64,000 bases of DNA from Gemmatimonadota bacterium (lineage in GTDB: Bacteria; Gemmatimonadota; Gemmatimonadetes; Gemmatimonadales; Gemmatimonadaceae), in assembly GCA_003134685.1 (NCBI GenBank), contig PLCA01000002.1:1-64000 (forward strand), given 5' to 3'. Position numbers and translations under genes: made by a program. Positions 1 through 64,000 of the stretch are shown in pieces (positions within the stretch are counted from its first letter, which is position 1; each line of letters starts with the position of its first letter). The notes under the pieces were generated by a model that had not been told where the DNA came from, made no database searches, and saw nothing but the letters and a program-made list of their open reading frames with translations.

Positions 1-88
1 CGCCGTATCAGATCCTCGAACTCACCGCCGCCATCGGTCTCAGCGTTTCATCATCCTCAGAAGCGCGAAACAGTCGCGTTGCCATTGG

Positions 89-1705
89 TCAGGCCTCCGT
101 CGCTTCGAGCGTGATGGCCGGCGGCGGTTTGAGCAACAGCTCGGTTTCCAGCTGCACCTCCGTCTCCAGATTCTTTCGATCGCGATTGATCGTCGCCATT
201 GCCCGGCGCCTGCCCCCAACCATGTAAGAGACCGCACAGTCCATCTTCATCACATCTCCTTCGATTCTGGTTTCATCCCAACGCTCGACGTGCCCGATGT
301 ACTGGATTGACAGCTTGTCGTAGTGGGCACTCCAGAAGAATGGAATGTCGTCGAAGCAATCGCGGGCGCCGAGCATGTTGCGAGCGACGACCTGTCCCTG
401 ACGTTCGGCCACGACCCAGTGCTCGATGCGAAGACGGAGATCAGAGTACGCGTCAGGCCAGCGTGCCACGTCACCGGCGGCAAAGACTCCGCTGGCGCTG
501 GTCTCGAGAAACTCGTTGACGGCGAGCCCGTTATCGAGTGTGAGGCCCGCTGATTCGGCGAGCTGCAGGTTTGGCTGAACCCCGATTCCGGCAACGACCA
601 GATCCGCGTCGATCCGAGTTCCGTCGTCGAGAACCACCTTCTTCTCCTCGATGGCTGTCACCGTGCGCCCAAGGCAAAACGTGACGCCCTCCTGCTCGTG
701 AACAGTCTTGACGAGAGTTCCCAGGTCGGTACCGAGCACACGCTCGAGGGGAAGCGTCTCCGGAGCGGCGACGCTCACCTTCAATCCGCGGCGGACGAGT
801 GAGGCGGCGACTTCCAATCCGATGAAGCTCGCACCAATGACCACCGCTGTCTTCGCGGCGCCGAGCTTCGCGATGATCGCGTGGCAGTCTCCGAGAGTAC
901 GAAGATAGGCGATCCGATCGCCGCCCGGAACGTCCAGACGAATGGGAGTCGCGCCCGTCGCTATGAGCAGGCAGCCGTAATTCCGACTACTGCCATCGCT
1001 CAGGTGCACCGCTCTGGATTGGAGGTCGATTTCCGTGACCTTCAGCCCCGAGAGAATCTCGATGTGCTGCGCGACGTAAAACTCTCGGGGATGAAGTGGA
1101 AGCCACTCTTCCGGCGCGTTTCCGGCGAGATAGTCCTTCGAGAGATTGGGCCGGTCGTATGGCACATCGGGATCCGGGTCGATGATGGTGACCGGGCCTC
1201 TATATGCCTCACGCCGCAGCATCTCGGCGCACGCATTCCCGGCGGCGCCGCCGCCGATGATCACGACCGACTCCGGGCCGGTCGTAGGTTCTTCCTCGAA
1301 CAGAACGCGTTCCGGCGCGGGCGACCCGCGAGCCCGGTGACCCTCAGCCTTTAGCTGTCCGCGATCTCGTTTGCGGGTGACTCGTACAATGTTGTTCTCG
1401 ACTGCGACATCGTACGAAGGCAGATCGTTGAGCGCCGGCGCGCGGGATGCCGCCCCGTCGCGGAGCTCGAAGCAGGCGTGGTGCCAGGGGCAGCGGATGG
1501 TTTCGCTGACGAGAACACCCTTGTCGAGCGGAGCGCCGTAGTGCGTGCACTTGCCGCCCACGGCGAACCAGTTTGGCTCGACATGAACGAGCAGCACCGG
1601 CTCTCCAAATGCGTGACCGGCGATGAGCTGACCCGCGTGAATGCTGCTGACCTCGAGACCCTGCGTCAGGTCAGGGCCGGTCAGCTCATCGGAATGCTCG
1701 GTCAC
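89..1705 (-). CDS. Rieske [2Fe-2S] plus FAD/NAD oxidoreductase (AIF/AIFM3-like)
   Basis: A 538-residue fusion. The N-terminal Rieske domain (about 10-115) has C53-x-H55 and C72-x2-H75 ligands (CTHYGAPL, CPWHHACF). A pyridine-nucleotide-disulphide-type flavoprotein follows, with an FAD dinucleotide motif GGGAAG at about 151-156, a second Rossmann motif GASFIGLE near 290, the GVFAAGDVA motif of the FAD site, and a reductase C-terminal domain. Related proteins are AIFM3-like or ferredoxin-reductase-like NAD(P)H oxidoreductases; the electron acceptor is unknown. It starts at a GTG whose GTGA overlaps the stop of the DUF4142 gene, so the two are co-transcribed, divergently from a SufR-like Fe-S regulator. 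Control by Fe-S status is inferred. Confidence 0.9.
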   Translation of the reverse strand: MTEHSDELTGPDLTQGLEVSSIHAGQLIAGHAFGEPVLLVHVEPNWFAVGGKCTHYGAPLDKGVLVSETIRCPWHHACFELRDGAASRAPALNDLPSYDVAVENNIVRVTRKRDRGQLKAEGHRARGSPAPERVLFEEEPTTGPESVVIIGGGAAGNACAEMLRREAYRGPVTIIDPDPDVPYDRPNLSKDYLAGNAPEEWLPLHPREFYVAQHIEILSGLKVTEIDLQSRAVHLSDGSSRNYGCLLIATGATPIRLDVPGGDRIAYLRTLGDCHAIIAKLGAAKTAVVIGASFIGLEVAASLVRRGLKVSVAAPETLPLERVLGTDLGTLVKTVHEQEGVTFCLGRTVTAIEEKKVVLDDGTRIDADLVVAGIGVQPNLQLAESAGLTLDNGLAVNEFLETSASGVFAAGDVARWPDAYSDLRLRIEHWVVAERQGQVVARNMLGARDCFDDIPFFWSAHYDKLSIQYIGHVERWDETRIEGDVMKMDCAVSYMVGGRRRAMATINRDRKNLETEVQLETELLLKPPPAITLEATEA

Positions 1706-2250
1706 TTCTGCTCGTTGAGGAGTTTCTGGGCCAGGTCGCGGTGGGCCACGAAAGCCGGCGCAACTTTCGTCTCCAGAGCCTTCACCTGCGCATTCTGAGT
1801 TGCCGGCAGCAGCGTGTTGGTCACGGCATCGATGACCGCATTGTGAAAGTCGACTTCGTGCTTGAGAAAGGCGCGATCGAATGCACTTCCATGGAGGCCA
1901 CGCAGATTCCGCATGGCCGCTGCGTGCGCCTTGGCCAAGGGGAAGTCCCGCGGTGGAGTGGGGGTCACCTTGAGCGACTTCGCCAAATCCCGGCCCTGCT
2001 GCCGGACGTTCCGATGGTCTCGAACGAGCATTGTTCCAAAATCACGAACCGCCTTTGAATGGCCCTTGTTTACGGCGAGCGATCCCGTCTCCATATCATA
2101 CGTGTTGGCAGCATCGAATATCGCGACGATCGTGGGATCGTCGAGCTTGGGCGCGCTGGACTGGGATCGCGCGGCCACGAGAGGCAATCCAAAAGCGACG
2201 GCCAATGCTGCGATGGTGCCATATCTGGTGGTGCGGTTCTGCGAAATCAT
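1702..2250 (-). CDS. DUF4142 exported protein
   Basis: 182 residues with an N-terminal signal (hydrophobic about 12-27, cleavage near ARS-QS) followed by a helical ferritin-like DUF4142 domain (motifs FDAANTYDMETG and FGTMLVRDH). Periplasmic location is predicted. The molecular function of the family is not established; members often lie beside stress or redox genes. This is the first gene of a two-gene operon with the Rieske/FAD oxidoreductase (4-nt overlap). Its promoter lies in the 121-bp divergent region shared with the SufR-like gene. Confidence 0.85.
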   Translation of the reverse strand: MISQNRTTRYGTIAALAVAFGLPLVAARSQSSAPKLDDPTIVAIFDAANTYDMETGSLAVNKGHSKAVRDFGTMLVRDHRNVRQQGRDLAKSLKVTPTPPRDFPLAKAHAAAMRNLRGLHGSAFDRAFLKHEVDFHNAVIDAVTNTLLPATQNAQVKALETKVAPAFVAHRDLAQKLLNEQK

Positions 2251-2297
2251 TCAAAACCCCCGAGAGAGAGATCAAGCGTGGTATTCCTTGCAGCCGC

Positions 2298-2363
2298 ACA
2301 CTATCCAGTCAAGGTGGATAAGTCAAGTTTTCCTTTGACTTATTCGGCGGATGGCGGTAACTT
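2298..2363. promoter_or_regulatory. Divergent promoters with 9-bp inverted-repeat operator (candidate SufR site)
   Basis: Positions 2318-2326 ATAAGTCAA and 2335-2343 TTGACTTAT form a perfect 9-bp inverted repeat with an 8-bp spacer. The right arm supplies a plus-strand -35 TTGACT (2335-2340), 17 bp from TAACTT (2358-2363). The left arm supplies a minus-strand -35 TTGACT (2326-2321), 17 bp from TAGTGT (2303-2298). A dimer bound here would cover both -35 boxes. The plus transcript would begin at or within a few bases of the ATG at 2372, so it is close to leaderless. Promoters are read from sequence only; the repressor assignment is inference. Confidence 0.65.
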
Positions 2364-2371
2364 GAGGGCAA

Positions 2372-3040
2372 ATGACTGAAACGCGCCGCCCATCTCCGAA
2401 GCTCCGCGCCGACGCGACGCGAGATCGACTCCTCGCCCTGTTGCGAGAGAGCGCGTGGACCGTAGACGACCTCGCCGAGCGCCTCGGTGTCACTGACAAC
2501 GCGGTGCGCTTCCATTTGGACGCGCTCGAGCGCTCGGGAACCGTCCGCAAGGAGCGAGTGCGGAAGATCGGCGTCGTTGGACAACCAGCGTCGATCTACT
2601 CGCTCAGCCCGGGGGGAGAGGAAGCCTTTTCGCGGGCGTACGCGCCGGTGCTGATCGCGTGCCTCGAGGAGCTCCGCGACCGGACCTCGGCGCCGCAGGT
2701 CGTCGCTTTTCTCAAGCGCGTCGGTAAGCGGCTCGCGCGGGGATTCAGTCAATCGGAGGGCCCACTTTCATCGCGTGTGAACCGCGCTTCGGATTTGCTC
2801 AACGCCCTGGGCGGAATAACGTCGGTCGAGAAATCAGGCCGGACGTACCGTATTGTCGGACGCGCGTGTCCGCTCTCTCGGGCCGTGGAAGCCGATCATT
2901 GCGTTTGTGCGGCCGTCACTACCCTGGTGGCCGAAGTGGTCGGCGCGGAAGTGACGGAGCGGTGCGATCGTTCGGGACGTCCAAAGTGCTGCTTCGAGAT
3001 TTCTTCAGACAACAGAGCCCGAACGACCGCTCACGGGTAA
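2372..3040 (+). CDS. sufR: SufR-like winged-helix Fe-S sensing transcriptional regulator
   Basis: 222 residues. The N-terminal winged helix (about 15-75, VDDLAERLGVTDNAVRFHL) is of the ArsR/DeoR-like type used by SufR. The C-terminal half is cysteine-rich: C166, C177, C179, C198, C206, C207. C166, C179 and C207 have the C-x12-C-x27-C spacing I recall for [4Fe-4S] ligands of SufR repressors. The expected role is to repress Fe-S assembly or Fe-S enzyme genes while holding a cluster. It is divergent from the DUF4142/Rieske-FAD operon, and a 26-bp palindrome lies over both promoters. The SUF genes are 35 kb away. A heme- or other-metal-sensing relative is the main alternative. Confidence 0.78.
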   Translation: MTETRRPSPKLRADATRDRLLALLRESAWTVDDLAERLGVTDNAVRFHLDALERSGTVRKERVRKIGVVGQPASIYSLSPGGEEAFSRAYAPVLIACLEELRDRTSAPQVVAFLKRVGKRLARGFSQSEGPLSSRVNRASDLLNALGGITSVEKSGRTYRIVGRACPLSRAVEADHCVCAAVTTLVAEVVGAEVTERCDRSGRPKCCFEISSDNRARTTAHG

Positions 3041-3051
3041 CCAGTCGGCGA

Positions 3052-3456
3052 TTACGGGGTGACCGTGATCGTTCCCGTCATCCCCATTGCCCCGTGTACC
3101 TGGCAGCGATACGTGTAGGTACCTGGGGTGTTGAACGTCTTACTGAACGTTCCCTGACTCTGCAGCGCCGACGAAGCGGATCCGTCGTCGAATGTCACAC
3201 TGTGTTCCACGCACGTCTGGACAGTACCACTGTAGGGATCGCCGCTCGTGCACGAGTTCCATGCCCACTGAAGGCTGGTTCCAGCAGTGATGGATTTCGT
3301 CGCCGGCGAGAACGCGTCGTTGTTGACTGAGATTCCTCCGGCCGGCGGAGGGGTATTGACGCCATTGTTTGTTGATGGGCCGGCGGCACTTCCGCCGCCC
3401 CCACCGCCGCACCCGCAAAGCGAAGCGACTGCCAGCATTACAAGAACACCCTTCAT
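3052..3456 (-). CDS. Cupredoxin-domain lipoprotein
   Basis: 134 residues from the ATG at 3456, chosen because GGAGG lies 9 nt upstream; the longer reading frame lacks a better start. It has a lipobox-type signal (VASLCGC), a glycine-rich linker, then a plastocyanin/azurin-like beta-sandwich. Likely type-1 copper ligands are the His in CVEHSVTF and the Cys, His and Met of CQVHGAMGM near the C-terminus. It probably carries electrons or binds copper at the cell envelope. It is convergent with the sufR-like gene 11 bp away. A second cupredoxin lipoprotein of the same design is at 8080-8496. Confidence 0.85.
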   Translation of the reverse strand: MKGVLVMLAVASLCGCGGGGGGSAAGPSTNNGVNTPPPAGGISVNNDAFSPATKSITAGTSLQWAWNSCTSGDPYSGTVQTCVEHSVTFDDGSASSALQSQGTFSKTFNTPGTYTYRCQVHGAMGMTGTITVTP

Positions 3457-3597
3457 AGTGAAACGCCTCCCGACGCATCTGGTTTCTGAGGAGACGCTAC
3501 CCACGTGCGCAGGGCGCAACAAGCGCCTTGACCGCGCGTGACGGTGGACGACCGCAAACAGGCGGTGAGTGGGGGGCGACTAGTCACCCCCGTGAAC

Positions 3598-4068
3598 TCA
3601 CGCCGCGTCGTGTATGGTCTTGAGCTGGATGATCTTGAGGCGACGTGTCGAAGCCGGAAGCTTGAGCACGACGGTCTCGCCGACGCTTCTTCCCACCAGC
3701 GTCTTGCCGATCGGCGACGACATGCTCACGTGCCCCTCCTCGAACTCCACCGAATCGCCGAACACGAGGCTATAACTCTCGCGCTCACCGGTCTTCTCGT
3801 CCTGCACCACAACCTGCGAGCCGAGTCCGATCTTGTCGGACGGAATCTGTGAGACGTCGATCTGCGATAGCTTGCTCAGCCGCTGGCGCAGCTGGCCCAG
3901 CCGAGCCTGTACGAACTGCTGTCGCTCGAGCGCAGCCTTGTACTCGCTGTTCTCGCGGAGATCGCCGAGCTCGACGGCTTTGCGAATCTCCTGCGGCAGC
4001 ACGACGCTCAGCTCGTGCTGGAGGCGTTGAGCCTCCTCTCCAAGTTTTATCTTGAGTTGTTCGATCAT
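3598..4068 (-). CDS. greA: Transcription elongation factor GreA/GreB
   Basis: 156 residues, close to the usual 158. The N-terminal coiled coil (about 1-72) carries the acidic tip motif GDLRENSEY at 35-43; D36 and E39 correspond to the residues that position Mg2+ in the RNA polymerase secondary channel. The C-terminal FKBP-like domain (about 78-153) ends in the conserved VLKLPASTRRLKI strand. The protein rescues backtracked polymerase by stimulating transcript cleavage. It appears to be a single-gene unit, separated from the deoxyhypusine-synthase-like gene by that gene's terminator. Confidence 0.93.
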   Translation of the reverse strand: MIEQLKIKLGEEAQRLQHELSVVLPQEIRKAVELGDLRENSEYKAALERQQFVQARLGQLRQRLSKLSQIDVSQIPSDKIGLGSQVVVQDEKTGERESYSLVFGDSVEFEEGHVSMSSPIGKTLVGRSVGETVVLKLPASTRRLKIIQLKTIHDAA

Positions 4069-4105
4069 GCGACTCGAGCCTTCCAGAGGGTGCTGCGCCT
4101 TTACC

Positions 4106-4147
4106 GAAAAACGAGCGCCCGACCGCGATGAAAGGCCGGGCGCCCGC
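4106..4147 (-). terminator. Rho-independent terminator of the deoxyhypusine-synthase-like gene
   Basis: Read on the minus strand, a GC-rich stem (GGGCGCCCGGCC pairing with GGTCGGGCGCTC, 9-nt loop) is followed by GTTTTT. It lies 67 bp after the stop at 4215 and before greA, so it separates the two units. Confidence 0.75.
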
Positions 4148-4214
4148 TAATCCAAGCTAGAGAGTCTGTCACCGGGGGGCAATCACCCCGCTATGCGAAG
4201 GAGGTCGACCGCTC

Positions 4215-5504
4215 CTATCGGTGCTGCGGAAGCTTCGAATCCGTGTGGTCGATGGCTGCCGGCTGGGCCGACAACTTCTCGTACTCCTGCCTCAACTTCG
4301 ACATCATCGCTTCCCGCCGGTCGAATAACCTCTTCAACGGCCGCGACTGGTGCCGCGCAAAAGCGTAGGACGTGAGCAGCGGTAGCGCGACCGTCGAATC
4401 CAGGTAGCAAACCACCGCATCCGGCAACCGGTCAGGATCGATCTTGCCCCAGCTCACCGCTTCCGCCGGTGTCGCACCGGAAAGACCGCCCGTGTCCGGG
4501 CGCGCGTCCGTGATCTGGAGGAAGAAGTCGTGTCCCTTTTCGTCGATCCCGAGAACCTCCTGTATCTGTGGCTCGGTCTGTAGCATGAAATTCTTGGGGC
4601 TGCCGCCACCAAGAATCATGACGCCGCTCTTCCCTCCACCGCGCTTCGCATCGAGAACGATCGAAGCGGTCTCGTTTACATCGCGATTGGGATCCAGCAA
4701 CAGCTTGTTCCCGTCGAGCGCCAGCGCCGCGATGTTCATTCCAATCGAACTGTCGCCGGGCGACGACGTGTAGATCGGTACCGCGGCGGAGTACGCGGCC
4801 GAGAGCAGCGACTTCTGCCCAATGCCGAGCGCCTTCTCACGCTCACGCACGTACTTGCCGGCGAGGTTGTGAAACTCCGCGCTCGACATCGCTCGCTGGA
4901 ATTCCTTTCCGGTGATGATCTTCCGGAAGAAAGCATCGGTCGAGAGAAGCACATCGTAGTCGAAGAAAATATCGTAGATCCGTACAACTCCTTCCTCGCG
5001 GAGCACGACGTCTGACTCCTGCGCGTTGCCACGGTGCATCGCGAGCCCGAGCCCGAAGTGCGTGTCGTGGTAGAGATTCGCGCCGGTCGAGATGATCCAG
5101 TCGACGAATCCTCCTTCTATGAGCGGAATGAGGGCCGACATTCCCAGCCCCGCCGGCGTGAGCGCGCCGGTGATCGACAGGCCGACCGTGACATCGGGTT
5201 CGAGCATCTTTCCGGTGAAGAGCTGGCAAGCCTCGCGAAGTCGGGCGGCGTTGTAGGCGAGGTACGTTCCGTCGATCAGCTCGGCGACTGTTTCCTTGCC
5301 ATCGATGCGGCGGGGATCGATGCGCTGTCCCTTGAGAAAGCGGCTGGTCTCGTGCGCGGTGTGCGGTACTCCCTTCTTCTCCCGCTCTTCCGCCGCGAGC
5401 TTCTGCTGTGCCTTGGGTCCAGCCGCCGACGCCTTGCCGTGCCGCGATGACTTGAAGCCGCCGCGCTCTCGTCCCTCTCCGTTGCCTTTACCTCCTTTTG
5501 CCAT
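4215..5504 (-). CDS. Deoxyhypusine synthase-like NAD-dependent spermidine-processing enzyme
   Basis: 429 residues from the ATG at 5504 (GGAAGG upstream); a longer frame to 5600 is less likely because it runs deep into the upstream gene. The first 55 residues are basic and low complexity. The catalytic domain follows with STGANLYHD (about 139-147), the GDSSIGMN region and GGGSPKNF, whose K304 matches the active lysine of deoxyhypusine synthase. Bacteria lack the eIF5A substrate, and bacterial relatives are thought to make homospermidine or related polyamines. It overlaps the LOG-family gene by 17 nt and is co-transcribed with it. Substrate is inferred from family only. Confidence 0.85.
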
Positions 5505-6483
5505 CTGGTCCTTCCACGACTTCCTCGAATTGTTGTCCGGCGGTCTTGCCCAGCGACTTGTACGCCGAGATGATCGCATTTGCCGCTTCCGCCGGATCAT
5601 CCGTCACGAGCATGAGGTCCAGATCTCCATCCGAAATCTTGCCCTCGCTCAGGACTCGAGCCTGCAACCACCGAAGCAATCCCGCCCAGTAGTAGCGGCC
5701 GAAGAGAATGACGGGAAACCTGTAGATCTTCCCCGTCTGAATGAGTGTGAGTGCCTCGAACAACTCGTCGAGCGTGCCGAAACCGCCCGGGAAGATGACG
5801 AACGCCACCGAGTACTTGATGAACATCGTCTTCCGGACGAAGAAATACTTGAAGTGGATGAGCGTGTCGACGTATGGGTTCGCGCCCTGCTCGAACGGCA
5901 GCTCGATGTTGCAGCCGATAGACCGGCCGCCACCCAGCCGCGCACCCTTGTTTCCGGCTTCCATGATGCCGGGTCCGGCGCCCGTGATGATGTCGAACCC
6001 CGCCACCGCCAGGAGGCGCGCTGTTTCCACCGCCGCATCGTAGTGGGGGTCGTCAGGCCCGATGCGTGCCGAACCGAAGATCGTAACCGCTTTCTCGACC
6101 GACGCGAGCGTGTCGAATCCATCGATGAACTCACCCATGATGCGCAACACGCGCCACGGGTCCGTTCTCGTGAAATCAGTGCGCGGCCCCGACTGCTGCA
6201 GGAGCTTTTCGTCTTCGGTGACGGGCGAGGAGTCGCGAATGGCCTCATCGACCGTGCGCGTCTTGACCGCCAGTTTTCCCGCGCCTTGCTGTGACGGTGG
6301 GGTTCTGCCCGCTTTGAGATGCCCTTCCTCTGTCCTCTGCTTAAGTCCCTCGAGCGCCTTTTGCTCGGCGGAGGCCATCACTTCGGGATTGAGCTTTTTG
6401 CCGCCGGCGGTGCGCGCCCGCGTTGACCGCGTGCCACCCGAATTCGTCGGGCGGTCGTTGGATTTATCTTTTCTTTTCTTCAT
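5488..6483 (-). CDS. TIGR00730/LOG-family Rossmann-fold nucleotide phosphoribohydrolase
   Basis: 331 residues from the ATG at 6483. A frame to a TTG at 6555 exists, but its start lies inside a 34-bp tandem repeat. The first ~85 residues are charged and variable. The core has the family motifs [14 protein letters not shown] and [12 protein letters not shown] (PGGxGTxxE), which bind and hydrolyse nucleoside 5'-monophosphates such as cytokinin ribotides or AMP. The 3' end overlaps the deoxyhypusine-synthase-like gene by 17 nt, implying translational coupling. Why a polyamine-type enzyme and a LOG protein would be coupled is not known to me. Confidence 0.85.
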
Positions 6484-6542
6484 CGTTGGCCGCTGACGCG
6501 GACTTGGCGAACCGTCTTGAACCGACAGTGAAAGAGCCTGCC

Positions 6543-6608
6543 GAACCATCTTCAATCCAGCAGAGACGGTCCTGTAGAACCATCTTCAATTCAACAGAGA
6601 ACGATCCT
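6543..6608. repeat. Tandem direct repeat, 34-bp period, two imperfect copies
   Basis: The copies begin at 6543 and 6577, each starting GAACCATCTTCAAT and continuing CAGAGA..GRTCCT. They span the 5' end of the LOG-family gene and duplicate a possible minus-strand ATG context (TGAAGATGGTTC). Confidence 0.8.
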
Positions 6609-6636
6609 TCGGGCTCTCTTCACAGGGAAACTAAAG

Positions 6637-8073
6637 TTGCGTGGGTCTGCACAAAGCCCGCCAGGTGATGGCGCGCAAGTCGTCATGATCATAGCGGATG
6701 GGGTGAGACCCGATGCGCTCGCTCGCTCCATCGACGGTGGTCATTCGCCTGCGCTCGCGGCACTTCGGGATGAAGGACAGCTCTCCACGATCACGTCGGC
6801 GTTTCCCTCCGTTACGGGTCCGGCGTACGCGCCATTTCTGATGGGAAGATATCCGGGGAGCATCGGACTTCCCGGGCTGCGCTGGTACGATCGCTCGCGG
6901 CGCATCGCGAGACTGTCGGGACACGCGCGCAGTTACGTCGGCCCCGAGATGCGGTTCGTGGATCGCGACATCGACCGCGCGTCGCCGACCATCTTCGAGC
7001 TCGCCAAGCCTAGCCTCGGCGCGCTGAGCGTGATCGGGCGGGGCCTTCGGCGCCGTGAGCGCATCGGTCAGAGCGCGGCATTCGTCGCCCGCGCGGCCGC
7101 AACGCACTTTCGCGGCAACGTGCGCGGTTGGCTGGCGATCGACCGGCTGGTGGGAGAAGAAGCGGCCCTGCACCTGCGCAAACAGCGAACAAGGTTCGCT
7201 TTCATCGCCCTGACCGGAATAGACAAGACGTCCCACGCCCAGGGTCAAGATGCGCAGATCGTCAGCGATGCGATGCGGATCGTGAATGACACCGTCGCGG
7301 AGATCCGCTCCGATGCGGAGCGCGATGGACGGTGGAAGAAAATGAGTCTGTGGGTGGGAAGCGACCACGGACATTCGCCCGTGCGCGAGCACGAGGATCT
7401 CGTCGCGCTGCTCGCCGAGTGGGGATACAGCACACTCGCCCACCCGTGGGCATTCAATACGTCCGCCGACATCGCCGTGATGGTGAGCGGCAACGCGATG
7501 GCGCACCTGTACCTGGACATTGATCAAAAAACTCGCCCGTGGTGGCCGGCGCTCGGCGGCAGATGGAACGATCTGCCGGAGAGACTCCTCTCCCGCCAAT
7601 CAGTCGATCTGTTGATTCTCCCCTCCAGTCCGGGCTCGTGCGAGATTCACGGGCGGGGCCGGGGGGCCGCGATGCTTGCCTGGAGCGAGGCAAGGTATTC
7701 TTACACGCCCCGCACCGGTGATCCGCTCGGAATCGGAGAGCAGAAATCCCTCGGCGACGACGAAGCCTACGATCGCACGTTCGACAGTGACTATCCCGAT
7801 GCGATCGTGCAGATCGCGCACCTGGTCGCGTCTCCGCGGAGCGGCGACATCATTCTTTCAGCCGCGAGGGACTGGGATTACCGAGCCAGATACGAGCCGA
7901 TTCCACACGTCTCGTCGCATGGAGCCCTGCATCGGGAGCACATGCTCGTTCCGCTGCTCTTGAACCGCCTGCCGGCCGGCATACCCCGGCGCACAGTGGA
8001 TGTGATGCCGAGCGCTCTTGCCGCGCTCGGTATCACGGCTCCGAAGACCCTGGACGGAGTCTCTTTCTTCTAG
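6637..8073 (+). CDS. Alkaline-phosphatase-superfamily phosphodiesterase/pyrophosphatase
   Basis: 478 residues from a TTG at 6637 (AGGGA 9 nt upstream). The next in-frame ATG, at 6685, would remove the first beta strand. VVMIIADGVRPDAL near the N-terminus carries the metal-binding Asp. ITSAFPSVTGPAYAPFLMG contains the putative nucleophile Thr. GIDKTSHAQG, GSDHGHSPV and SSHGALHREHMLVPLLL supply Asp/His metal ligands. This pattern matches the type I phosphodiesterase/nucleotide pyrophosphatase family (PF01663). No signal peptide is visible, so it is probably cytosolic; the substrate is unknown. Confidence 0.8.
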   Translation: MRGSAQSPPGDGAQVVMIIADGVRPDALARSIDGGHSPALAALRDEGQLSTITSAFPSVTGPAYAPFLMGRYPGSIGLPGLRWYDRSRRIARLSGHARSYVGPEMRFVDRDIDRASPTIFELAKPSLGALSVIGRGLRRRERIGQSAAFVARAAATHFRGNVRGWLAIDRLVGEEAALHLRKQRTRFAFIALTGIDKTSHAQGQDAQIVSDAMRIVNDTVAEIRSDAERDGRWKKMSLWVGSDHGHSPVREHEDLVALLAEWGYSTLAHPWAFNTSADIAVMVSGNAMAHLYLDIDQKTRPWWPALGGRWNDLPERLLSRQSVDLLILPSSPGSCEIHGRGRGAAMLAWSEARYSYTPRTGDPLGIGEQKSLGDDEAYDRTFDSDYPDAIVQIAHLVASPRSGDIILSAARDWDYRARYEPIPHVSSHGALHREHMLVPLLLNRLPAGIPRRTVDVMPSALAALGITAPKTLDGVSFF

Positions 8074-8079
8074 ACGGGA

Positions 8080-8496
8080 TTACTGGACGGTGAGTGTGCC
8101 GTTCATCCCCGGATGGATGCTACAGTGAAATGCGTAGGTGCCAGCAGTGTTGAACAGTCGCGTGTGCGTGCCGGTGTTGAAGATGTCGGTGAGACCGATA
8201 TCACCGGTGCCATCACCCGCAAGTGCGGCGTTCCGCCCGGCGGCATCGTTCCAGGTGACGTTATGCTGCTGGCCACTGGCGTTCTGCCATGTGACCGTCG
8301 TGCCGACCCCAACCGTCAGCGTCGTCGGGAAGAATGTGTTGCTGATGGTCATGCAGAAGGTGTTCAGTGCGCAGACGTCTCCGCCACCGCCGCCGCCACC
8401 CCCGCCGCCACCGCCGCCAGGACCGGTCGAGCCACCGCATGAAACCGTAGTGAGCACAAGAATCAGCGCACCAAACAAACCGGAAATCTTCCGCAT
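8080..8496 (-). CDS. Cupredoxin-domain lipoprotein with polyglycine linker
   Basis: 138 residues from the ATG at 8496, which has a strong GAGGAGG site just upstream. The lipobox signal (LTTVSC) is followed by a run of about 13 glycines and then a plastocyanin-like domain. Likely copper ligands are the His in QQHNVTW and the Cys, His and Met of HCSIHPGMNG. It is an envelope-anchored copper or electron-transfer protein, convergent with the phosphatase-superfamily gene 6 bp away. Its build parallels the cupredoxin at 3052-3456, but the sequences are too diverged to be a recent duplication. Confidence 0.85.
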   Translation of the reverse strand: MRKISGLFGALILVLTTVSCGGSTGPGGGGGGGGGGGGGDVCALNTFCMTISNTFFPTTLTVGVGTTVTWQNASGQQHNVTWNDAAGRNAALAGDGTGDIGLTDIFNTGTHTRLFNTAGTYAFHCSIHPGMNGTLTVQ

Positions 8497-8673
8497 CCTA
8501 CCTCCTCGTCGAGTTCGATCCAGGTCGGAGCCGCAACCGGTTCCGTGGCACCGTCCCTGTGTCAGGCATCCAAATAAGTTGGCTGCACCAGGGGAGCGCA
8601 AAGGCGGCTAGGTAGCGGTATGGCAAGGCCCTGCCGGGGACAGGCTATCTCGGGCGAACGCTTGTCGCGCCTG

Positions 8674-9303
8674 CTAGTCCTTCATCGCGCAGGTGTATAG
8701 CCGCCAGTCGGATTCGGGAGCCGCGATCGCGGCGATGTAGCGGGGGCGCGGCGCGAAAAGCTTGTGGGTCAGGCTCGGGCGAGGATTGATGTGTTCCGAT
8801 CCCGACCAGACGCCTTTGCCTTCCGCCTTGAGACGCGCCTCGCGCACGACCCACGACTTCAGAAACGCCGCATCTCGCTCGTCGGGCGACGTGTCGACGA
8901 GGGAGCGGAGCTCGTCGTCGGACATGAAACGCTGGGCCACGTCGAGCAGGCGTCTCACCGGCCGCTCGTGCTCCACATCCACGCCGACGGGACGATCCGG
9001 CGCGAACGCGAACAGGCCGAGATCGGCCGAGTGCGAGATGTTGAAGTGGATGTCGTCGCGATCGACGAGAGAAGGCTTTCCCGAATTCCCGTAGCTGAAG
9101 CGCAGCTTTGCCGCGGATGTGCCCGTAAAGCCGGAGAGCAGAGTGCGCAGAATGCCGCGCGCGACCACGAACCGTCGCGCCGCAATCGGCGTGAGGCTCG
9201 CGGCACGGTCCTTTTCCTCGGAGGGCAGCACGCGTGCGAGGGTGTCGTACCGCTCGTCAGTCACGTCGAGCGACGCCACCCACACCTGGACTTCTTCCGT
9301 CAT
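8674..9303 (-). CDS. 4'-phosphopantetheinyl transferase (Sfp-type)
   Basis: 209 residues from the ATG at 9303; a TTG 27 nt upstream would overlap the preceding gene. It has the family motifs FNISHSAD, VGVDVEHERPV (Mg2+-binding Asp and Glu) and FLKSWVVREARLKAEGKG (the W-x3-EA-x3-K signature). It transfers phosphopantetheine from CoA to carrier proteins of fatty acid, polyketide or peptide synthases. No such synthase is in the window, so it may serve primary metabolism. It follows the phosphodiesterase gene with a 4-bp gap, so they are likely one operon. Confidence 0.9.
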   Translation of the reverse strand: MTEEVQVWVASLDVTDERYDTLARVLPSEEKDRAASLTPIAARRFVVARGILRTLLSGFTGTSAAKLRFSYGNSGKPSLVDRDDIHFNISHSADLGLFAFAPDRPVGVDVEHERPVRRLLDVAQRFMSDDELRSLVDTSPDERDAAFLKSWVVREARLKAEGKGVWSGSEHINPRPSLTHKLFAPRPRYIAAIAAPESDWRLYTCAMKD

Positions 9304-9307
9304 CAAC

Positions 9308-9790
9308 TCAAGGGATGTCAATGATCTCAATCTCCGCTTTCCCGTTCGCGATAGTCAGTTTTCCGACGCTTGGGGAAATATTGAATCGTTTCGCGCCCGC
9401 AGCTCCAGGATTGACGAACAGTCTGCCATCGTGCTGCGTGACGAGCGGCCGGTGTGTGTGGCCATAGACGACAACATCAGCATCATATCGCACTGCCAGC
9501 TTCGCCGGAGTGGGACTCCCGACCTCGTGACCGTGGCTGACGTGTACGCGCAATCCGCCGACCTCGAGGACGATCTCCTCGGCCAGTCCGGGTTCGCCAG
9601 GCGGGTCGGTGTTACCGAGCACCGCCTTGACCGGCGCGATCAGTCGCAGCTCGTCAAGAATCGCGGAGCCACCCACATCGCCGACGTGAAGGATCAGCTC
9701 TACTCCCGTCAGGGCGGCGTGAACGCCCGGGCGAATCAGCCCGTGCGTGTCTGAGATGAGGCCCAGCACATGCGCGTCAGAGTGTTGCAT
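9308..9790 (-). CDS. YfcE/MJ0936-type metallophosphoesterase
   Basis: 160 residues covering the whole calcineurin-like fold. Metal-binding motifs in order are LISDTHG, HVGDVGG, LGNTD, VSHGHEVG and VVYGHTHRP. These small enzymes hydrolyse phosphodiesters in vitro; the natural substrate is usually unknown. It heads a unit with the phosphopantetheinyl transferase and is divergent from a small ORF only 26 bp away, where TATATATTA could serve as a -10 element in either direction. Confidence 0.92.
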   Translation of the reverse strand: MQHSDAHVLGLISDTHGLIRPGVHAALTGVELILHVGDVGGSAILDELRLIAPVKAVLGNTDPPGEPGLAEEIVLEVGGLRVHVSHGHEVGSPTPAKLAVRYDADVVVYGHTHRPLVTQHDGRLFVNPGAAGAKRFNISPSVGKLTIANGKAEIEIIDIP

Positions 9791-9816
9791 GACTACTTCT
9801 ATATATTACGAGGCAC

Positions 9817-10065
9817 ATGCCGTGGCTACGACTCGCGTTCCGAATGGCGTTGCGGTCAACACGCCGTCCGCGACTTGCGCTCGATCTGATGCGGATCACC
9901 TGGCGATTCAGGTCAAACACCTGGTACCGTCAATTTCCCTTTCTTCCGCTTCCCGATCCCACGTATCTCCGCTGGCGTATGTACACCGCATATGGGGACT
10001 ACGATGCCATCCCTTCGGTCACTGACGTCGAGCGTTATGCCCGCTGGGCGAGTGTTAGCGAGTGA
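9817..10065 (+). CDS. Small conserved-looking protein of unknown function upstream of queG
   Basis: 82 residues, rich in Arg, Trp and Tyr (about 20% Arg), with a compact aromatic C-terminal half (FPFLPLPDPTYLRWRM, then YGD). No domain is recognised. Its stop overlaps the GTG start of queG (GTGA), it has a GAGG three bases before the ATG, and it fills an otherwise empty gap, all of which favour a real gene. A role linked to queG is only positional. Confidence is moderate because the family is not named. Confidence 0.6.
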   Translation: MPWLRLAFRMALRSTRRPRLALDLMRITWRFRSNTWYRQFPFLPLPDPTYLRWRMYTAYGDYDAIPSVTDVERYARWASVSE

Positions 10066-11120
10066 GTACCGCCATCGCCGAGGCATTGTCCCTCGAAGAT
10101 CTGCTCAAAGCGCAAGCGTACGGGCTGGGATTCGATCTCGTCGGTATCACATCGCTCGGCCCGATGGACACGGCCGACGCGTTCGACTCCTGGGTCGAGA
10201 GCGGATACGCGGGCGAGATGGATTACCTCCCGCGCGGCTCGGCGAAGCGCCGTGACTCAAGTCTGCCCGTTCCCGGGGCCAGGAGCGCGATCGTCGTTGG
10301 TTTGAATTACGGCGGTCGCGAGCCGACCGGCGCTGTCGCGCGTTATGCCAGGGGAGACGACTACCACGAGGTCATGACCGCGAGACTCGACGAGCTGCAT
10401 CGCTGGCTCGAGTCGGAGACCTGCCGGCGGATCCGCGGAAAGGCTTACGTCGACACCGGCCCCATTCTCGAGCGCGATCTCGCGCGTCGCGCCGGGCTCG
10501 GGTGGTTCGGGAAGAACACCAACCTTATCAGTCCTCGCATTGGATCGTTCTTCTTCATCGGCGTCCTGCTCGTTGATTTGGATCTCGCGCCCGATGCGCC
10601 ATTCGAGGCGGATCGATGCGGCAGCTGCACCAGCTGCCTGGACGCCTGTCCAACCGATGCCTTCGTCGAGCCACGCGTGCTCGACGCCACGAAGTGCATT
10701 TCCTACCTCACGATCGAGGCAAAGGGAGCGATTCCGCCGGAGCAGCGCGAGAAGATCGGCGGCCTCGTCTATGGTTGCGACATCTGCCAGGACGTTTGTC
10801 CGTGGAACGTGCGATTCTCCCGGGACATTCGCGAAGAGTCGTTCCTCCCGCGCGACATTCTAGACGGCGATGCGCGGGCGGTGGCGCGGAGGATTCTGTC
10901 GATGGGCGACGACTCATTCCGCTGGGAGTTCAAGGGGTCGCCGATGAAACGGGCGAAGCGGCGGGGACTCGCGCGCAACGCGGCGACAGTCCTCGGCAAC
11001 GTTGGGACAGTTGACGACGTCGCGACACTTGTCGCGGCACTCGACGACCCCGAGTCGCTCGTGGCCGAGCACGCGGAATGGGCGCTCGAACGAATCAGGA
11101 GCAAGATTTCCGGTCGCTGA
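10062..11120 (+). CDS. queG: Epoxyqueuosine reductase QueG
   Basis: 352 residues from a GTG that overlaps the upstream stop (GTGA). The N-terminal cobalamin-binding domain has the DTGPILERDLARRAGLGWFG segment diagnostic of QueG. Two [4Fe-4S] motifs follow: CGSCTSCLDACP and CDICQDVCP. The C-terminal 70 residues form HEAT-like repeats that bind tRNA. It performs the last step of queuosine synthesis, reducing epoxyqueuosine in the tRNA anticodon wobble position, and is a likely client of the SUF genes at 35-41 kb. Confidence 0.95.
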   Translation: MSTAIAEALSLEDLLKAQAYGLGFDLVGITSLGPMDTADAFDSWVESGYAGEMDYLPRGSAKRRDSSLPVPGARSAIVVGLNYGGREPTGAVARYARGDDYHEVMTARLDELHRWLESETCRRIRGKAYVDTGPILERDLARRAGLGWFGKNTNLISPRIGSFFFIGVLLVDLDLAPDAPFEADRCGSCTSCLDACPTDAFVEPRVLDATKCISYLTIEAKGAIPPEQREKIGGLVYGCDICQDVCPWNVRFSRDIREESFLPRDILDGDARAVARRILSMGDDSFRWEFKGSPMKRAKRRGLARNAATVLGNVGTVDDVATLVAALDDPESLVAEHAEWALERIRSKISGR

Positions 11121-11189
11121 CATCCGGGTTACCGCGCCGTCGTGAGCTTGCAACAAACCGGCGGGACAATACGTTCAATCCACAAGCTC

Positions 11190-11810
11190 ATGAAGAAATC
11201 GTTCAGAGATCGCCAGTTCGTTGTCGCACTCGCGCTCATGGCGGCCGCATCCGCGTCGGCGCAGAACGCGCCGCGCTATACCGCGGCGGACGTGCGTTTC
11301 ATGCAGGGGATGATCGGGCATCACGCGCAGGCGCTGGCGATGACCGCGCTCATACCGGACCGCACGACCCGGCAGGACATCCGACTCCTCGGCCAACGTA
11401 TCCAGGTTTCCCAAAAGGACGAGATCGCGATGATGAAGCAATGGCTGAAGGACCGCCACCAGCAGGTTCCCACCAGTGACGCCCAACAGGCCGCAGCCGG
11501 TCACATGGACATGCCAGGCATGGCAATGTCGGACACGCTCATGCCGGGAATGCTCACGGCCGAACAGCTGGCAGTACTGGCCAAGACGAACGGCGACGAG
11601 TTCGCCAAACTCTTCCTCACGGACATGATCCACCATCATGAGGGCGCTCTGGTGATGGTTGCCAGGCTGCTCGGCACCACCGGTTCCGCCCAGGAGGCCG
11701 AGGTTTTTCGTTTCGCGTCCGAAGTGGATTCTGACCAGCGCGCCGAGATTGCGCGCATGAGCGCCCTTCTCGCCTCGCTAGGTCCTACTGGCGCAAAGTC
11801 GCACCGTTGA
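11190..11810 (+). CDS. DUF305 exported His/Met-rich protein
   Basis: 206 residues from the ATG at 11190, which gives a clean signal peptide (FVVALALMAAASASA-QN); a GTG at 11142 is an alternative. DUF305 features are DVRFMQGMIGHHAQALAM and LTDMIHHHEGALVM. A Met/His-rich linker (GHMDMPGMAMSD) between them suggests copper or other metal binding. It is a ferritin-like helical protein in the periplasm. The LVIVD-repeat gene follows 46 bp downstream on the same strand and may be co-transcribed. Confidence 0.85.
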   Translation: MKKSFRDRQFVVALALMAAASASAQNAPRYTAADVRFMQGMIGHHAQALAMTALIPDRTTRQDIRLLGQRIQVSQKDEIAMMKQWLKDRHQQVPTSDAQQAAAGHMDMPGMAMSDTLMPGMLTAEQLAVLAKTNGDEFAKLFLTDMIHHHEGALVMVARLLGTTGSAQEAEVFRFASEVDSDQRAEIARMSALLASLGPTGAKSHR

Positions 11811-11856
11811 GCAACTCAAGTCTGAAGCACGATACCCCCACCCAGAGAGAACGTAA

Positions 11857-13656
11857 ATGACACCGAGATCTACGGTTCCGCCTTTGCCGTCCCGCAACGG
11901 TATTCGTCGCATCCGACATCTACTCATTCTTGCGGGGTCGCTTCTCGCAGCGACCGCCGGAGCCCAGGGCGATAGCGTCGCCATCAGCCACGATGACCCA
12001 CGAATCGGTCTCCGCGCTGGCTACAACGATGCGGCCGAAGTCGCCCGCAACATGGAGCTGGTCGGCCACGGCGCGCGGCCGCAGAACTTCGGGAACGCCC
12101 AGAACCTGGGCGATTTCGCCTTCCTGAACGGCGATCTCGCGTTCAAGGGGAACCTGGCCTTCCAGGGCGGCTTCAACGGCTTTCAGGTCTGGGACATCTC
12201 CAATCCGAAGAGCCCGACTCTCCGCACGTCATTCGTCTGCCCCGGCGGCCAGGGCGATCCTTCGATTTACAAGAATCTATTGTTCTTCTCTGTGGAAGAG
12301 ACCCGCGGTCGCTTGGACTGCGGCGGTCAGGGCGTGACCGATACGGTCAGCGCTGAGCGTTTTCGCGGCGTCCGCATCTTCGACATCAGCGACCTCGATC
12401 ATCCGAAGCAGGTGGCCGCGGTACAGACCTGCCGGGGATCGCACACGCACACACTGGTGATCGATCCGAATGATCCGGAGAATGTCTACATCTACGTGTC
12501 CGGTACGAGTGTGGTGCGGTCGGGTGCCGAGCTCGCCGGGTGTTCGCGCGGCGCATCGTTGACAGATACGACCACCTCCCTGTTCCGGATCGACATCATC
12601 CAGGTGCCGGTGGCCGCGCCTCAGAAGGCGCGGGTGGTTAACTCTCCGCGCATCTTCGCGGACTCCGCGGGCGCAATCGCGGGATTGTGGCAGGGAGGCG
12701 CGCATGGTGAGGGTACGCAGACCACCTCGCAGACGAATCAATGCCACGACATCACCGTCTACAGCGCGATTGGGCTCGCGGCGGGTGCATGCTCGGGGAA
12801 CGGCATCCTGCTCGACATCCGCGATCCGGTCCATCCGAAGCGAATCGCCGCCGTGATCGATCCGAATTTTGCGTACTGGCACTCGGCGACCTTCAACAAT
12901 GATGGGACGAAGGTGCTGTTCAGCGACGAATGGGGCGGCGGAATGGCGCCCCGGTGCCGTGCAACCGACAAGCTCACGTGGGGCGCGGATGCGATTTTCT
13001 ACCGCACCGGCGACAAACTGACTCCGGCCGGCCACTACAAGCTTCCGGTGGTACAGACGGACCAAGAGAATTGCGTCGCCCACAACGGCTCGCTCATTCC
13101 CGTCCCGGGCCGCGACATCATGACCCAGGCCTGGTACCAGGGCGGTGTCTCCGTATTCGATTTCACCGATGCCGCGCATCCGAAGGAGATCGCATTCTTC
13201 GACCGTGGACCGATGGACGCGACCAAGCTGCTGCTGGGTGGCGAATGGGGGACGTACTGGTACAACGGCTACATCTACGCCTCGGAGATCGATCGCGGGC
13301 TGGATGTGCTCGACCTCAAGCCGAGCGACCTGCTGTCGCAGAACGAAATCGACGCGGCGAAGCTGGTTCGCTTCGATGTGTTCAATCCGCAGAACCAGCC
13401 GAAGCTGGTGTGGCCGGCGAGCTACGTCGTAGCGCGCGCGTATCTCGATCAGCTCGTTCGCGATAACGGAATTCCGGCCGCTCGGTCTACCAGCATCGCG
13501 CGCGATCTTGGTCGTGCCGAGAAGATGAAGGGCGCGAGCGAGCGGGCGGCGCTGGCGCAGCTGGCAAGCCGCCTGGATCGTGACGCCCGTACCGCTTCCG
13601 ATGCGGCGCGCGTGCAGGCGCTCGCGGCGACAGTGAGAGATCTTTCCAAGAGGTAA
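11857..13656 (+). CDS. LVIVD-repeat (beta-propeller-like) exported protein
   Basis: 599 residues with a signal peptide (about 20-37, ending TAGAQG). Several LVIVD-type blades are visible: GFQVWDISNPKSP, GVRIFDISDLDHPK, GILLDIRDPVHPK, GVSVFDFTDAAHPKE and GLDVLDLKPSD. The last ~90 residues form a helical, charged tail. Such proteins are secreted or surface-exposed, with no fixed enzymatic role. A very strong hairpin terminator lies 35 bp after the stop. Confidence 0.85.
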   Translation: MTPRSTVPPLPSRNGIRRIRHLLILAGSLLAATAGAQGDSVAISHDDPRIGLRAGYNDAAEVARNMELVGHGARPQNFGNAQNLGDFAFLNGDLAFKGNLAFQGGFNGFQVWDISNPKSPTLRTSFVCPGGQGDPSIYKNLLFFSVEETRGRLDCGGQGVTDTVSAERFRGVRIFDISDLDHPKQVAAVQTCRGSHTHTLVIDPNDPENVYIYVSGTSVVRSGAELAGCSRGASLTDTTTSLFRIDIIQVPVAAPQKARVVNSPRIFADSAGAIAGLWQGGAHGEGTQTTSQTNQCHDITVYSAIGLAAGACSGNGILLDIRDPVHPKRIAAVIDPNFAYWHSATFNNDGTKVLFSDEWGGGMAPRCRATDKLTWGADAIFYRTGDKLTPAGHYKLPVVQTDQENCVAHNGSLIPVPGRDIMTQAWYQGGVSVFDFTDAAHPKEIAFFDRGPMDATKLLLGGEWGTYWYNGYIYASEIDRGLDVLDLKPSDLLSQNEIDAAKLVRFDVFNPQNQPKLVWPASYVVARAYLDQLVRDNGIPAARSTSIARDLGRAEKMKGASERAALAQLASRLDRDARTASDAARVQALAATVRDLSKR

Positions 13657-13690
13657 CGCTTCAGAAGTATTCCAACTGTAAGTGCAACTA

Positions 13691-13751
13691 CAACTGAACG
13701 AGAGGTCAGCTTGAGCCTAGCAGCTGACCTCTCGTTCAGTTGCAGTTTTTT
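13691..13751 (+). terminator. Strong intrinsic terminator with 21-bp perfect stem
   Basis: Arms 13691-13711 and 13722-13742 are perfect complements (CAACTGAACGAGAGGTCAGC.. and its reverse) with a 10-nt loop, followed by CAGTTTTTT. It ends the LVIVD gene and lies just before the convergent MFS gene stop at 13756. The stem is about twice the usual length. Confidence 0.85.
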
Positions 13752-13755
13752 GAAT

Positions 13756-15777
13756 TCACCCCACGTGCCTCGCGTCCGGTACGAGATCCTGGACAACTTT
13801 CCGAAGGTACGCCCCGGCGTCAGCCTCGCGCGTCGGATCCCACTCATCGGCCAGCTCCGATAGATGCGCGCGTCGCGCTGAAACGAGCCGCTCGAGCACT
13901 TGGCATCCGGCAGCAGTGAGCTCGGAATGCATGGTCGAATCGACGCGCGGGATGGTGACCAGTCCACGCCTTCGCAGCTCCTCGAGAGCAGCCTGCGCGC
14001 GCTCGGCCGGGATTCCGCGACGGCGCGCGAGCTCGAACGGTGACACCGTTTGTTCGCGTTCGACTTGAACCAGAAGCCACGCTGCGAGCGCGCCCAAAGT
14101 CTCTCCGGCCCGCTTCACGATCAGCTCGATGTGCGCGCGCTGCACATCACGATCCGCAAGTGAAGCGAGCGCAGCGTACAGATGCGCGGCCACCGAATCC
14201 TCATCCGACGGGCGAGCGAAAGCCTCGCCGGCCTCCATTCCCGCATCGCGCGCCGAGGCCGCAACGGTTGCTCGAAGCGGCCGCTCGGGAAGAAACCAGG
14301 TGAAAAAGAATCCAATCGCGCACACGATGGTAGCCACAAGGAACACGGTGTCGAGCGAGGCGGTGAACGCCTGCGCGTATGCCGCCCTGGCCGGAGGTGG
14401 GAGCTGCAGCAGCGCTTGTACGCTCATGTTGCGCGCCGCTCCATTCGCCACCGTGCCGAGAGGCAGCAGGCGGACGAGGTTCACGCTCAGTCGCGCCGCG
14501 AATATTGCTCCGAGAATCGCGGTGCCGAGGGATCCGCCGATGAGCCGGAACAGCGTCGCGCCGGAGGTCGCAACACCGAGATCGCGATAGTCGACGTCGT
14601 TCTGTACGGCGATCACGAGCACCTGCATCACCATCCCCAGTCCGACGCCAAGTATGAGCATCAGCAGTGAAGCGGTGGCGTCCGTGCTTTGCGAAGTAAG
14701 GCGCGACAGCAGAAAAAGCCCAATCGTCATGATCGCCGTGCCGAGCACAGGAAATATCTTGTAGCGTCCGGTGCGGCTGATCAGCTGGCCCGACAGGATC
14801 GACGTGACCAGCATGCCACCCATCATCGGCAGCATCTGCATTCCCGATGCGGTCGGAGTCACACCCTTGACCACCTGCAGGTAGAGCGGGAAGTAGGTGA
14901 CGGATCCGAACAGAGCAAATCCGACAATCAGGCCGACGACGGAAGTGACCACGAACGTCTGCCGCTTGAAAAGATGCAACGGCAGCACGGGCTCGGCGGC
15001 TTTTCGCTCAACCAACGTGAAGAGGACCAGTGATAGCAGCGAAACTGCAATCAATCCTACCGAGATGGGCGATGACCACGGATAAGTCGTTCCGCTCAGG
15101 TCCGCCATAAGCGTGATACTGCTCAGCACCACCGCGAGCAGCGAGGCGCCCGCGTAATCGATGGCTCGAGCGACCCGATGTGAGAGCGACGGGAGCGTCA
15201 CGGCCAGCACTACCAGCGCGGCGATACCGACCGGCAGATTGACGTAGAAGATCCACCGCCACGACAGGTGCGTAGTGAAATATCCGCCCAGCAGAGGGCC
15301 GGCGATGCTGGAGAGGCCGAAGACGGCGCCAAAGATTCCCTGATAGCGTCCGCGGTCGCGCGGCGGCACGATGTCTCCCACCACCGCCTGGGTCGTGACG
15401 ACGAGCCCGCCGCCGCCCAGACCCTGGATGGCACGAAACACAATCAGCTGCGTCATGTTCTGGCTCAGTCCGCACAGCGCCGAACCGACGAGAAAGAGCA
15501 CGATCGCCGATTGCATCACGATCTTTCGCCCGTACAGATCGCCGAGCTTTCCGTACACCGGCGTGACGATGGTTTGCGCCAGCAGGTACCCGGTCACGAC
15601 CCACGCCAGGTGCTCGAGTCCGCCCAGATCGCTCACGATCGTCGGGAGCGCGGTCGACACAATTGTGGAGTCGAGCGCCGCGAGCAGCATTGCCAGAACG
15701 AGACCGCTGAACGCGATCAGTATCTGGCGGTGACTGAGCGCCGCGGGCGGCGCTGCGATCTCAGTCGATTCCGTCAT
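13756..15777 (-). CDS. DHA2/EmrB-type MFS drug exporter with C-terminal winged-helix domain
   Basis: 673 residues. Residues about 20-500 form a 14-TM transporter with LDSTIVSTALPTI (motif D1 of the 14-TM family), GKLGDLYGRK (motif A) and a motif C-like stretch (GAVFGLSSIAGPLLGG). About 165 residues follow the last helix (after WFLPERPLR), including a MarR-like winged-helix pattern: FELARRRGIPAERAQAALEE, then RRRGLVTIPRVDST. Typical EmrB proteins stop near 500-530 residues. It probably exports drugs or metabolites by proton antiport; the extra domain may sense ligand or bind DNA. It is a single-gene unit. Confidence 0.88.
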   Translation of the reverse strand: MTESTEIAAPPAALSHRQILIAFSGLVLAMLLAALDSTIVSTALPTIVSDLGGLEHLAWVVTGYLLAQTIVTPVYGKLGDLYGRKIVMQSAIVLFLVGSALCGLSQNMTQLIVFRAIQGLGGGGLVVTTQAVVGDIVPPRDRGRYQGIFGAVFGLSSIAGPLLGGYFTTHLSWRWIFYVNLPVGIAALVVLAVTLPSLSHRVARAIDYAGASLLAVVLSSITLMADLSGTTYPWSSPISVGLIAVSLLSLVLFTLVERKAAEPVLPLHLFKRQTFVVTSVVGLIVGFALFGSVTYFPLYLQVVKGVTPTASGMQMLPMMGGMLVTSILSGQLISRTGRYKIFPVLGTAIMTIGLFLLSRLTSQSTDATASLLMLILGVGLGMVMQVLVIAVQNDVDYRDLGVATSGATLFRLIGGSLGTAILGAIFAARLSVNLVRLLPLGTVANGAARNMSVQALLQLPPPARAAYAQAFTASLDTVFLVATIVCAIGFFFTWFLPERPLRATVAASARDAGMEAGEAFARPSDEDSVAAHLYAALASLADRDVQRAHIELIVKRAGETLGALAAWLLVQVEREQTVSPFELARRRGIPAERAQAALEELRRRGLVTIPRVDSTMHSELTAAGCQVLERLVSARRAHLSELADEWDPTREADAGAYLRKVVQDLVPDARHVG

Positions 15778-15805
15778 CTAGCGCATGCCCCTGGCGCGCG
15801 GCGTC

Positions 15806-16339
15806 TCAGACTGTAGGTGTCGTCGGCCTTTTTCTGAGAAGGAGATTAGCGATGCCGCCAATCACACCGGCCGCCAGCGCCAGCCCTATGAGGCCCGGTG
15901 ACCAAAATGTCGCGAGTCCCAGCGCGGCATCGAGCGAGTAGGTCCCAAATCCAATTAACGCTACCCCAACGACCGCGGTCGCAATGAGGAGTGGCACCTC
16001 GACTCCGTTCGTCGTCGCGAATAGTCCGTTGCGCAAGTGCACACTTATGGACGCGACGAGCATCACCGCGAGAATGAGCGCTGGTCCAACTGGGCCCAAG
16101 AGACCAAGGGTGAATAGCCAACCGCCCACGAACTCACTGAGCGCGGCGGCGGCGGCGAACGTCTTTCCCGGGCGAAAGCCCAGCGATTCGAAAAAGCCGC
16201 CGGTGCCCGCCAATCCGTAGCCGCCGAACCATCCGAAGAGCTTTTGAGCGCCGTGAGCGGCCATTATCAGGCCGAATATCAGACGAATCAGCAACAATCC
16301 AAGATTGAGCAGCTGCGTGTCACCGTATGCGATAGCCAT
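15806..16339 (-). CDS. DoxX-family membrane protein
   Basis: 177 residues from the ATG at 16339 (a GTG at 16366 is possible). Four to five hydrophobic helices and the family stretch AAHGAQKLFGWFGGYG, followed by GFRPGKTFAAAAALSEFVGG, identify DoxX/SURF4-like proteins. Some members act in redox or thiosulphate metabolism, but most are uncharacterised. It lies 28 bp upstream of the MFS gene on the same strand, so they could share a transcript. Confidence 0.87.
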   Translation of the reverse strand: MAIAYGDTQLLNLGLLLIRLIFGLIMAAHGAQKLFGWFGGYGLAGTGGFFESLGFRPGKTFAAAAALSEFVGGWLFTLGLLGPVGPALILAVMLVASISVHLRNGLFATTNGVEVPLLIATAVVGVALIGFGTYSLDAALGLATFWSPGLIGLALAAGVIGGIANLLLRKRPTTPTV

Positions 16340-16476
16340 GAGCACACTCGCGGCAAAGGTTGCCACTCAATCAGCACTGTCCATTCCACTTCCGCCAGCG
16401 AGTGCGAGGCAAGGGCTAGTTGGATTGTCAGGAAGGCAGGCCTTCGAGCGGAGAATGTACCATGAACCGACGAGGG

Positions 16477-17112
16477 TTAGTCGGGGGGATTGCAGCCGAG
16501 GATCTTGAGCGCCAGACACGCTGCGCCAAACCCGTTGTCGATGTTCACAACCGCCACGCCGGGGCTACAGCTGGCGAGCATCGTGTTGAGCGCGACCATT
16601 CCGCCCTGAGCAACACCGGTTCCTACGGAAGTGGGAACTCCGATTACCGGGGCATGGAGCAACCCGGCAATGACGGCCGGCAGCGCCCCATCCATCCCCG
16701 CGACGACGATGCACACGCGAGCCGCGGCAAGCTCCGGCAGAATGGATTGAAGGCGATGTATCCCCGCGACGCCGACATCGAAGTGAGTCGACGTCGGGAT
16801 CCCCATCGCGTCGAGAGTAGTCGCCGCTTCCAGCGCGACCGGGATGTCGGCGGTTCCGGCCGTGACGACGGGCACCAGCGGCATGTCCCTCTTCGCGCGA
16901 GGATTGCGGACAGCCATGCGTGCTTCGGGATAGATGGTCGCCAAATCGCTGAGAACCTCCATCTGCTCTTCGCTCAGCCTCGACGCCATCCGAAGTTCCA
17001 CTGTGTTCTCGAAGATCTGACGAAGATGCGCGGGCGTCTTGCCGGGACCGTAAACGACCTCTGGAACTCCGGTTCGCGACTCACGATCCAGGTCCCACCG
17101 AACTTGCGTCAT
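16477..17112 (-). CDS. larB: LarB: pyridinium-3,5-biscarboxylic acid mononucleotide synthase
   Basis: 211 residues from the ATG at 17112, which overlaps the larE stop (ATGA). The C-terminal domain resembles PurE/AIR carboxylase: VTAGTADIPVALEA, VVAGMDGALPAVIAGL and VIGVPTSVGTG. LarB carboxylates and hydrolyses nicotinic acid adenine dinucleotide, the first step of nickel-pincer nucleotide synthesis. It is the last gene of the larC-larE-larB operon. No LarA or other client enzyme is in the window. Confidence 0.93.
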   Translation of the reverse strand: MTQVRWDLDRESRTGVPEVVYGPGKTPAHLRQIFENTVELRMASRLSEEQMEVLSDLATIYPEARMAVRNPRAKRDMPLVPVVTAGTADIPVALEAATTLDAMGIPTSTHFDVGVAGIHRLQSILPELAAARVCIVVAGMDGALPAVIAGLLHAPVIGVPTSVGTGVAQGGMVALNTMLASCSPGVAVVNIDNGFGAACLALKILGCNPPD

Positions 17113-17927
17113 GACCCCACCAGGGGAAGCGAGAGACTTCCGCTCTGGAGTCCGCCCAGGTCGAGCGCGACGAACTTGAAGCCGGCCTTCCTGCATGCCC
17201 GCCGCAGCTCTTCCCGGAACGGATCAGTGACGACGCGCTCGAACATCTCGGGCGGTATCTCCAGGCGAACGACGGCCTCGTGCCAGCGCGCTCGCGCAGG
17301 CCAGACGTCGTGCCGGCGCAGAAATTCTTCGACTGCTTCGATCTGCGCGAGCTTCTCCGGAGTCACTTCGATTCCGACCGGCACTCTGCTGGCGAGGCAA
17401 GGCGCCGCCGGCTTCTCGGCGTTCGACAGATTCCACTGACGCGCGAGCGCGCGCACGTCCGACTTGTTGAATCCGGCGTCGACCAGCGGTGCGACGACCC
17501 CATGCTCCATCGCCGCATGGAGCCCGGGCCGGTGCTCACCCAGGTCATCGACGTGCGTTCCTACGAAGGTCACCTCTTCCGCGCTTCTCGTCGCGGCGAG
17601 CGCCTGAACCGTGTCGTACAGCGCGCTCTTGCAGAAGTAACAGCGATCACCGGCGTTCGCCCGATATCCGGCGAGCTCCATTTCATTGGTCTCGACTTCC
17701 TCGACGCGCGCGCCAATCTCGCCGGCGATCCGATGCGCGTCGGCACGCTCCGCGGCGGCGAGTGAAGGACTGACGCCGAGCAGAGCGATCGTTTCAATCC
17801 CCGCCCGCACCGAGGCGGCAAGCACGACGGTCGAGTCGATGCCGCCCGAGAAGCACACATAGGCGACGCGGTCACGAGCCGCCGCGCCAACTGCCGCGAT
17901 GAGTCTTTCTTCTAGCTCCAAACTCAT
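17109..17927 (-). CDS. larE: LarE: sulfur transferase of nickel-pincer cofactor synthesis
   Basis: 272 residues. The N-terminal PP-loop ATPase motif is FSGGIDSTVVL (about 25-35). Three cysteines occur in RCYFCKSALYD and PAAPCLASRVP. The last corresponds to the sacrificial Cys of some LarE proteins; the three-Cys set resembles those that hold a [4Fe-4S] cluster and carry sulfide on it. It adenylates the biscarboxylate and converts it to the bisthiocarboxylate. The start overlaps larC's stop (ATGA) and the stop overlaps larB's start. Confidence 0.93.
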   Translation of the reverse strand: MSLELEERLIAAVGAAARDRVAYVCFSGGIDSTVVLAASVRAGIETIALLGVSPSLAAAERADAHRIAGEIGARVEEVETNEMELAGYRANAGDRCYFCKSALYDTVQALAATRSAEEVTFVGTHVDDLGEHRPGLHAAMEHGVVAPLVDAGFNKSDVRALARQWNLSNAEKPAAPCLASRVPVGIEVTPEKLAQIEAVEEFLRRHDVWPARARWHEAVVRLEIPPEMFERVVTDPFREELRRACRKAGFKFVALDLGGLQSGSLSLPLVGS

Positions 17928-19156
17928 CTCCCCCGCGACACAGACGAGCCTGGATCGGCGTCGTTGAGCGCACTCATCACTTCCGAGCGGATCTCTGCCA
18001 GCGGTCGTGAAGTCTCTTCCGCGACACGACGTAAGTCATCGAACTCGGGCTTCGCCCTCTGCGTGCCATCCGGAAGTGTCGCGATCTTGACCCGGATGTC
18101 CCGTCCATCGAATCGAACGAGGCGCGACTCGCGCTCGAGCGCGTTCCGCACCACGTCGAACGTCTTCACTCCCAGCGTCGTGAACTGGAGAAAGATCTTT
18201 TCCTCGAGTCGGGCGAGATCCGATGTCTGTACCAGTGCTTCGACGCGGGTCCCGAGTCTCCCTTTTTTCATGGTCGTGTGCAGGAGCACCACGTCGAGCG
18301 CGCCTTCTGCCCGCAGGACATCGGCGGCGCCCGCGAGCTCCTCCGGCGACATGTCGTCGATGTCAGCGCTCAACACATGGAGATGCTCCGTGTGCACGTG
18401 CTCGCGGTGGTGGTCATGGTGGTGATCGTGATGATCCACCGTGGCTTCCCCAAGAATTATGCGGAGCGCGTTGAGCTGCCCCTCGATGTCGCGCGTGCCG
18501 GCGCCGTAACCGCTCTGCCGGGGAGTGTATTCCTGCGGAGGCGCACCCTTCGACAGGACGCGCAGCAGCGCGGCTCCCGTCGGCGTCGTGAGCTCTCCCG
18601 ATCCCGGCGGTCCGTGCCGCACGTTGAACCCCTCGAGCAGGCGTATCGTCGCCGGAGCCGGCACGGGCAGAACGCCGTGCGCGGTTTTCACGGTGCCGTC
18701 GCCAAGGGCGACTTTCGTATTGTAAATGCGCTCGATGCCCAGCATCTCGACGCCCCAGATCGACCCCACGATGTCGAGAATCGCGTCGACCGCTCCGACT
18801 TCGTGCAGATGCAGCTCGTCGGGCGCGACACCGTGGATCGCGCTCTCGATCGCCGCGATCGCCTCGAACGCGGCGTGGGCCGACCGCGCGACTTTTTCCG
18901 GAATCTTTACCGCATCAATGAGTCGATGGATCTCCGAGACCGCTCTGCCGTGCGGCTGCGGCGGAATCTCGAAGTCCACCTTCACACAGTGAACCTGTGA
19001 GCGCTGCACGTCGGTGATGCGAACATCGACTCCCGACAATCCCAGCGCGGAAGGCAGTCGCTCGAGCCAGGCCTTGTCGAGCCCGACGTCGACGAGAGCG
19101 CCGAGAAACATATCTCCGGCGATGCCGCTGGCCGGGTCGAGAACCGCGATTTTCAT
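17924..19156 (-). CDS. larC: LarC: nickel insertion (cyclometallase) protein
   Basis: 410 residues from the ATG at 19156, which gives the canonical N-terminus KIAVLDPASGIAGDMFLGAL. A His-rich stretch at 241-260 (including DHHDHHHDHH) is typical of the nickel-storage loop. It is one continuous frame, unlike species where larC is split by a frameshift. LarC inserts nickel into the pincer nucleotide using CTP. First gene of larC-E-B. The 120 bp upstream hold a flavoprotein-like remnant and a small hairpin rather than an obvious promoter. Confidence 0.93.
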   Translation of the reverse strand: MKIAVLDPASGIAGDMFLGALVDVGLDKAWLERLPSALGLSGVDVRITDVQRSQVHCVKVDFEIPPQPHGRAVSEIHRLIDAVKIPEKVARSAHAAFEAIAAIESAIHGVAPDELHLHEVGAVDAILDIVGSIWGVEMLGIERIYNTKVALGDGTVKTAHGVLPVPAPATIRLLEGFNVRHGPPGSGELTTPTGAALLRVLSKGAPPQEYTPRQSGYGAGTRDIEGQLNALRIILGEATVDHHDHHHDHHREHVHTEHLHVLSADIDDMSPEELAGAADVLRAEGALDVVLLHTTMKKGRLGTRVEALVQTSDLARLEEKIFLQFTTLGVKTFDVVRNALERESRLVRFDGRDIRVKIATLPDGTQRAKPEFDDLRRVAEETSRPLAEIRSEVMSALNDADPGSSVSRGR

Positions 19157-19178
19157 TGGCAGAAATCTAATCCCGAGC

Positions 19179-19202
19179 GGTGCAAGGAATCGAACTTGCA
19201 CC
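19179..19202. repeat. 8-bp inverted repeat with tRNA T-arm-like loop
   Basis: GGTGCAAG (19179-19186) and CTTGCACC (19195-19202) flank an 8-nt loop that on the minus strand reads TTCGATTC, like a tRNA T-loop. No matching acceptor, D-arm or anticodon arm is found within 90 nt, so this is not an intact tRNA. Confidence 0.5.
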
Positions 19203-19212
19203 CCCGCCCCGC

Positions 19213-19275
19213 ATGCCCGTACCACAATACGATGTTGCCGTTGTCGGCGGTGGTCCCGCCGGAGTCTGCGGCCCG
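19213..19275 (+). pseudogene. N-terminal remnant of an FAD-dependent oxidoreductase
   Basis: From the ATG at 19213 the plus strand encodes 21 residues that read as a flavoprotein N-terminus, including YDVAVVGGGPAGVCG, the beta-alpha-beta FAD-binding motif GxGxxG with the preceding hydrophobic strand. Similarity ends at the stop codon of the PDZ gene (19277-19279); beyond it the frame is only the antisense of that gene. I read it as the start of a deleted gene. Chance matching of a 21-residue stretch is the alternative. Confidence 0.5.
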
Positions 19276-19276
19276 G

Positions 19277-20143
19277 TTACCAGCGCAGCGTCAACGCTTG
19301 CGCCTTTCGCTTGCGGACGATCTGGAGGTCGACCGTGCGGTCGGTCTCGTCAGCGATCCTGATCGCCCGCACGAGATCGATTGGGGTCTCGATCTTTATG
19401 CTGTCCGCCTTCACGATCACGTCGCCGCCGCGTAGTCCGGCCGTCCTCGCCGCCGAACCTTCGACCACGTTCGTCACGAACACGCCTTCGGACTTCACGC
19501 CGAGCGCGTCAGAGAGATCTGGATTCAGCGCCGTGAATTCGGCGCCCGCGAACGGATAGACTCCGCCTCCATATCCCAGCGCTGGACCAAGAACGGATGG
19601 CAATGGGTCAGTCGAGGGCATGCGGCGCAGTATCCCCGCTCGCCGAATCAGGGGCCGGGCGATGGATCCGCTCTGCCGCTCCATGATTTCCGGCACCGAA
19701 AGCTCGACGGTCATCTTCTGCTCCCAGTTGTCGGGCCGTTTCTCGAGCGTTCCCCTGACGACGCGCGTCGCATCGTTGCGTCTGATTTTCAGCACGAACG
19801 GCGCGCCGGCCTTCAGCCACTTGGTGAGTTCCACCGAGCCGCCGCGCATGTCGTGCGAATTGAACGTGAGCAACACGTCCCCCGGTCGCACACCGGCCTT
19901 CGCCGCGGGCGAACTGGAGTCGACGCTGGTGACCACTGGATAAGAGTCAAAGAACGCATTGCCATGCTCATCGACCATTAGCTGGTCCGAGATCCTCACT
20001 CCAAACCATCCCGTGGGCGGCTGCACTATCACGGCCGGTGCGCGCTGTGCCTGGATTCCGAAAGGCAGAGCGAGCGATGCGATCAAGGCCAATGGAAGCC
20101 GCGACGCGTTTCTCGAAGTTGAGACCTTCATTTCCCTGACCAT
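19277..20143 (-). CDS. Exported protein with two PDZ domains
   Basis: 288 residues with a signal peptide (SRLPLALIASLALPFGIQAQ). PDZ domain 1 (about 45-130) contains SSSPAAKAGVRPGDVLL; PDZ domain 2 (about 200-285) contains EGSAARTAGLRGGDVIV. There is no trypsin-like Ser/His/Asp domain, so this is an adaptor or a degenerate DegP-like protein in the periplasm. It follows the anti-sigma gene by 4 bp in the sigma/anti-sigma operon, which suggests an envelope-stress role, possibly sensing misfolded proteins. Confidence 0.82.
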   Translation of the reverse strand: MVREMKVSTSRNASRLPLALIASLALPFGIQAQRAPAVIVQPPTGWFGVRISDQLMVDEHGNAFFDSYPVVTSVDSSSPAAKAGVRPGDVLLTFNSHDMRGGSVELTKWLKAGAPFVLKIRRNDATRVVRGTLEKRPDNWEQKMTVELSVPEIMERQSGSIARPLIRRAGILRRMPSTDPLPSVLGPALGYGGGVYPFAGAEFTALNPDLSDALGVKSEGVFVTNVVEGSAARTAGLRGGDVIVKADSIKIETPIDLVRAIRIADETDRTVDLQIVRKRKAQALTLRW

Positions 20144-20147
20144 TGAC

Positions 20148-20768
20148 CTAGAACCCCCTCAACCCAACCGGACGCGCGACCATCTGCTGCGTGGCCACGC
20201 GCGCACCCATCGTCGCCAGATAGTACTGGTTGAGCACGGGATCGTGCGGCGCCGTCCGCAGCGCGCTCACCGTCGCGTTCTCGATCTTGTCGAGTGCCGC
20301 CGCTCGCGCCGAGTACATCGCCACGCTGTCTCCGCTGCCCACCGACGCATTGTTGACGGCGAGGAATTCTGACGCGCGCTGATACACGTCGACTGCCTGA
20401 TTGAGCGCGGTCGAGGCCTCGTCCAGGGACGCGAAGCTCGCGCTGCTCGGGGCCGAACCGGACGACTTGGTCGCGTTGGTCGCCGTCATCGCTGGGGGCG
20501 TCGTGCTGACCGTCGAGCCTTCGACTGCGCTCGGCAACGCTGTCGTCGCCCGGCCAATGGCGATTCCGCCTACGAGGAGCAGTACTGCCGCGGCGGACTG
20601 CAGCCAGGGTTGGCTGGAAATCCACCATCGCGATGACTGCGATTCGCGAATGAGGCCTTCCTCTCGGGCCCGCGCGGCGATCGTGTGCCACTCGTTGAGC
20701 GGGGCCTGCTCGCGCGAGCGCTCCGCGGCGATGATCTGGTCCAGCTGCTCTTCAGACAGGTGCGACAT
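20148..20768 (-). CDS. Membrane-anchored anti-sigma-factor-like protein
   Basis: 206 residues, overlapping the sigma gene by 17 nt. About 50 cytoplasmic residues (SEEQLDQIIAAERS) precede a single TM (about 55-74, AAAVLLLVGGIAIG) and a Ser/Thr/Ala-rich periplasmic region ending in DPVLNQYYLATMGAR. No His/Cys zinc motif typical of zf-HC2 anti-sigmas is present, so the sigma-binding mode would differ. The assignment rests on operon position and topology rather than on a clear domain. Confidence 0.72.
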   Translation of the reverse strand: MSHLSEEQLDQIIAAERSREQAPLNEWHTIAARAREEGLIRESQSSRWWISSQPWLQSAAAVLLLVGGIAIGRATTALPSAVEGSTVSTTPPAMTATNATKSSGSAPSSASFASLDEASTALNQAVDVYQRASEFLAVNNASVGSGDSVAMYSARAAALDKIENATVSALRTAPHDPVLNQYYLATMGARVATQQMVARPVGLRGF

Positions 20769-21330
20769 ATCCCTTCCCCTTTACTGCGACGGTTGATGAT
20801 TCATCCACCAAATGCGCGAGCAGCTTCTTCAGCTTTGCGCGCGCCTTGAACAATTGCGATTTCGATCCGCCCGACGTGATTCCGAGCTCTTCTCCGATCT
20901 CGCCATGGGTGTACCCTTCGATGTCATGAAGGACGAACACCGCCCTGGCCCCGGGCGACAGCTTGGTCATGGCGTGCTCAATCGACTCCGCCACGAATGT
21001 CCGGTCGCTGTCCTGCTCGGTAATCGCGGAGTCGTCCTCAATGTCCACTTCCAGTTTCGCGATGCGCCTGATTTTGCGTAATGCATTCAGAGTGCGGTTC
21101 ACCGCGATGCGGTGGGCCCATGTTCCGAACTGCGAGTCGCCCCGATAGCTCGGAAGTGCCCGGAAAATCTGCATCCAGACCTCCTGCGAGATGTCAGCGG
21201 CCAGCTCGGAATCGTCACAAAGCCTGCGAACAACCGCGTCGATGTGTGGAGCATGCTGCGACCAAAGCCGCTGCATCGCCCTTTCGTCGCCGGCTATCGC
21301 GCGCTTGAGGTCGAGCTGATCGAATGGCAT
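20752..21330 (-). CDS. ECF (RpoE-like) RNA polymerase sigma factor
   Basis: 192 residues from the ATG at 21330; a GTG at 21351 is possible. Region 2 includes ADISQEVWMQIFRALPSYRG and FGTWAHRIAVNRTLNALRK. Region 4 includes LSPGARAVFVLHDIEGYTH and IGEELGITSGGSKSQLFKAR. It is a standard extracytoplasmic-function sigma factor without regions 1 or 3. Co-transcribed with the anti-sigma-like and PDZ genes, it probably directs an envelope-stress regulon. A GGAACTT element is found upstream of the neighbouring divergent serine hydrolase. Confidence 0.93.
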   Translation of the reverse strand: MPFDQLDLKRAIAGDERAMQRLWSQHAPHIDAVVRRLCDDSELAADISQEVWMQIFRALPSYRGDSQFGTWAHRIAVNRTLNALRKIRRIAKLEVDIEDDSAITEQDSDRTFVAESIEHAMTKLSPGARAVFVLHDIEGYTHGEIGEELGITSGGSKSQLFKARAKLKKLLAHLVDESSTVAVKGKGYVAPV

Positions 21331-21464
21331 CTCGGACTCTTGATTAGTCACTGCACTTGAGCCTATAGTTTCCTCGAGAACTGGTGACTTTCCCTCTATG
21401 CAATCGTTTGCTAGCGTATGCCTCGCCCTCCCGCGAAGCGCAGATCTCTATACCCGGCCGGGTC

Positions 21465-21493
21465 GGAACTTCGGCTCTCGCGGACAGTATAAA
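21465..21493 (+). promoter_or_regulatory. Candidate promoter of the serine hydrolase gene
   Basis: GGAACTT at 21465-21471 resembles an ECF/RpoE -35 element; 16 bp later TATAAA (21488-21493) could serve as -10. The gene start at 21518 follows 24 bp on. Because the ECF sigma operon is divergent from here, ECF control is plausible but unproven; no classical TTGACA box is visible. Confidence 0.4.
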
Positions 21494-21517
21494 TTACAGT
21501 AGTTCAAGGAGTTAGCG

Positions 21518-22855
21518 TTGCTTAGAGTCATTCTCACTGCCCTGACTATGACCCGAGCGGGCGATGGCCTGCCGGTCAAGTCACCGACTGAAGTCGGTAT
21601 GTCCAGCACACGTCTGGGCGCGATCGAGCGCGTCGTTGAGCGCGGAATCAAGGCTGGAGGCTACCCGGGCGCCTCGGTCATCGTGGGCAGAAAGGGAGCG
21701 GCGGTATTCGAGAAAGGCTTTGGTAAGCTCTCCTGGAGCGAGAACAGCACGCCGGTCGATGCCCAGCGCACGATTTACGACATAGCATCTCTCAGCAAGG
21801 TCGTCGGCACCACTACGGCGATCATGATCCTTTTTGACGAAAAGAAGATCGGGCTCGACGACCCCGTCGTTAACTACATCCCCACATTCGGTGGCGGCGA
21901 CAAGGACAAGGTCACCATCCGCCAGCTTCTCACCCACACCTCCGGACTCCCGGCGGGCAGGGATATCTGGCGCATCGCCCAGACGCCGCTCGAAGCGCGT
22001 GCCCTGGTTCTGAACACTCCGCTGGAGGGCCGTCCCGGCGCTCAGTACATCTACTCGGATCTCGGTGCGGATGTTCTGGGACTCCTGATCGAGGTCGTTT
22101 CCGGTGAGCCGCTCGACAAGTTCCTGACGCGCCGAGTATTCGAGCCGCTCGGCATGAACGAGACGATGTATCGCCCCGCCGATTCGTTGAAATACCGTAT
22201 TGCTCCAACCGAAGTCACCCCGCCCCGCGGCTACCCGCTGAGAGGAGAGGTCCACGACGAAAACGCCTACGCACTGGGTGGCGTGGCGGGACATGCCGGT
22301 CTCTTCAGCACCGCGGCCGATCTTTCGGTGTTCGCGCAAATGATGCTCAATGGCGGCGAGTACAACGGCGTCCAGATCATCACCAAGCCGACCGTCGATC
22401 TCTTTACCTCCCGGTCCTTCGGGCACCGGGCGCTCGGCTGGGACACGGCTGAGGGAGACTACGGATCGGGCCGATACCTGGGACCGACCGCCTACGGCCA
22501 CACTGGATTCACCGGCACCTCAATGTGGATCGATCCCGAGCGCGAGATGTTCGTGATCCTTCTCACCAACCGCGTGCACGCAGCGCGTGCGCTCAGACCG
22601 GCGAAGGTCATCTCTGATGTCCGCGCCGATCTGTCGGATGCGGCGGTTCTCTCGGTCCTCGACGGGCCGAAGCTCGCCTCCGGATCCAAGGCCTTCCGCG
22701 CCGACCGCGAAGTGGGTTGGAATCCGCCACCGCGCGCGTCGCGACGCCGTCACGGGTCATCCCGCCACCACACGATCGCCAGCGCCACTTCAAGAAGCCG
22801 CGCCAGCGCCACGAAGAAGAGTGCCTCCAAGAAGTCCTCCAAGAAGAGCCATTAG
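21518..22855 (+). CDS. Beta-lactamase-fold serine hydrolase (class C/esterase-like)
   Basis: 445 residues from a TTG at 21518, with AAGGAG 6 nt upstream; an ATG at 21548 is possible. The SxxK motif SLSK is at 91-94. The YSDLG motif supplies the catalytic Tyr, and GHTGFTG is the third box. These fit penicillin-binding-protein-like esterases, beta-lactamases or D-aminopeptidases. The last 40 residues are Ser/Lys/Arg-rich and basic, perhaps for wall or nucleic acid binding. The signal sequence is short and doubtful. A GAAA-loop terminator lies 24 bp downstream. Confidence 0.88.
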   Translation: MLRVILTALTMTRAGDGLPVKSPTEVGMSSTRLGAIERVVERGIKAGGYPGASVIVGRKGAAVFEKGFGKLSWSENSTPVDAQRTIYDIASLSKVVGTTTAIMILFDEKKIGLDDPVVNYIPTFGGGDKDKVTIRQLLTHTSGLPAGRDIWRIAQTPLEARALVLNTPLEGRPGAQYIYSDLGADVLGLLIEVVSGEPLDKFLTRRVFEPLGMNETMYRPADSLKYRIAPTEVTPPRGYPLRGEVHDENAYALGGVAGHAGLFSTAADLSVFAQMMLNGGEYNGVQIITKPTVDLFTSRSFGHRALGWDTAEGDYGSGRYLGPTAYGHTGFTGTSMWIDPEREMFVILLTNRVHAARALRPAKVISDVRADLSDAAVLSVLDGPKLASGSKAFRADREVGWNPPPRASRRRHGSSRHHTIASATSRSRASATKKSASKKSSKKSH

Positions 22856-22879
22856 GCCAGATTCGAACGGACCGAGAGA

Positions 22880-22913
22880 GAGCGGGCGCCCGAAAGGGCG
22901 CCCGCTCTTGTTT
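22880..22913 (+). terminator. Intrinsic terminator after the serine hydrolase gene
   Basis: Perfect 12-bp stem GAGCGGGCGCCC / GGGCGCCCGCTC with a GAAA tetraloop, followed by TTGTTT, 24 bp after the stop at 22855. Confidence 0.8.
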
Positions 22914-22961
22914 CAGGGGCGTCGATCTGGTGATTATTCGGTAGTCAACACGGAATCCTGA

Positions 22962-23315
22962 ATGACCGACGAATCAGCCACTACCCCAACTCCGACTGAA
23001 GCCCCTGCCACGAGCGGGGTAGTGTCCGAGGACCAGGTCAAACTCGCGCTTCGAAGGGTCAAGGATCCGGACCTCCAGCTCAACATCATTGATCTGGGTT
23101 TGGTCTACGGAATCGCCGTCGACGGCAAGACCGTCAAGGTCGATATGACCCTCACGTCGCCTGCGTGCCCGTCGGGTCCGGAGCTGATGACGAACGCCGA
23201 GACGGAAGTGAAGAAGCTGCCCGGCGTGGAGAAGGTGGAAGTGAATCTCGTCTGGATGCCCTTCTGGACGCCCGAGAAGATGGAGCCGCGAGTGAGAGCG
23301 TACCTCGGCTTCTAG
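22962..23315 (+). CDS. SufT/MIP18-family (DUF59) Fe-S assembly factor
   Basis: 117 residues: a Thr/Pro-rich tail of about 22 residues, then the DUF59 fold with KDPDLQLNIIDLGLVYG and the signature LTSPACPSG carrying the conserved Cys. Family members (SufT, PaaD, CIA2) help mature Fe-S proteins. It lies 13-18 kb from the sufBCD and sufSU genes here, so the SUF functions are scattered. The next gene starts at a GTG overlapping its TAG stop, suggesting a two-gene unit. Confidence 0.88.
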   Translation: MTDESATTPTPTEAPATSGVVSEDQVKLALRRVKDPDLQLNIIDLGLVYGIAVDGKTVKVDMTLTSPACPSGPELMTNAETEVKKLPGVEKVEVNLVWMPFWTPEKMEPRVRAYLGF

Positions 23316-24271
23316 TGACAGAGCGGTCACCCGATACAATTGAGCGGGTGCGCCCTGTAAGACCCGCGGGTTCGGCTCACGGCAACGGGGTTCTTCACTT
23401 CAGCGGTGTAACCCTCGCGGCGGTCGCGTTCGCGGTCGCCTGCGCGACGAATCCACAACCTCGGAACAGGACCGCGTCTGCCCGCCGGTCGCCAGCCGAC
23501 AGTATCAACTGCCTCGACACGCTTCACGCGGCTGATTCGATCTCGACGATCGTAAAAATGACCGTTAGCCCACAGGATCCGAAGGTCAAGTTGCCGCCCG
23601 ACTTCGAGAACATGTTCGTCGAGGAATTTCGCTTCCATTTCAAGGTACCGGCGAAACTGCCGCTGAGCGTCGTGATGGGCTTCCAGCCGTGCGACTCGCT
23701 CGGCTCACGGTGCGCTGGTGGAGTGCTGAGCCTGGGGGCGGTAGCGTATGCAACGGCGCACAACGACGGCAGGTTGTCGGATATAGCGGTGATCGATGCG
23801 GCGCAGACGCCGCGATTCGCCGACAGCGTGAATTCCGCGCTGCAATCAATGTCGCACGAGCAGCTGGTGCCCCACGTCGGCAATGTCGATTCGATTTTGG
23901 TCTTGCTGCAGATCGTCACAGAGGAGGAGCCGGACACGGTTCCGGCCGTTCGCCAGGTGTTCCGGGCGGTGGTGCCGCGGTACGCGTGGCCATTCAGCTA
24001 TGCATCAATGCCGGCGGCGGGCGTGGACGCGAAGTATCCCTACACCGCGCGTCTGGCCGGTATCGAGGACAGCGTGATGCTCGCGTTCACGGTCGAGTCC
24101 GACGGCACTATTGCCGCCGAGTCGATCGAGCTTGTGAGCGCCACCTATCGGGACTTCGTGACGTCAGTGCTCGATGCGTTGGGCCGGACGCGGTACCACC
24201 CGGCGCATCTGGGCGACTGTGCCGTGGCGACGAGGATGAGGCAACGATTTCTGTTCAGGGAGCCGGACTGA
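23315..24271 (+). CDS. TonB C-terminal-domain lipoprotein-like protein
   Basis: 318 residues from a GTG at 23315 that overlaps the upstream stop (TAGTG); a GTG at 23348 is also possible. A hydrophobic stretch ends in a lipobox-like FAVACAT. The middle ~200 residues show no recognised domain. The C-terminal ~85 residues match a TonB_C fold: YPYTARLAGIEDSVMLAFTV, ESIELVSATY and a closing RQRFLF strand. No ExbB/ExbD is nearby. It may be a periplasmic protein using the TonB fold for protein contacts rather than energy transduction. Confidence 0.7.
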   Translation: MTERSPDTIERVRPVRPAGSAHGNGVLHFSGVTLAAVAFAVACATNPQPRNRTASARRSPADSINCLDTLHAADSISTIVKMTVSPQDPKVKLPPDFENMFVEEFRFHFKVPAKLPLSVVMGFQPCDSLGSRCAGGVLSLGAVAYATAHNDGRLSDIAVIDAAQTPRFADSVNSALQSMSHEQLVPHVGNVDSILVLLQIVTEEEPDTVPAVRQVFRAVVPRYAWPFSYASMPAAGVDAKYPYTARLAGIEDSVMLAFTVESDGTIAAESIELVSATYRDFVTSVLDALGRTRYHPAHLGDCAVATRMRQRFLFREPD

Positions 24272-24282
24272 CTGGCGGTTCT

Positions 24283-25431
24283 TTACGCCGGCTGCAACGC
24301 CCGAACAAATCCTTCCCCCATCTCCTCGATCTGCCATCGCCGTAGATCTGGAACCGCGACAAGATCCTCGACCGCCTTTGCTCCGCTCCGCGCGACGTTT
24401 TCCAGTCTCTCCCGCGAGCATAGCACGCCGGGATCCAGCCCCAGCCTCGTCGCCGCGGCATCCCGCACCGCTTTGAGGCGATTGACCTTGTCGTCGAAAT
24501 CGCGGTCCTTGTTCCAGCGCTGACCCTTCGGAAATTTCGGCAGATCCGCCTCGGCCGCGCTCATCCCACGGCCAATCGCGGCGACGATCTCTGCTCCGGA
24601 GCGATCCATCATTCCCTTGGGCATCCCCTTGATTGCGCCAAGCTCCGAGGTGCTCTTCGGCGCTCGCCGAGAAATCTCGAGCAGGACCTCGTTGCCCATC
24701 ACCCGGAACGTCGCGCGATCGAGCTGCGCCGCGACAGTGTTGCGCCAGTTGGCGACCTCACGCAGAACGGCGAGCTCGCGTCGGGATAGGTCGCGCGCGC
24801 CCTTGATGCGCAGAAACCCCTCCATGCTGTCCTCGGCATCCCAGCGCGTTCCCTCGAGGCGTGCGAACTCTTCCTCCGCCCAGTGCATCCGGCCGCGATT
24901 CTTCAGCTCACCCTTCATGAGATCCTTGAGCTTGAGCAGGTACCTGGTGTCCTCCGCGGCGTACGCAAGCATGTCGGCCGTGAGGGGACGCATCGACCAA
25001 TCGGCGCGCTGGTGTTTCTTGTCCAGCTTCACCTGGAAGTACTGATCGAGCAGCGCCGCGAGCCCGAACGACTTGATTCCCAGCAGCTGCGAGGCGACCC
25101 GCGTATCGAAGATGTTGGTGACGTGCCAGCCGTAGTCCTGGTGCAGCAGCCGCAGATCGTAGTCGGCGTCGTGGAAAACGACTTCGACGCTCTTGCTCTC
25201 GAGCAGCTGGCCCAGTTTCGCCGGAGATCCGATCGGCAGCGGATCGATGATCGCGCTTTCCTCGCGGGTCGAGATCTGGAGCAAGTAGATGCGATCGAGA
25301 AAACGATGGAAGCTCGCTCCTTCGGTATCGAGGGCGAGCTCTTTCACGTTCGATATTTCGGAAAGAAAGCGGTCTACCTCGGGTACCTGGTCGAGATAGA
25401 TAGCGCTCTCCGCTTTGGCGGGAGGCATCAC
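24283..25431 (-). CDS. rnd: Ribonuclease D
   Basis: 382 residues. The DEDDy 3'-5' exonuclease domain (about 10-190) has LALDTEGAS (Asp, Glu), VVFHDADYDLRLL (Asp) and LAYAAEDTRYLLKL (Tyr, Asp). HRDC-type helical domains fill the C-terminal half (RRELAVLREVANWRNTVAAQ and a second copy near VNRLKAVRDAAATRLGL). It trims the 3' ends of tRNA precursors and other structured RNAs. Convergent with the TonB-C gene 11 bp away; no partner gene. Confidence 0.93.
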   Translation of the reverse strand: MMPPAKAESAIYLDQVPEVDRFLSEISNVKELALDTEGASFHRFLDRIYLLQISTREESAIIDPLPIGSPAKLGQLLESKSVEVVFHDADYDLRLLHQDYGWHVTNIFDTRVASQLLGIKSFGLAALLDQYFQVKLDKKHQRADWSMRPLTADMLAYAAEDTRYLLKLKDLMKGELKNRGRMHWAEEEFARLEGTRWDAEDSMEGFLRIKGARDLSRRELAVLREVANWRNTVAAQLDRATFRVMGNEVLLEISRRAPKSTSELGAIKGMPKGMMDRSGAEIVAAIGRGMSAAEADLPKFPKGQRWNKDRDFDDKVNRLKAVRDAAATRLGLDPGVLCSRERLENVARSGAKAVEDLVAVPDLRRWQIEEMGEGFVRALQPA

Positions 25432-25506
25432 CGAAATCTAGCGGTTTAATGGTGTCGCGGTCCTCGGGCGTTAACTTTCGTCGCTCGCCACTCATTCGAC
25501 AATCAG

Positions 25507-25917
25507 ATGACGGAAAACCTCAAGATTCACATTTATCCAAGCGACTGCGACTCGGTGGGGCACGTCAATCACGCCCACATGCTGACGTTGCTGGAGCGGG
25601 CGCGCTGGTCGGCACTCGAAAGCCACATGTCGTACGACGAGTACATGAAGTCGAGCCTGTGGGCGGTGGTGCGAAAGGTCGAGGCGTCGTATCAGGCTCA
25701 GACCTTCCCCGGCGACGATCTAACCATCCGAACGGGACTCACTTCCGTCGGGAATACCAGCTTTGTCGTACGGCAGGAAGTACGGAATCAGCACGGCACG
25801 GTGGTTTGCGATGCGTCGATCGTCTACGTGACCGTGTCACACGAGGGAAAGCCGATTCCCGTGCCGGATCAATGGCGGACGCTCTTCGCTCCGTGGGAAG
25901 AGGAAAAGACCCGTTGA
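25507..25917 (+). CDS. YbgC/4HBT-type acyl-CoA thioesterase
   Basis: 136 residues, a complete hotdog fold. The N-terminal motif YPSDCDSVGHVNHAHML matches the Asp-containing active site of the 4-hydroxybenzoyl-CoA thioesterase family (D-x2-G-x-V-N). It hydrolyses acyl-CoA; the physiological substrate is unknown. The stop overlaps the likely TTG start of the methyltransferase (TTGA), indicating coupling. Confidence 0.88.
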   Translation: MTENLKIHIYPSDCDSVGHVNHAHMLTLLERARWSALESHMSYDEYMKSSLWAVVRKVEASYQAQTFPGDDLTIRTGLTSVGNTSFVVRQEVRNQHGTVVCDASIVYVTVSHEGKPIPVPDQWRTLFAPWEEEKTR

Positions 25918-26573
25918 GCAATCCAGGGCGGGTGCCCGATGGCGTAAGCGCGACGGAGCAGTCGATTCCCGCCCAGATCGGCGCCGTATTGTTCCGTCAT
26001 CGCGGCTGGCTGCCGCTTCTCTTCCTGGGAATTCCGCTGGTGATGCCGGGATCCAGTTCCCCATTTCGCTGGGAAGTGGGGCTCGCGCTAATCGTGATCG
26101 GCGAAGCGATCCGTCTGGCGGGTGTCGCGGCGGCAGGTACGGTGACGCGCCGCCGCTCGCGCAATGTGCAGCGGCTGGTTACTTACGGAATCTTCGCGTG
26201 GGCAAGGAACCCCCTTTACATCGGCAACTTTCTGATCTGGCTGGGATTCGTCACCATCTCGGGCGTGCTCTGGTTCCTGCCGATCGCCGTGCTCCTGTTC
26301 GCGGTCGAGTACGAGCTGATTGTCCGCTACGAGGAAGGAGTGCTCGAATCGATCTTCGGCCGCGAGTACCTCGACTATAAGAACGAGACGCCGCGCTGGA
26401 TTCCCCGTCCGCCGAAGGGAGAGCAGCCCGTGGGAGAGTACCACTTGGCGGAAGCGCTCAAGAGCGAGATCAGCACATTTCTTCAGTACGCAGTACTGAT
26501 GCTCGCGTTCTGGGTCAAGAGCAGGGTGATGGACGGAGGGGTGTGGGCGGGTGGGTTTTTCAAGCGATTCTGA
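25914..26573 (+). CDS. ICMT/PEMT-type membrane methyltransferase
   Basis: 219 residues from a TTG overlapping the thioesterase stop; a GTG at 25932 is an alternative. Four or so TM helices occur, with GIFAWARNPLYIGNFLIWLG and EYLDYKNETPRWIPR, the SAM-binding signature of isoprenylcysteine carboxyl methyltransferase and phospholipid methyltransferase relatives. It probably methylates a lipid or lipid-linked substrate in the membrane. Coupling to a thioesterase may indicate lipid metabolism; the substrate is unknown. Confidence 0.82.
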   Translation: MSNPGRVPDGVSATEQSIPAQIGAVLFRHRGWLPLLFLGIPLVMPGSSSPFRWEVGLALIVIGEAIRLAGVAAAGTVTRRRSRNVQRLVTYGIFAWARNPLYIGNFLIWLGFVTISGVLWFLPIAVLLFAVEYELIVRYEEGVLESIFGREYLDYKNETPRWIPRPPKGEQPVGEYHLAEALKSEISTFLQYAVLMLAFWVKSRVMDGGVWAGGFFKRF

Positions 26574-26589
26574 TCAAGCTGCGGGACTC

Positions 26590-26808
26590 AAAAAGAACCG
26601 GATCCGAGATCCGAGAAGGATGACTAAAAAGAACCGGATCCGAGATGTGAGAAGCGTAGATGCCAGTATGTAGTAACAGCTGTTGACGTGCTTCTGCGCA
26701 ATCCCGTGGATGTCACGGCTAGTGACCGGAATGCCTCCGGTGCGGTCCCGGCATCTTCCACTAGCAACTCTGATCTACGCTTCTGAGATCTCGGATCGCG
26801 TTCTTCTC
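26590..26808. repeat. MITE-like element: imperfect long inverted repeat plus 36-bp tandem repeat
   Basis: AAAAAGAACCGGATCCGAGAT occurs at 26590 and 26626 (36-bp period). The second copy extends to about 26664 and pairs imperfectly with 26770-26808 (CTGATCTACGCTTCTGAGAT.., roughly 30 of 39 positions) around a ~105-nt centre. It fills the convergent gap between the methyltransferase and zinc-ribbon genes. No ORF inside is credible. It could be a palindromic transposon derivative or a large RNA hairpin. Confidence 0.6.
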
Positions 26809-26814
26809 AGCAGT

Positions 26815-27018
26815 TTAGTTTGCCGCGCGGCACTCGACGCACACCGTTCTCTGATTAGAAAACCTCGCCTTCATCTTCTCGACAAAAGACCCGTACAAGT
26901 GCTCATCGCAAAGCGCCCTTTTGCACGATGGGCAGACTCCGCCCTTCCCTGCCTTGAAAAAGATTTTGCACTTGTCGCACTGCCAGCTGAACGTGGACTG
27001 GCGGAAGAACGGCGGCAC
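26815..27018 (-). CDS. Small zinc-ribbon protein
   Basis: 67 residues with three CxxC pairs (CDKC, CPSC, CVEC), a CDEH, and a single Cys-free basic tail region, giving one or two zinc-binding treble-clef or ribbon sites. It begins at a GTG directly after the mutarotase TAA (TAAGTG) and so is co-transcribed and perhaps coupled. The function is unknown; such small ribbons bind nucleic acid or protein. Confidence 0.7.
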   Translation of the reverse strand: MPPFFRQSTFSWQCDKCKIFFKAGKGGVCPSCKRALCDEHLYGSFVEKMKARFSNQRTVCVECRAAN

Positions 27019-27873
27019 TTACACGATTGCCAGGGTCTGAGAGCCGTTCCAGGACGCGCCGGGCTTTAGCTCCACCGGCGAGCCGATCTGCGCCGCCTCG
27101 ACGCAGACCATCCTCATGTAGTCTTCCGTGTCGAGGCCGATGAATCCCGTCACCTTCTCGGCCCACGGATTCCAGACGACCGCGTCCTTGAATCCCGCAC
27201 CGCGGATCTCGATCCGGCGCTCGTTCCCGCGATCTTCCACTTCCACCTTCTTCGGTGCCTTGAGGTAGACGCGATCGGTTTCGTCCGAGATCACGAGCTT
27301 CTTCGCCTCGTCCTTCGTTTCGTTTCCGCCCTGTGTCTTGTCGAGGTACCACTTGCCGGTGAAGCCGCGTATCGCCGTTTCGCGGATGTCGGCGACCGCG
27401 ATGTAGGTGTGGAGCGCCGCGGTGAAACTGAACAGCTCGTCACCGGTGTTGAACGCCTCGAGCTTCACGTTGAGCGACTTGTCGTCGATCGTGACCGTGA
27501 GCTCGGTGCGGAAATGATACGGCCATTGCTCGCGCGTGCGATGATCGTCGGTCAGCACGAGCTTGACCGACGATGGCTCGTCCGACGACTCGCCGACCTC
27601 TGCCAGCTGCCACTCCGTCTTTCTGGCGAAGCCGTGCTGCGGCAAGGGCCCGGTGTTGGCGAACTGCGGCCACACGACCGGAATTCCGCCGCGAATCGGG
27701 TCCCCCGGCGCAAAGGTCGCCGTCTTCCCCATGAACAGAACTTCCTTGCCGCCGGCGGGAATCCACGACGTCACGTGCGCGCCATTGAGATACACATCGG
27801 CCGAGCTGCCCGAGGGATGCGAGAGCAGCACGGTGGACATGCCGTTCTTGCCGGGAACGATTGGAGGGGTCAT
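27019..27873 (-). CDS. D-hexose-6-phosphate mutarotase (YeaD-type aldose-1-epimerase family)
   Basis: 284 residues. The galactose-mutarotase-like fold is shown by DPIRGGIPVVWPQFANTG, LPQHGFARKTEW, FSFTAALHTYI (catalytic His) and KDAVVWNPW. It interconverts anomers of glucose-6-phosphate and similar hexose phosphates. Length matches the family (about 270-300). It is followed immediately by a small zinc-ribbon gene. Confidence 0.92.
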   Translation of the reverse strand: MTPPIVPGKNGMSTVLLSHPSGSSADVYLNGAHVTSWIPAGGKEVLFMGKTATFAPGDPIRGGIPVVWPQFANTGPLPQHGFARKTEWQLAEVGESSDEPSSVKLVLTDDHRTREQWPYHFRTELTVTIDDKSLNVKLEAFNTGDELFSFTAALHTYIAVADIRETAIRGFTGKWYLDKTQGGNETKDEAKKLVISDETDRVYLKAPKKVEVEDRGNERRIEIRGAGFKDAVVWNPWAEKVTGFIGLDTEDYMRMVCVEAAQIGSPVELKPGASWNGSQTLAIV

Positions 27874-27930
27874 GGGATCAGATAGTGAGGGCCGAGCACC
27901 GGGTTCCGCCAGTCGCTCGCATTGGCGCGG

Positions 27931-28194
27931 CTACCGGTTGGGCCGTCCCGGGGGAGGTTCGTTCTTGAACACTTCGCGGTTGATCTGCACGTACTCCTTG
28001 AGGTTAGCGGGCACGTCCTCTTCCGGAAAGATCGCGGTTACCGGGCACTCGGGCTCGCACGCGCCGCAATCAATGCACTCGTCGGGGTGGATGTAGAGCT
28101 GATCGGGACCTTCGTAAATGCAGTCCACCGGACACACATCGACGCAGGCACGGTCCTTCGTATTTTTGCAGGCTTCAGTTATGACGTACGGCAT
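27931..28194 (-). CDS. fdxA: Seven-iron type ferredoxin (FdxA-like)
   Basis: 87 residues. [17 protein letters not shown] has the C-x7-C-x3-CP arrangement of a [3Fe-4S] site, and [12 protein letters not shown] is a [4Fe-4S] motif. It is a low-potential electron carrier, shorter than the ~105-residue FdxA proteins and ending in a Pro/Arg tail. Its redox partner is not evident; it is one of several Fe-S proteins in the window. Confidence 0.9.
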
Positions 28195-28300
28195 TTCGTC
28201 CCCGATAGGGCCGCGGCGACGCCAGCGTGGTGAGCTGCGCCGAAGATGATTCCTTTCCGAAAAATAGACTTGCCCGATTGAATAGCAACCACGCAGATCG

Positions 28301-28606
28301 TCACTTGATGGTCCCGACGAGGACGCCGATCAGAAAGAGAGCAAGGATCGCGAGAAAGACCATCCCGATCCGTCGTCGTGTATTCTGTACCGCTGTCCAT
28401 ACCTCTTCGTCGAGGTAGTAAGTTCCCGGCGCCGCCTCGCGAATGACGGCGCGCACACGCAGCCGTCTCAGCCCCAGCGATTGTCCGAGCCCGATCGCAG
28501 TGTATGACTGCGCCGTCTCGCGCGAGGTGGCGCCGGCGGCGCGGAAATCGTCAACGACCTCCCGCTCCCGCCTTCTCATTATCGCTGCAACTGCTGCTGC
28601 GCCCAT
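28301..28606 (-). CDS. Small C-terminally anchored membrane protein of unknown function
   Basis: 101 residues. The N-terminal ~70 residues are charged and helical ([18 protein letters not shown], then [15 protein letters not shown]), followed by one TM helix (about 80-98, [17 protein letters not shown]). I do not recognise the family, but the composition and position in a same-strand run (thiC, M23, yhbY) support a real gene. A tail-anchored topology with a cytoplasmic domain is predicted. Confidence 0.65.
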
Positions 28607-28638
28607 GTCAGCTGCTCCGTTGACGAATCAATGCCAGG

Positions 28639-28940
28639 CTACCGACGCCATGGCGGAATGTCGCCCCGTTTTTTGTCGAGATCGGGATTCTCGCGAAAAA
28701 GCGTAGTCGTCCGTCCGATCACCTGCACCACCTCGGAACTGGTCGCCGCCGCCAGCGAGGCCGCAAAATCCTTCGGCTTAACGTCATCCTTGTTCCCCAG
28801 TTTCACCTTCACCAGCTCGCGGGTGCGTAGCGCATCGTCGAGCGCGCCAATCAGAGATGGTGTAAGCCCGTGCTGTCCGACGTGCACCGTCGGACTGAGA
28901 TGATGCGCCTCCGAGCGCAACTCCGCCCGCTCCTTGCCCT

Positions 28941-28944
<4 letters not shown>
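28639..28944 (-). CDS. yhbY: YhbY/CRS1-CRM domain RNA-binding protein
   Basis: 101 residues, the whole YhbY fold, with HHLSPTVHVGQHGLT, VKVKLGNKDD and VVQVIGRTTTLFRENP. It associates with pre-50S ribosomes in the families studied. It starts at a TTG overlapping the M23 peptidase stop (TTGA), with AGGA upstream. Confidence 0.9.
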
Positions 28945-31090
<2,146 letters not shown>

Positions 31091-31274
31091 GTCTGTCTCC
31101 AATATATACCGGCGATAGTCCTCGCGACTGTTGCGGCGGCTTGCGCGAGCCGGGGCATGGCTGCGGAGCCAGGCGGGTGAGGTTACATGTGTTCCTCTTG
31201 ACCCGGCTGCCATTGGTATAGACACTCCCTCGGATGCGGCCCCATTTGCATCCACTTCCTAGACAGAGGATAGC

Positions 31275-31712
31275 ATGGCCATAAACACGCAGAAGGTTCT
31301 GATCGGAGGCATCGCTGCCGGTGTCGTGATGAACATCATCGATTTCGTAACGAACACCTACATCCTCAGCGCGCAAATGAAGGCGGCATCTGACGCGTTC
31401 AAGCCGGGCCTGTCCGATCAGATGATGCAAGGCTCCGCAATAGCCAGTTACATCGTCATGGACTTCGTGCTCGGGATTGCGCTGGTGTGGACTTACGCGG
31501 CGATTCGCCCGCGCTTTGGTCCCGGGATCAAGACGGCGTTCTACGCCGCGGTCTTGTTCTGGATCGTCACCTCGGTCGCCATGTCGGGATACCTGCACAT
31601 GGGAATGGTACCGACGGGACTCTGGATGTCATTCGCGTTCATCGGACTGGTGAACTATTTGCTTTCGGCGTGGGCCGGGGCCAAGCTGTACACCGAAGCC
31701 TCCCCGGGGTAG
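31275..31712 (+). CDS. Four-TM membrane protein of unknown function
   Basis: 145 residues with four hydrophobic helices (about 8-27, 56-75, 86-105, 114-134), short loops and a GAGGA site before the ATG. Gly- and Met-rich helices (GGIAAGVVMNIIDFV, YLHMGMVPTG) suggest a small integral protein. No family is recognised with confidence. It may be co-transcribed with the small Gly-rich membrane gene at 31789. Confidence 0.75.
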   Translation: MAINTQKVLIGGIAAGVVMNIIDFVTNTYILSAQMKAASDAFKPGLSDQMMQGSAIASYIVMDFVLGIALVWTYAAIRPRFGPGIKTAFYAAVLFWIVTSVAMSGYLHMGMVPTGLWMSFAFIGLVNYLLSAWAGAKLYTEASPG

Positions 31713-31788
31713 AACGGCGAGCGCAGAAAGGCGGGCTTAAAGGGATGGGCGCCGAGTGCCAATCTCGCTTGGCGCTCGTCTATTTGGT

Positions 31789-31950
31789 ATGGGAAAACTC
31801 TTCGCTTTCATCGGTTCCACCATCGGCGGCTACGCCGGCTGGGCCCTTGGGGCAACCGTTGGACTCACGACGGCGTTCATGGTCAGCATGGTCGGAACCG
31901 GGATCGGCATATACTACGGCCGCCTCATCGCCAAGAATTACGTCGACTAG
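31789..31950 (+). CDS. Small glycine-rich two-TM protein
   Basis: 53 residues from the ATG at 31789. Two hydrophobic segments with GxxxG-type repeats (FIGSTIGGYAGWALGA and VSMVGTGIGIYYG) suggest helix packing or oligomerisation. The function is unknown. Just after its stop is a 20-bp tandem duplication, then a bidirectional terminator. Confidence 0.65.
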   Translation: MGKLFAFIGSTIGGYAGWALGATVGLTTAFMVSMVGTGIGIYYGRLIAKNYVD

Positions 31951-31988
31951 CCAGGAACGACATCGACTAGCCAGGAACGACATCGATT
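31942..31988. repeat. 20-bp tandem duplication at a gene end
   Basis: TCGACTAGCCAGGAACGACA is present twice in a row and begins a third time (TCGATTGG). The first copy contains the stop codon (TAG) of the small membrane protein. Confidence 0.85.
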
Positions 31989-31996
31989 GGCAATGC

Positions 31997-32029
31997 AAAA
32001 AAGGCGCGCTCTCCTGAGCGCGCCTTTTT
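31997..32029. terminator. Bidirectional intrinsic terminator
   Basis: AAAAAA precedes a 9-bp stem GGCGCGCTC / GAGCGCGCC with a TCCT loop, and TTTTT follows. It can stop the plus-strand small membrane gene and the minus-strand lipoprotein gene ending at 32051. Confidence 0.85.
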
Positions 32030-32050
32030 CATTGATACCTGCGGGTTGAA

Positions 32051-32974
32051 TCAGACCGACTGCTGCACCACCATCGCCTGATTGAGCTTGAGCGAGATCC
32101 GGCCGCCATTCGGAACGCAGCCGTCGTACTTCCCGGTTACGCCGGCGACCACTGCTCCCGCCGCTGCGCCAGCCGCGGCACCGATCACCGTCGACTTCGT
32201 GTGATGTCCGAAGATCTGCCCCAGGACCGCGCCGACCACCGCACCGGTGGCGACTTTCTTCCCGTCGTTGCTGGCGTCGCCGTTCCGAACCTTCTCGACC
32301 TGCGCCGCGGTTACGGAAGAATTGACCGGGTAAGTCTTGCCATTGAACGCGATCGACTTGACCACGAACTCCATTTCGACCTTGTCGTTCGCATTCTCGC
32401 TGCGCTTGAGCGAGGTCAGCTCGATCACGGCGGTAGCTCCGGCCGGAATCGAAACTCCGTTCGACCCCTGCACCGATTCAGCGACACTGGCCGTGAACCG
32501 GTCTCCCACCGCGTAGGTGTTGGTGCAAACGCGCTGTCCCGAGTAGAGCGAGATGTCCGATCCGCTGGCGATCGTGCCGATACCGCGCTCGGAGCCAGTC
32601 GTGCCTTCGGTCACGGTGTTGCCATTGCTGGTCGTGACTGGGACGGGCGCCGCCTCGACAGGCTGCGGGGTTGACCGCGGCGTTGTCGCAACGCGACGTG
32701 GATTCCTGCTCGGCGTCAGAATCTCGGACGGCTTCTGCCGCTGTGAGACTTTCGGCGCGGGAGCGGCCGGTTTAGGAGCGGGAGCGATCGTTACAGGGAC
32801 GTCCTTCAGCTCTGGCTGCGCCATGGTATCGGCGTTAGCGAGCTGGAGATCGTGAGCCAGCGTGGTGTCCTGCGCCAATGCGTCTTCAGGCTTGTCGCCC
32901 TGCTTGCACGCGCCCAGCGCCAGGATAGCAATAAGGAGGACCGGTGTTGCGGCCCTCGAGAATTTTGTCTTCAT
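32051..32974 (-). CDS. Lipoprotein with glycine-zipper C-terminus
   Basis: 307 residues. Lipobox signal (IAILALGAC), a Pro/Ala/Thr-rich linker (about 60-125), a beta-rich middle domain (about 130-230) and a glycine-zipper segment (GAVVGAVLGQIFG and AAAGAAAGAVVAGVTG) near the C-terminus. The N-terminal region (DTTLAHDLQLANAD) resembles the next gene's (DDLKKDLELASSSD), so the two are probably related. Expected location: outer-membrane-associated. Function unknown. Confidence 0.75.
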   Translation of the reverse strand: MKTKFSRAATPVLLIAILALGACKQGDKPEDALAQDTTLAHDLQLANADTMAQPELKDVPVTIAPAPKPAAPAPKVSQRQKPSEILTPSRNPRRVATTPRSTPQPVEAAPVPVTTSNGNTVTEGTTGSERGIGTIASGSDISLYSGQRVCTNTYAVGDRFTASVAESVQGSNGVSIPAGATAVIELTSLKRSENANDKVEMEFVVKSIAFNGKTYPVNSSVTAAQVEKVRNGDASNDGKKVATGAVVGAVLGQIFGHHTKSTVIGAAAGAAAGAVVAGVTGKYDGCVPNGGRISLKLNQAMVVQQSV

Positions 32975-32994
32975 GGTTGTGATCTCGGAAAACG

Positions 32995-33027
32995 AAAAAG
33001 GGATGCGGCCTGATTCGGCCGCATCCC
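32995..33027 (-). terminator. Intrinsic terminator between the paired lipoprotein genes
   Basis: On the minus strand, an 11-bp stem GGGATGCGGCC / GGCCGCATCCC with a 6-nt loop precedes TTTTT. It follows the stop at 33035 by 7 bp and separates this lipoprotein from the one at 32051. Confidence 0.82.
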
Positions 33028-33034
33028 TACCGCA

Positions 33035-33685
33035 TTAGAAGCGCGGGGGGCGACGACCGATCGGAAATCCACCGATGAAAACGCTCGATCTGCTGATACC
33101 ACCGGACCGACCGGGAACCGGATACGGAATCCGGTTGTTGGGCAAGCTTTGCCCGTGCCGCGGATCGCAGTTGTCGACATCTCCACCGAAGACACCTCCG
33201 CGAATGACCACGCCCAGAATTGTGCCGAGGACCGCGCCAACGCTTGAACCGCCGCTGCTCACGCGACCATCGCCACCACCAGACGACGGGCCGCTCGGAT
33301 AGGAAACCGCGACCGGCTGGGGACGCGGCGAGACTGGAGTCGGGTCCGCGGCGGGCGCCGGAGCGACCGACTGAGGCTCGACCTGGGCTACAGTGGCGGG
33401 CGCCTGGGTCTGGACGACCTGTGGCGGAGACTTCGGAGCCGCGCGATGGGTTCTTACGCGGTTGGAAGGGGCTTTCTGACGGGCGGGCGGAGCAGTCTGC
33501 TCGATGGCCGAGACGATCTGTTGGCCCGCATTCGGGGAGCTGTTGGCGAGGGTGATCCCGTCCGACGAGGAGGCGAGCTCCAGGTCTTTCTTGAGATCAT
33601 CGTTGATCGAACCCTTCTTGTCGCCGCTGCAAGCGGCCAGGAGGACGGCGCCAGCTCCTGCAAGCAACAGATAACTCTTCCGCAT
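33035..33685 (-). CDS. Proline-rich lipoprotein with short glycine-zipper
   Basis: 216 residues from the ATG at 33685 (AAGGAG 6 nt upstream). Lipobox (GAVLLAAC), an N-terminal segment shared with the downstream lipoprotein, a Pro/Ala/Gln-rich linker, a Gly/Ser stretch and a short zipper (GAVLGTILGVVIRGG), then an Arg/Pro-rich C-terminus. It looks like a degenerate or minimal paralogue of the 307-residue protein. No enzymatic motif is seen. Confidence 0.72.
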   Translation of the reverse strand: MRKSYLLLAGAGAVLLAACSGDKKGSINDDLKKDLELASSSDGITLANSSPNAGQQIVSAIEQTAPPARQKAPSNRVRTHRAAPKSPPQVVQTQAPATVAQVEPQSVAPAPAADPTPVSPRPQPVAVSYPSGPSSGGGDGRVSSGGSSVGAVLGTILGVVIRGGVFGGDVDNCDPRHGQSLPNNRIPYPVPGRSGGISRSSVFIGGFPIGRRPPRF

Positions 33686-33917
33686 GAAAACTCCTTCCTG
33701 CAAGCAAGGGAATAACTCGATACGTCGGTGCTACACCAGCGAGGAACAGATGACTCGCGCTGGCGTCATCTATAGAGGCAACCAGCAAGCCGCACGTTCC
33801 CCTCGCAAAGCGGGGGTTAACCTCGATTTCCGCGGCGGCATGTCATCGGCGAGGGACAGGGGGTGTCTCCATTCCGAGACTCGCGCGAATAACGTCCGCC
33901 ATATACGCTTCGGCGCG

Positions 33918-34457
33918 ATGAGACATCTTTGGCTTATCGGGACCGCGATTGTCGCGGCTTTTGCGTGCGGACCACGCTCTGCCGCCAACATGTCCGCGTC
34001 CGAAAAAACAGCGATCGCCGACTCGCTCAAGCGCCTCGTGGTTTCCGCCTACGATCTATCCAAACCGGATCCGGTGAAGAGCCTGATGAGTCTCTACCCG
34101 ACCGAGGGGCGCGTCATATCAGCCAGCGGGGGCGTCGTAACCACCACGCGCGCGCAGCTCGAGCAGGGGATCAAGGCGTTCTGGAGCTACGTCGGCCAGA
34201 ACATGCGGAGTCCCAAATGGGAGTGGACTTCGATGAACGTGGATGTGCTCGCCCCCGACGCAGCGGTGATGACGAGCACATATCGGGTCCCCCACCTGAC
34301 ACCGACGGGAATGAACCACGTCATTGGCGGGGCGTGGACGGCGGTCTTTCAGAAACGGGGAGGCCAGTGGGTGATCATCCAGGAGCATCTTTCGGATGTA
34401 CAGAGCAATCCGAATCTCCCGATGAACATGAACCCACAGGGCAACCCCAATCCCTGA
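33918..34457 (+). CDS. NTF2/SnoaL-like lipoprotein
   Basis: 179 residues from the ATG at 33918, which gives a lipobox signal (IGTAIVAAFAC). The remainder fits a cystatin-like NTF2 fold of the DUF4440/SnoaL kind: IADSLKRLVVSAYDLSKPDP, VKSLMSLYPTEGRVIS and a closing TAVFQKRGGQWVIIQEHLS. Role unknown; such domains bind small ligands or act as isomerases. The 213 bp upstream of it hold no gene I can support. Confidence 0.78.
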   Translation: MRHLWLIGTAIVAAFACGPRSAANMSASEKTAIADSLKRLVVSAYDLSKPDPVKSLMSLYPTEGRVISASGGVVTTTRAQLEQGIKAFWSYVGQNMRSPKWEWTSMNVDVLAPDAAVMTSTYRVPHLTPTGMNHVIGGAWTAVFQKRGGQWVIIQEHLSDVQSNPNLPMNMNPQGNPNP

Positions 34458-34462
34458 CTCTT

Positions 34463-34678
34463 TTACTCCTCCGAGCCGCCTCCGGTACCACCGACCGATG
34501 ATTTGAGCTGTTGCCCCGTCTCGGCTTCGCCGCTGATGATGGCGCGCCATGTCATTTCCGGACCTCTCCGGAAGCCCTTCTGCGTGACTTTAACTCCCTC
34601 GGGTGAGATCGCCACCATGTAGGCCTTTCCGTCGATCGTGATCTCGCGCTTCAGGGTTTTTTCGAGTTTTGTCGCCAT
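34463..34678 (-). CDS. Small conserved-looking protein of unknown function
   Basis: 71 residues with a strong GGAGGGGG upstream. Pattern: a basic start (KLEKTLKREITIDGKAYMVAI), then SPEGVKVTQKGFRRGPEMTW and a Gly/Ser tail. It looks like a compact beta-rich domain, perhaps nucleic-acid-binding. Convergent with the NTF2-like gene. No family name is known to me. Confidence 0.68.
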   Translation of the reverse strand: MATKLEKTLKREITIDGKAYMVAISPEGVKVTQKGFRRGPEMTWRAIISGEAETGQQLKSSVGGTGGGSEE

Positions 34679-34711
34679 GCCCCCTCCGGGGAGTTAAATG
34701 TGGATTGGCGG

Positions 34712-34717
34712 TATAAT
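34712..34717 (+). promoter_or_regulatory. Consensus -10 box upstream of the FHA-domain gene
   Basis: A perfect TATAAT 110 bp before the FHA gene ATG; no convincing -35 is 16-18 bp upstream. Between it and the gene are two short GC hairpins (GCCTT..AAGGC with TTTT at 34759-34777). Confidence 0.45.
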
Positions 34718-34826
34718 ACGCGCTCCGGGCCCCGCCTACGAGCCCCCGCCCAAACTCTGCCTTCCGGCAAGGCTTTTATGTAGCCTCATCAAAGGCTCGT
34801 TCGTCCTGTAATTACACGGAGAACGA

Positions 34827-35339
34827 ATGGCTTTTATGGCTCTGCAAGCCCCGGGCGATGACAGTGCCCACTTGATATACGAATTCGAGCGCCGCGCCTA
34901 TCCCGTCAGGAATTCACTGCTGACGATCGGGCGCGACGCCGCGAGCCACATTCTCATTCGCGAGCCAGCCGTATCGCGCAATCACGCTGAGCTGCGCTCG
35001 GAAGATGGCAAGTTCGTTCTGCATCCGTGTGGCGTTAATCCCACGACCGTCAACGGAATGACGCTGGCCGAGCCCCGCTCCTTGGCCGAAGGCGACAAGG
35101 TCGAAGTGGGATCAGCGATTCTGACCTTCACGACGAAGCGGCTCCCCCTGGGCGTCGCGGTCATCGAGCCGGCCGGAGCGAGCAAGCGCGAGAAGGACAT
35201 CAACACCCGCCGCAACACCATCAAGCACCCGATCCTGGCAGGCGATCTCGATCCCGATTCGCCGCGCCGCGTGCCGACCAATGTCATCATTGGGGCAATC
35301 GCCGTGATCATCGTGATTCTCTACCTGCTCGGCCGGTAG
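34827..35339 (+). CDS. FHA-domain protein with C-terminal membrane anchor
   Basis: 170 residues. The FHA fold (about 18-100) has LLTIGRDAASHILI, VSRNHAELR and NPTTVNGM, the phosphothreonine-binding loop residues Arg, Ser and His/Asn. A basic linker leads to one TM helix at the C-terminus (NVIIGAIAVIIVILYLLG). It probably binds Thr-phosphorylated partners at the inner membrane. No Ser/Thr kinase or secretion genes are near. Confidence 0.88.
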   Translation: MAFMALQAPGDDSAHLIYEFERRAYPVRNSLLTIGRDAASHILIREPAVSRNHAELRSEDGKFVLHPCGVNPTTVNGMTLAEPRSLAEGDKVEVGSAILTFTTKRLPLGVAVIEPAGASKREKDINTRRNTIKHPILAGDLDPDSPRRVPTNVIIGAIAVIIVILYLLGR

Positions 35340-35450
35340 GCTACCGCTCGATTCCGCGGCCTCCCAAAAACTGAGAACTACGCTGCTACCAGCTACCCGC
35401 GGGTCGCGGGTCGCTTTTCGCTGCGCGCGAAAGCCGTGGGACAGTTCGAT

Positions 35451-36838
35451 TCAGACTTCGTCGGCGAGCCGGGCGAGCACCATCCTCTCGAGTTGCTCCC
35501 TGAGCGGTACGAGCGGGATCGTCTCGAGAACGTCCGCCGCGAACGCGTAGGTGAGGAGCATCCGCGCCGTCTCCGGCCCAATCCCGCGGCTGTTGAGGTA
35601 GAACATCGCCACGTCGTCGAGCCGCCCCACCGTCGCGCCGTGGGTGGACTTCACATCGTCGGCGAAGATTTCCAGCTGCGGCTTGGTATCTACACGCGCG
35701 GTGGGTGAGAGCAGGAGATTGTTGTTGCTCTGCTTGCCGTCGGTCTTCTGCGCCTCGGGGTGAACGAAGACCTTTCCGTTGAACACGCCGTGCGAGCGGC
35801 CGTCGAGCACTCCCTTGTACAGCTCGTGGCTCGGGCAGTTGGGAGCGATGTGCTCGATGCTCGTCTGGTTGTCGACGTGCTGCGTCCCGTCGGTGAGATA
35901 GAGCCCGTTGAGCGTGCAGGTCGCCGCATCTCCGTCGAGCGACGTGTAGATGTTGGTTCGAGCGAGCGAGCCACCCACAGCCAGCGAGAAGGAATGAAGC
36001 TGACTGTCGCGTGCTTCTCGAATCTGCACCGTGCCGACGTGGAACGCTTTCTCGCTCTCGCGCTGGAGCTTGTAGTGATCGAGGTGCGCGCCTTCGCCCA
36101 GGGAGATCTCGGTCACAGCGTTGGTGAAGTAGCCGCTGTCCCGCAGCGAGACGTAGCTCTCGATCACGGTCGCGCGCGAGTGACGCCCTGCGACGATGAG
36201 ATTCCGCGGATGCGAGACGCCCTCTCCCTCCGAGACGAACACGAGATGGATCGGCTGCTCGACGACTGTGTCCGCGGCGAGCTCGATGTACGTGCCATCG
36301 CTGATGAACGCCGTGTTGAGCGCGGTGAAGGTGTGCTGCTCGAACGCCGCGATCTTGCCGAGGTGGCGCTCAATGCTGGGTGTTCCGGAGTTTATCGCCT
36401 GCGCCAGACTGCTCACCCGGACGCCGTTGCCGAGCACAGCGTTAGACGAGAGCTCCTCCGAGAACGCGCCATTCATGAAGACCAGGGTGTGCCAGCCGTT
36501 CTCGCCGAAATCGAAGCGCGCGAGATCCGCTCGCTTGACGCCGCCAACTCCGAGTGGCGCGAGGCGAAAAGTGCGTTCCGCGATCGGCGCGACGCTCGTG
36601 AAGTGCCAGTCTTCGTTCTTCGTCGTGGGAAATCCGAGCGTTTGGAATCGCGCCATTCCCTCCTTCCGCAGAGCCCGGAGCCAATCCGGCCCGGACATCT
36701 TGCGTTCGAAATCCTCTCGATACACCTCGATCGAGCCGGGCGCACGGGTGGTCACGGAGCTCGCGCCACTCTTCCCCGCGGCACCAGCCGTTGCGGCCGC
36801 TGGATTTTCACGAGCGCCTTTCATCGTCGCGACCTCGC

Positions 36839-36842
<4 letters not shown>
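35451..36842 (-). CDS. sufD: SufD, SufBCD scaffold component
   Basis: 463 residues. It starts at a TTG whose TTGA overlaps the sufC stop (GGGAG upstream); the ATG at 36824 is possible. About 40 Ala/Gly-rich residues precede the SufD domain: beta-helix strands with HLVFVSEGEGVSHPRNLIVA and LYKGVLDGRSHGVFNGKVFV, then the C-terminal THGATVGRLDDVAMFYLNSRG. SufD pairs with SufB in the SufBC2D complex that assembles Fe-S clusters. Confidence 0.94.
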
Positions 36843-37606
<764 letters not shown>

Positions 37607-37783
37607 GAAACCAGTGATTGAATGTTGTTTGTATTGCGTACACTGCCTGACTGAACAGTGTCCAGTTTGCCGTGAACGGATATCCCGGCGTCCTGGGACC
37701 GGAGCGGAGCCAGGCCCAGCCGGCGCGGATTCTGTCGACGGGATTCCATAGTGCCATGGCTAATCAGCTGGAGCGCCCGATTC

Positions 37784-39220
<1,437 letters not shown>

Positions 39221-39261
39221 TCCAACTCCTTGGCGTTTCTATACTTCCCGGCGTAGATTCA

Positions 39262-39313
39262 ATCTAAAGCAATTCTGTCGGGATAGTCAAGCGAACGACG
39301 CTCTTTCTATCCC
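39262..39313. promoter_or_regulatory. suf divergent regulatory region: sufB promoter and 7-bp inverted repeat
   Basis: GGGATAG (39280-39286) and CTATCCC (39307-39313) are perfect inverted arms 20 bp apart. The left arm abuts AGTCAA, the complement of the predicted minus-strand -35 TTGACT; a -10 TTAGAT lies 17 bp downstream. The composite GGATAGTCAAG is close to the left arm of the sufR operator (GGATAAGTCAAG), suggesting a shared regulator. Confidence 0.5.
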
Positions 39314-39385
39314 ATTGTCTCATCAGCACTTACGCTGCTGGAAAATGTGCAGAGCCCGCCGGAACTTATACATTAGAGGATCCGC

Positions 39386-39412
39386 ATGACCGTGGGGACT
39401 GGCCTCAAATGA
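39386..39412 (+). CDS. Leader mini-ORF 1 upstream of the suf Rieske gene
   Basis: Eight codons (MTVGTGLK) starting at an ATG with AGAGGA 7 nt upstream. The stop TGA overlaps the ATG of mini-ORF 2. Too short for ordinary gene calling; proposed only because of the chained ATGA overlaps. Confidence 0.35.
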   Translation: MTVGTGLK

Positions 39413-39435
39413 CCGTACCGAGAACCCTCGAATGA
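39409..39435 (+). CDS. Leader mini-ORF 2, coupled to the suf Rieske gene
   Basis: Eight codons (MTVPRTLE). Its stop TGA overlaps the Rieske gene's ATG at 39432 (ATGA). The two mini-ORF starts and the Rieske start are exactly 23 nt apart, and the first two share ATGACCGT, consistent with tandem duplication of a start site. Confidence 0.35.
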   Translation: MTVPRTLE

Positions 39436-39839
39436 CGAGCGCACCCCGCTCCGTTTTCGATTCGCTGGCCGGCGGCCCCGAGTTCGAGCCGGTCGCATCT
39501 GTGGCTGATCTGACCGAGGGGACGATTCTGCAACGGGTGCGGCCAAGTGGTGATGCGGTTTGCCTCGTCCGGTACAAGGGCGAGATCTCAGCAGTGAGCG
39601 ATATCTGCACTCACCAGCACTTTTCGATGTCGCTGGGCGATCTGCTCGAGGATGGCACACTCCAGTGCGCTTGGCACGGGGCGCGATACGATTGCAGGTC
39701 GGGCGAAGTGAAGCAGATCCCGGCCACGGCTCCGCTGCCGGTGTTTGAGGTGCGGCTCGAGGGCGACACGATCCTGGTTGGTCCACGCTGCGAACGGATC
39801 GACGGGAAGTACGAAAGATCGACGGTGCGCATCCCATGA
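39432..39839 (+). CDS. Rieske [2Fe-2S] ferredoxin-like protein
   Basis: 135 residues, one Rieske domain: CTHQHFSMSLGDL (C-x-H) and CAWHGARYDCRSG (C-x2-H). Such small Rieske proteins serve as electron carriers to oxygenases; several SUF loci also include one, perhaps as a partner or target. Coupled downstream to sufS (ATGA overlap at 39836) and upstream to a mini-ORF. It lacks a strong ribosome binding site of its own, so reinitiation from the leader ORFs may matter. Confidence 0.9.
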   Translation: MTSAPRSVFDSLAGGPEFEPVASVADLTEGTILQRVRPSGDAVCLVRYKGEISAVSDICTHQHFSMSLGDLLEDGTLQCAWHGARYDCRSGEVKQIPATAPLPVFEVRLEGDTILVGPRCERIDGKYERSTVRIP

Positions 39840-41122
39840 AGCTACGCCGCAATTCAGAGTTTCCCGCGGATTTGAAGCTTCGCCCCGATTCAGAGTTTCC
39901 CGCGGATTTGAAGGTTCGCCCGGATTTTCCACTGCTGGCGAACAATCCGGGTCTCCACTACCTCGACTCGGCGGCGACATCGCAGAAGCCGAGGGTGGTT
40001 CTCGATGCGTTGCGCGATTTCTACGAGACGGCGAACGCGAATCCGCATCGCGGTGCGTACGCGCTCTCCGTGAGGGCGACCGAATGCTATCACCAGTCGC
40101 GCGTCAGGATTGCTCAATTTCTGGGCGTCGCGGATTCCGACTGCCTCATTTTCACGCGCGGCACAACGGAGGGACTGAATCTCGTCGCGGGCTCGTGGGG
40201 AATGGCGAACGTCTCGAGTGGCGACGAGATCGTGGTCACGGCCATGGATCATCACGCGAACTTCGTCCCGTGGCAGGTGCTCGCGATGAGAAGGGGGGCG
40301 AAGTTCAGGGTATGCGAGCTCACTCCTGACGGAAGGATCGATCTCGATTTCCTGAGCGGGCTGCTCAACAAACGCACGAAGATCGTCGCGTTCAGTCATG
40401 TGTCGAACGCGCTGGGCACTATCAATCCAGTCGCGGAGATCGCGCGACTGGTGCGTGAGAAGACCGATGCGATTCTCGTGTGCGACGGCGCGCAGAGCGC
40501 TCCGCATTTTCCCGTCTCGTTCGATTCGCTGGGCGTCGATTTCTACGCCTTCAGCGGGCACAAGATGCTGGGGCCGATGGGAATCGGCGGATTGATCGGC
40601 AAGCGCGAGATGCTCGAGGAAATGCCACCGTATCAAACGGGCGGCGACATGATCGAGTTCGTGCACGACGATCGCACCACCTGGAACGTGCTGCCGCACA
40701 AGTTCGAGGCGGGAACTCCCAATGCGGCCAACGCAGTCGGTCTGGCCGCGGCGGTTGAATATCTCGACGGCATTGGCATGGACAGGGTCCGCGCTCACGA
40801 GCGGGCGCTGATGTCAGAGGCGCAGAAGCGGCTTGCCGTGATCGAAGGCCTGCACATCTATGGACCTCCCGCCAGTGAGCGGAGTGGCGTTCTTAGCTTC
40901 ACGCTCGGCGATGTGCATCCTCACGACCTGGCTACGATTCTGGACGGCGAAGGGGTTTGCATTCGCGCCGGTCACCACTGTGCGCAGCCACTGATGCGGC
41001 GGCTCGATGTGCCCGCGACCGCGCGGGCGTCTTTCTACGTGTACAACGACGAGAGCGACATCGAAGCGCTTGTCGCTGGGATACTCAAGGCGAGGGAGAT
41101 CTTCGGATATGCGCCGGTTTAG
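39836..41122 (+). CDS. sufS: SufS cysteine desulfurase with repetitive N-terminus
   Basis: 428 residues. Residues 1-24 are two copies of a 12-residue unit (LRxxSEFPADLK) that precede and imitate the normal start VRPDFPLLA; they are encoded by 36-bp tandem repeats. The enzyme proper has LDSAATSQKP, the PLP lysine in FSGHKMLGPMGIGG, and the active-site Cys loop IRAGHHCAQPLM. It donates cysteine sulfur to SufU/SufBCD. It overlaps the Rieske gene and is followed by sufU 26 bp later. Confidence 0.95.
   Translation: MKLRRNSEFPADLKLRPDSEFPADLKVRPDFPLLANNPGLHYLDSAATSQKPRVVLDALRDFYETANANPHRGAYALSVRATECYHQSRVRIAQFLGVADSDCLIFTRGTTEGLNLVAGSWGMANVSSGDEIVVTAMDHHANFVPWQVLAMRRGAKFRVCELTPDGRIDLDFLSGLLNKRTKIVAFSHVSNALGTINPVAEIARLVREKTDAILVCDGAQSAPHFPVSFDSLGVDFYAFSGHKMLGPMGIGGLIGKREMLEEMPPYQTGGDMIEFVHDDRTTWNVLPHKFEAGTPNAANAVGLAAAVEYLDGIGMDRVRAHERALMSEAQKRLAVIEGLHIYGPPASERSGVLSFTLGDVHPHDLATILDGEGVCIRAGHHCAQPLMRRLDVPATARASFYVYNDESDIEALVAGILKAREIFGYAPV
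39838..39928 (+). repeat. 36-bp tandem repeat in the sufS 5' end
   Basis: Copy 1 is 39838-39873, copy 2 is 39874-39909 and a partial copy starts at 39910. The copies share CAGAGTTTCCCGCGGATT, differ at a few positions, and preserve reading frame (12 codons). Confidence 0.9.
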
Positions 41123-41148
41123 CCGAACACGCCGGACCGGGGGGCGAG

Positions 41149-41598
41149 ATGCCTCAGCCTAGGAGCGCGGCCGAGATTGGCGCGCTGTACCAGGAGATGA
41201 TTCTCGATCATTACCGGAGACCGCGGAACAAGGGGACGCTCGAGAAAGCGGACGCCAGCGTGGAAATGAAAAACCCACTCTGTGGCGACGAGATCGGCCT
41301 TCAGGTGGCGTTTGATGGCGATTGCGTGTGCGATCTCAGGTTTTCGGGACGCGGCTGCTCGATCTCCCAGGCGTCGGCGTCGATGATGACCCAGCTCGTG
41401 AAGGGAAAGAGCACGGAGGAGATCGAGGCGATCAGGAAGCAATTCCGTGAGCTAATGCTTGGCAATGCCTCGGCCGCCGACGATCCGCAACTCGGCCAGC
41501 TCCGTGCGCTCTCGGGTGTATCGAGATTCCCCGCGCGGGTGAAGTGCGCGCTGCTGGCGTGGAACGCGTTGGAAAGCGCGCTGGCCGAGCGATCTTAG
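41149..41598 (+). CDS. sufU: SufU Fe-S scaffold/sulfur-transfer protein
   Basis: 149 residues from the ATG at 41149. Ligand cysteines are in NPLCGDEI, GRGCSISQASASMM and RVKCALL, with the Asp of CGD. The ~18-residue insertion between the second and third Cys typical of SufU is present (KGKSTEEIEAIRKQF region). It accepts sulfur from SufS and passes it on via zinc. Last gene of the divergent Rieske-sufS-sufU unit. Confidence 0.94.
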   Translation: MPQPRSAAEIGALYQEMILDHYRRPRNKGTLEKADASVEMKNPLCGDEIGLQVAFDGDCVCDLRFSGRGCSISQASASMMTQLVKGKSTEEIEAIRKQFRELMLGNASAADDPQLGQLRALSGVSRFPARVKCALLAWNALESALAERS

Positions 41599-41644
41599 GA
41601 GCGGCCCTAACACCGTGAAGCAGTCGAGCGATCAGCGACGCTCG

Positions 41645-42502
41645 TTACTTGACCGCATCCGGGGCCTTCTTCTCCCTGTCCCCCAACCACAATAATCCGT
41701 CGATGATTAGTTGATCCTGTACTGGATTATTAAGTGTATGTGACAGTGTCTTGTTGGTAGTGTCGTACTTGTGCTCGTAGTCGATGTCGTTGTGACCCAT
41801 GTTCAGGTAGATCATCTTGTATTTCTTGTTCGTCCAGACCACGGGATAGTACCCGCTGTGCCAGATCTCGTGGAGCTTTGGACCGGTGCCCAGCGGAAAG
41901 CTGGTTGAGTCTATGGAGAGCAGAATGTCTATGTCAGGATTCTGTCTCAGATCTTTCTCCCATCGGTACCATTCACTCGGCGAGGACTTGAAGGTCTCGG
42001 GGAGATTGTGAGTCGCGGGATGCTTGCGGTCTTCGACACGAAGGATGGCCGACACAGGTCTCCAGGTGTTGCTGACGTATGATCCTGCGCCGAGGAATGT
42101 GTTGTGATACCAGTCCCAGTTTGCCGGATACGCTGAAGGCGTCAGAGCAAAGCCGGCAAAATGAAATCCCATCCAGGCTCCGCCGTGCTCCATGTACGCC
42201 TGAAACGCCGCTCGTTGTGCAGGGTCTTCAGGACGCGTATCCAGAAACAACACTACCTGGTAATTGGAAAGAAAATCTGAATTCAGATTCTTCCAATTGG
42301 ATGTCGTGTCGAAGCTGAAATTGTATTTCGCCGCCATTTCAGGAAACCATCGCTCGGCTTCATGTACGAAGCTGATATGTGCCTGATCCTCCTTGGCGGT
42401 AAAGAACGCTATGACTTTAAATTCTGGCTTGCTGTTATTGGCGCTAAGGGCTGAACAGAAATAGATGAGCGCCGCAATGCTCAATGCTTTGAGGGCAGAC
42501 AT
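41645..42502 (-). CDS. ThuA-domain exported protein
   Basis: 285 residues from the ATG at 42502, giving a signal peptide (LKALSIAALIYFCSALSA). The ThuA glutamine-amidotransferase-like fold is shown by VIAFFTAKEDQAHISFVHEA, VVLFLDTRP, HGGAWMGFHFAGFAL and IYLNMGHNDIDYEHKYD. ThuA-like proteins are linked to sugar use; the reaction is unknown. The start codon overlaps, head to head, an ATG of the divergent lactamase-fold gene. Base composition is AT-richer than its neighbours, hinting at transfer. Confidence 0.85.
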   Translation of the reverse strand: MSALKALSIAALIYFCSALSANNSKPEFKVIAFFTAKEDQAHISFVHEAERWFPEMAAKYNFSFDTTSNWKNLNSDFLSNYQVVLFLDTRPEDPAQRAAFQAYMEHGGAWMGFHFAGFALTPSAYPANWDWYHNTFLGAGSYVSNTWRPVSAILRVEDRKHPATHNLPETFKSSPSEWYRWEKDLRQNPDIDILLSIDSTSFPLGTGPKLHEIWHSGYYPVVWTNKKYKMIYLNMGHNDIDYEHKYDTTNKTLSHTLNNPVQDQLIIDGLLWLGDREKKAPDAVK

Positions 42503-42548
42503 GGTGACGATTCTGAATACGCGGGACGAATGGCGCAAGGTGTGGGTC

Positions 42549-43409
42549 ATGCTCGCGATCGCGTTCGCGGCGATCTTCGCCATGGCGGGTGCGTTGCGCG
42601 CGCAGAACAGTCCTGATTGGACCGAGCCATTTCCGCCATTCCGTATCGCCGGGAATCTCTACTACGTCGGAAGCAAGGGCCTCGCGAATTACCTCATCAC
42701 CACTCCGCAGGGGCACATCCTCATCAACAGCGATCTCGAGGCGAGCGTTCCCCTCATTCGGGCCAGCGTCGAGAAACTCGGATTCAAGTTCACTGATATC
42801 AGGATTCTCCTGATCAGTCATGCGCACTGGGACCACGACGGCGGCAGCGCTGCGATCAAGGATCTTACCGGCGCGAAGTACATGGTCATGGATGGCGACG
42901 TGTCGGTTGTCGAGTCGGGCGGTAAGACTGACTTTCAGTACGGCAACCAGCCGGCGTCGCTCTATCCTCCCACAAATGTCGATCGGGTGCTGCACGACGG
43001 CGACGAAGTGAAATTAGGCGGCGTGACGCTCGTCGCGCACCTGACTCCAGGACATACGAAAGGATGCACGACATGGACGATGAAGGTGGAGGAGGCGGGA
43101 AAAACCTACGATGTCGTCATCGTCGGCAGCCTCAACGTAAATGAGGGCTACAAGCTCGTCGTGAACCCGTCATATCCGGAGATCGCGTCCGACTATGAAC
43201 GCACATTCCGAGTGCTCAAATCTCTGCCGGTTGACATTTTTCTGGGTGCGCACGGTGACTACTTCGATCTGCAGACGAAATACGCGCGACTGAAAGAAGG
43301 CGCCGTAACTCCTTTCATCGATCCGGTAGGCTACAAGAGGTACATAACAGACAGGGAAGAGGCTTTCCGGGCGGAGCTCGCAAAGCAGAAGGCCGCTCTC
43401 CAATATTGA
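42549..43409 (+). CDS. Subclass-B3-like metallo-beta-lactamase-fold hydrolase
   Basis: 286 residues from the ATG at 42549 (AAGGTG upstream), giving a signal peptide ending ALRA-QN. Zinc ligands are HAHWDHDGG (H91, H93, D95, H96), H169 in GHTKGCTTW and H235 in GAHGDYF, the set and order of B3 enzymes. The B3-like second half (GSLNVNEGYKLVVN, then YERTFRVLKSLPVDIFLGAH) supports the same. It may hydrolyse beta-lactams or be a related exported hydrolase; activity cannot be judged from sequence. Confidence 0.88.
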   Translation: MLAIAFAAIFAMAGALRAQNSPDWTEPFPPFRIAGNLYYVGSKGLANYLITTPQGHILINSDLEASVPLIRASVEKLGFKFTDIRILLISHAHWDHDGGSAAIKDLTGAKYMVMDGDVSVVESGGKTDFQYGNQPASLYPPTNVDRVLHDGDEVKLGGVTLVAHLTPGHTKGCTTWTMKVEEAGKTYDVVIVGSLNVNEGYKLVVNPSYPEIASDYERTFRVLKSLPVDIFLGAHGDYFDLQTKYARLKEGAVTPFIDPVGYKRYITDREEAFRAELAKQKAALQY

Positions 43410-43429
43410 CGACCCTCGAGGAGGTATTT

Positions 43430-44212
43430 GTGGACCGACGAGAATTTCTCGCAGCAACAACCCTTGCCGCCGTGTCGCCGCTGCCCCACCTCAAAACACT
43501 CGGCCAATCCGCGCCGCGCCAGTACATCGAGCTGCGGCGCTACCACCTGCTCCCCGGCACGAAGCAACGCGCATTCAGCGCCTTCGTCGGGGAAGTAGCA
43601 ATCCCAGCGATGAACCGAGCTGGAGTTGGCCGCGTCGGGGCCTTTACCGTCGTATACGGCGAAAACGCGCCGTCGCTGCTTCTCGTCCTTGCGCACCAGA
43701 CGCTCGATAGCGTGGTATCGCTGCGCGACCGCCTCGCAAGCGACGCGGTGTACGCGCGCGCCGGCGCTACGATCCTTGACACTCCGATGTCAGACCCAGC
43801 CTTCGTGCGCGTCGAGAGCACGCTATTGCGCGCGTTCGACGCGATGCCGGCGGTGGAACCCTCAGCTGGCGCTGGTACGGCGACGCCTCGCATCTTCGAG
43901 CTCCGGACGTACGAGAGTCACAGCGATCGCGCCGCGCTCAACAAGCTCAAGATGTTCAACGCCGGCGAAGTGCCGATCTTCCGCAAGGCGGGCCTCACGC
44001 CCGTCTTCTTCGGTGAGACTGTAGTCGGCGCGAAGATGCCCAGCCTGACCTACATGCTCACCCTCTCCGACATGGCGGCACGCGACGCGGCGTGGGCCAG
44101 GTTCGGCCAGGACCCCGAGTGGAAGACTCTCTCCGGCGACCCGCAGTACCGCGACAACGTCTCGGCTATCTCGGACATCATCCTTCAGCCGACGCCCTAC
44201 TCGCAGATCTGA
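43430..44212 (+). CDS. NIPSNAP-family exported protein (Tat signal)
   Basis: 260 residues from a GTG at 43430 (GAGGAGG 5 nt upstream). The N-terminus DRREFLAATTLAAVSPLP is Tat-like with a single twin Arg. Two NIPSNAP-type ferredoxin-like domains follow, starting YIELRRYHLLPGTKQRAF and IFELRTYESHSDRAALNKL. Function unknown; often found beside dehydrogenases. It follows the lactamase-fold gene by 20 bp, probably one operon. Confidence 0.85.
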   Translation: MDRREFLAATTLAAVSPLPHLKTLGQSAPRQYIELRRYHLLPGTKQRAFSAFVGEVAIPAMNRAGVGRVGAFTVVYGENAPSLLLVLAHQTLDSVVSLRDRLASDAVYARAGATILDTPMSDPAFVRVESTLLRAFDAMPAVEPSAGAGTATPRIFELRTYESHSDRAALNKLKMFNAGEVPIFRKAGLTPVFFGETVVGAKMPSLTYMLTLSDMAARDAAWARFGQDPEWKTLSGDPQYRDNVSAISDIILQPTPYSQI

Positions 44213-44289
44213 GCCGGCGCTAGGGGCGTTGTTCGGGACGTCGCGGCTTCCATTTTGCGAACGCCGAGGTCAATCCAACAACTCATACC

Positions 44290-44796
44290 ATGTTTACAGG
44301 CGCACATCTCCATCTGCTGGTCAACCACGCACCGATCTTCGGATCGCTGTTCGCGTTCGCGCTGCTCATCGCATCGTACTTCACATCCGCCGACGTTCTC
44401 AGGCGAACAGCGTTCGTGGTTCTCATCGGAACCGCCATCGCTGGTGCAGCAGCCGACTTGAGCGGCGATGCGGCGGAGGAAGCGGTGAAGGGACTCCCGG
44501 GAGTTCGACGCGAGTTGATAGACGCCCATTCGCACATGGGCGACAAGGCGTACATCCTCGGGGGCGTTCTTGGCGTACTCGCTTTGGTCGCGTTGGTGCG
44601 TTGGCGGCGGCGGCCGGTACCAGCTAGTGCGGCGCTCGTGGCGGTGTTGACAACTGCGTTCGTCGGCGGGGCCATGGCGTACACGGCCCTTCTCGGAGGC
44701 CAGATCCGCCACACCGAAGTGCGACCCGGAGCCACCGCTGCGGACGCGATGATAATCGAGCCACCGCGACAGCGGCGCCCTCCACCAGCCAAATAA
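44290..44796 (+). CDS. DUF2231-like membrane protein
   Basis: 168 residues with four TM helices, an N-terminal HLHLLVNHAPIFGSLFAFAL and GDAAEEAVKGLPGVRREL in the middle. The paired His residues near the first helix could bind heme or metal. Role unknown. The stop codon is followed in the same frame by an open, gene-like stretch to 44966. Confidence 0.75.
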   Translation: MFTGAHLHLLVNHAPIFGSLFAFALLIASYFTSADVLRRTAFVVLIGTAIAGAAADLSGDAAEEAVKGLPGVRRELIDAHSHMGDKAYILGGVLGVLALVALVRWRRRPVPASAALVAVLTTAFVGGAMAYTALLGGQIRHTEVRPGATAADAMIIEPPRQRRPPPAK

Positions 44797-44966
44797 ATAG
44801 CTGGGCGTGTCCGTCCACGTCCAGTCAGCCGTTACATCAATGACCACGCCTTCTACATCGCCGCTACGGGGATAGGCCTTCTGTGTTCGCTGGCTATCAA
44901 CGTCTCATTCAAGAAGAGAATTGACGCACTGGAAAAAGCTGTGTATCAAAGGAATGGTGAGAAATG
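44797..44966 (+). pseudogene. Membrane-segment ORF remnant without start codon
   Basis: In frame after the TAA of the DUF2231-like gene, about 55 codons read to a TGA at 44964-44966. They include a hydrophobic helix (FYIAATGIGLLCSLAIN) followed by a coiled-coil-like KKRIDALEKAV. No ATG, GTG or TTG is available, so it is a decayed gene end or a C-terminus detached by a stop mutation. The remaining 67 bp to 45033 show only the GAGGA site of the next gene. Confidence 0.4.
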
Positions 44967-45033
44967 AACGACACATCACCGGTGGAATAGAGGCGGTCAG
45001 CTTTTCGAGCACCGACGCAACGAGGACGTGAAC

Positions 45034-46212
45034 ATGGGAACAACACGATCGCGCGTCGGCCTGTTGATCGGCGTGTTGGCGGCCGTCGATTCAATGACGG
45101 CGCAGGCGCCCGAGAAAGTGCCGCAGGTGACGGCTCCCACCTCCACAAATCGTCCGACCCCTCCAACCCGCGATCCAAACACTCCGGGATTCGTCACTGC
45201 GAAGGAGCTGCCGGACGGCAGCGTTCCGCCGCATGACGCGGACGGAAATTTCGTCATCGGGCCGACGCACCCGCCTGCCTTTGAAATGGTCGTGCATGAA
45301 GGGGGGCCGCGGGGAGCGGTTCACACCATTACGATGAGCTCAATGGACAGTAGGATCTTTCCGGGCATTGCCCGCGATTCCGGGACATTCGGCACCGTCG
45401 GCCCAACCGACCCCGCCACGTTGCTGGTGACGACCAGCCACTCTGCTCCTTACACGCGCACCGTCGCCGTCTATGTTCCGGCACAATACGTCCCCGGTAC
45501 GATCGCGCCATTCATCGTTGGAGCGGATGGACCGGACCAGTCACTGTTCACGGCGCTCGACAATCTCATCGCCGAGAAGCGGGTGCCAGCGATGATTGCA
45601 ATCTCAATCGGTAACGGCAGCGGGGATGCGCAAGGAAGCGAGCGAGGCCTGGAATACGACACGATGTCGGGACGTTACGCGGAATTCGTCGAGACAGAGG
45701 TGCTGCCGCTCGTCGAACGGCAATACAACGTGAAGCTGACCAGGGATCCTGAAGGCCGTGCGACGATGGGCGGCAGCTCCGGCGGCTCGGCGGCATTCAT
45801 CATGGCATGGTATCACCCTGATCTCTATCACCGCGTGCTGGCATATTCGATAACAGGGGTGAATCAGCAGTGGCCGCACAGCGCGGAGACTCCGCACGGT
45901 GCATGGGAATTTCACGAACGAATCATCCAGAACAGTCCGGTCAAACCGATTCGGGTCTGGCTGGAAGTCGGCGACAGAGATTTCCTGAATCCCAATGTCA
46001 TGCGGGACGGCATGCACGACTGGGTCGTTGCCAGCGAGAACATGGCGAAAGTTCTCGGCGCCAAAGGGTACCATTACCAGTTTGTGTTTGCCCGCAATGC
46101 CGGGCATGTCGATCGTAATGTGAAAGAGCAAACCCTTCCGGAAGCGCTTGAATGGCTGTGGAAGGGCTACGCCATCGAAGGATCGAAGAGCGCGCCAGCA
46201 GCGCGGAGATGA
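45034..46212 (+). CDS. Exported alpha/beta hydrolase (enterochelin-esterase-like)
   Basis: 392 residues from the ATG at 45034 (GAGGA 7 nt upstream). Signal peptide (VGLLIGVLAAVDSMTA). The esterase domain (from about 130) has YVPAQYVPGT, the nucleophile elbow MGGSSGGSAAF, an Asp in EVGDRDF and the His in RNAGHVDR, matching a Ser-Asp-His triad of the Esterase D/IroE type. It probably cleaves an ester or acyl substrate in the periplasm. Confidence 0.85.
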   Translation: MGTTRSRVGLLIGVLAAVDSMTAQAPEKVPQVTAPTSTNRPTPPTRDPNTPGFVTAKELPDGSVPPHDADGNFVIGPTHPPAFEMVVHEGGPRGAVHTITMSSMDSRIFPGIARDSGTFGTVGPTDPATLLVTTSHSAPYTRTVAVYVPAQYVPGTIAPFIVGADGPDQSLFTALDNLIAEKRVPAMIAISIGNGSGDAQGSERGLEYDTMSGRYAEFVETEVLPLVERQYNVKLTRDPEGRATMGGSSGGSAAFIMAWYHPDLYHRVLAYSITGVNQQWPHSAETPHGAWEFHERIIQNSPVKPIRVWLEVGDRDFLNPNVMRDGMHDWVVASENMAKVLGAKGYHYQFVFARNAGHVDRNVKEQTLPEALEWLWKGYAIEGSKSAPAARR

Positions 46213-46247
46213 GCGGCTGGCCGCGCTAAACCATTCGCAGATCAATC

Positions 46248-47831
46248 ATGTCCCTTACTCGACGCGAAGCTCTCCGGGAATTGAGTGCGCTGTTCGCGAT
46301 TCCGTTCATTCGATGGCCGGAGCGCCTCGCGGATCCTCTCGCCGGCACGATCATCGAGTATCAAGCCGGACGCGCTCGTCGTGATTGGAGTGCCGCTCAG
46401 GTAACGAAAGAAGCGCTCGGGCGGTGCAACGCGTGGAATGGATCGCTGCACGCGATCGACCTGTTGTCCGAGACCGCGATGGACGATGCCCAGGACTCGG
46501 ACGCACGAGCGCAGCGTCGTACGCTCCGTGGACCACTCGACGGCGTTCCACTGTTCGCGAAGTCGATCTACGACATGAACGGCCTTCCGACGACCGCATC
46601 GAGCGCCGAGTGGGCGCGGCTGTTTCCCGCCGCCGTCCGCCGTGACGCGCTCGAAGTCGCGCGCATGCGCGCGGCAGGCGCGATTGTGCTGGGCAAGACC
46701 GTCGCAGATGACTTTGCGTACCATGGCAATGGCACCAGCTCGCTCTCCGGACAAGTGCGCAACCCGCACGATCTCACGGGCACGAAGACGCCGGGGGGCT
46801 CGAGCGCCGGCTCCGCGGTGTCGGTCGCATGCGGCATTGCGTTCGCCGCGCTGGGCACCGACGACGGAGGCTCCAATCGAATTCCGGCGCAGTTTTGCGG
46901 CGTGGTGGGGATGAAGCCAACGTTTGGCCTGGTGCCGCGCACCGGAGTGATTCCGACCTGGCCGTATATCGACGCGCATGGTCCGCTCGCGCGCAATGTC
47001 GCCGATGCAGCGCTGCTGCTCGATGCGATCGCCGGACCCGACTCATCGGATGGCCTGGCGCTTGTCGCGCCGCGAATGCGAGGGCAGCTCGCCGGTTTGC
47101 GTGACGATGCTCTCTACAACGCTCGACTCGGGCTCGTCGAAGCGCACGTGCCACGCGCACAGATGACCGCCGAATCACTGTCGGTGTTCGATCGCGCGGT
47201 TGCCGACCTGACGTCCGCCGGAGCAATCGTAGAACCGAGTACCCCGACGGTCACACGTTCCAACGTGCGGGACCTTTTCGCCGAGGTGGCGAAGGCTCGG
47301 GGCGACGTCACACCGAATCACAACTCGCCGGCGGCAACGGCGAACGCACTGTTCAGATATTTCGGCACCCACGGCGACGACGCGCGTCGCGACGTCGAGC
47401 GCGGGCTGCCCGCATTTCGTGCCCTCTACGACGTGCTGCCGAAAGAGTGGGAGGAGATGTCGCAGCTCATCTCACAGCCATACGAGACCGATGCCGCCGG
47501 CGTATCGTTCGCGCGCTCGCGCGCGTCAGTGACAGCGCAGCTGGCGGAAACGTTTCGCTCGCAGCGCCTGGACGCGATGATCTACCCGACAATGCCCTTC
47601 CCTGCACCTCGCGCCGTCGACCCATGGCCGGACATCCGCACCACGCTTGGCTATGGAAACTGGCTCGGGCTGCCGGAAGTTTCCGTGCCGACAGGCGTGG
47701 GACCCGACGGCATGCCGGCGGGCAACATTTCGTTCGTCGGACTTCCCGGAAGCGATGCGCGGTTGCTGGCGTTGGCGCATTCGTACGAGCGCCGGTCGAG
47801 GCGGTTCGTCGCGCCACCAACGCCGGCATGA
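46248..47831 (+). CDS. Amidase-signature family amidase
   Basis: 527 residues with a Tat-like start (LTRREALRELSALF). Ser-cisSer-Lys catalytic residues are in GVPLFAKSIYD (Lys), TPGGSSAGSAVSVA (cis-Ser) and DDGGSNRIPAQFCG (Ser). It hydrolyses amides in exported form. The stop is part of an ATGA overlap with a 33-codon ORF, itself coupled to the permease, so amide uptake and hydrolysis may be linked. Confidence 0.9.
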   Translation: MSLTRREALRELSALFAIPFIRWPERLADPLAGTIIEYQAGRARRDWSAAQVTKEALGRCNAWNGSLHAIDLLSETAMDDAQDSDARAQRRTLRGPLDGVPLFAKSIYDMNGLPTTASSAEWARLFPAAVRRDALEVARMRAAGAIVLGKTVADDFAYHGNGTSSLSGQVRNPHDLTGTKTPGGSSAGSAVSVACGIAFAALGTDDGGSNRIPAQFCGVVGMKPTFGLVPRTGVIPTWPYIDAHGPLARNVADAALLLDAIAGPDSSDGLALVAPRMRGQLAGLRDDALYNARLGLVEAHVPRAQMTAESLSVFDRAVADLTSAGAIVEPSTPTVTRSNVRDLFAEVAKARGDVTPNHNSPAATANALFRYFGTHGDDARRDVERGLPAFRALYDVLPKEWEEMSQLISQPYETDAAGVSFARSRASVTAQLAETFRSQRLDAMIYPTMPFPAPRAVDPWPDIRTTLGYGNWLGLPEVSVPTGVGPDGMPAGNISFVGLPGSDARLLALAHSYERRSRRFVAPPTPA

Positions 47832-47929
47832 CCGACGCAGTTGACAAGGACTTTGCTGAAGGCGCATATGCCGTTGTCTTCTTGGCCGGCATGCGACTTC
47901 ACAGACTGATTCGACAAATCGCGACATGA
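47828..47929 (+). CDS. 33-codon ORF bridging amidase and permease
   Basis: Starts in the ATGA at the amidase stop and ends in the ATGA at the permease start. The product is acidic at the N-terminus (MTDAVDKDFAEGAYAV), then has a hydrophobic/basic end (VFLAGMRLHRLIRQIAT). It could be a translated coupling peptide or a small regulator of the transporter. It is short, so only the precise junctions support it. Confidence 0.45.
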   Translation: MTDAVDKDFAEGAYAVVFLAGMRLHRLIRQIAT

Positions 47930-49338
47930 GCGCGCCGACGACTCCGCCGGGCAACCCCACGCCCGAGAATCCCCACCTAATCCGCCGCTTCAGCCTCCTG
48001 CCCGCGACGGCGCTGAACATGACCAACATGATCGGCGTGGGACCGTTCATCACGATCCCGCTGCTCATGACTGCGCTGGGCGGCCCACAGGCGATGATGG
48101 GATGGATCGTGGCGCTCGCCATCGTGATCTGCGACGGGATGGTGTGGAGCGAGCTGGGCGCCGCGATGCCGGGATCGGGCGGATCGTTCCACTACTTGCG
48201 CGAGGCGTTCGGGCGAGAGCGGTTCGGGCGGCTGATGGCGTTCCTGTTCGTCTGGCAGTTCGTGCTGAGTGGGCCACTGGAGATCGCCTCCGGGTACATC
48301 GGCTTCGCACAATACGCCAGCTTCATCTGGAAGGGCCTCACCCGGACTGGCGTGATCACGCTCGTCACGGTGGTGGGGCTGGTCAACATCGCGCTGCTCT
48401 ATCGGCGCATCCAGTCGATCGTCAAAATCACGATCTCGCTCTGGGTCGGCACGCTGATCACGGTGCTCGCGGTGATCGTCACGGGCGCCGTGCATTTCGA
48501 TCCGCACATCGCTTTCGACTTTCCGCCGGGCGCGTTCAACTTCTCGTTGGGCTTCTTTCTCGGCCTGGGCGCGGCCTCGCGCATTGGGATCTACGACTAC
48601 CTCGGCTACTACGACGTCTGCTACATCGGCGACGAGGTGCGCGACCCGGGGCGCGTCATCCCGCGGTCGATCCTGATCAGCACCGCCGCCGTGGCCGTCA
48701 TCTACTTCGGGATCAATCTTTCGATCATCGGCGTGGTCCCGTGGCGTGAGTTCGTGCCGGCCGACGCGCACCCGGAGTCGAACTTCATTGTTTCGATCTT
48801 CATGCAGAAGATCTACGGCACTGGCGTGGCGATGATCTTCACGCTGCTGGTGCTCTGGACCGCGTTCGGGTCGGTGTTCGCGCTGCTCCTGGGTTACTCG
48901 CGCATCCCCTTTGCCGCGGCGGAGAGCGGCTACTTCTTCCGCGTGTTCGGCCGACTGCACCCGACGAAGGACTTTCCCTACGTCTCGCTCCTCGTGCTGG
49001 GGACGATCTCGATCATCGCGGGCTTCTTCTCGCTGGGCACGGTCATTGACGCGCTCATCGTTACGCGTATCCTCGTGCAGTTCATGGGACAGGCCTTCGG
49101 TTTGATACTGCTCCGCCGGCGGTCGCCGGACATGCCGCGCCCCTACCGCATGTGGCTATATCCGGTGCCGGCGCTGATAGCGGTGCTCGGGTGGATCTTC
49201 GTCTTCGCCACTACGCAGCTCCTGGTGATCGTGTTCGGCGTGGGCGTACTGGCCCTCGGGTGTCTCGCCTTCCTGCTCTGGTCCTGGAACACCAAACGCT
49301 GGCCGTTTTCGCTCGAGGAGACCCCATCCGCGGCCTGA
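47926..49338 (+). CDS. APC-family amino acid/amine permease
   Basis: 470 residues, about 12 TM helices. The N-terminal MIGVGPFITIPLLM and GSGGSFHYLREAFG match the APC superfamily helix 1 and 3 motifs. It is a secondary transporter for amino acids, amines or related compounds. Its TGATG overlap joins it to the cytochrome/VCBS gene, and its start to the 33-codon ORF. Confidence 0.9.
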   Translation: MSAPTTPPGNPTPENPHLIRRFSLLPATALNMTNMIGVGPFITIPLLMTALGGPQAMMGWIVALAIVICDGMVWSELGAAMPGSGGSFHYLREAFGRERFGRLMAFLFVWQFVLSGPLEIASGYIGFAQYASFIWKGLTRTGVITLVTVVGLVNIALLYRRIQSIVKITISLWVGTLITVLAVIVTGAVHFDPHIAFDFPPGAFNFSLGFFLGLGAASRIGIYDYLGYYDVCYIGDEVRDPGRVIPRSILISTAAVAVIYFGINLSIIGVVPWREFVPADAHPESNFIVSIFMQKIYGTGVAMIFTLLVLWTAFGSVFALLLGYSRIPFAAAESGYFFRVFGRLHPTKDFPYVSLLVLGTISIIAGFFSLGTVIDALIVTRILVQFMGQAFGLILLRRRSPDMPRPYRMWLYPVPALIAVLGWIFVFATTQLLVIVFGVGVLALGCLAFLLWSWNTKRWPFSLEETPSAA

Positions 49339-50915
49339 TGCCGGACATCCCCCACCACATGACCCGTTCTCTTACAGGTGTTCTGGCTCTCGCTTGGCTT
49401 TCTCTGGCAAGTTGCAATGGACCGCGCAAGTCCGAAGGAGAGAAACTAGCCCGTACCTATTGTGCCGCCTGCCACGAGTTTCCTGAACCGGGGTTGTTGG
49501 ACAAGAAAACCTGGCTGACAGGCGTCTTGCCGCAGATGGCCCGACGAGTGGGCGTTCGCGGGAAGTCTCTATTCGACGAAATGTCCAGGAATCCGCTGAT
49601 GGTGGTCCTTCCCAACGCGGTTTCAGAAAAAGACTGGGAGAAGATCGTCGCGTATTATCGCGAGTTGGCTCCTGACACGTTGCCGCCTCAGTCCCTGCCC
49701 GCACCAGTCACGGTTGATCCGGATTTCTTCAAGACCGGTCCGTTCGTTCCGCGGATGCAAAGCAGCGCCATCATAACGCTGCTGAAGATCGATTCGATCC
49801 ATCAACGACTATTCGTCGGGGAGGCCGGAACCAACAGGCTTCGGATCTTCGACTGGAATCGCCGTCTGATGTCGTCGCTCATATTGGGCAGCCCCCCGAC
49901 AGACCTGATTGTCGACGGAGATAGTGTCCTGATACTGGAATCCGGGATCCTCGACCCCAATGACCAGCCAAAAGGCACGCTCGTGAAATACGAGTTTGCC
50001 GGTGCTGATTCACTTCGATCCCCGAGAGTTGTGATCGACTCGCTGTTGAGGCCAGTAATGGTCCAGCAATTCGACTTCGACAAGGACGGCGTAAACGAAT
50101 TTCTCATCTGCGAGTTCGGCAACAACCGTGGACGGCTCGCCCTCTATAAGTACGATGGCTCGCGGTATCAGCGGCAGGTGCTCGACCCCAGCCCTGGCGC
50201 AATCCATTTCGAGATACGTGATATGACCGGGGATGGAGCTCCGGATATCGTGGCTCTGTTCGCTCAGGGTGATGAGCGAATCGTGTTGTTCGAAAATGAT
50301 GGGAAGGGGAATTTCTCCGGACGGCAGCGCATACTGGCGCGCTTTCCACCGGTATATGGCTCGATGTACTTCTCCATGCATGATTTCAACGGCGACGGAA
50401 AGCTGGATATTCTGTACGTGAACGGCGACAATTTTGACTATTCCCGTGTTCTCAAGCCCTACCACGGGATCAGGATCCTGGAAAATGATGGGAAGAACAA
50501 TTTCCACGAACGCTACTTTTTTCCGATGTACGGAGCAGCCCGGGCAGTGGTCGCTGATTTTGACAGGGACGGTGATCTCGATATTCTGGCGACCGGCAAT
50601 TTCGCCGACTTTGAAAGACACCCCGAGCGCGGCATCATGTTTCTTGAGAACATAGGTCATTACAAATTTCGGCCATATGCATTTAGCATCGCCTCCAGCA
50701 ATCAGTGGAACTTGATGGCAATGGGTGATCTGAACAAAGACGGTTGGCCGGATGTCGTCATTGGCGCCATGGATATTGGAAATGTCGTCAAGCTTCAGCG
50801 GAGGTTTACCGGAGACACGCTGCAATCCGGGAGAAATCCGCTCGTGTTTTTCGAGAACATAATGCGCGAAGTCAAACGGCGGCCGGTAGGCAGAATGCCT
50901 CGCACCAAACGTTGA
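49338..50915 (+). CDS. c-type cytochrome-domain and VCBS/FG-GAP repeat lipoprotein
   Basis: 525 residues from the ATG at 49338 (overlapping the permease stop; ATG at 49359 is possible). Lipobox at LSLASC (C26), a heme motif C42-AAC-H46 (YCAACHEF), then Ca-binding DxDxDG-like loops: DFDKDGVNE, DMTGDGAPD, DFNGDGKLD, DFDRDGDLD and DLNKDGWPD, indicating a seven-bladed propeller-like array. It may oxidise a substrate or hold one at the surface. Codon use is visibly AT-richer than its neighbours. Confidence 0.88.
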   Translation: MPDIPHHMTRSLTGVLALAWLSLASCNGPRKSEGEKLARTYCAACHEFPEPGLLDKKTWLTGVLPQMARRVGVRGKSLFDEMSRNPLMVVLPNAVSEKDWEKIVAYYRELAPDTLPPQSLPAPVTVDPDFFKTGPFVPRMQSSAIITLLKIDSIHQRLFVGEAGTNRLRIFDWNRRLMSSLILGSPPTDLIVDGDSVLILESGILDPNDQPKGTLVKYEFAGADSLRSPRVVIDSLLRPVMVQQFDFDKDGVNEFLICEFGNNRGRLALYKYDGSRYQRQVLDPSPGAIHFEIRDMTGDGAPDIVALFAQGDERIVLFENDGKGNFSGRQRILARFPPVYGSMYFSMHDFNGDGKLDILYVNGDNFDYSRVLKPYHGIRILENDGKNNFHERYFFPMYGAARAVVADFDRDGDLDILATGNFADFERHPERGIMFLENIGHYKFRPYAFSIASSNQWNLMAMGDLNKDGWPDVVIGAMDIGNVVKLQRRFTGDTLQSGRNPLVFFENIMREVKRRPVGRMPRTKR

Positions 50916-50940
50916 CGATGCGGTATCGCGGAGGCGACTC

Positions 50941-53577
50941 GTGAAATGGATCTCGCGGTGTGCTCTATCTCTTTTTTTCGCAGTCGCCGGCTCGGCGGCG
51001 GCGCAAGAACAGCTGACACTGCACAATGGCTGGCTCATTCAGTCGTCGGCAAAAGCAGGCACCGATGGAGCGACCATTTCGACAGGCGCCTATAATCCGG
51101 CGGGCTGGTACCGGGCGACAGTGCCGTCGACGGTGGTGGGGTCGCTGGTCGATGACAGCGTCTATCGCGATCCGTTCTTCGGGATGAACCTCCGTGAGCT
51201 TCCCGGGGTGACTATCCCGATCGGCGCGAACTTCACGCACACGGCGATGGATCCGCAGAGTCCTTACGCCGTCCCCTGGTGGTACCGCACTACGTTCCGC
51301 GTGCCCGCGTCAATGCGCGGCAGGCGCATCACACTCCACTTCGATGGCATCAACTACCGCGCGAACATCTGGCTGAACGGCCGACGCCTCGCGGATTCGA
51401 GCGCCGTTGTCGGCACGTACCGACGGTTCGACTTTGACATCACGAACGCACTCAAGGGAAGTGCCGCGAACGCTCTTGCGGTTGAAGTCTTCGCGCCCAC
51501 ACCGCCGGACTTGCAGACGACCTGGGTCGACTGGAACCCATCGCCGCCCGACAAGAACATGGGGCTCTGGCAGCCGGCATACCTGAGCGCCAGCGGCGAT
51601 GTCGTCGTACGTAGTCCGGAAGTCCTCAGTCACGTCGACACAGCGACATTGCGAAGCGCGGAACTTACCGTCGCTGCCAATCTGAGAAACCTCACCTCGA
51701 GCCCGATCAATGGTACGCTGCGAGGTCGAATCGGACCCGTCGCGTTCAGCCGTTCCGTCACGCTCGCGCCACACGACAGCGCACTCGTGCAATTCACGCC
51801 CGACAGTTTCCCGCAGCTGCGCTTCAGAAACCCGCGCCTCTGGTGGCCTTTGGAGCTGGGCAAGCCCGAGTTGTACGATCTGTCTCTCGAGTTCGCGAGC
51901 GGCGGTCGCGTGTCGGATCGGCAAGATCTCCGGTTCGGCATTCGCGAGATCACGTCCGAGTCGACACCGAAAGGCGGACGTCTCTTCCGCGTGAACGGCC
52001 GACGCATTTTGATTCGCGGTGGCGGCTGGGCACCCGACATGTTCTTCCGACCGCAGCCGGAGCGGCAGGACGCGCAGCTCCGCTACGCGCTCGACATGCA
52101 TCTCAACACAATGCGGCTGGAAGGAAACTACGAGAACGACCGTTTCTTCCAGCGTACCGACAGTCTCGGCCTGCTCGTGATGACGGGATGGGTGTGCTGC
52201 GACGCGTGGGAGGAATGGAAGAAGTGGGGGCCGGAGCAGTACGCGGTGGCAGCGGCATCGCTGCGCGATCAGATCCGCCGAGTGCGCGGCCATCCCAGCG
52301 TTTTCGTCTGGCTCAATGGCAGCGACAATCCGCCGCCGGCGGATGTCGAGAAGATCTATCTCGACATCGAGCAGCAGGAAGCCTGGCCCAACCCGACAGT
52401 CTCCTCGGCCAGTGCAAAGCCAGCCGAGTTCTCGGGAGCGAGTGGAGTGAAGATGACGGGACCGTATGCCTGGGTGCCGCCGTCGTACTGGTTGCAGGAC
52501 AGCACCAATGGCGGGGCATGGGCGTACAACACGGAGACCAGCCCCGGCGCCGCGGTGCCGCCGATCGAGAGCATTCGGCGCATGATTCCCGCGCAGGACA
52601 TCAAGTTGCCGCTGGACAGCGTGTGGGTCTATCATGCCGCGAGCGGGGTGTTCGCGCACATGTTCGATCTCTACAATGTCGCGCTATCGACGCGCTTCGG
52701 CGCGCCTACCACCGTCGAGGATTACACCATCACTTCACAGCTCATGACGTACGAGAACGAGCGCGCGATGTTCGAGGCGTACCGCCGCAACGCATACGTT
52801 TCGACCGGCGTGATCCAGTGGATGTTCAACAACGCGTGGCCTTCCATCTATTGGCACCTCTTCGATTGGTACCTGCGACCGGCTGGTGGGTACTTCGGGG
52901 CGAAGAAAGGAAACGAAGCGGTGCACGTGCTGTTTTCGTACGACGATCGATCGGTGGCCGTTGTGAACAGCCAGCAGAGTCGCGCTCCTTTGCGCGGAGT
53001 GCGACTACGGGCCCGAATCCTGGGAATCGACGGTTCGGAGAAATTCGCGCGCGACACCGTGATCGATGTGCCGGGGGACAGCACTGTGCGCGTCTTCGTT
53101 CTTCCCGAGCCCGCGGGTGTCTCAGGGGCGTATTTCGCGGATCTTCGACTGATCGACGTGGGCGGACACCCCGTCAGCACGAATCTCTATTGGTTGTCTT
53201 CACAGCCTGACGTGCTTGCCGACACATCCACCTGGTACATGACGCCGGTAAAGAAATACGCTGATTACACCGCGCTCAGGAGCATGCCGGCCGCCGCGGT
53301 GAATGCGACTGCCCGTTTTAGCAGCAGTGGCGGCACGGGGCAGGCACGGGTGACGCTGAAGAACCCCGGCCGGTCCATTGCGTTCTTCATGCGACTCCAG
53401 GTCACCGGGCGCGGCGGCGAGGAAGCGTTGCCGGTGCTCTGGGAGGACAACTACTTGTCTCTCCTGCCGGGAGAGACACGCGTTGTGACTGCTACATACC
53501 GCGTGCGCGAGCTTGGCGGCGCGCCGCCTAAGGTGCTGGTGACTGGCTGGAACGTGCACCGGACGGTTGCTAGATAG
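50941..53577 (+). CDS. GH2-family exo-beta-D-glucosaminidase-like enzyme
   Basis: 878 residues from a GTG with GGAGG 6 nt upstream; signal peptide (ALSLFFAVAGSAAA). N-terminal GH2 sugar-binding and Ig-like domains, the barrel, then C-terminal domains. The acid/base motif is WLNGSDNPPP (D462) instead of the usual NE, and TETSPG (E532) is the likely nucleophile, a combination seen in exo-chitosanases (CsxA type). It would release GlcN from chitosan or chito-oligosaccharides. Terminator 28 bp downstream. Confidence 0.87.
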   Translation: MKWISRCALSLFFAVAGSAAAQEQLTLHNGWLIQSSAKAGTDGATISTGAYNPAGWYRATVPSTVVGSLVDDSVYRDPFFGMNLRELPGVTIPIGANFTHTAMDPQSPYAVPWWYRTTFRVPASMRGRRITLHFDGINYRANIWLNGRRLADSSAVVGTYRRFDFDITNALKGSAANALAVEVFAPTPPDLQTTWVDWNPSPPDKNMGLWQPAYLSASGDVVVRSPEVLSHVDTATLRSAELTVAANLRNLTSSPINGTLRGRIGPVAFSRSVTLAPHDSALVQFTPDSFPQLRFRNPRLWWPLELGKPELYDLSLEFASGGRVSDRQDLRFGIREITSESTPKGGRLFRVNGRRILIRGGGWAPDMFFRPQPERQDAQLRYALDMHLNTMRLEGNYENDRFFQRTDSLGLLVMTGWVCCDAWEEWKKWGPEQYAVAAASLRDQIRRVRGHPSVFVWLNGSDNPPPADVEKIYLDIEQQEAWPNPTVSSASAKPAEFSGASGVKMTGPYAWVPPSYWLQDSTNGGAWAYNTETSPGAAVPPIESIRRMIPAQDIKLPLDSVWVYHAASGVFAHMFDLYNVALSTRFGAPTTVEDYTITSQLMTYENERAMFEAYRRNAYVSTGVIQWMFNNAWPSIYWHLFDWYLRPAGGYFGAKKGNEAVHVLFSYDDRSVAVVNSQQSRAPLRGVRLRARILGIDGSEKFARDTVIDVPGDSTVRVFVLPEPAGVSGAYFADLRLIDVGGHPVSTNLYWLSSQPDVLADTSTWYMTPVKKYADYTALRSMPAAAVNATARFSSSGGTGQARVTLKNPGRSIAFFMRLQVTGRGGEEALPVLWEDNYLSLLPGETRVVTATYRVRELGGAPPKVLVTGWNVHRTVAR

Positions 53578-53604
53578 GCGGTGAGCGCAGGCGAGACAAG
53601 AAAG

Positions 53605-53645
53605 CAGAGAGGGCAGCGACTAGTGTCGCTGCCCTCTCTGTTTTT
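53605..53645 (+). terminator. Intrinsic terminator after the GH2 gene
   Basis: A 16-bp perfect stem (CAGAGAGGGCAGCGAC and its complement) with a TAGT loop, followed by TTTTT. Confidence 0.88.
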
Positions 53646-53674
53646 CCCCTTACGTGCTGGACCGGAGGACGAGC

Positions 53675-54880
53675 CTACGGTACCGGCTTGAGGCTCGTTG
53701 AGTACTTCGCGTTGATCACGCCGATCAGCTCATTGGCGATGAGCTTGTGGGTCGCGGCGGACGGGTGGACCCCGTCGAGCGTGATGAGCGGTCCGTAGGT
53801 TGCTGTCGCGCTCAGGAAGTTCGGGAAGGGCGGAATCGCGCCGCTCGCCCGGCTGGCCGCGAACAGGACGTTGGGATCGTAGTAGGCGAACCCAATTGCC
53901 GCCGCCTTGGTATTGATGTAGGCGTTGTAGGCGGTGATGGCGGCGATCAGCGTCACCTGCTCGGCGGCATCGAGAACGAAGATGTCGCCGACCGGTGCCG
54001 GGAAGATGCCCTTATCACAGGCGATCACCGACGGATGTGTGCCGGCCCTGATGGCCAGGATCAACTGCGGGATGTTCAACAGTGATGTCGAGCCGTTGCA
54101 GCTCGCATCGATCACTACAGTCTTGCCAGTGGCGGCGTTGATTGCGCCCTGCGCCTGCGGGCTGGCGAAGACCAGCGCGCCAGCGCTCACCGACGGCAGA
54201 TACTGCACCATCGCCACACCGATCAGAACTCCCTTAAGGTTGGGCTCGCCAGCCAACAGCTGCTGGATCATCAAGTCGTAGGAGGTCTGGAACTGCGCCT
54301 GGGTGCTGACGATCGGCTGGACGAGGCCCGAGAGCGCCGGCTGGAGCACGTCATTGTTTCCGATCCAGATCGAGACGAAGGTCGGGCTCGCGTCCAGTGC
54401 CTTCTGGACCTGGGTCTTTCCGCCGAGGATGAACGTGGTGAGCGCGTTCGAGGCGACTGTGGAAGCGGAGGTCGGATCTAGCACGCGGGCGCCCGGCACG
54501 GCGACGTTGTTCAGGATGTCGGTTACCGAGGTCGTAGTGCGCAGGTCGCATGTCCCCGCCGGAGCATTCGCGAAGAGCGCTCCCGTCAGGCCGTTGACGA
54601 TCGGCGGAGTGCACCCGCGACCGGCGAGCGCGGCGTAGTGGTACTGTGTCCCCATCTGGATGGCGAGCAGCCGCGCGTAGCTTTGTCGCTGTGTGGAGTC
54701 CATGATCCCGTTGCTCTGGAACCCGGCGGTGATGCTGTTCCCGAGGGCGACGTAGCTCTTGAAGATGTCCCCGCCGACCGGTGTCGAGGGGCCAAGGAGT
54801 TTTGTGTTGTCGCTGCACGCCGCGAGCGCCACAAGGGCGCCGGTTGCCACCACGCGGGTGAGAGTAGTCAGCCGTAACAT
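53675..54880 (-). CDS. SGNH/GDSL-hydrolase lipoprotein
   Basis: 401 residues. Lipobox (GALVALAAC). SGNH blocks: ALGNSITAGF (nucleophile Ser), GRGCTPP, WIGNNDVL and the Asp/His pair GVHPSAATHKL. It is an exported esterase or lipase. It follows the FadL-type gene by 21 bp; the pair may capture and cleave lipid-like substrates. Confidence 0.88.
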   Translation of the reverse strand: MLRLTTLTRVVATGALVALAACSDNTKLLGPSTPVGGDIFKSYVALGNSITAGFQSNGIMDSTQRQSYARLLAIQMGTQYHYAALAGRGCTPPIVNGLTGALFANAPAGTCDLRTTTSVTDILNNVAVPGARVLDPTSASTVASNALTTFILGGKTQVQKALDASPTFVSIWIGNNDVLQPALSGLVQPIVSTQAQFQTSYDLMIQQLLAGEPNLKGVLIGVAMVQYLPSVSAGALVFASPQAQGAINAATGKTVVIDASCNGSTSLLNIPQLILAIRAGTHPSVIACDKGIFPAPVGDIFVLDAAEQVTLIAAITAYNAYINTKAAAIGFAYYDPNVLFAASRASGAIPPFPNFLSATATYGPLITLDGVHPSAATHKLIANELIGVINAKYSTSLKPVP

Positions 54881-54901
54881 CTTGATATCTCCGGGCGTGG
54901 G

Positions 54902-56293
54902 TTAGAAGGAAGCTTTGAGGCTGAACGACAGGATATTGGCGCTCAACGTGTAGAAGCCGCTGTTCAGGGCGAGAGCCTGCGCGGAAGTACTACCCGTCGC
55001 TCGCTCGTCGATGCGGCCGCGGCGGCCCGAGGTGAAGATGTGCGCGTACGACGCGTCGAGGTTGAACCGTCCCATGAGCGGGATACCCGCGCCAAGCGTG
55101 GCGTAACCGCGGTCCATTTCCGGAAGAAGAGGCGTGACGGTTTCATTGGGCGCGGCGGACGCTGCCGCGGCAAGGCCGCCGCGAAGGGCAAAGCCGTTCG
55201 TCATGCGGCGCTCGATGCCGAATCGGATGGAGGACGTATTGTTGTAGTCCTCCTCGAGCACCTTGGATGGCGCGAGCCCCTTGAATGTGACCGGGAGCTG
55301 GTTGAACGACTTCCAGCCGACGTATGCGTAGTCGAGGCTCAGGGTAGTGCTCTGGATACCCGTGTAGGCGAACCCAGCCTGGACTTGGGCCGGGTGCCGG
55401 ATCTGAGTGCTGACCTTTTGCGGAGTGAGAGCGCCGGCTCCGGTGAACTGACTGGCGACCAGAGCGTCCACCGGCGTAAGGGCCGGCGCGCCGAACGGGT
55501 TGCCCGCCGCGAGCACGAGGCCGGTTGGTCGCTGCTCGAAGGTGGCGTCAGCGTTGTCGTACTTGAACGAGACCTGCGACAGAAGGCGCAGGCCCATCTC
55601 CCACGTCGGGGTGAGCTTGCCGTGCAAGCCAAGTGTGAAGCCCCAGGCGCTCGCCGATCCCTTGAGCGTTGCGCGGGCGAACTCGGTCCGCGCCGGGATG
55701 CCAAGCTGGCCGAAGGTGGGACCGCCCACAGACGTCGCGACTCCGGCGAGGTCAACCGCCTGGACCAGCTCGACCGTTGAGTGGCCATAGATCGGGCCGC
55801 CGCCTATTGACCAGTTGTCCGTCAGCTGATACGCGATGTTCGGTTGAACGTAAATCGTCTGCAGCGATGCCTTCTTGGCGACGAAGCGACCGGGGAAATC
55901 ATCCGCCCACTGCGAAGTCAATCCATAGGGAACGTAGACGCCGAGCCCATACGCCAGCTTGCCGGCGCCGCGGTAGTTGAGGAAGACGTGCGGAACATAG
56001 GAGGTGGGGACGTCGGCTTTGTAGGTGGCGAAGCTCGTATCGCGGGTGAAGTCGCCGTCGATCTTGATGATCGCGACGCCGCCGTAGAACGAGAATCCAG
56101 GGGCCTTTGGCAGCGCACCCGGGTTCCAATAAATGCTCGAGGCGTCGTCGCAGGGTGCAGCGGTTGCCGCGAATGCGCGGGCGACAGCGCAGGAGCCGAT
56201 CTCATTCAGCCCGAACGCCTGGGCTGCGGCCGTGGCTGGCAGGCCGAGCAGCGCGAGCGCGAGGGTATACCGTGAGGCACGGTTCAACGTCAT
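54902..56293 (-). CDS. OmpP1/FadL/TodX-type outer-membrane transport protein
   Basis: 463 residues from the ATG at 56293, where AGGAG is 7 nt upstream; an ATG 6 nt earlier is too close. Signal peptide (ALALLGLPATAAAQA). Asn-Glu-rich start after cleavage (FGLNEIGSCAVARAFAATA), SSIYWNPGALPK and the beta-barrel C-terminus ending in aromatic LSFSLKASF identify the family. It transports hydrophobic compounds across the outer membrane. Confidence 0.9.
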   Translation of the reverse strand: MTLNRASRYTLALALLGLPATAAAQAFGLNEIGSCAVARAFAATAAPCDDASSIYWNPGALPKAPGFSFYGGVAIIKIDGDFTRDTSFATYKADVPTSYVPHVFLNYRGAGKLAYGLGVYVPYGLTSQWADDFPGRFVAKKASLQTIYVQPNIAYQLTDNWSIGGGPIYGHSTVELVQAVDLAGVATSVGGPTFGQLGIPARTEFARATLKGSASAWGFTLGLHGKLTPTWEMGLRLLSQVSFKYDNADATFEQRPTGLVLAAGNPFGAPALTPVDALVASQFTGAGALTPQKVSTQIRHPAQVQAGFAYTGIQSTTLSLDYAYVGWKSFNQLPVTFKGLAPSKVLEEDYNNTSSIRFGIERRMTNGFALRGGLAAAASAAPNETVTPLLPEMDRGYATLGAGIPLMGRFNLDASYAHIFTSGRRGRIDERATGSTSAQALALNSGFYTLSANILSFSLKASF

Positions 56294-56471
56294 CTCCATT
56301 CTCCTGTGAGGTACGGCGAGAGGTCCGGACGTACAAAGCGCCGGTCGAACGAAGTAGGTCATTGTTGTGTTGGTGGGACGAGAAGTCGCAACAGGGAGGC
56401 GCAAATACTAATATAGGGAGTTCGACTGCGGCGAGCTAAGACTTAAACGACCCCGATCTAACGAGTTTCCC

Positions 56472-57395
56472 ATGCACCCGCTGCTTTGGATGTCGACCCT
56501 ATCGCTTCTCGTTGTGTCAACACTTCCTGCCCAGACCAGAACCATAGCCGAGCGCCTCGGGCATCCCGCCGATTCGAAACTTCTCATTATCCACGCGGAC
56601 GATCTCGGGGCCGCTCATTCCGTCGATGCGGCGAGCTTCGACGGGCTCGAAAGAGGCGCAGTGTCGTCTGCGAGCATCATGGTGCCTACGCCCTGGGTCA
56701 CCGAGGTTGCGGCTTACGCCAGGGCGCATCCAAACGCGGATCTTGGCCTGCATCTCACGCTCACCAGCGAATGGGAAACGTATCGCTGGGGGAGCGTTGC
56801 GCCGGCGGACAAGGTTCCGAGTCTGCTCGATTCAGCCGGCACTTTCCCAAACGATGAGAAACTGGTCGCGGCCAGGGCGAACGTAGTCGAGGTCGAGCGT
56901 GAGCTCCGCGCCCAGGTCGACCGCGCGTTGGCGCTCGGGATTCGTCCAACCCACCTCGATAGCCATATGGGCTCTCTTTTCACAACGCCGGAGCTGATTG
57001 CTGTATACGTAAAGGTCGCTCGCGCGTATCATCTCCCGTTTCTAGCTCTCAGAGGCGACCCTCGCACCGCACCTCAGCCGCCTCTCTCGACCAACGACGT
57101 TTTGCTCGACGCGGTGGTCATCGCCGGGCCGGAAGTTCCTCGCGATCAATGGAAGGCGTTCTATCTGAAGGTGATTGCCGACCTCAAGCCCGGTCTCACC
57201 GAGCTCATCGTCCATCTCGGGCATGACGACAGCGAGCTGCAAGCCGTGACGGTCAACCACGAGCCCTATGGTTCCGCGTGGCGGCAACGCGATTACGACG
57301 TGATGACCAGCCCGGAGTTCAAGAAGGCCCTGCAAGACAACCACGTCATTCTCGTCACGTGGCGAGAGCTGCAGAAGGCCGCACAACACTCTTAA
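56472..57395 (+). CDS. ChbG/YdjC-type carbohydrate deacetylase
   Basis: 307 residues with a signal peptide (LSLLVVSTLPAQ). Family motifs: IIHADDLGAAHSV (metal-binding Asp), LGLHLTLTSEW and THLDSHMG (His). YdjC/ChbG proteins deacetylate chito-oligosaccharides or other acetylated sugars. Located 3 kb from the GH2 exo-glucosaminidase-like gene, it could supply its deacetylated substrate. The next gene follows 47 bp on. Confidence 0.88.
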   Translation: MHPLLWMSTLSLLVVSTLPAQTRTIAERLGHPADSKLLIIHADDLGAAHSVDAASFDGLERGAVSSASIMVPTPWVTEVAAYARAHPNADLGLHLTLTSEWETYRWGSVAPADKVPSLLDSAGTFPNDEKLVAARANVVEVERELRAQVDRALALGIRPTHLDSHMGSLFTTPELIAVYVKVARAYHLPFLALRGDPRTAPQPPLSTNDVLLDAVVIAGPEVPRDQWKAFYLKVIADLKPGLTELIVHLGHDDSELQAVTVNHEPYGSAWRQRDYDVMTSPEFKKALQDNHVILVTWRELQKAAQHS

Positions 57396-57442
57396 GGTTC
57401 GGCGCCCTAACGAGCGCCACAGCTGACGAGCACATTTCCGAC

Positions 57443-58087
57443 GTGTTGAGGCTACGCTTCAAGATCTCTATGTCGATCGACGGGTTCGTTGCCGGTCCCG
57501 GTCAGAGCGTGGAAAACCCGCTCGGAATCGGCGGCACTCGATTGCACGAATGGGCCTTTGGGCTCAAGGCATTCCGAGCGCCGCACGGACTCGAAGGTGG
57601 TGACGTCAACGAAAGCACTGCGGTGATCCAGGAATCTCTCGCCAACATCGGGGCCACTGTGATGGGGCGCAACATGTTCGGCGGTCACCCTGGCCCCTGG
57701 GATGCGAAGAAGCCGTGGGACGGATGGTGGGGAGTCAACCCGCCCTTCCATCACCCGGTGTTCGTGCTCACGCATCACAAGCGGGCGCCCCTCGAGCTCG
57801 AAGGCGGAACGACGTTCACGTTTGTCACGAACGGAATCGAGGCGGCGCTCGAACAGGCGCGCCGAGCGGCCGTCGGCAAGGATGTATCACTCGCCGGGGG
57901 CGCGAGTGCCGCGCAGCAGTATCTGGCGGCCGGCCTCGTTGACGAGATGGAGATCAGCATCGTGCCGACGCTACTCGGCAGCGGTGAACGGCTTTTCGAC
58001 GGCCTCGGCGACGATTTGCACGGTCTCGAGCACGTACGAACGGTGGCCGCGCCAAATGTGACGCACGTCAAGTTCTCGAGACGATGA
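57443..58087 (+). CDS. RibD C-terminal/dihydrofolate-reductase-like protein
   Basis: 214 residues from a GTG at 57443. Fold elements: FKISMSIDGFVAGP, TVMGRNMFGGHPGPW, DVSLAGGASAAQQYLAAGLVDEMEI and SIVPTLLGSGERLF. It belongs to the DHFR-like reductase group with YwjB/YyaP relatives; NADPH use is likely but the substrate is unknown. Same strand as the deacetylase, possibly one transcript. Confidence 0.85.
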   Translation: MLRLRFKISMSIDGFVAGPGQSVENPLGIGGTRLHEWAFGLKAFRAPHGLEGGDVNESTAVIQESLANIGATVMGRNMFGGHPGPWDAKKPWDGWWGVNPPFHHPVFVLTHHKRAPLELEGGTTFTFVTNGIEAALEQARRAAVGKDVSLAGGASAAQQYLAAGLVDEMEISIVPTLLGSGERLFDGLGDDLHGLEHVRTVAAPNVTHVKFSRR

Positions 58088-58141
58088 CGGGAACGATATC
58101 GGAGCAGAAGCACTGAACCAGGACGTTCAACCGGACATCCC

Positions 58142-59662
58142 ATGAATACTTCTATTCTCCGCCGCCTTTTCACGCCCACGCTGAGCCTCGCATTGTTCAG
58201 CAACGTCATTGGCGCCCAAAATCCGGTCGGCATCTTCGACGCACAGACTGATGTCGGTCGCGTAAGAAGCTCAGGATTTGCCTCCTACGACCCAGTCCGC
58301 CAGGCGTATCGGGTTGCGGGCTCGGGTCAGAACATGTGGGGCGACCACGACGATTTTCATTTCGTCTGGAAGCGGATGACGGGCAACTTCATTCTTTCCA
58401 CGCGAGCGCGCTTCATCGGCGCTGGAGTGGAGGCGCATCGGAAGATCGGCTGGACCATTCGCCCGTCGCTCGAGAGCAACAGCACGCACGTAACCGCGGC
58501 GTTGCACGGCGACGGTCTTATGTCGCTCCAGTTCCGTCGAACGGCCGGCGCGACGACGGAGGAGGCCAAGTCGCGCGATAGCCTGCCGAACGCTGACGCG
58601 GTAATCCAGCTCGAGCGTCGCGATGGAGTCTACATCATGTCGGTCGCGCGATTCGGTGATACGCTCGCCACGCAGGAACTCACCGGTGTGAAGCTCCCCG
58701 ATACCGTATACGTCGGCCTGTTCGTGTGCGCGCATAACGACACCGTCGTCGAGCGGGGTGCGTTCAGCAACGTGCGCATTACAACCCCCCCGAGACCGGA
58801 CTTCGTCGCGTATCGAGACTACCTGGGGAGTAACCTCGAGGTTCTCGACGTCGCGACCGGGAACGCGACGATCGTCAATCAGTACAAGGGATCCTTTCAG
58901 GCGCCGAACTGGACTCATGACGGGAAGGCGCTGATCTACGCGCAGGAAGGCCACCTCTACCGTTTCGACATCGCATCGCACTCGGCCGATGTGATCAACA
59001 CGGCTTTTGCGACGCGCAACAATAATGATCACGTGCTGTCGTTCGACGGGCGCATGATTGCCATCAGTAATCACGCACCCGAGGACAGCGGGGTCTCGAT
59101 CGTGTACACAGTGCCCGAGAGCGGTGGCACGCCGAAACGCATTACCGCGAAAGGACCATCGTATCTGCACGGCTGGTCGCCCGACGGACGCTGGCTGGTG
59201 TTCACGGGCCAGCGCAACGGCGACTTCGACGTTTACAAGATTCCCGCCGCCGGCGGTGATGAGATCCGGCTCACAACCGCTCACGGCCTGGACGACGGCC
59301 CGGAATACACTCCCGACGGCTCGTACATCTACTTCAACTCGGCGCGCAGCGGACGGATGCAGATCTGGCGCATGCGCCCCGATGGGAGCGGGCAACAGCA
59401 GATTACGAACGACGGCTTCAACAACTGGTTCCCGCACATCTCGCCGGACGGCAAACAGATGGTGTATATCTCCTTTTCACCGACGGTTGCCGCGGACGAT
59501 CATCCATTTTACAAGCACGTGCTGCTTCGATTGATGCCAGTCGGTGGCGGGCCGGCGCGAGTCATCGCCTACGTGTATGGAGGCCAGGGAACGATCAACG
59601 TCCCTTCGTGGTCGCCGGACGGAAAGCGATTGGCGTTCGTGAGCAACACCACGATGCCATAG
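58142..59662 (+). CDS. TolB-like propeller protein with N-terminal lectin-like domain
   Basis: 506 residues. Signal peptide (LALFSNVIGA). An N-terminal concanavalin-like segment (about 30-215, DUF1349-like, with DFHFVWKRMTGNFIL) precedes PD40/TolB blades: WTHDGKALIYAQ, WSPDGRWLVFTG, YTPDGSYIYFNS, ISPDGKQMVYIS and WSPDGKRLAFVS. It is exported and may bind carbohydrate, in keeping with the GH2 and deacetylase genes nearby. Confidence 0.85.
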   Translation: MNTSILRRLFTPTLSLALFSNVIGAQNPVGIFDAQTDVGRVRSSGFASYDPVRQAYRVAGSGQNMWGDHDDFHFVWKRMTGNFILSTRARFIGAGVEAHRKIGWTIRPSLESNSTHVTAALHGDGLMSLQFRRTAGATTEEAKSRDSLPNADAVIQLERRDGVYIMSVARFGDTLATQELTGVKLPDTVYVGLFVCAHNDTVVERGAFSNVRITTPPRPDFVAYRDYLGSNLEVLDVATGNATIVNQYKGSFQAPNWTHDGKALIYAQEGHLYRFDIASHSADVINTAFATRNNNDHVLSFDGRMIAISNHAPEDSGVSIVYTVPESGGTPKRITAKGPSYLHGWSPDGRWLVFTGQRNGDFDVYKIPAAGGDEIRLTTAHGLDDGPEYTPDGSYIYFNSARSGRMQIWRMRPDGSGQQQITNDGFNNWFPHISPDGKQMVYISFSPTVAADDHPFYKHVLLRLMPVGGGPARVIAYVYGGQGTINVPSWSPDGKRLAFVSNTTMP

Positions 59663-59824
59663 CCGCGGCGACGATCTCGTTCTCGTGTGGCGTCAATTCC
59701 GTGCCTTCATGCACAGGCCTGTCGAATGATTTTTGGGGTCGGGGGAGGGGCACCTTCGGGATGCCGTTAGCCATGAAGCCGCACCCCGAGAGCCCGCGGC
59801 GCGTTTCTTCCGGTAGAGCTTGCC

Positions 59825-60463
59825 ATGATCACGGTCGCAATCATCGAGGATAATCGACTCGTTCGCGAGGGCATGACGGACATGCTCAATGAGCTGCCCG
59901 ACGTGAGAGTCGTGCTCGCCGCCACCAGTCTCGAAACGGAGATGCTAAAGGAGACGAACCCCCGCGTGATCCTTCTCGACGTTGGCCTTCAGGACAAGAA
60001 CTCTCTACGCCTGGCCGAGACCGTGAAGAAGGAGATGGCGGATGCCCGTGTCATCGTCATGGACCTCCTTCCGGTGCACGAGGAAATCGCCGAGTTCGTG
60101 AATGCGGGCGTCGCGGGATTCATTCTCAAAGATGCGACCTTCGAGGATTTTGTCGGCACCATCCGATCCGTGGCCGATGGGGCCCAGGTGTTGCCGCCCC
60201 GGATGACCGGCACGTTGTTCTCGCAGATTGCGCAGACGGCCGTCAAACGAGGTCGGACGGCGGCTCTCGAAGAGGTTAGGATGACGCTGCGTGAGCGCGA
60301 GGTGATCGCGCTAATCGCGGTCGGGCTGAGCAACAAGGAGATCGCGCTGCGCCTCAACATCGCCACCGACACTGTGAAGAGCCACGTGCGGAACGTGATG
60401 GACAAGCTGGCCCTGCATTCGCGCCTGCAGATCGCCGCATACGCGCACAGCCACGACGACTAG
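59825..60463 (+). CDS. NarL/LuxR-type orphan response regulator with atypical receiver
   Basis: 212 residues. Receiver: acidic pair IIEDNR, phospho-acceptor Asp in VILLDVGL, and the Lys in FILKDA, but the switch Thr/Ser position after VIVM is Asp (VIVMDLLP). C-terminal LuxR helix-turn-helix with LTREREVIAL-like MTLREREVIALIAVGLSN and NKEIALRLNIATDTVKSHV. No histidine kinase is adjacent. The substitution could lock or alter phospho-switching. Confidence 0.9.
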   Translation: MITVAIIEDNRLVREGMTDMLNELPDVRVVLAATSLETEMLKETNPRVILLDVGLQDKNSLRLAETVKKEMADARVIVMDLLPVHEEIAEFVNAGVAGFILKDATFEDFVGTIRSVADGAQVLPPRMTGTLFSQIAQTAVKRGRTAALEEVRMTLREREVIALIAVGLSNKEIALRLNIATDTVKSHVRNVMDKLALHSRLQIAAYAHSHDD

Positions 60464-60620
60464 AAGCTCGCTTCTCCCCCAAAAGGCGTACTCCCTCTTT
60501 CAGCATTTCGGGTGATACGAAGGGGAAATGGCGTGCGCTAACATCAAAGCACCTCCTCCATGACGGTGATGTCGCGGATGAGAAATTCGCATACACATGC
60601 ATCCGGTCAGGAGGAGTTCG

Positions 60621-62150
60621 ATGAAAAGCACCATGAGGGGCCCCGGGGTACGAACGCTAGGTCAGCGCGTGCGCATTGTAAGAGTCATTGTGGGGGTGGC
60701 GTTAGCCGGCGTGTTCGCCGCGGCGTGTGGCAGCTCCACTGATGTTCGTACCACCACGTCGCTCACCGTCACGCCGCCGGGTCCGGTGACGCTCGCGGTG
60801 AACGGCACGCAGCAGTTCACGGTGGTGGCCAAGGCGTCGAACGGAAGCGTCCTCAACGTCACGCCCACATGGTCCGTTGTCGCCGGTGGCGGCACGATCA
60901 CGTCAACGGGGTTGTTTACGGCGGGCACGGTGGCGGGGACGTTCACCAACACCGTGTCGGTGACCTGTAGCGGTGTCACGGTCGCGATAACGATCATCGT
61001 GACGCCCGGAGTTCTCGCGACGATCACGGTGACGCCGAACCCGGGAACGATGCCCATCAATACCACCCTGCAGTACACGGCGGTGGGACGTGACGCAAAC
61101 GGCAACGTCGTTGCGATCACGCCCGTCTGGTCGGTTACGGCTGGTGGCGGCGCCATCAATGCCGGCTCGGGCCTCTTCACCGCAGGCGCGGTGACAGGGA
61201 CGTTTACCAATACCGTCCGGGCGACCAGTGGCACGATCTTCGGTACGGCGACGGCAATCGTTACCGCCGGGGCGCCTGCCTCCATTGTTGTGACGCCGAA
61301 TCCGGCTACCGTTCAGACGAATGCGACACAGCAGTTCACGGCGGTCGTCAGGGATGCAGGCGGCAACGTAATCGCGGCTTCGCCCGTCTGGTCAGTCGTG
61401 AATGGTGGCGGCACCATCGATGCCGTCACGGGTCTCTTCACCGCAGGCGGGTCGACCGGGACGTTCAACAAAACCGTCAGAGCGGCCAGTGGCGCGCTCG
61501 CAGATACGGCGACGGTGATAGTGGTATCGAGTCCTCCGCCAGCACCAATCGTGGCTCTGGGATCGCTAAATGTCGTCGGGATCCTGGCTGGCTCGACCGT
61601 CACGTGCGTCACCGGCGGCCTTGTCAAAGCCGACATCGACATTTATGCAGGCAGCGCACTCGTCGGCTTCGGCCCGTGTGTGCTCACGGGGGCGAAGCAT
61701 CTGGCCGACGCGGTAGCGCAGCAAGCGCAGGCCGACCTCCTCGTCGCGTACAACACGCTGGTCGGACTGCCATGCGGGACTGTCATCGGCACCGCTGACA
61801 TTGGGGGAACGACCAAGGCGGCCGGAGTCTACTGCAGCGCCAGTACAATTGGCGTCACAGGACAGCTGGTGCTGGATGGCGGTGGGAATTCGAACGCGAC
61901 GTTCGTCTTCCAGGCTGGCAGCTCGCTCACCGGAGTCGGGAACATCATCCTGATCAATGGTGCGCAAGCCCAGAACGTGTACTGGGTGAATGGCGCTGCG
62001 GCTACGATCGGCGTGGGATCAGCATGGCAGGGTAACATCCTCGCCGTGTCGAGCATCACGCTGAATGACAACGTTACGCTGCTCGGACGCGCGCTGACGC
62101 GGATCGGTGCGGTAACGCTGGGCAACAATAACGTCATCACGCTGCCATAG
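60621..62150 (+). CDS. Ig-like repeat and DUF3494 (ice-binding-type) lipoprotein
   Basis: 509 residues from the ATG at 60621 (GGAGGAG just upstream). Lipobox (GVFAAAC). Three BIG2-like Ig repeats of about 85 residues (each ending PTWSVVAGGG-, PVWSVTAGGG- or PVWSVVNGGG-type then GLFTAG and TGTFTNT/NKT). The C-terminal ~195 residues match DUF3494: GSTVTCVTGGLV, YCSASTIGVTG and NATFVFQAGSSLTGVG. DUF3494 proteins include secreted ice-binding proteins; adhesion is an alternative role. Confidence 0.88.
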   Translation: MKSTMRGPGVRTLGQRVRIVRVIVGVALAGVFAAACGSSTDVRTTTSLTVTPPGPVTLAVNGTQQFTVVAKASNGSVLNVTPTWSVVAGGGTITSTGLFTAGTVAGTFTNTVSVTCSGVTVAITIIVTPGVLATITVTPNPGTMPINTTLQYTAVGRDANGNVVAITPVWSVTAGGGAINAGSGLFTAGAVTGTFTNTVRATSGTIFGTATAIVTAGAPASIVVTPNPATVQTNATQQFTAVVRDAGGNVIAASPVWSVVNGGGTIDAVTGLFTAGGSTGTFNKTVRAASGALADTATVIVVSSPPPAPIVALGSLNVVGILAGSTVTCVTGGLVKADIDIYAGSALVGFGPCVLTGAKHLADAVAQQAQADLLVAYNTLVGLPCGTVIGTADIGGTTKAAGVYCSASTIGVTGQLVLDGGGNSNATFVFQAGSSLTGVGNIILINGAQAQNVYWVNGAAATIGVGSAWQGNILAVSSITLNDNVTLLGRALTRIGAVTLGNNNVITLP

Positions 62151-62254
62151 TACCGGCGAGAGCTGGGGCCGGACGACCGTCCGACTCCAGCCCCGCTCCG
62201 GGCAGGAAGTTTCAAAGGAGAAGCAGTAAGTACCCGAGCCGAACACGGCTCTGC

Positions 62255-62296
62255 GAAGATCTGCCGGGTGCGGAAGACCGCACCCGGCAGATCTTC
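62255..62296. repeat. 19-bp perfect hairpin between the DUF3494 gene and OrfA
   Basis: GAAGATCTGCCGGGTGCGG (62255-62273) and its complement (62278-62296) flank AAGA. No T-run follows, so a transcription terminator is only possible. It lies 21 bp before the transposase-like ORF and might be related to the element's end. Confidence 0.6.
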
Positions 62297-62317
62297 AATC
62301 TTTCAAGCGCATGCGGC

Positions 62318-62596
62318 ATGGAGGATCAACCGATGCGACCAAGCAAATTCACTAAAGACCAGATCGTGCAGGCACTCCGGCAAGTGAAGGCCGGAACGCC
62401 CGCCGTGCAGGTATGCCGTGAGATGGGAATCACGGAGACCACGTTTTACCGCTGGCGCAACAAGTACGATGGCGTGACGGTGAGCGGAGCGCGCGAAGTG
62501 CGAGAGCTGCGCGACGAGAATCAGAAGCTCAAGCAGATCGTGACGAACCTTCTGCTCGACACGCGAGGATCAACCGACTTCCTTCGGAAGAAATAG
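62318..62596 (+). mobile_element. Solitary IS3-type transposase OrfA
   Basis: 92 residues: an N-terminal helix-turn-helix (KFTKDQIVQALRQVKAGTP, VCREMGITETTFYRW) and a leucine-zipper-like end (ELRDENQKLKQIVTNLLLD), typical of IS3-family OrfA. The downstream DDE OrfB is absent; 140 bp of unrelated sequence precede the GMC gene. It is a remnant or a domesticated DNA-binding protein. The end LLLDTRGSTDFLRKK departs from the usual form. Confidence 0.8.
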
Positions 62597-62639
62597 CCGC
62601 CCTCGGGATGGGCGCCGCCTGCACCGGATCCAACGCACG

Positions 62640-62667
62640 TTGCAGCGGAAAATCACCCACGTATATT
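62640..62667 (+). promoter_or_regulatory. Candidate promoter of the GMC oxidoreductase
   Basis: TTGCAG (62640-62645), 16 bp, then TATATT (62662-62667), 67 bp before the GTG start. Confidence 0.45.
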
Positions 62668-62733
62668 TTCCCCCTCCACTCGCCGCGCCCCGATCCCGGC
62701 GCCAGCTTCGCCTACTCCTAGACAGGGCCTTCC

Positions 62734-64000
62734 GTGACCGCTGACGTCACCACCTTCGATGCGATCGTCGTGGGCTCGGGAATTTCCGGTGGGTGGGCAG
62801 CCAAGGAGCTCTGCGAAAAGGGACTGAAGACGCTCGTTCTCGAGCGCGGGCGCAATGTAGTCCACATCAAGGACTACCCCACCATGAACCTCAACCCGTG
62901 GGAGCTCCCGCATCGCGGCGCAATGTCGCGCCAGCAGCTGAAAGAGAATCCGCTCATAAGCAAGGCCGCGGGTTATGGCGAAGACACCGCTCACTTCTTC
63001 GTGAAGGACCGTGATCACCCATATGTGCAGGAAAAGCCTTTCGACTGGATCCGCGGCTACCAGGTCGGCGGCAAGTCGATCATCTGGGGGCGCGCCTGCC
63101 AGCGCTGGAGCAAATACGAATTCACGGCGCCAGAGCGACAGGGCTATGGGATCAACTGGCCGATAGGTTACGACGACGTCGCGCCCTGGTACTCGCACGT
63201 CGAGAAATTCATCGGAGTTTGCGGGAATCGCGATGGGCTCGAAGCGATGCCCGACGGCGAATACCTTCCGCCCTTCGATTTCAACTGCGTCGAGCGACAT
63301 CTGAGCGAGAAGGTCCACGCGCACTATGGCAACCGATACGTCGTGCAGGGCCGGTGGGCGCATCTCTCGAAGCCGAAGGAGATCCACCTCCAGCAGGGAC
63401 GCGGCACGTGCCAGGCTAGGAACCTGTGCATGCGCGGCTGTCCTTACGGCGGCTACTTCAGCTCGAACGCGTCCACTCTTCCCTGGGCGGCGAAAACCGG
63501 AAACCTGACGATCCGGCCCGACTCCATCGTCCATTCCATCATTTACGACGAAGCAAAAGGAAAAGCGACGGGCGTACGCGTGATCGACGCGCACACGCAC
63601 GCCATAACCGAGTACCACTCGCGCATCGTCTTCGTGAACGCATCCGCGCTCAACACGACTCTCATCCTCCTCAACTCGACCTCGAACCGATTTCCGCACG
63701 GACTCGGCAACGACAGCGGGCTGTTGGGGAAATACATCTGCCATCACAACTACCGCACCGGAGCGAACGGAAAAATCGACGGCTTCCAGGACAAATACTT
63801 CTACATTCGGAATCCCACCGAATGCATTCTCGTCAACTTCCGCAACCTCGGAAAGCAGGAGATGGACTTCGTGGGCGGTTACACCACGTTCACGGGAGCT
63901 TACCGGGAGCGCGGCGAGCCGACGACGGAGCGCGTCGGCGGTGAGTATAAGGACGCGCAGGCGCAGCCGGGCCCGTGGGGGATCTACATGTACATGCAGG
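62734..64000 (+). CDS. GMC-family FAD oxidoreductase (truncated by the window end)
   Basis: At least 422 residues from a GTG at 62734 (AGGG upstream), open at the window end. The N-terminal FAD motif is VVGSGISGGWAAKELCEKG. Further GMC features are GGKSIIWGRACQRW, a C-rich insert CQARNLCMRGCPYGG, and INWPIGYDDVAPWY. Family members oxidise sugars or alcohols, often with a cytochrome or gluconate-dehydrogenase-type partner gene, which may lie beyond the window. No signal peptide is visible at this start. Confidence 0.92.
   Translation, partial: MTADVTTFDAIVVGSGISGGWAAKELCEKGLKTLVLERGRNVVHIKDYPTMNLNPWELPHRGAMSRQQLKENPLISKAAGYGEDTAHFFVKDRDHPYVQEKPFDWIRGYQVGGKSIIWGRACQRWSKYEFTAPERQGYGINWPIGYDDVAPWYSHVEKFIGVCGNRDGLEAMPDGEYLPPFDFNCVERHLSEKVHAHYGNRYVVQGRWAHLSKPKEIHLQQGRGTCQARNLCMRGCPYGGYFSSNASTLPWAAKTGNLTIRPDSIVHSIIYDEAKGKATGVRVIDAHTHAITEYHSRIVFVNASALNTTLILLNSTSNRFPHGLGNDSGLLGKYICHHNYRTGANGKIDGFQDKYFYIRNPTECILVNFRNLGKQEMDFVGGYTTFTGAYRERGEPTTERVGGEYKDAQAQPGPWGIYMYMQ

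Follow-up and report, generated by a model that had tools for sequence, protein, structure and literature searches.

SufR is a repressor and autoregulator that acts at CAAC-N6-GTTG (PMC8593673, PMC13421787), the published SufR site (PMC8593673, PMC11995493). Its Fe–S ligands follow the pattern C-x12-C-x13-C-x14-C, of which three cysteines were shown to be necessary in Rv1460, namely C203, C216 and C244, spaced by x12 and x27 (PMC6034842). In methanogens, the HTH–V4R autoregulator MsvR represses a divergent flavoprotein promoter and is redox-responsive, with redox-active cysteines (PMC3729527).

Here we compare these systems with a locus at the start of a 64,000-nt stretch of DNA from a Gemmatimonadota bacterium, the whole of which we call the window, where a regulator gene (+) and a pair of DUF4142 and Rieske-FAD genes (−) are transcribed divergently (Table 1). 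Like the SufR proteins of Synechocystis (sll0088), Streptomyces avermitilis and M. tuberculosis (Rv1460), the regulator has a winged-helix N terminus and a C-terminal cysteine domain with C-x12-C; the palindrome beside it resembles the SufR operator in being an inverted repeat with CAA-type half-sites, the same 6-nt centre and promoter overlap, and autoregulation, as in SufR, is expected. Unlike SufR, the regulator has an inner half-site base that is mostly G, A or T rather than C, partners (DUF4142, Rieske-FAD or di-heme cytochrome genes) other than suf, an extra invariant cysteine (C198) and a family score far under the SufR cut-off. MsvR is alike as a divergent-promoter autoregulator beside a flavoprotein gene, with cysteines in its C-terminal domain and C-x7-C near its end, and unlike in being archaeal and in its operator, TTCGTA-N4-TACGAA; among the Pfam families listed, the window's regulator gave no match to V4R, the domain of MsvR. 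We found no description of the clade and operator presented below in the open-licence papers searched, and nothing relevant in those naming both SufR and Gemmatimonadota.

Table 1. Coordinates and strands of the regulator locus in the window; promoter elements are predicted.
Feature	Position	Strand	Remarks
Putative operator, ATAAGTCAA-N8-TTGACTTAT	2318..2343	.	28-bp family dyad 2317-2344; core GTCAAG-N6-TTTGAC
Regulator promoter, -35 TTGACT	2335..2340	+	within right arm
Regulator promoter, -10-like TAACTT	2358..2363	+	17-nt spacer; position kept in 8 close loci
Divergent promoter, -35 TTGACT	2321..2326	-	within left arm
Divergent promoter, -10-like TAGTGT	2298..2303	-	17-nt spacer
SufR-like winged-helix regulator, 222 aa	2372..3040	+	invariant C166, C179, C198, C206
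DUF4142 protein	1702..2250	-	N-terminal leader-like stretch and four-helix bundle, predicted ferritin/DUF305/CopM fold
Rieske [2Fe-2S] and FAD/NAD(P) reductase	89..1705	-	GTG start overlaps DUF4142 stop

Relationship of the regulator to SufR

Over the whole regulator, the best named family match is TIGR02702 (SufR), at 52.3 bits, which is below the curated equivalog cut-off of 178.8 bits; a PDB sequence search returned mostly generic winged-helix matches. Orthologues of the regulator score 35–51 against TIGR02702, and suf-linked paralogues score 104–116, likewise under the cut-off. A profile search of the phylum revealed a second, weaker-scoring group of regulators. Twenty loci of this second, suf-linked group were fetched (19 regulators found by BLAST and the twentieth by profile), with sufB behind the regulator in all of them and sufC and sufD in nearly all. 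These regulators have C-x12-C, in most cases as HNC, and, close to the end, two further cysteines as C-x2-C or C-C. In the window's group the pattern is C-P-L-x10-C-x18-C-x7-C-x-F, with the four cysteines present in 42 of 42 sequences. In a tree, the two groups (52 and 20 sequences) are parted by a single branch with an SH-aLRT support of 100. Both paralogues occur together in several genomes, for example G073, G156, G158 and G101; the window's own genome has a regulator of the four-cysteine type only, and a suf-linked SufR paralogue was not found in it.

The sites differ as well. The best sites of the suf-linked group read GTCAAC-N6-GTTGAC. Counting only sites that match at 8 of 10 positions or better, with the variable base unscored and half of the suf-linked loci (those with weaker dyads) left out, the base following GTCAA is G in 44, A in 21, T in 9 and C in 8 half-sites of the window's group, and C in all 18 of those of the suf-linked paralogues. 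The window's own site, CAAG-N6-TTTG, thus differs from the SufR operator CAAC-N6-GTTG. By these comparisons, the regulator is a SufR-like protein of a separate four-cysteine sister clade, and not SufR; the SufR reading of the initial annotation holds only in the sense of a sister clade. In the suf-linked loci (L179–L198), the right arm of the GTCAAC-N6-GTTGAC dyad itself forms a -35 element (TTGAC), followed in several by a near-consensus TATAAT or TATATT.

The window also contains a split suf locus (35451–41598), in which sufBCD (−) diverges from a Rieske ferredoxin-sufS-sufU set (+). Neither the window's operator nor a canonical SufR site is present at these genes. Control of the window's suf genes by the regulator was therefore rejected for lack of an operator match, as anticipated by the initial annotation, which had named targets other than the suf operon.

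The palindrome and its conservation

The full palindrome, ATAAGTCAAGTTTTCCTTTGACTTAT, lies in the 121-nt intergenic region between the regulator and DUF4142 genes and has perfect 9-bp arms (2318–2326 and 2335–2343) spaced by 8 nt, each with an outward-facing TTGACT, as the initial annotation had described for a palindrome over divergent -35 boxes. A comparable repeat appears in 26 of 5,000 dinucleotide shuffles of the region, and judged by sequence alone the palindrome is moderately unusual. It occurs once in the 3.63-Mb genome. The runner-up, with three mismatches on contig 3 (L002), lies in no plausible promoter setting and was taken as a chance match. A position weight matrix scan of the window gives 40.8 bits at 2317 and 8.0 bits at the second-best place.

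Comparison across genomes points more strongly to function. In seven close orthologues (67–98% identity), the dyad stands 53–55 nt before the ATG within otherwise divergent DNA. Across 42 upstream regions, the best site agrees with the consensus at 17 or more of 22 bases in 30, a level reached in none of 2,100 shuffles (maximum 14); about 12 of the 42 have a weak site or none. Scanning 179 genomes of the family for the consensus AATAAGTCAAG-N6-CTTGACTTATT with up to three mismatches gave 41 matches in 39 genomes, and reversed-pattern controls gave zero; the phylum outside the family was sampled. An orthologue of the window's regulator adjoins 36 of the 41 matches, and the other five (in G018, G019, G041, G042 and G116) precede the same gene, which encodes a di-heme cytochrome c lipoprotein with a RoxA-like c domain. 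None of the 41 matches in the 179 genomes falls elsewhere. The palindrome is thus very probably the conserved operator of the SufR-like regulator, as had been proposed: it is specific to this one regulator and, on the test that the proposal itself had named, conserved beside orthologues across genera.

More distant di-heme genes have weaker sites. The operator is absent from an Acidobacterial relative with 40% identity and a divergent di-heme cytochrome (L010), and from four-cysteine regulators divergent to di-heme cytochromes c (L214–L217). Because some di-heme-linked members lack it, the operator is not a mark of the four-cysteine clade as a whole. L214–L217 and L010 form a further four-cysteine subgroup that reaches the Acidobacteria.

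Divergent promoters and partner genes

Each arm of the palindrome supplies a -35 element to one of two predicted outward promoters. The regulator transcript is predicted to start at about 2370, some 2 nt ahead of its ATG, and the divergent transcript at about 2291. Both of the window's -10 hexamers have only 3 of 6 consensus bases, and because they are weak a strict promoter scan of the locus found no sigma-70 site. In all seven close relatives, the regulator -10 reads TAAATT, TAAACT, TAGACT, TAGATT or TATTGT at the identical 17-nt spacing, and the promoter reading on this side is settled by the orthologues keeping both this spacing and the distance from palindrome to ATG.

Requiring at least 4 of 6 matches at 16–18 nt from the arm, a -10 is found for the regulator-facing arm in 7 of the 8 close-set loci, that is, the window and its seven relatives (p about 2e-7), and for the DUF4142-facing arm in 11 of the 22 loci outside the close set (null rate 4%; p about 2e-10). 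These values overstate the strength of the evidence, since the loci are related and hence not independent. For the regulator-facing arm, loci beyond the close set have a -10 in 3 of 22 cases, which is not significant. These counts indicate that covering of the divergent promoter is general and that the doubly shared -35 is limited to the window's close relatives. In most genera, a regulator-side promoter near the dyad is unrecognisable, and in some the dyad lies farther from the regulator start. Two claims of the initial annotation are narrowed accordingly. Sharing of the palindrome's -35 boxes by both promoters holds for the window and close relatives, with mainly the divergent -35 covered elsewhere; a nearly leaderless regulator transcript is consistent with the predicted start, as a feature confined to the close relatives.

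The divergent gene encodes DUF4142 in 37 of 41 loci, from about 15 genera. The remaining four have a Rieske-FAD gene (L048, L072), a di-heme cytochrome gene (L058) or a contig end (L049). Rieske-FAD genes occur at 16 loci, mostly inside the DUF4142 unit and in L060 directly behind the regulator; in the window, the Rieske-FAD gene is coupled to the DUF4142 gene by the overlap of its start with the preceding stop codon. Other families of the phylum (L199–L218) show the same choice of partners. Across the loci compared, DUF4142 is the constant partner and the di-heme cytochrome c or Rieske-FAD gene a variable extra. For this reason, the 'flavoprotein-Rieske pathway' first suggested as the target is too narrow. 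By comparison of these loci, the regulator seems, in these soil bacteria, to act on its own gene and on a few genes for exported proteins of metal or redox type, and not on Fe–S assembly. Convergent to the regulator, a gene for a cupredoxin-like lipoprotein (3052–3450, −) is retained in that position in close relatives.

The DUF4142 product belongs to PF13628 (100.3 bits; gathering score 27). Modelling predicts a bundle of four helices (pLDDT 86.7) that comes nearest to DUF305, CopM and ferritin-like proteins, with VIA Z scores of 17–18 for DUF305/CopM and about 16–17 for YciF, Dps and bacterioferritin; identity to DUF305, CopM, YciF and Dps is 6–14%, and helical bundles match widely. The ferritin-like bundle is accordingly a resemblance between a predicted fold and known ones that does not imply function. 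Invariant D, H and E residues could serve as metal ligands. A PDB sequence search with DUF4142 gave nothing significant, and in the literature we found no function beyond a ferritin-like annotation, given to a DUF4142 protein in a lanthanophore cluster (PMC11317620).

Proposed mechanism and alternatives

Because the site sits on the -35 boxes, the dyad is symmetric and SufR offers a precedent, we read the regulator as an autorepressor that acts as a local switch from this single operator, which overlaps the promoters, and governs DUF4142 and redox genes through a redox- or metal-sensitive cysteine centre, with a probability of roughly 0.65. Autoregulation, proposed from the start, is well supported as the natural reading of this overlap. 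Comparison of loci establishes what the operator is, its specificity for one regulator, the -35 overlap, the small size of the regulon and the separation from SufR. For DNA binding, the sign of regulation, the cluster and the signal, we infer the following. A regulator homodimer, docking its winged helices on the dyad, would cover the -35 boxes, and the bound dimer would block RNA polymerase both at its own promoter and at the one that drives DUF4142-Rieske/FAD. The sensitive centre, most likely Fe–S, would lie in the C-terminal domain with its four invariant cysteines; loss or change of this centre would release the DNA, turning on the exported ferritin-like DUF4142 protein and inducing, depending on lineage, the Rieske-FAD reductase or the di-heme cytochrome c.

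The nature of the centre is where the strongest alternative lies. C166-x12-C179-x26-C206 fits the three required Rv1460 positions within one residue, with C198 placed differently, and on account of this spacing an Fe–S cluster is favoured; by analogy with SufR, the C-terminal four-cysteine centre would most likely hold such a cluster, and the Fe–S sensing proposed by the initial annotation is plausible. The same operator and repressor could instead work with cysteines that form a structural or sensory zinc site or a thiol–disulfide switch, the signal being metal or thiol oxidation. Such chemistry is possible because the third cysteine has a non-SufR spacing and the C-terminal fold is V4R/TRAPP/BcsD-like: C198-x7-C206 is spaced like C232/C240 of MsvR (PMC3729527), and the predicted C-terminal model (pLDDT 86.5) resembles BcsD, TRAPP subunits and MopR/PoxR sensor folds at Z about 11. 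We nevertheless consider zinc or thiol chemistry, a serious rival, less likely than an Fe–S cluster, given that C-x12-C and C-x26-C fit the required SufR cysteines, that the nearest paralogue is suf-linked and that V4R (PF02830) is missing from the 25 Pfam families listed as most frequent in the regulators. The predicted fold of residues 82–220 (2615–3030) hints that the SufR sensor domain is itself V4R-like.

Activation of the divergent genes by the regulator at the dyad, or action in both directions rather than repression only, would suit those genera in which the dyad lies farther from the regulator start and a second promoter could be used. It is improbable given that the arms coincide with the -35 boxes, so that a dimer on the site would mask them from sigma factor, and that described SufR proteins repress. 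Smaller still is the chance that the palindrome is merely a conserved pair of -35 elements or the site of another regulator: since TTGAC is the consensus -35 sequence, some conservation within each arm is expected in any case, but conservation extends to the outer ATAA(G) flanks, which lie beyond the -35, sites in the genomes scanned occur only beside a window-type regulator or the di-heme gene, and the dyad symmetry persists where one side has no recognisable promoter. Finally, an ordinary SufR governing Fe–S assembly, which TIGR02702 as the best named match would suggest, is already contradicted by the score of 52 bits where the cut-off is 178.8, the separate clade, the window's siteless suf genes and the different site of the suf-linked paralogues.

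Beyond the autorepressor reading, we advance a broader proposal tentatively, with somewhat less than even confidence: that an undescribed four-cysteine sister clade of SufR, with one operator base changed per half-site (C to G, A or T), would run an insulated exported ferritin-like and redox regulon beside SufR-suf, sensing metal or oxidant stress through an Fe–S centre, and that this arrangement would be widespread in Gemmatimonadota. For a phylum whose regulation is little known, the locus supplies an operator, a regulator and targets in concrete form. SufR-type regulators fall into two clades with near-identical yet distinguishable operators, a clean case of paralogue insulation. DUF4142, a common family of unknown function, is linked to a sensor that is rich in cysteines and probably of the redox type, and its possible roles are thereby narrowed.

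Two further observations concern the rest of the window. At 4215–5600 (−), it encodes, in a bacterium, a member of the deoxyhypusine synthase family (PF01916, 229 bits). Long perfect inverted repeats lie at 13698–13735, 22879–22908, 31998–32029, 53605–53640 and 62257–62294; the third has A/T runs on its flanks and resembles a bidirectional terminator.
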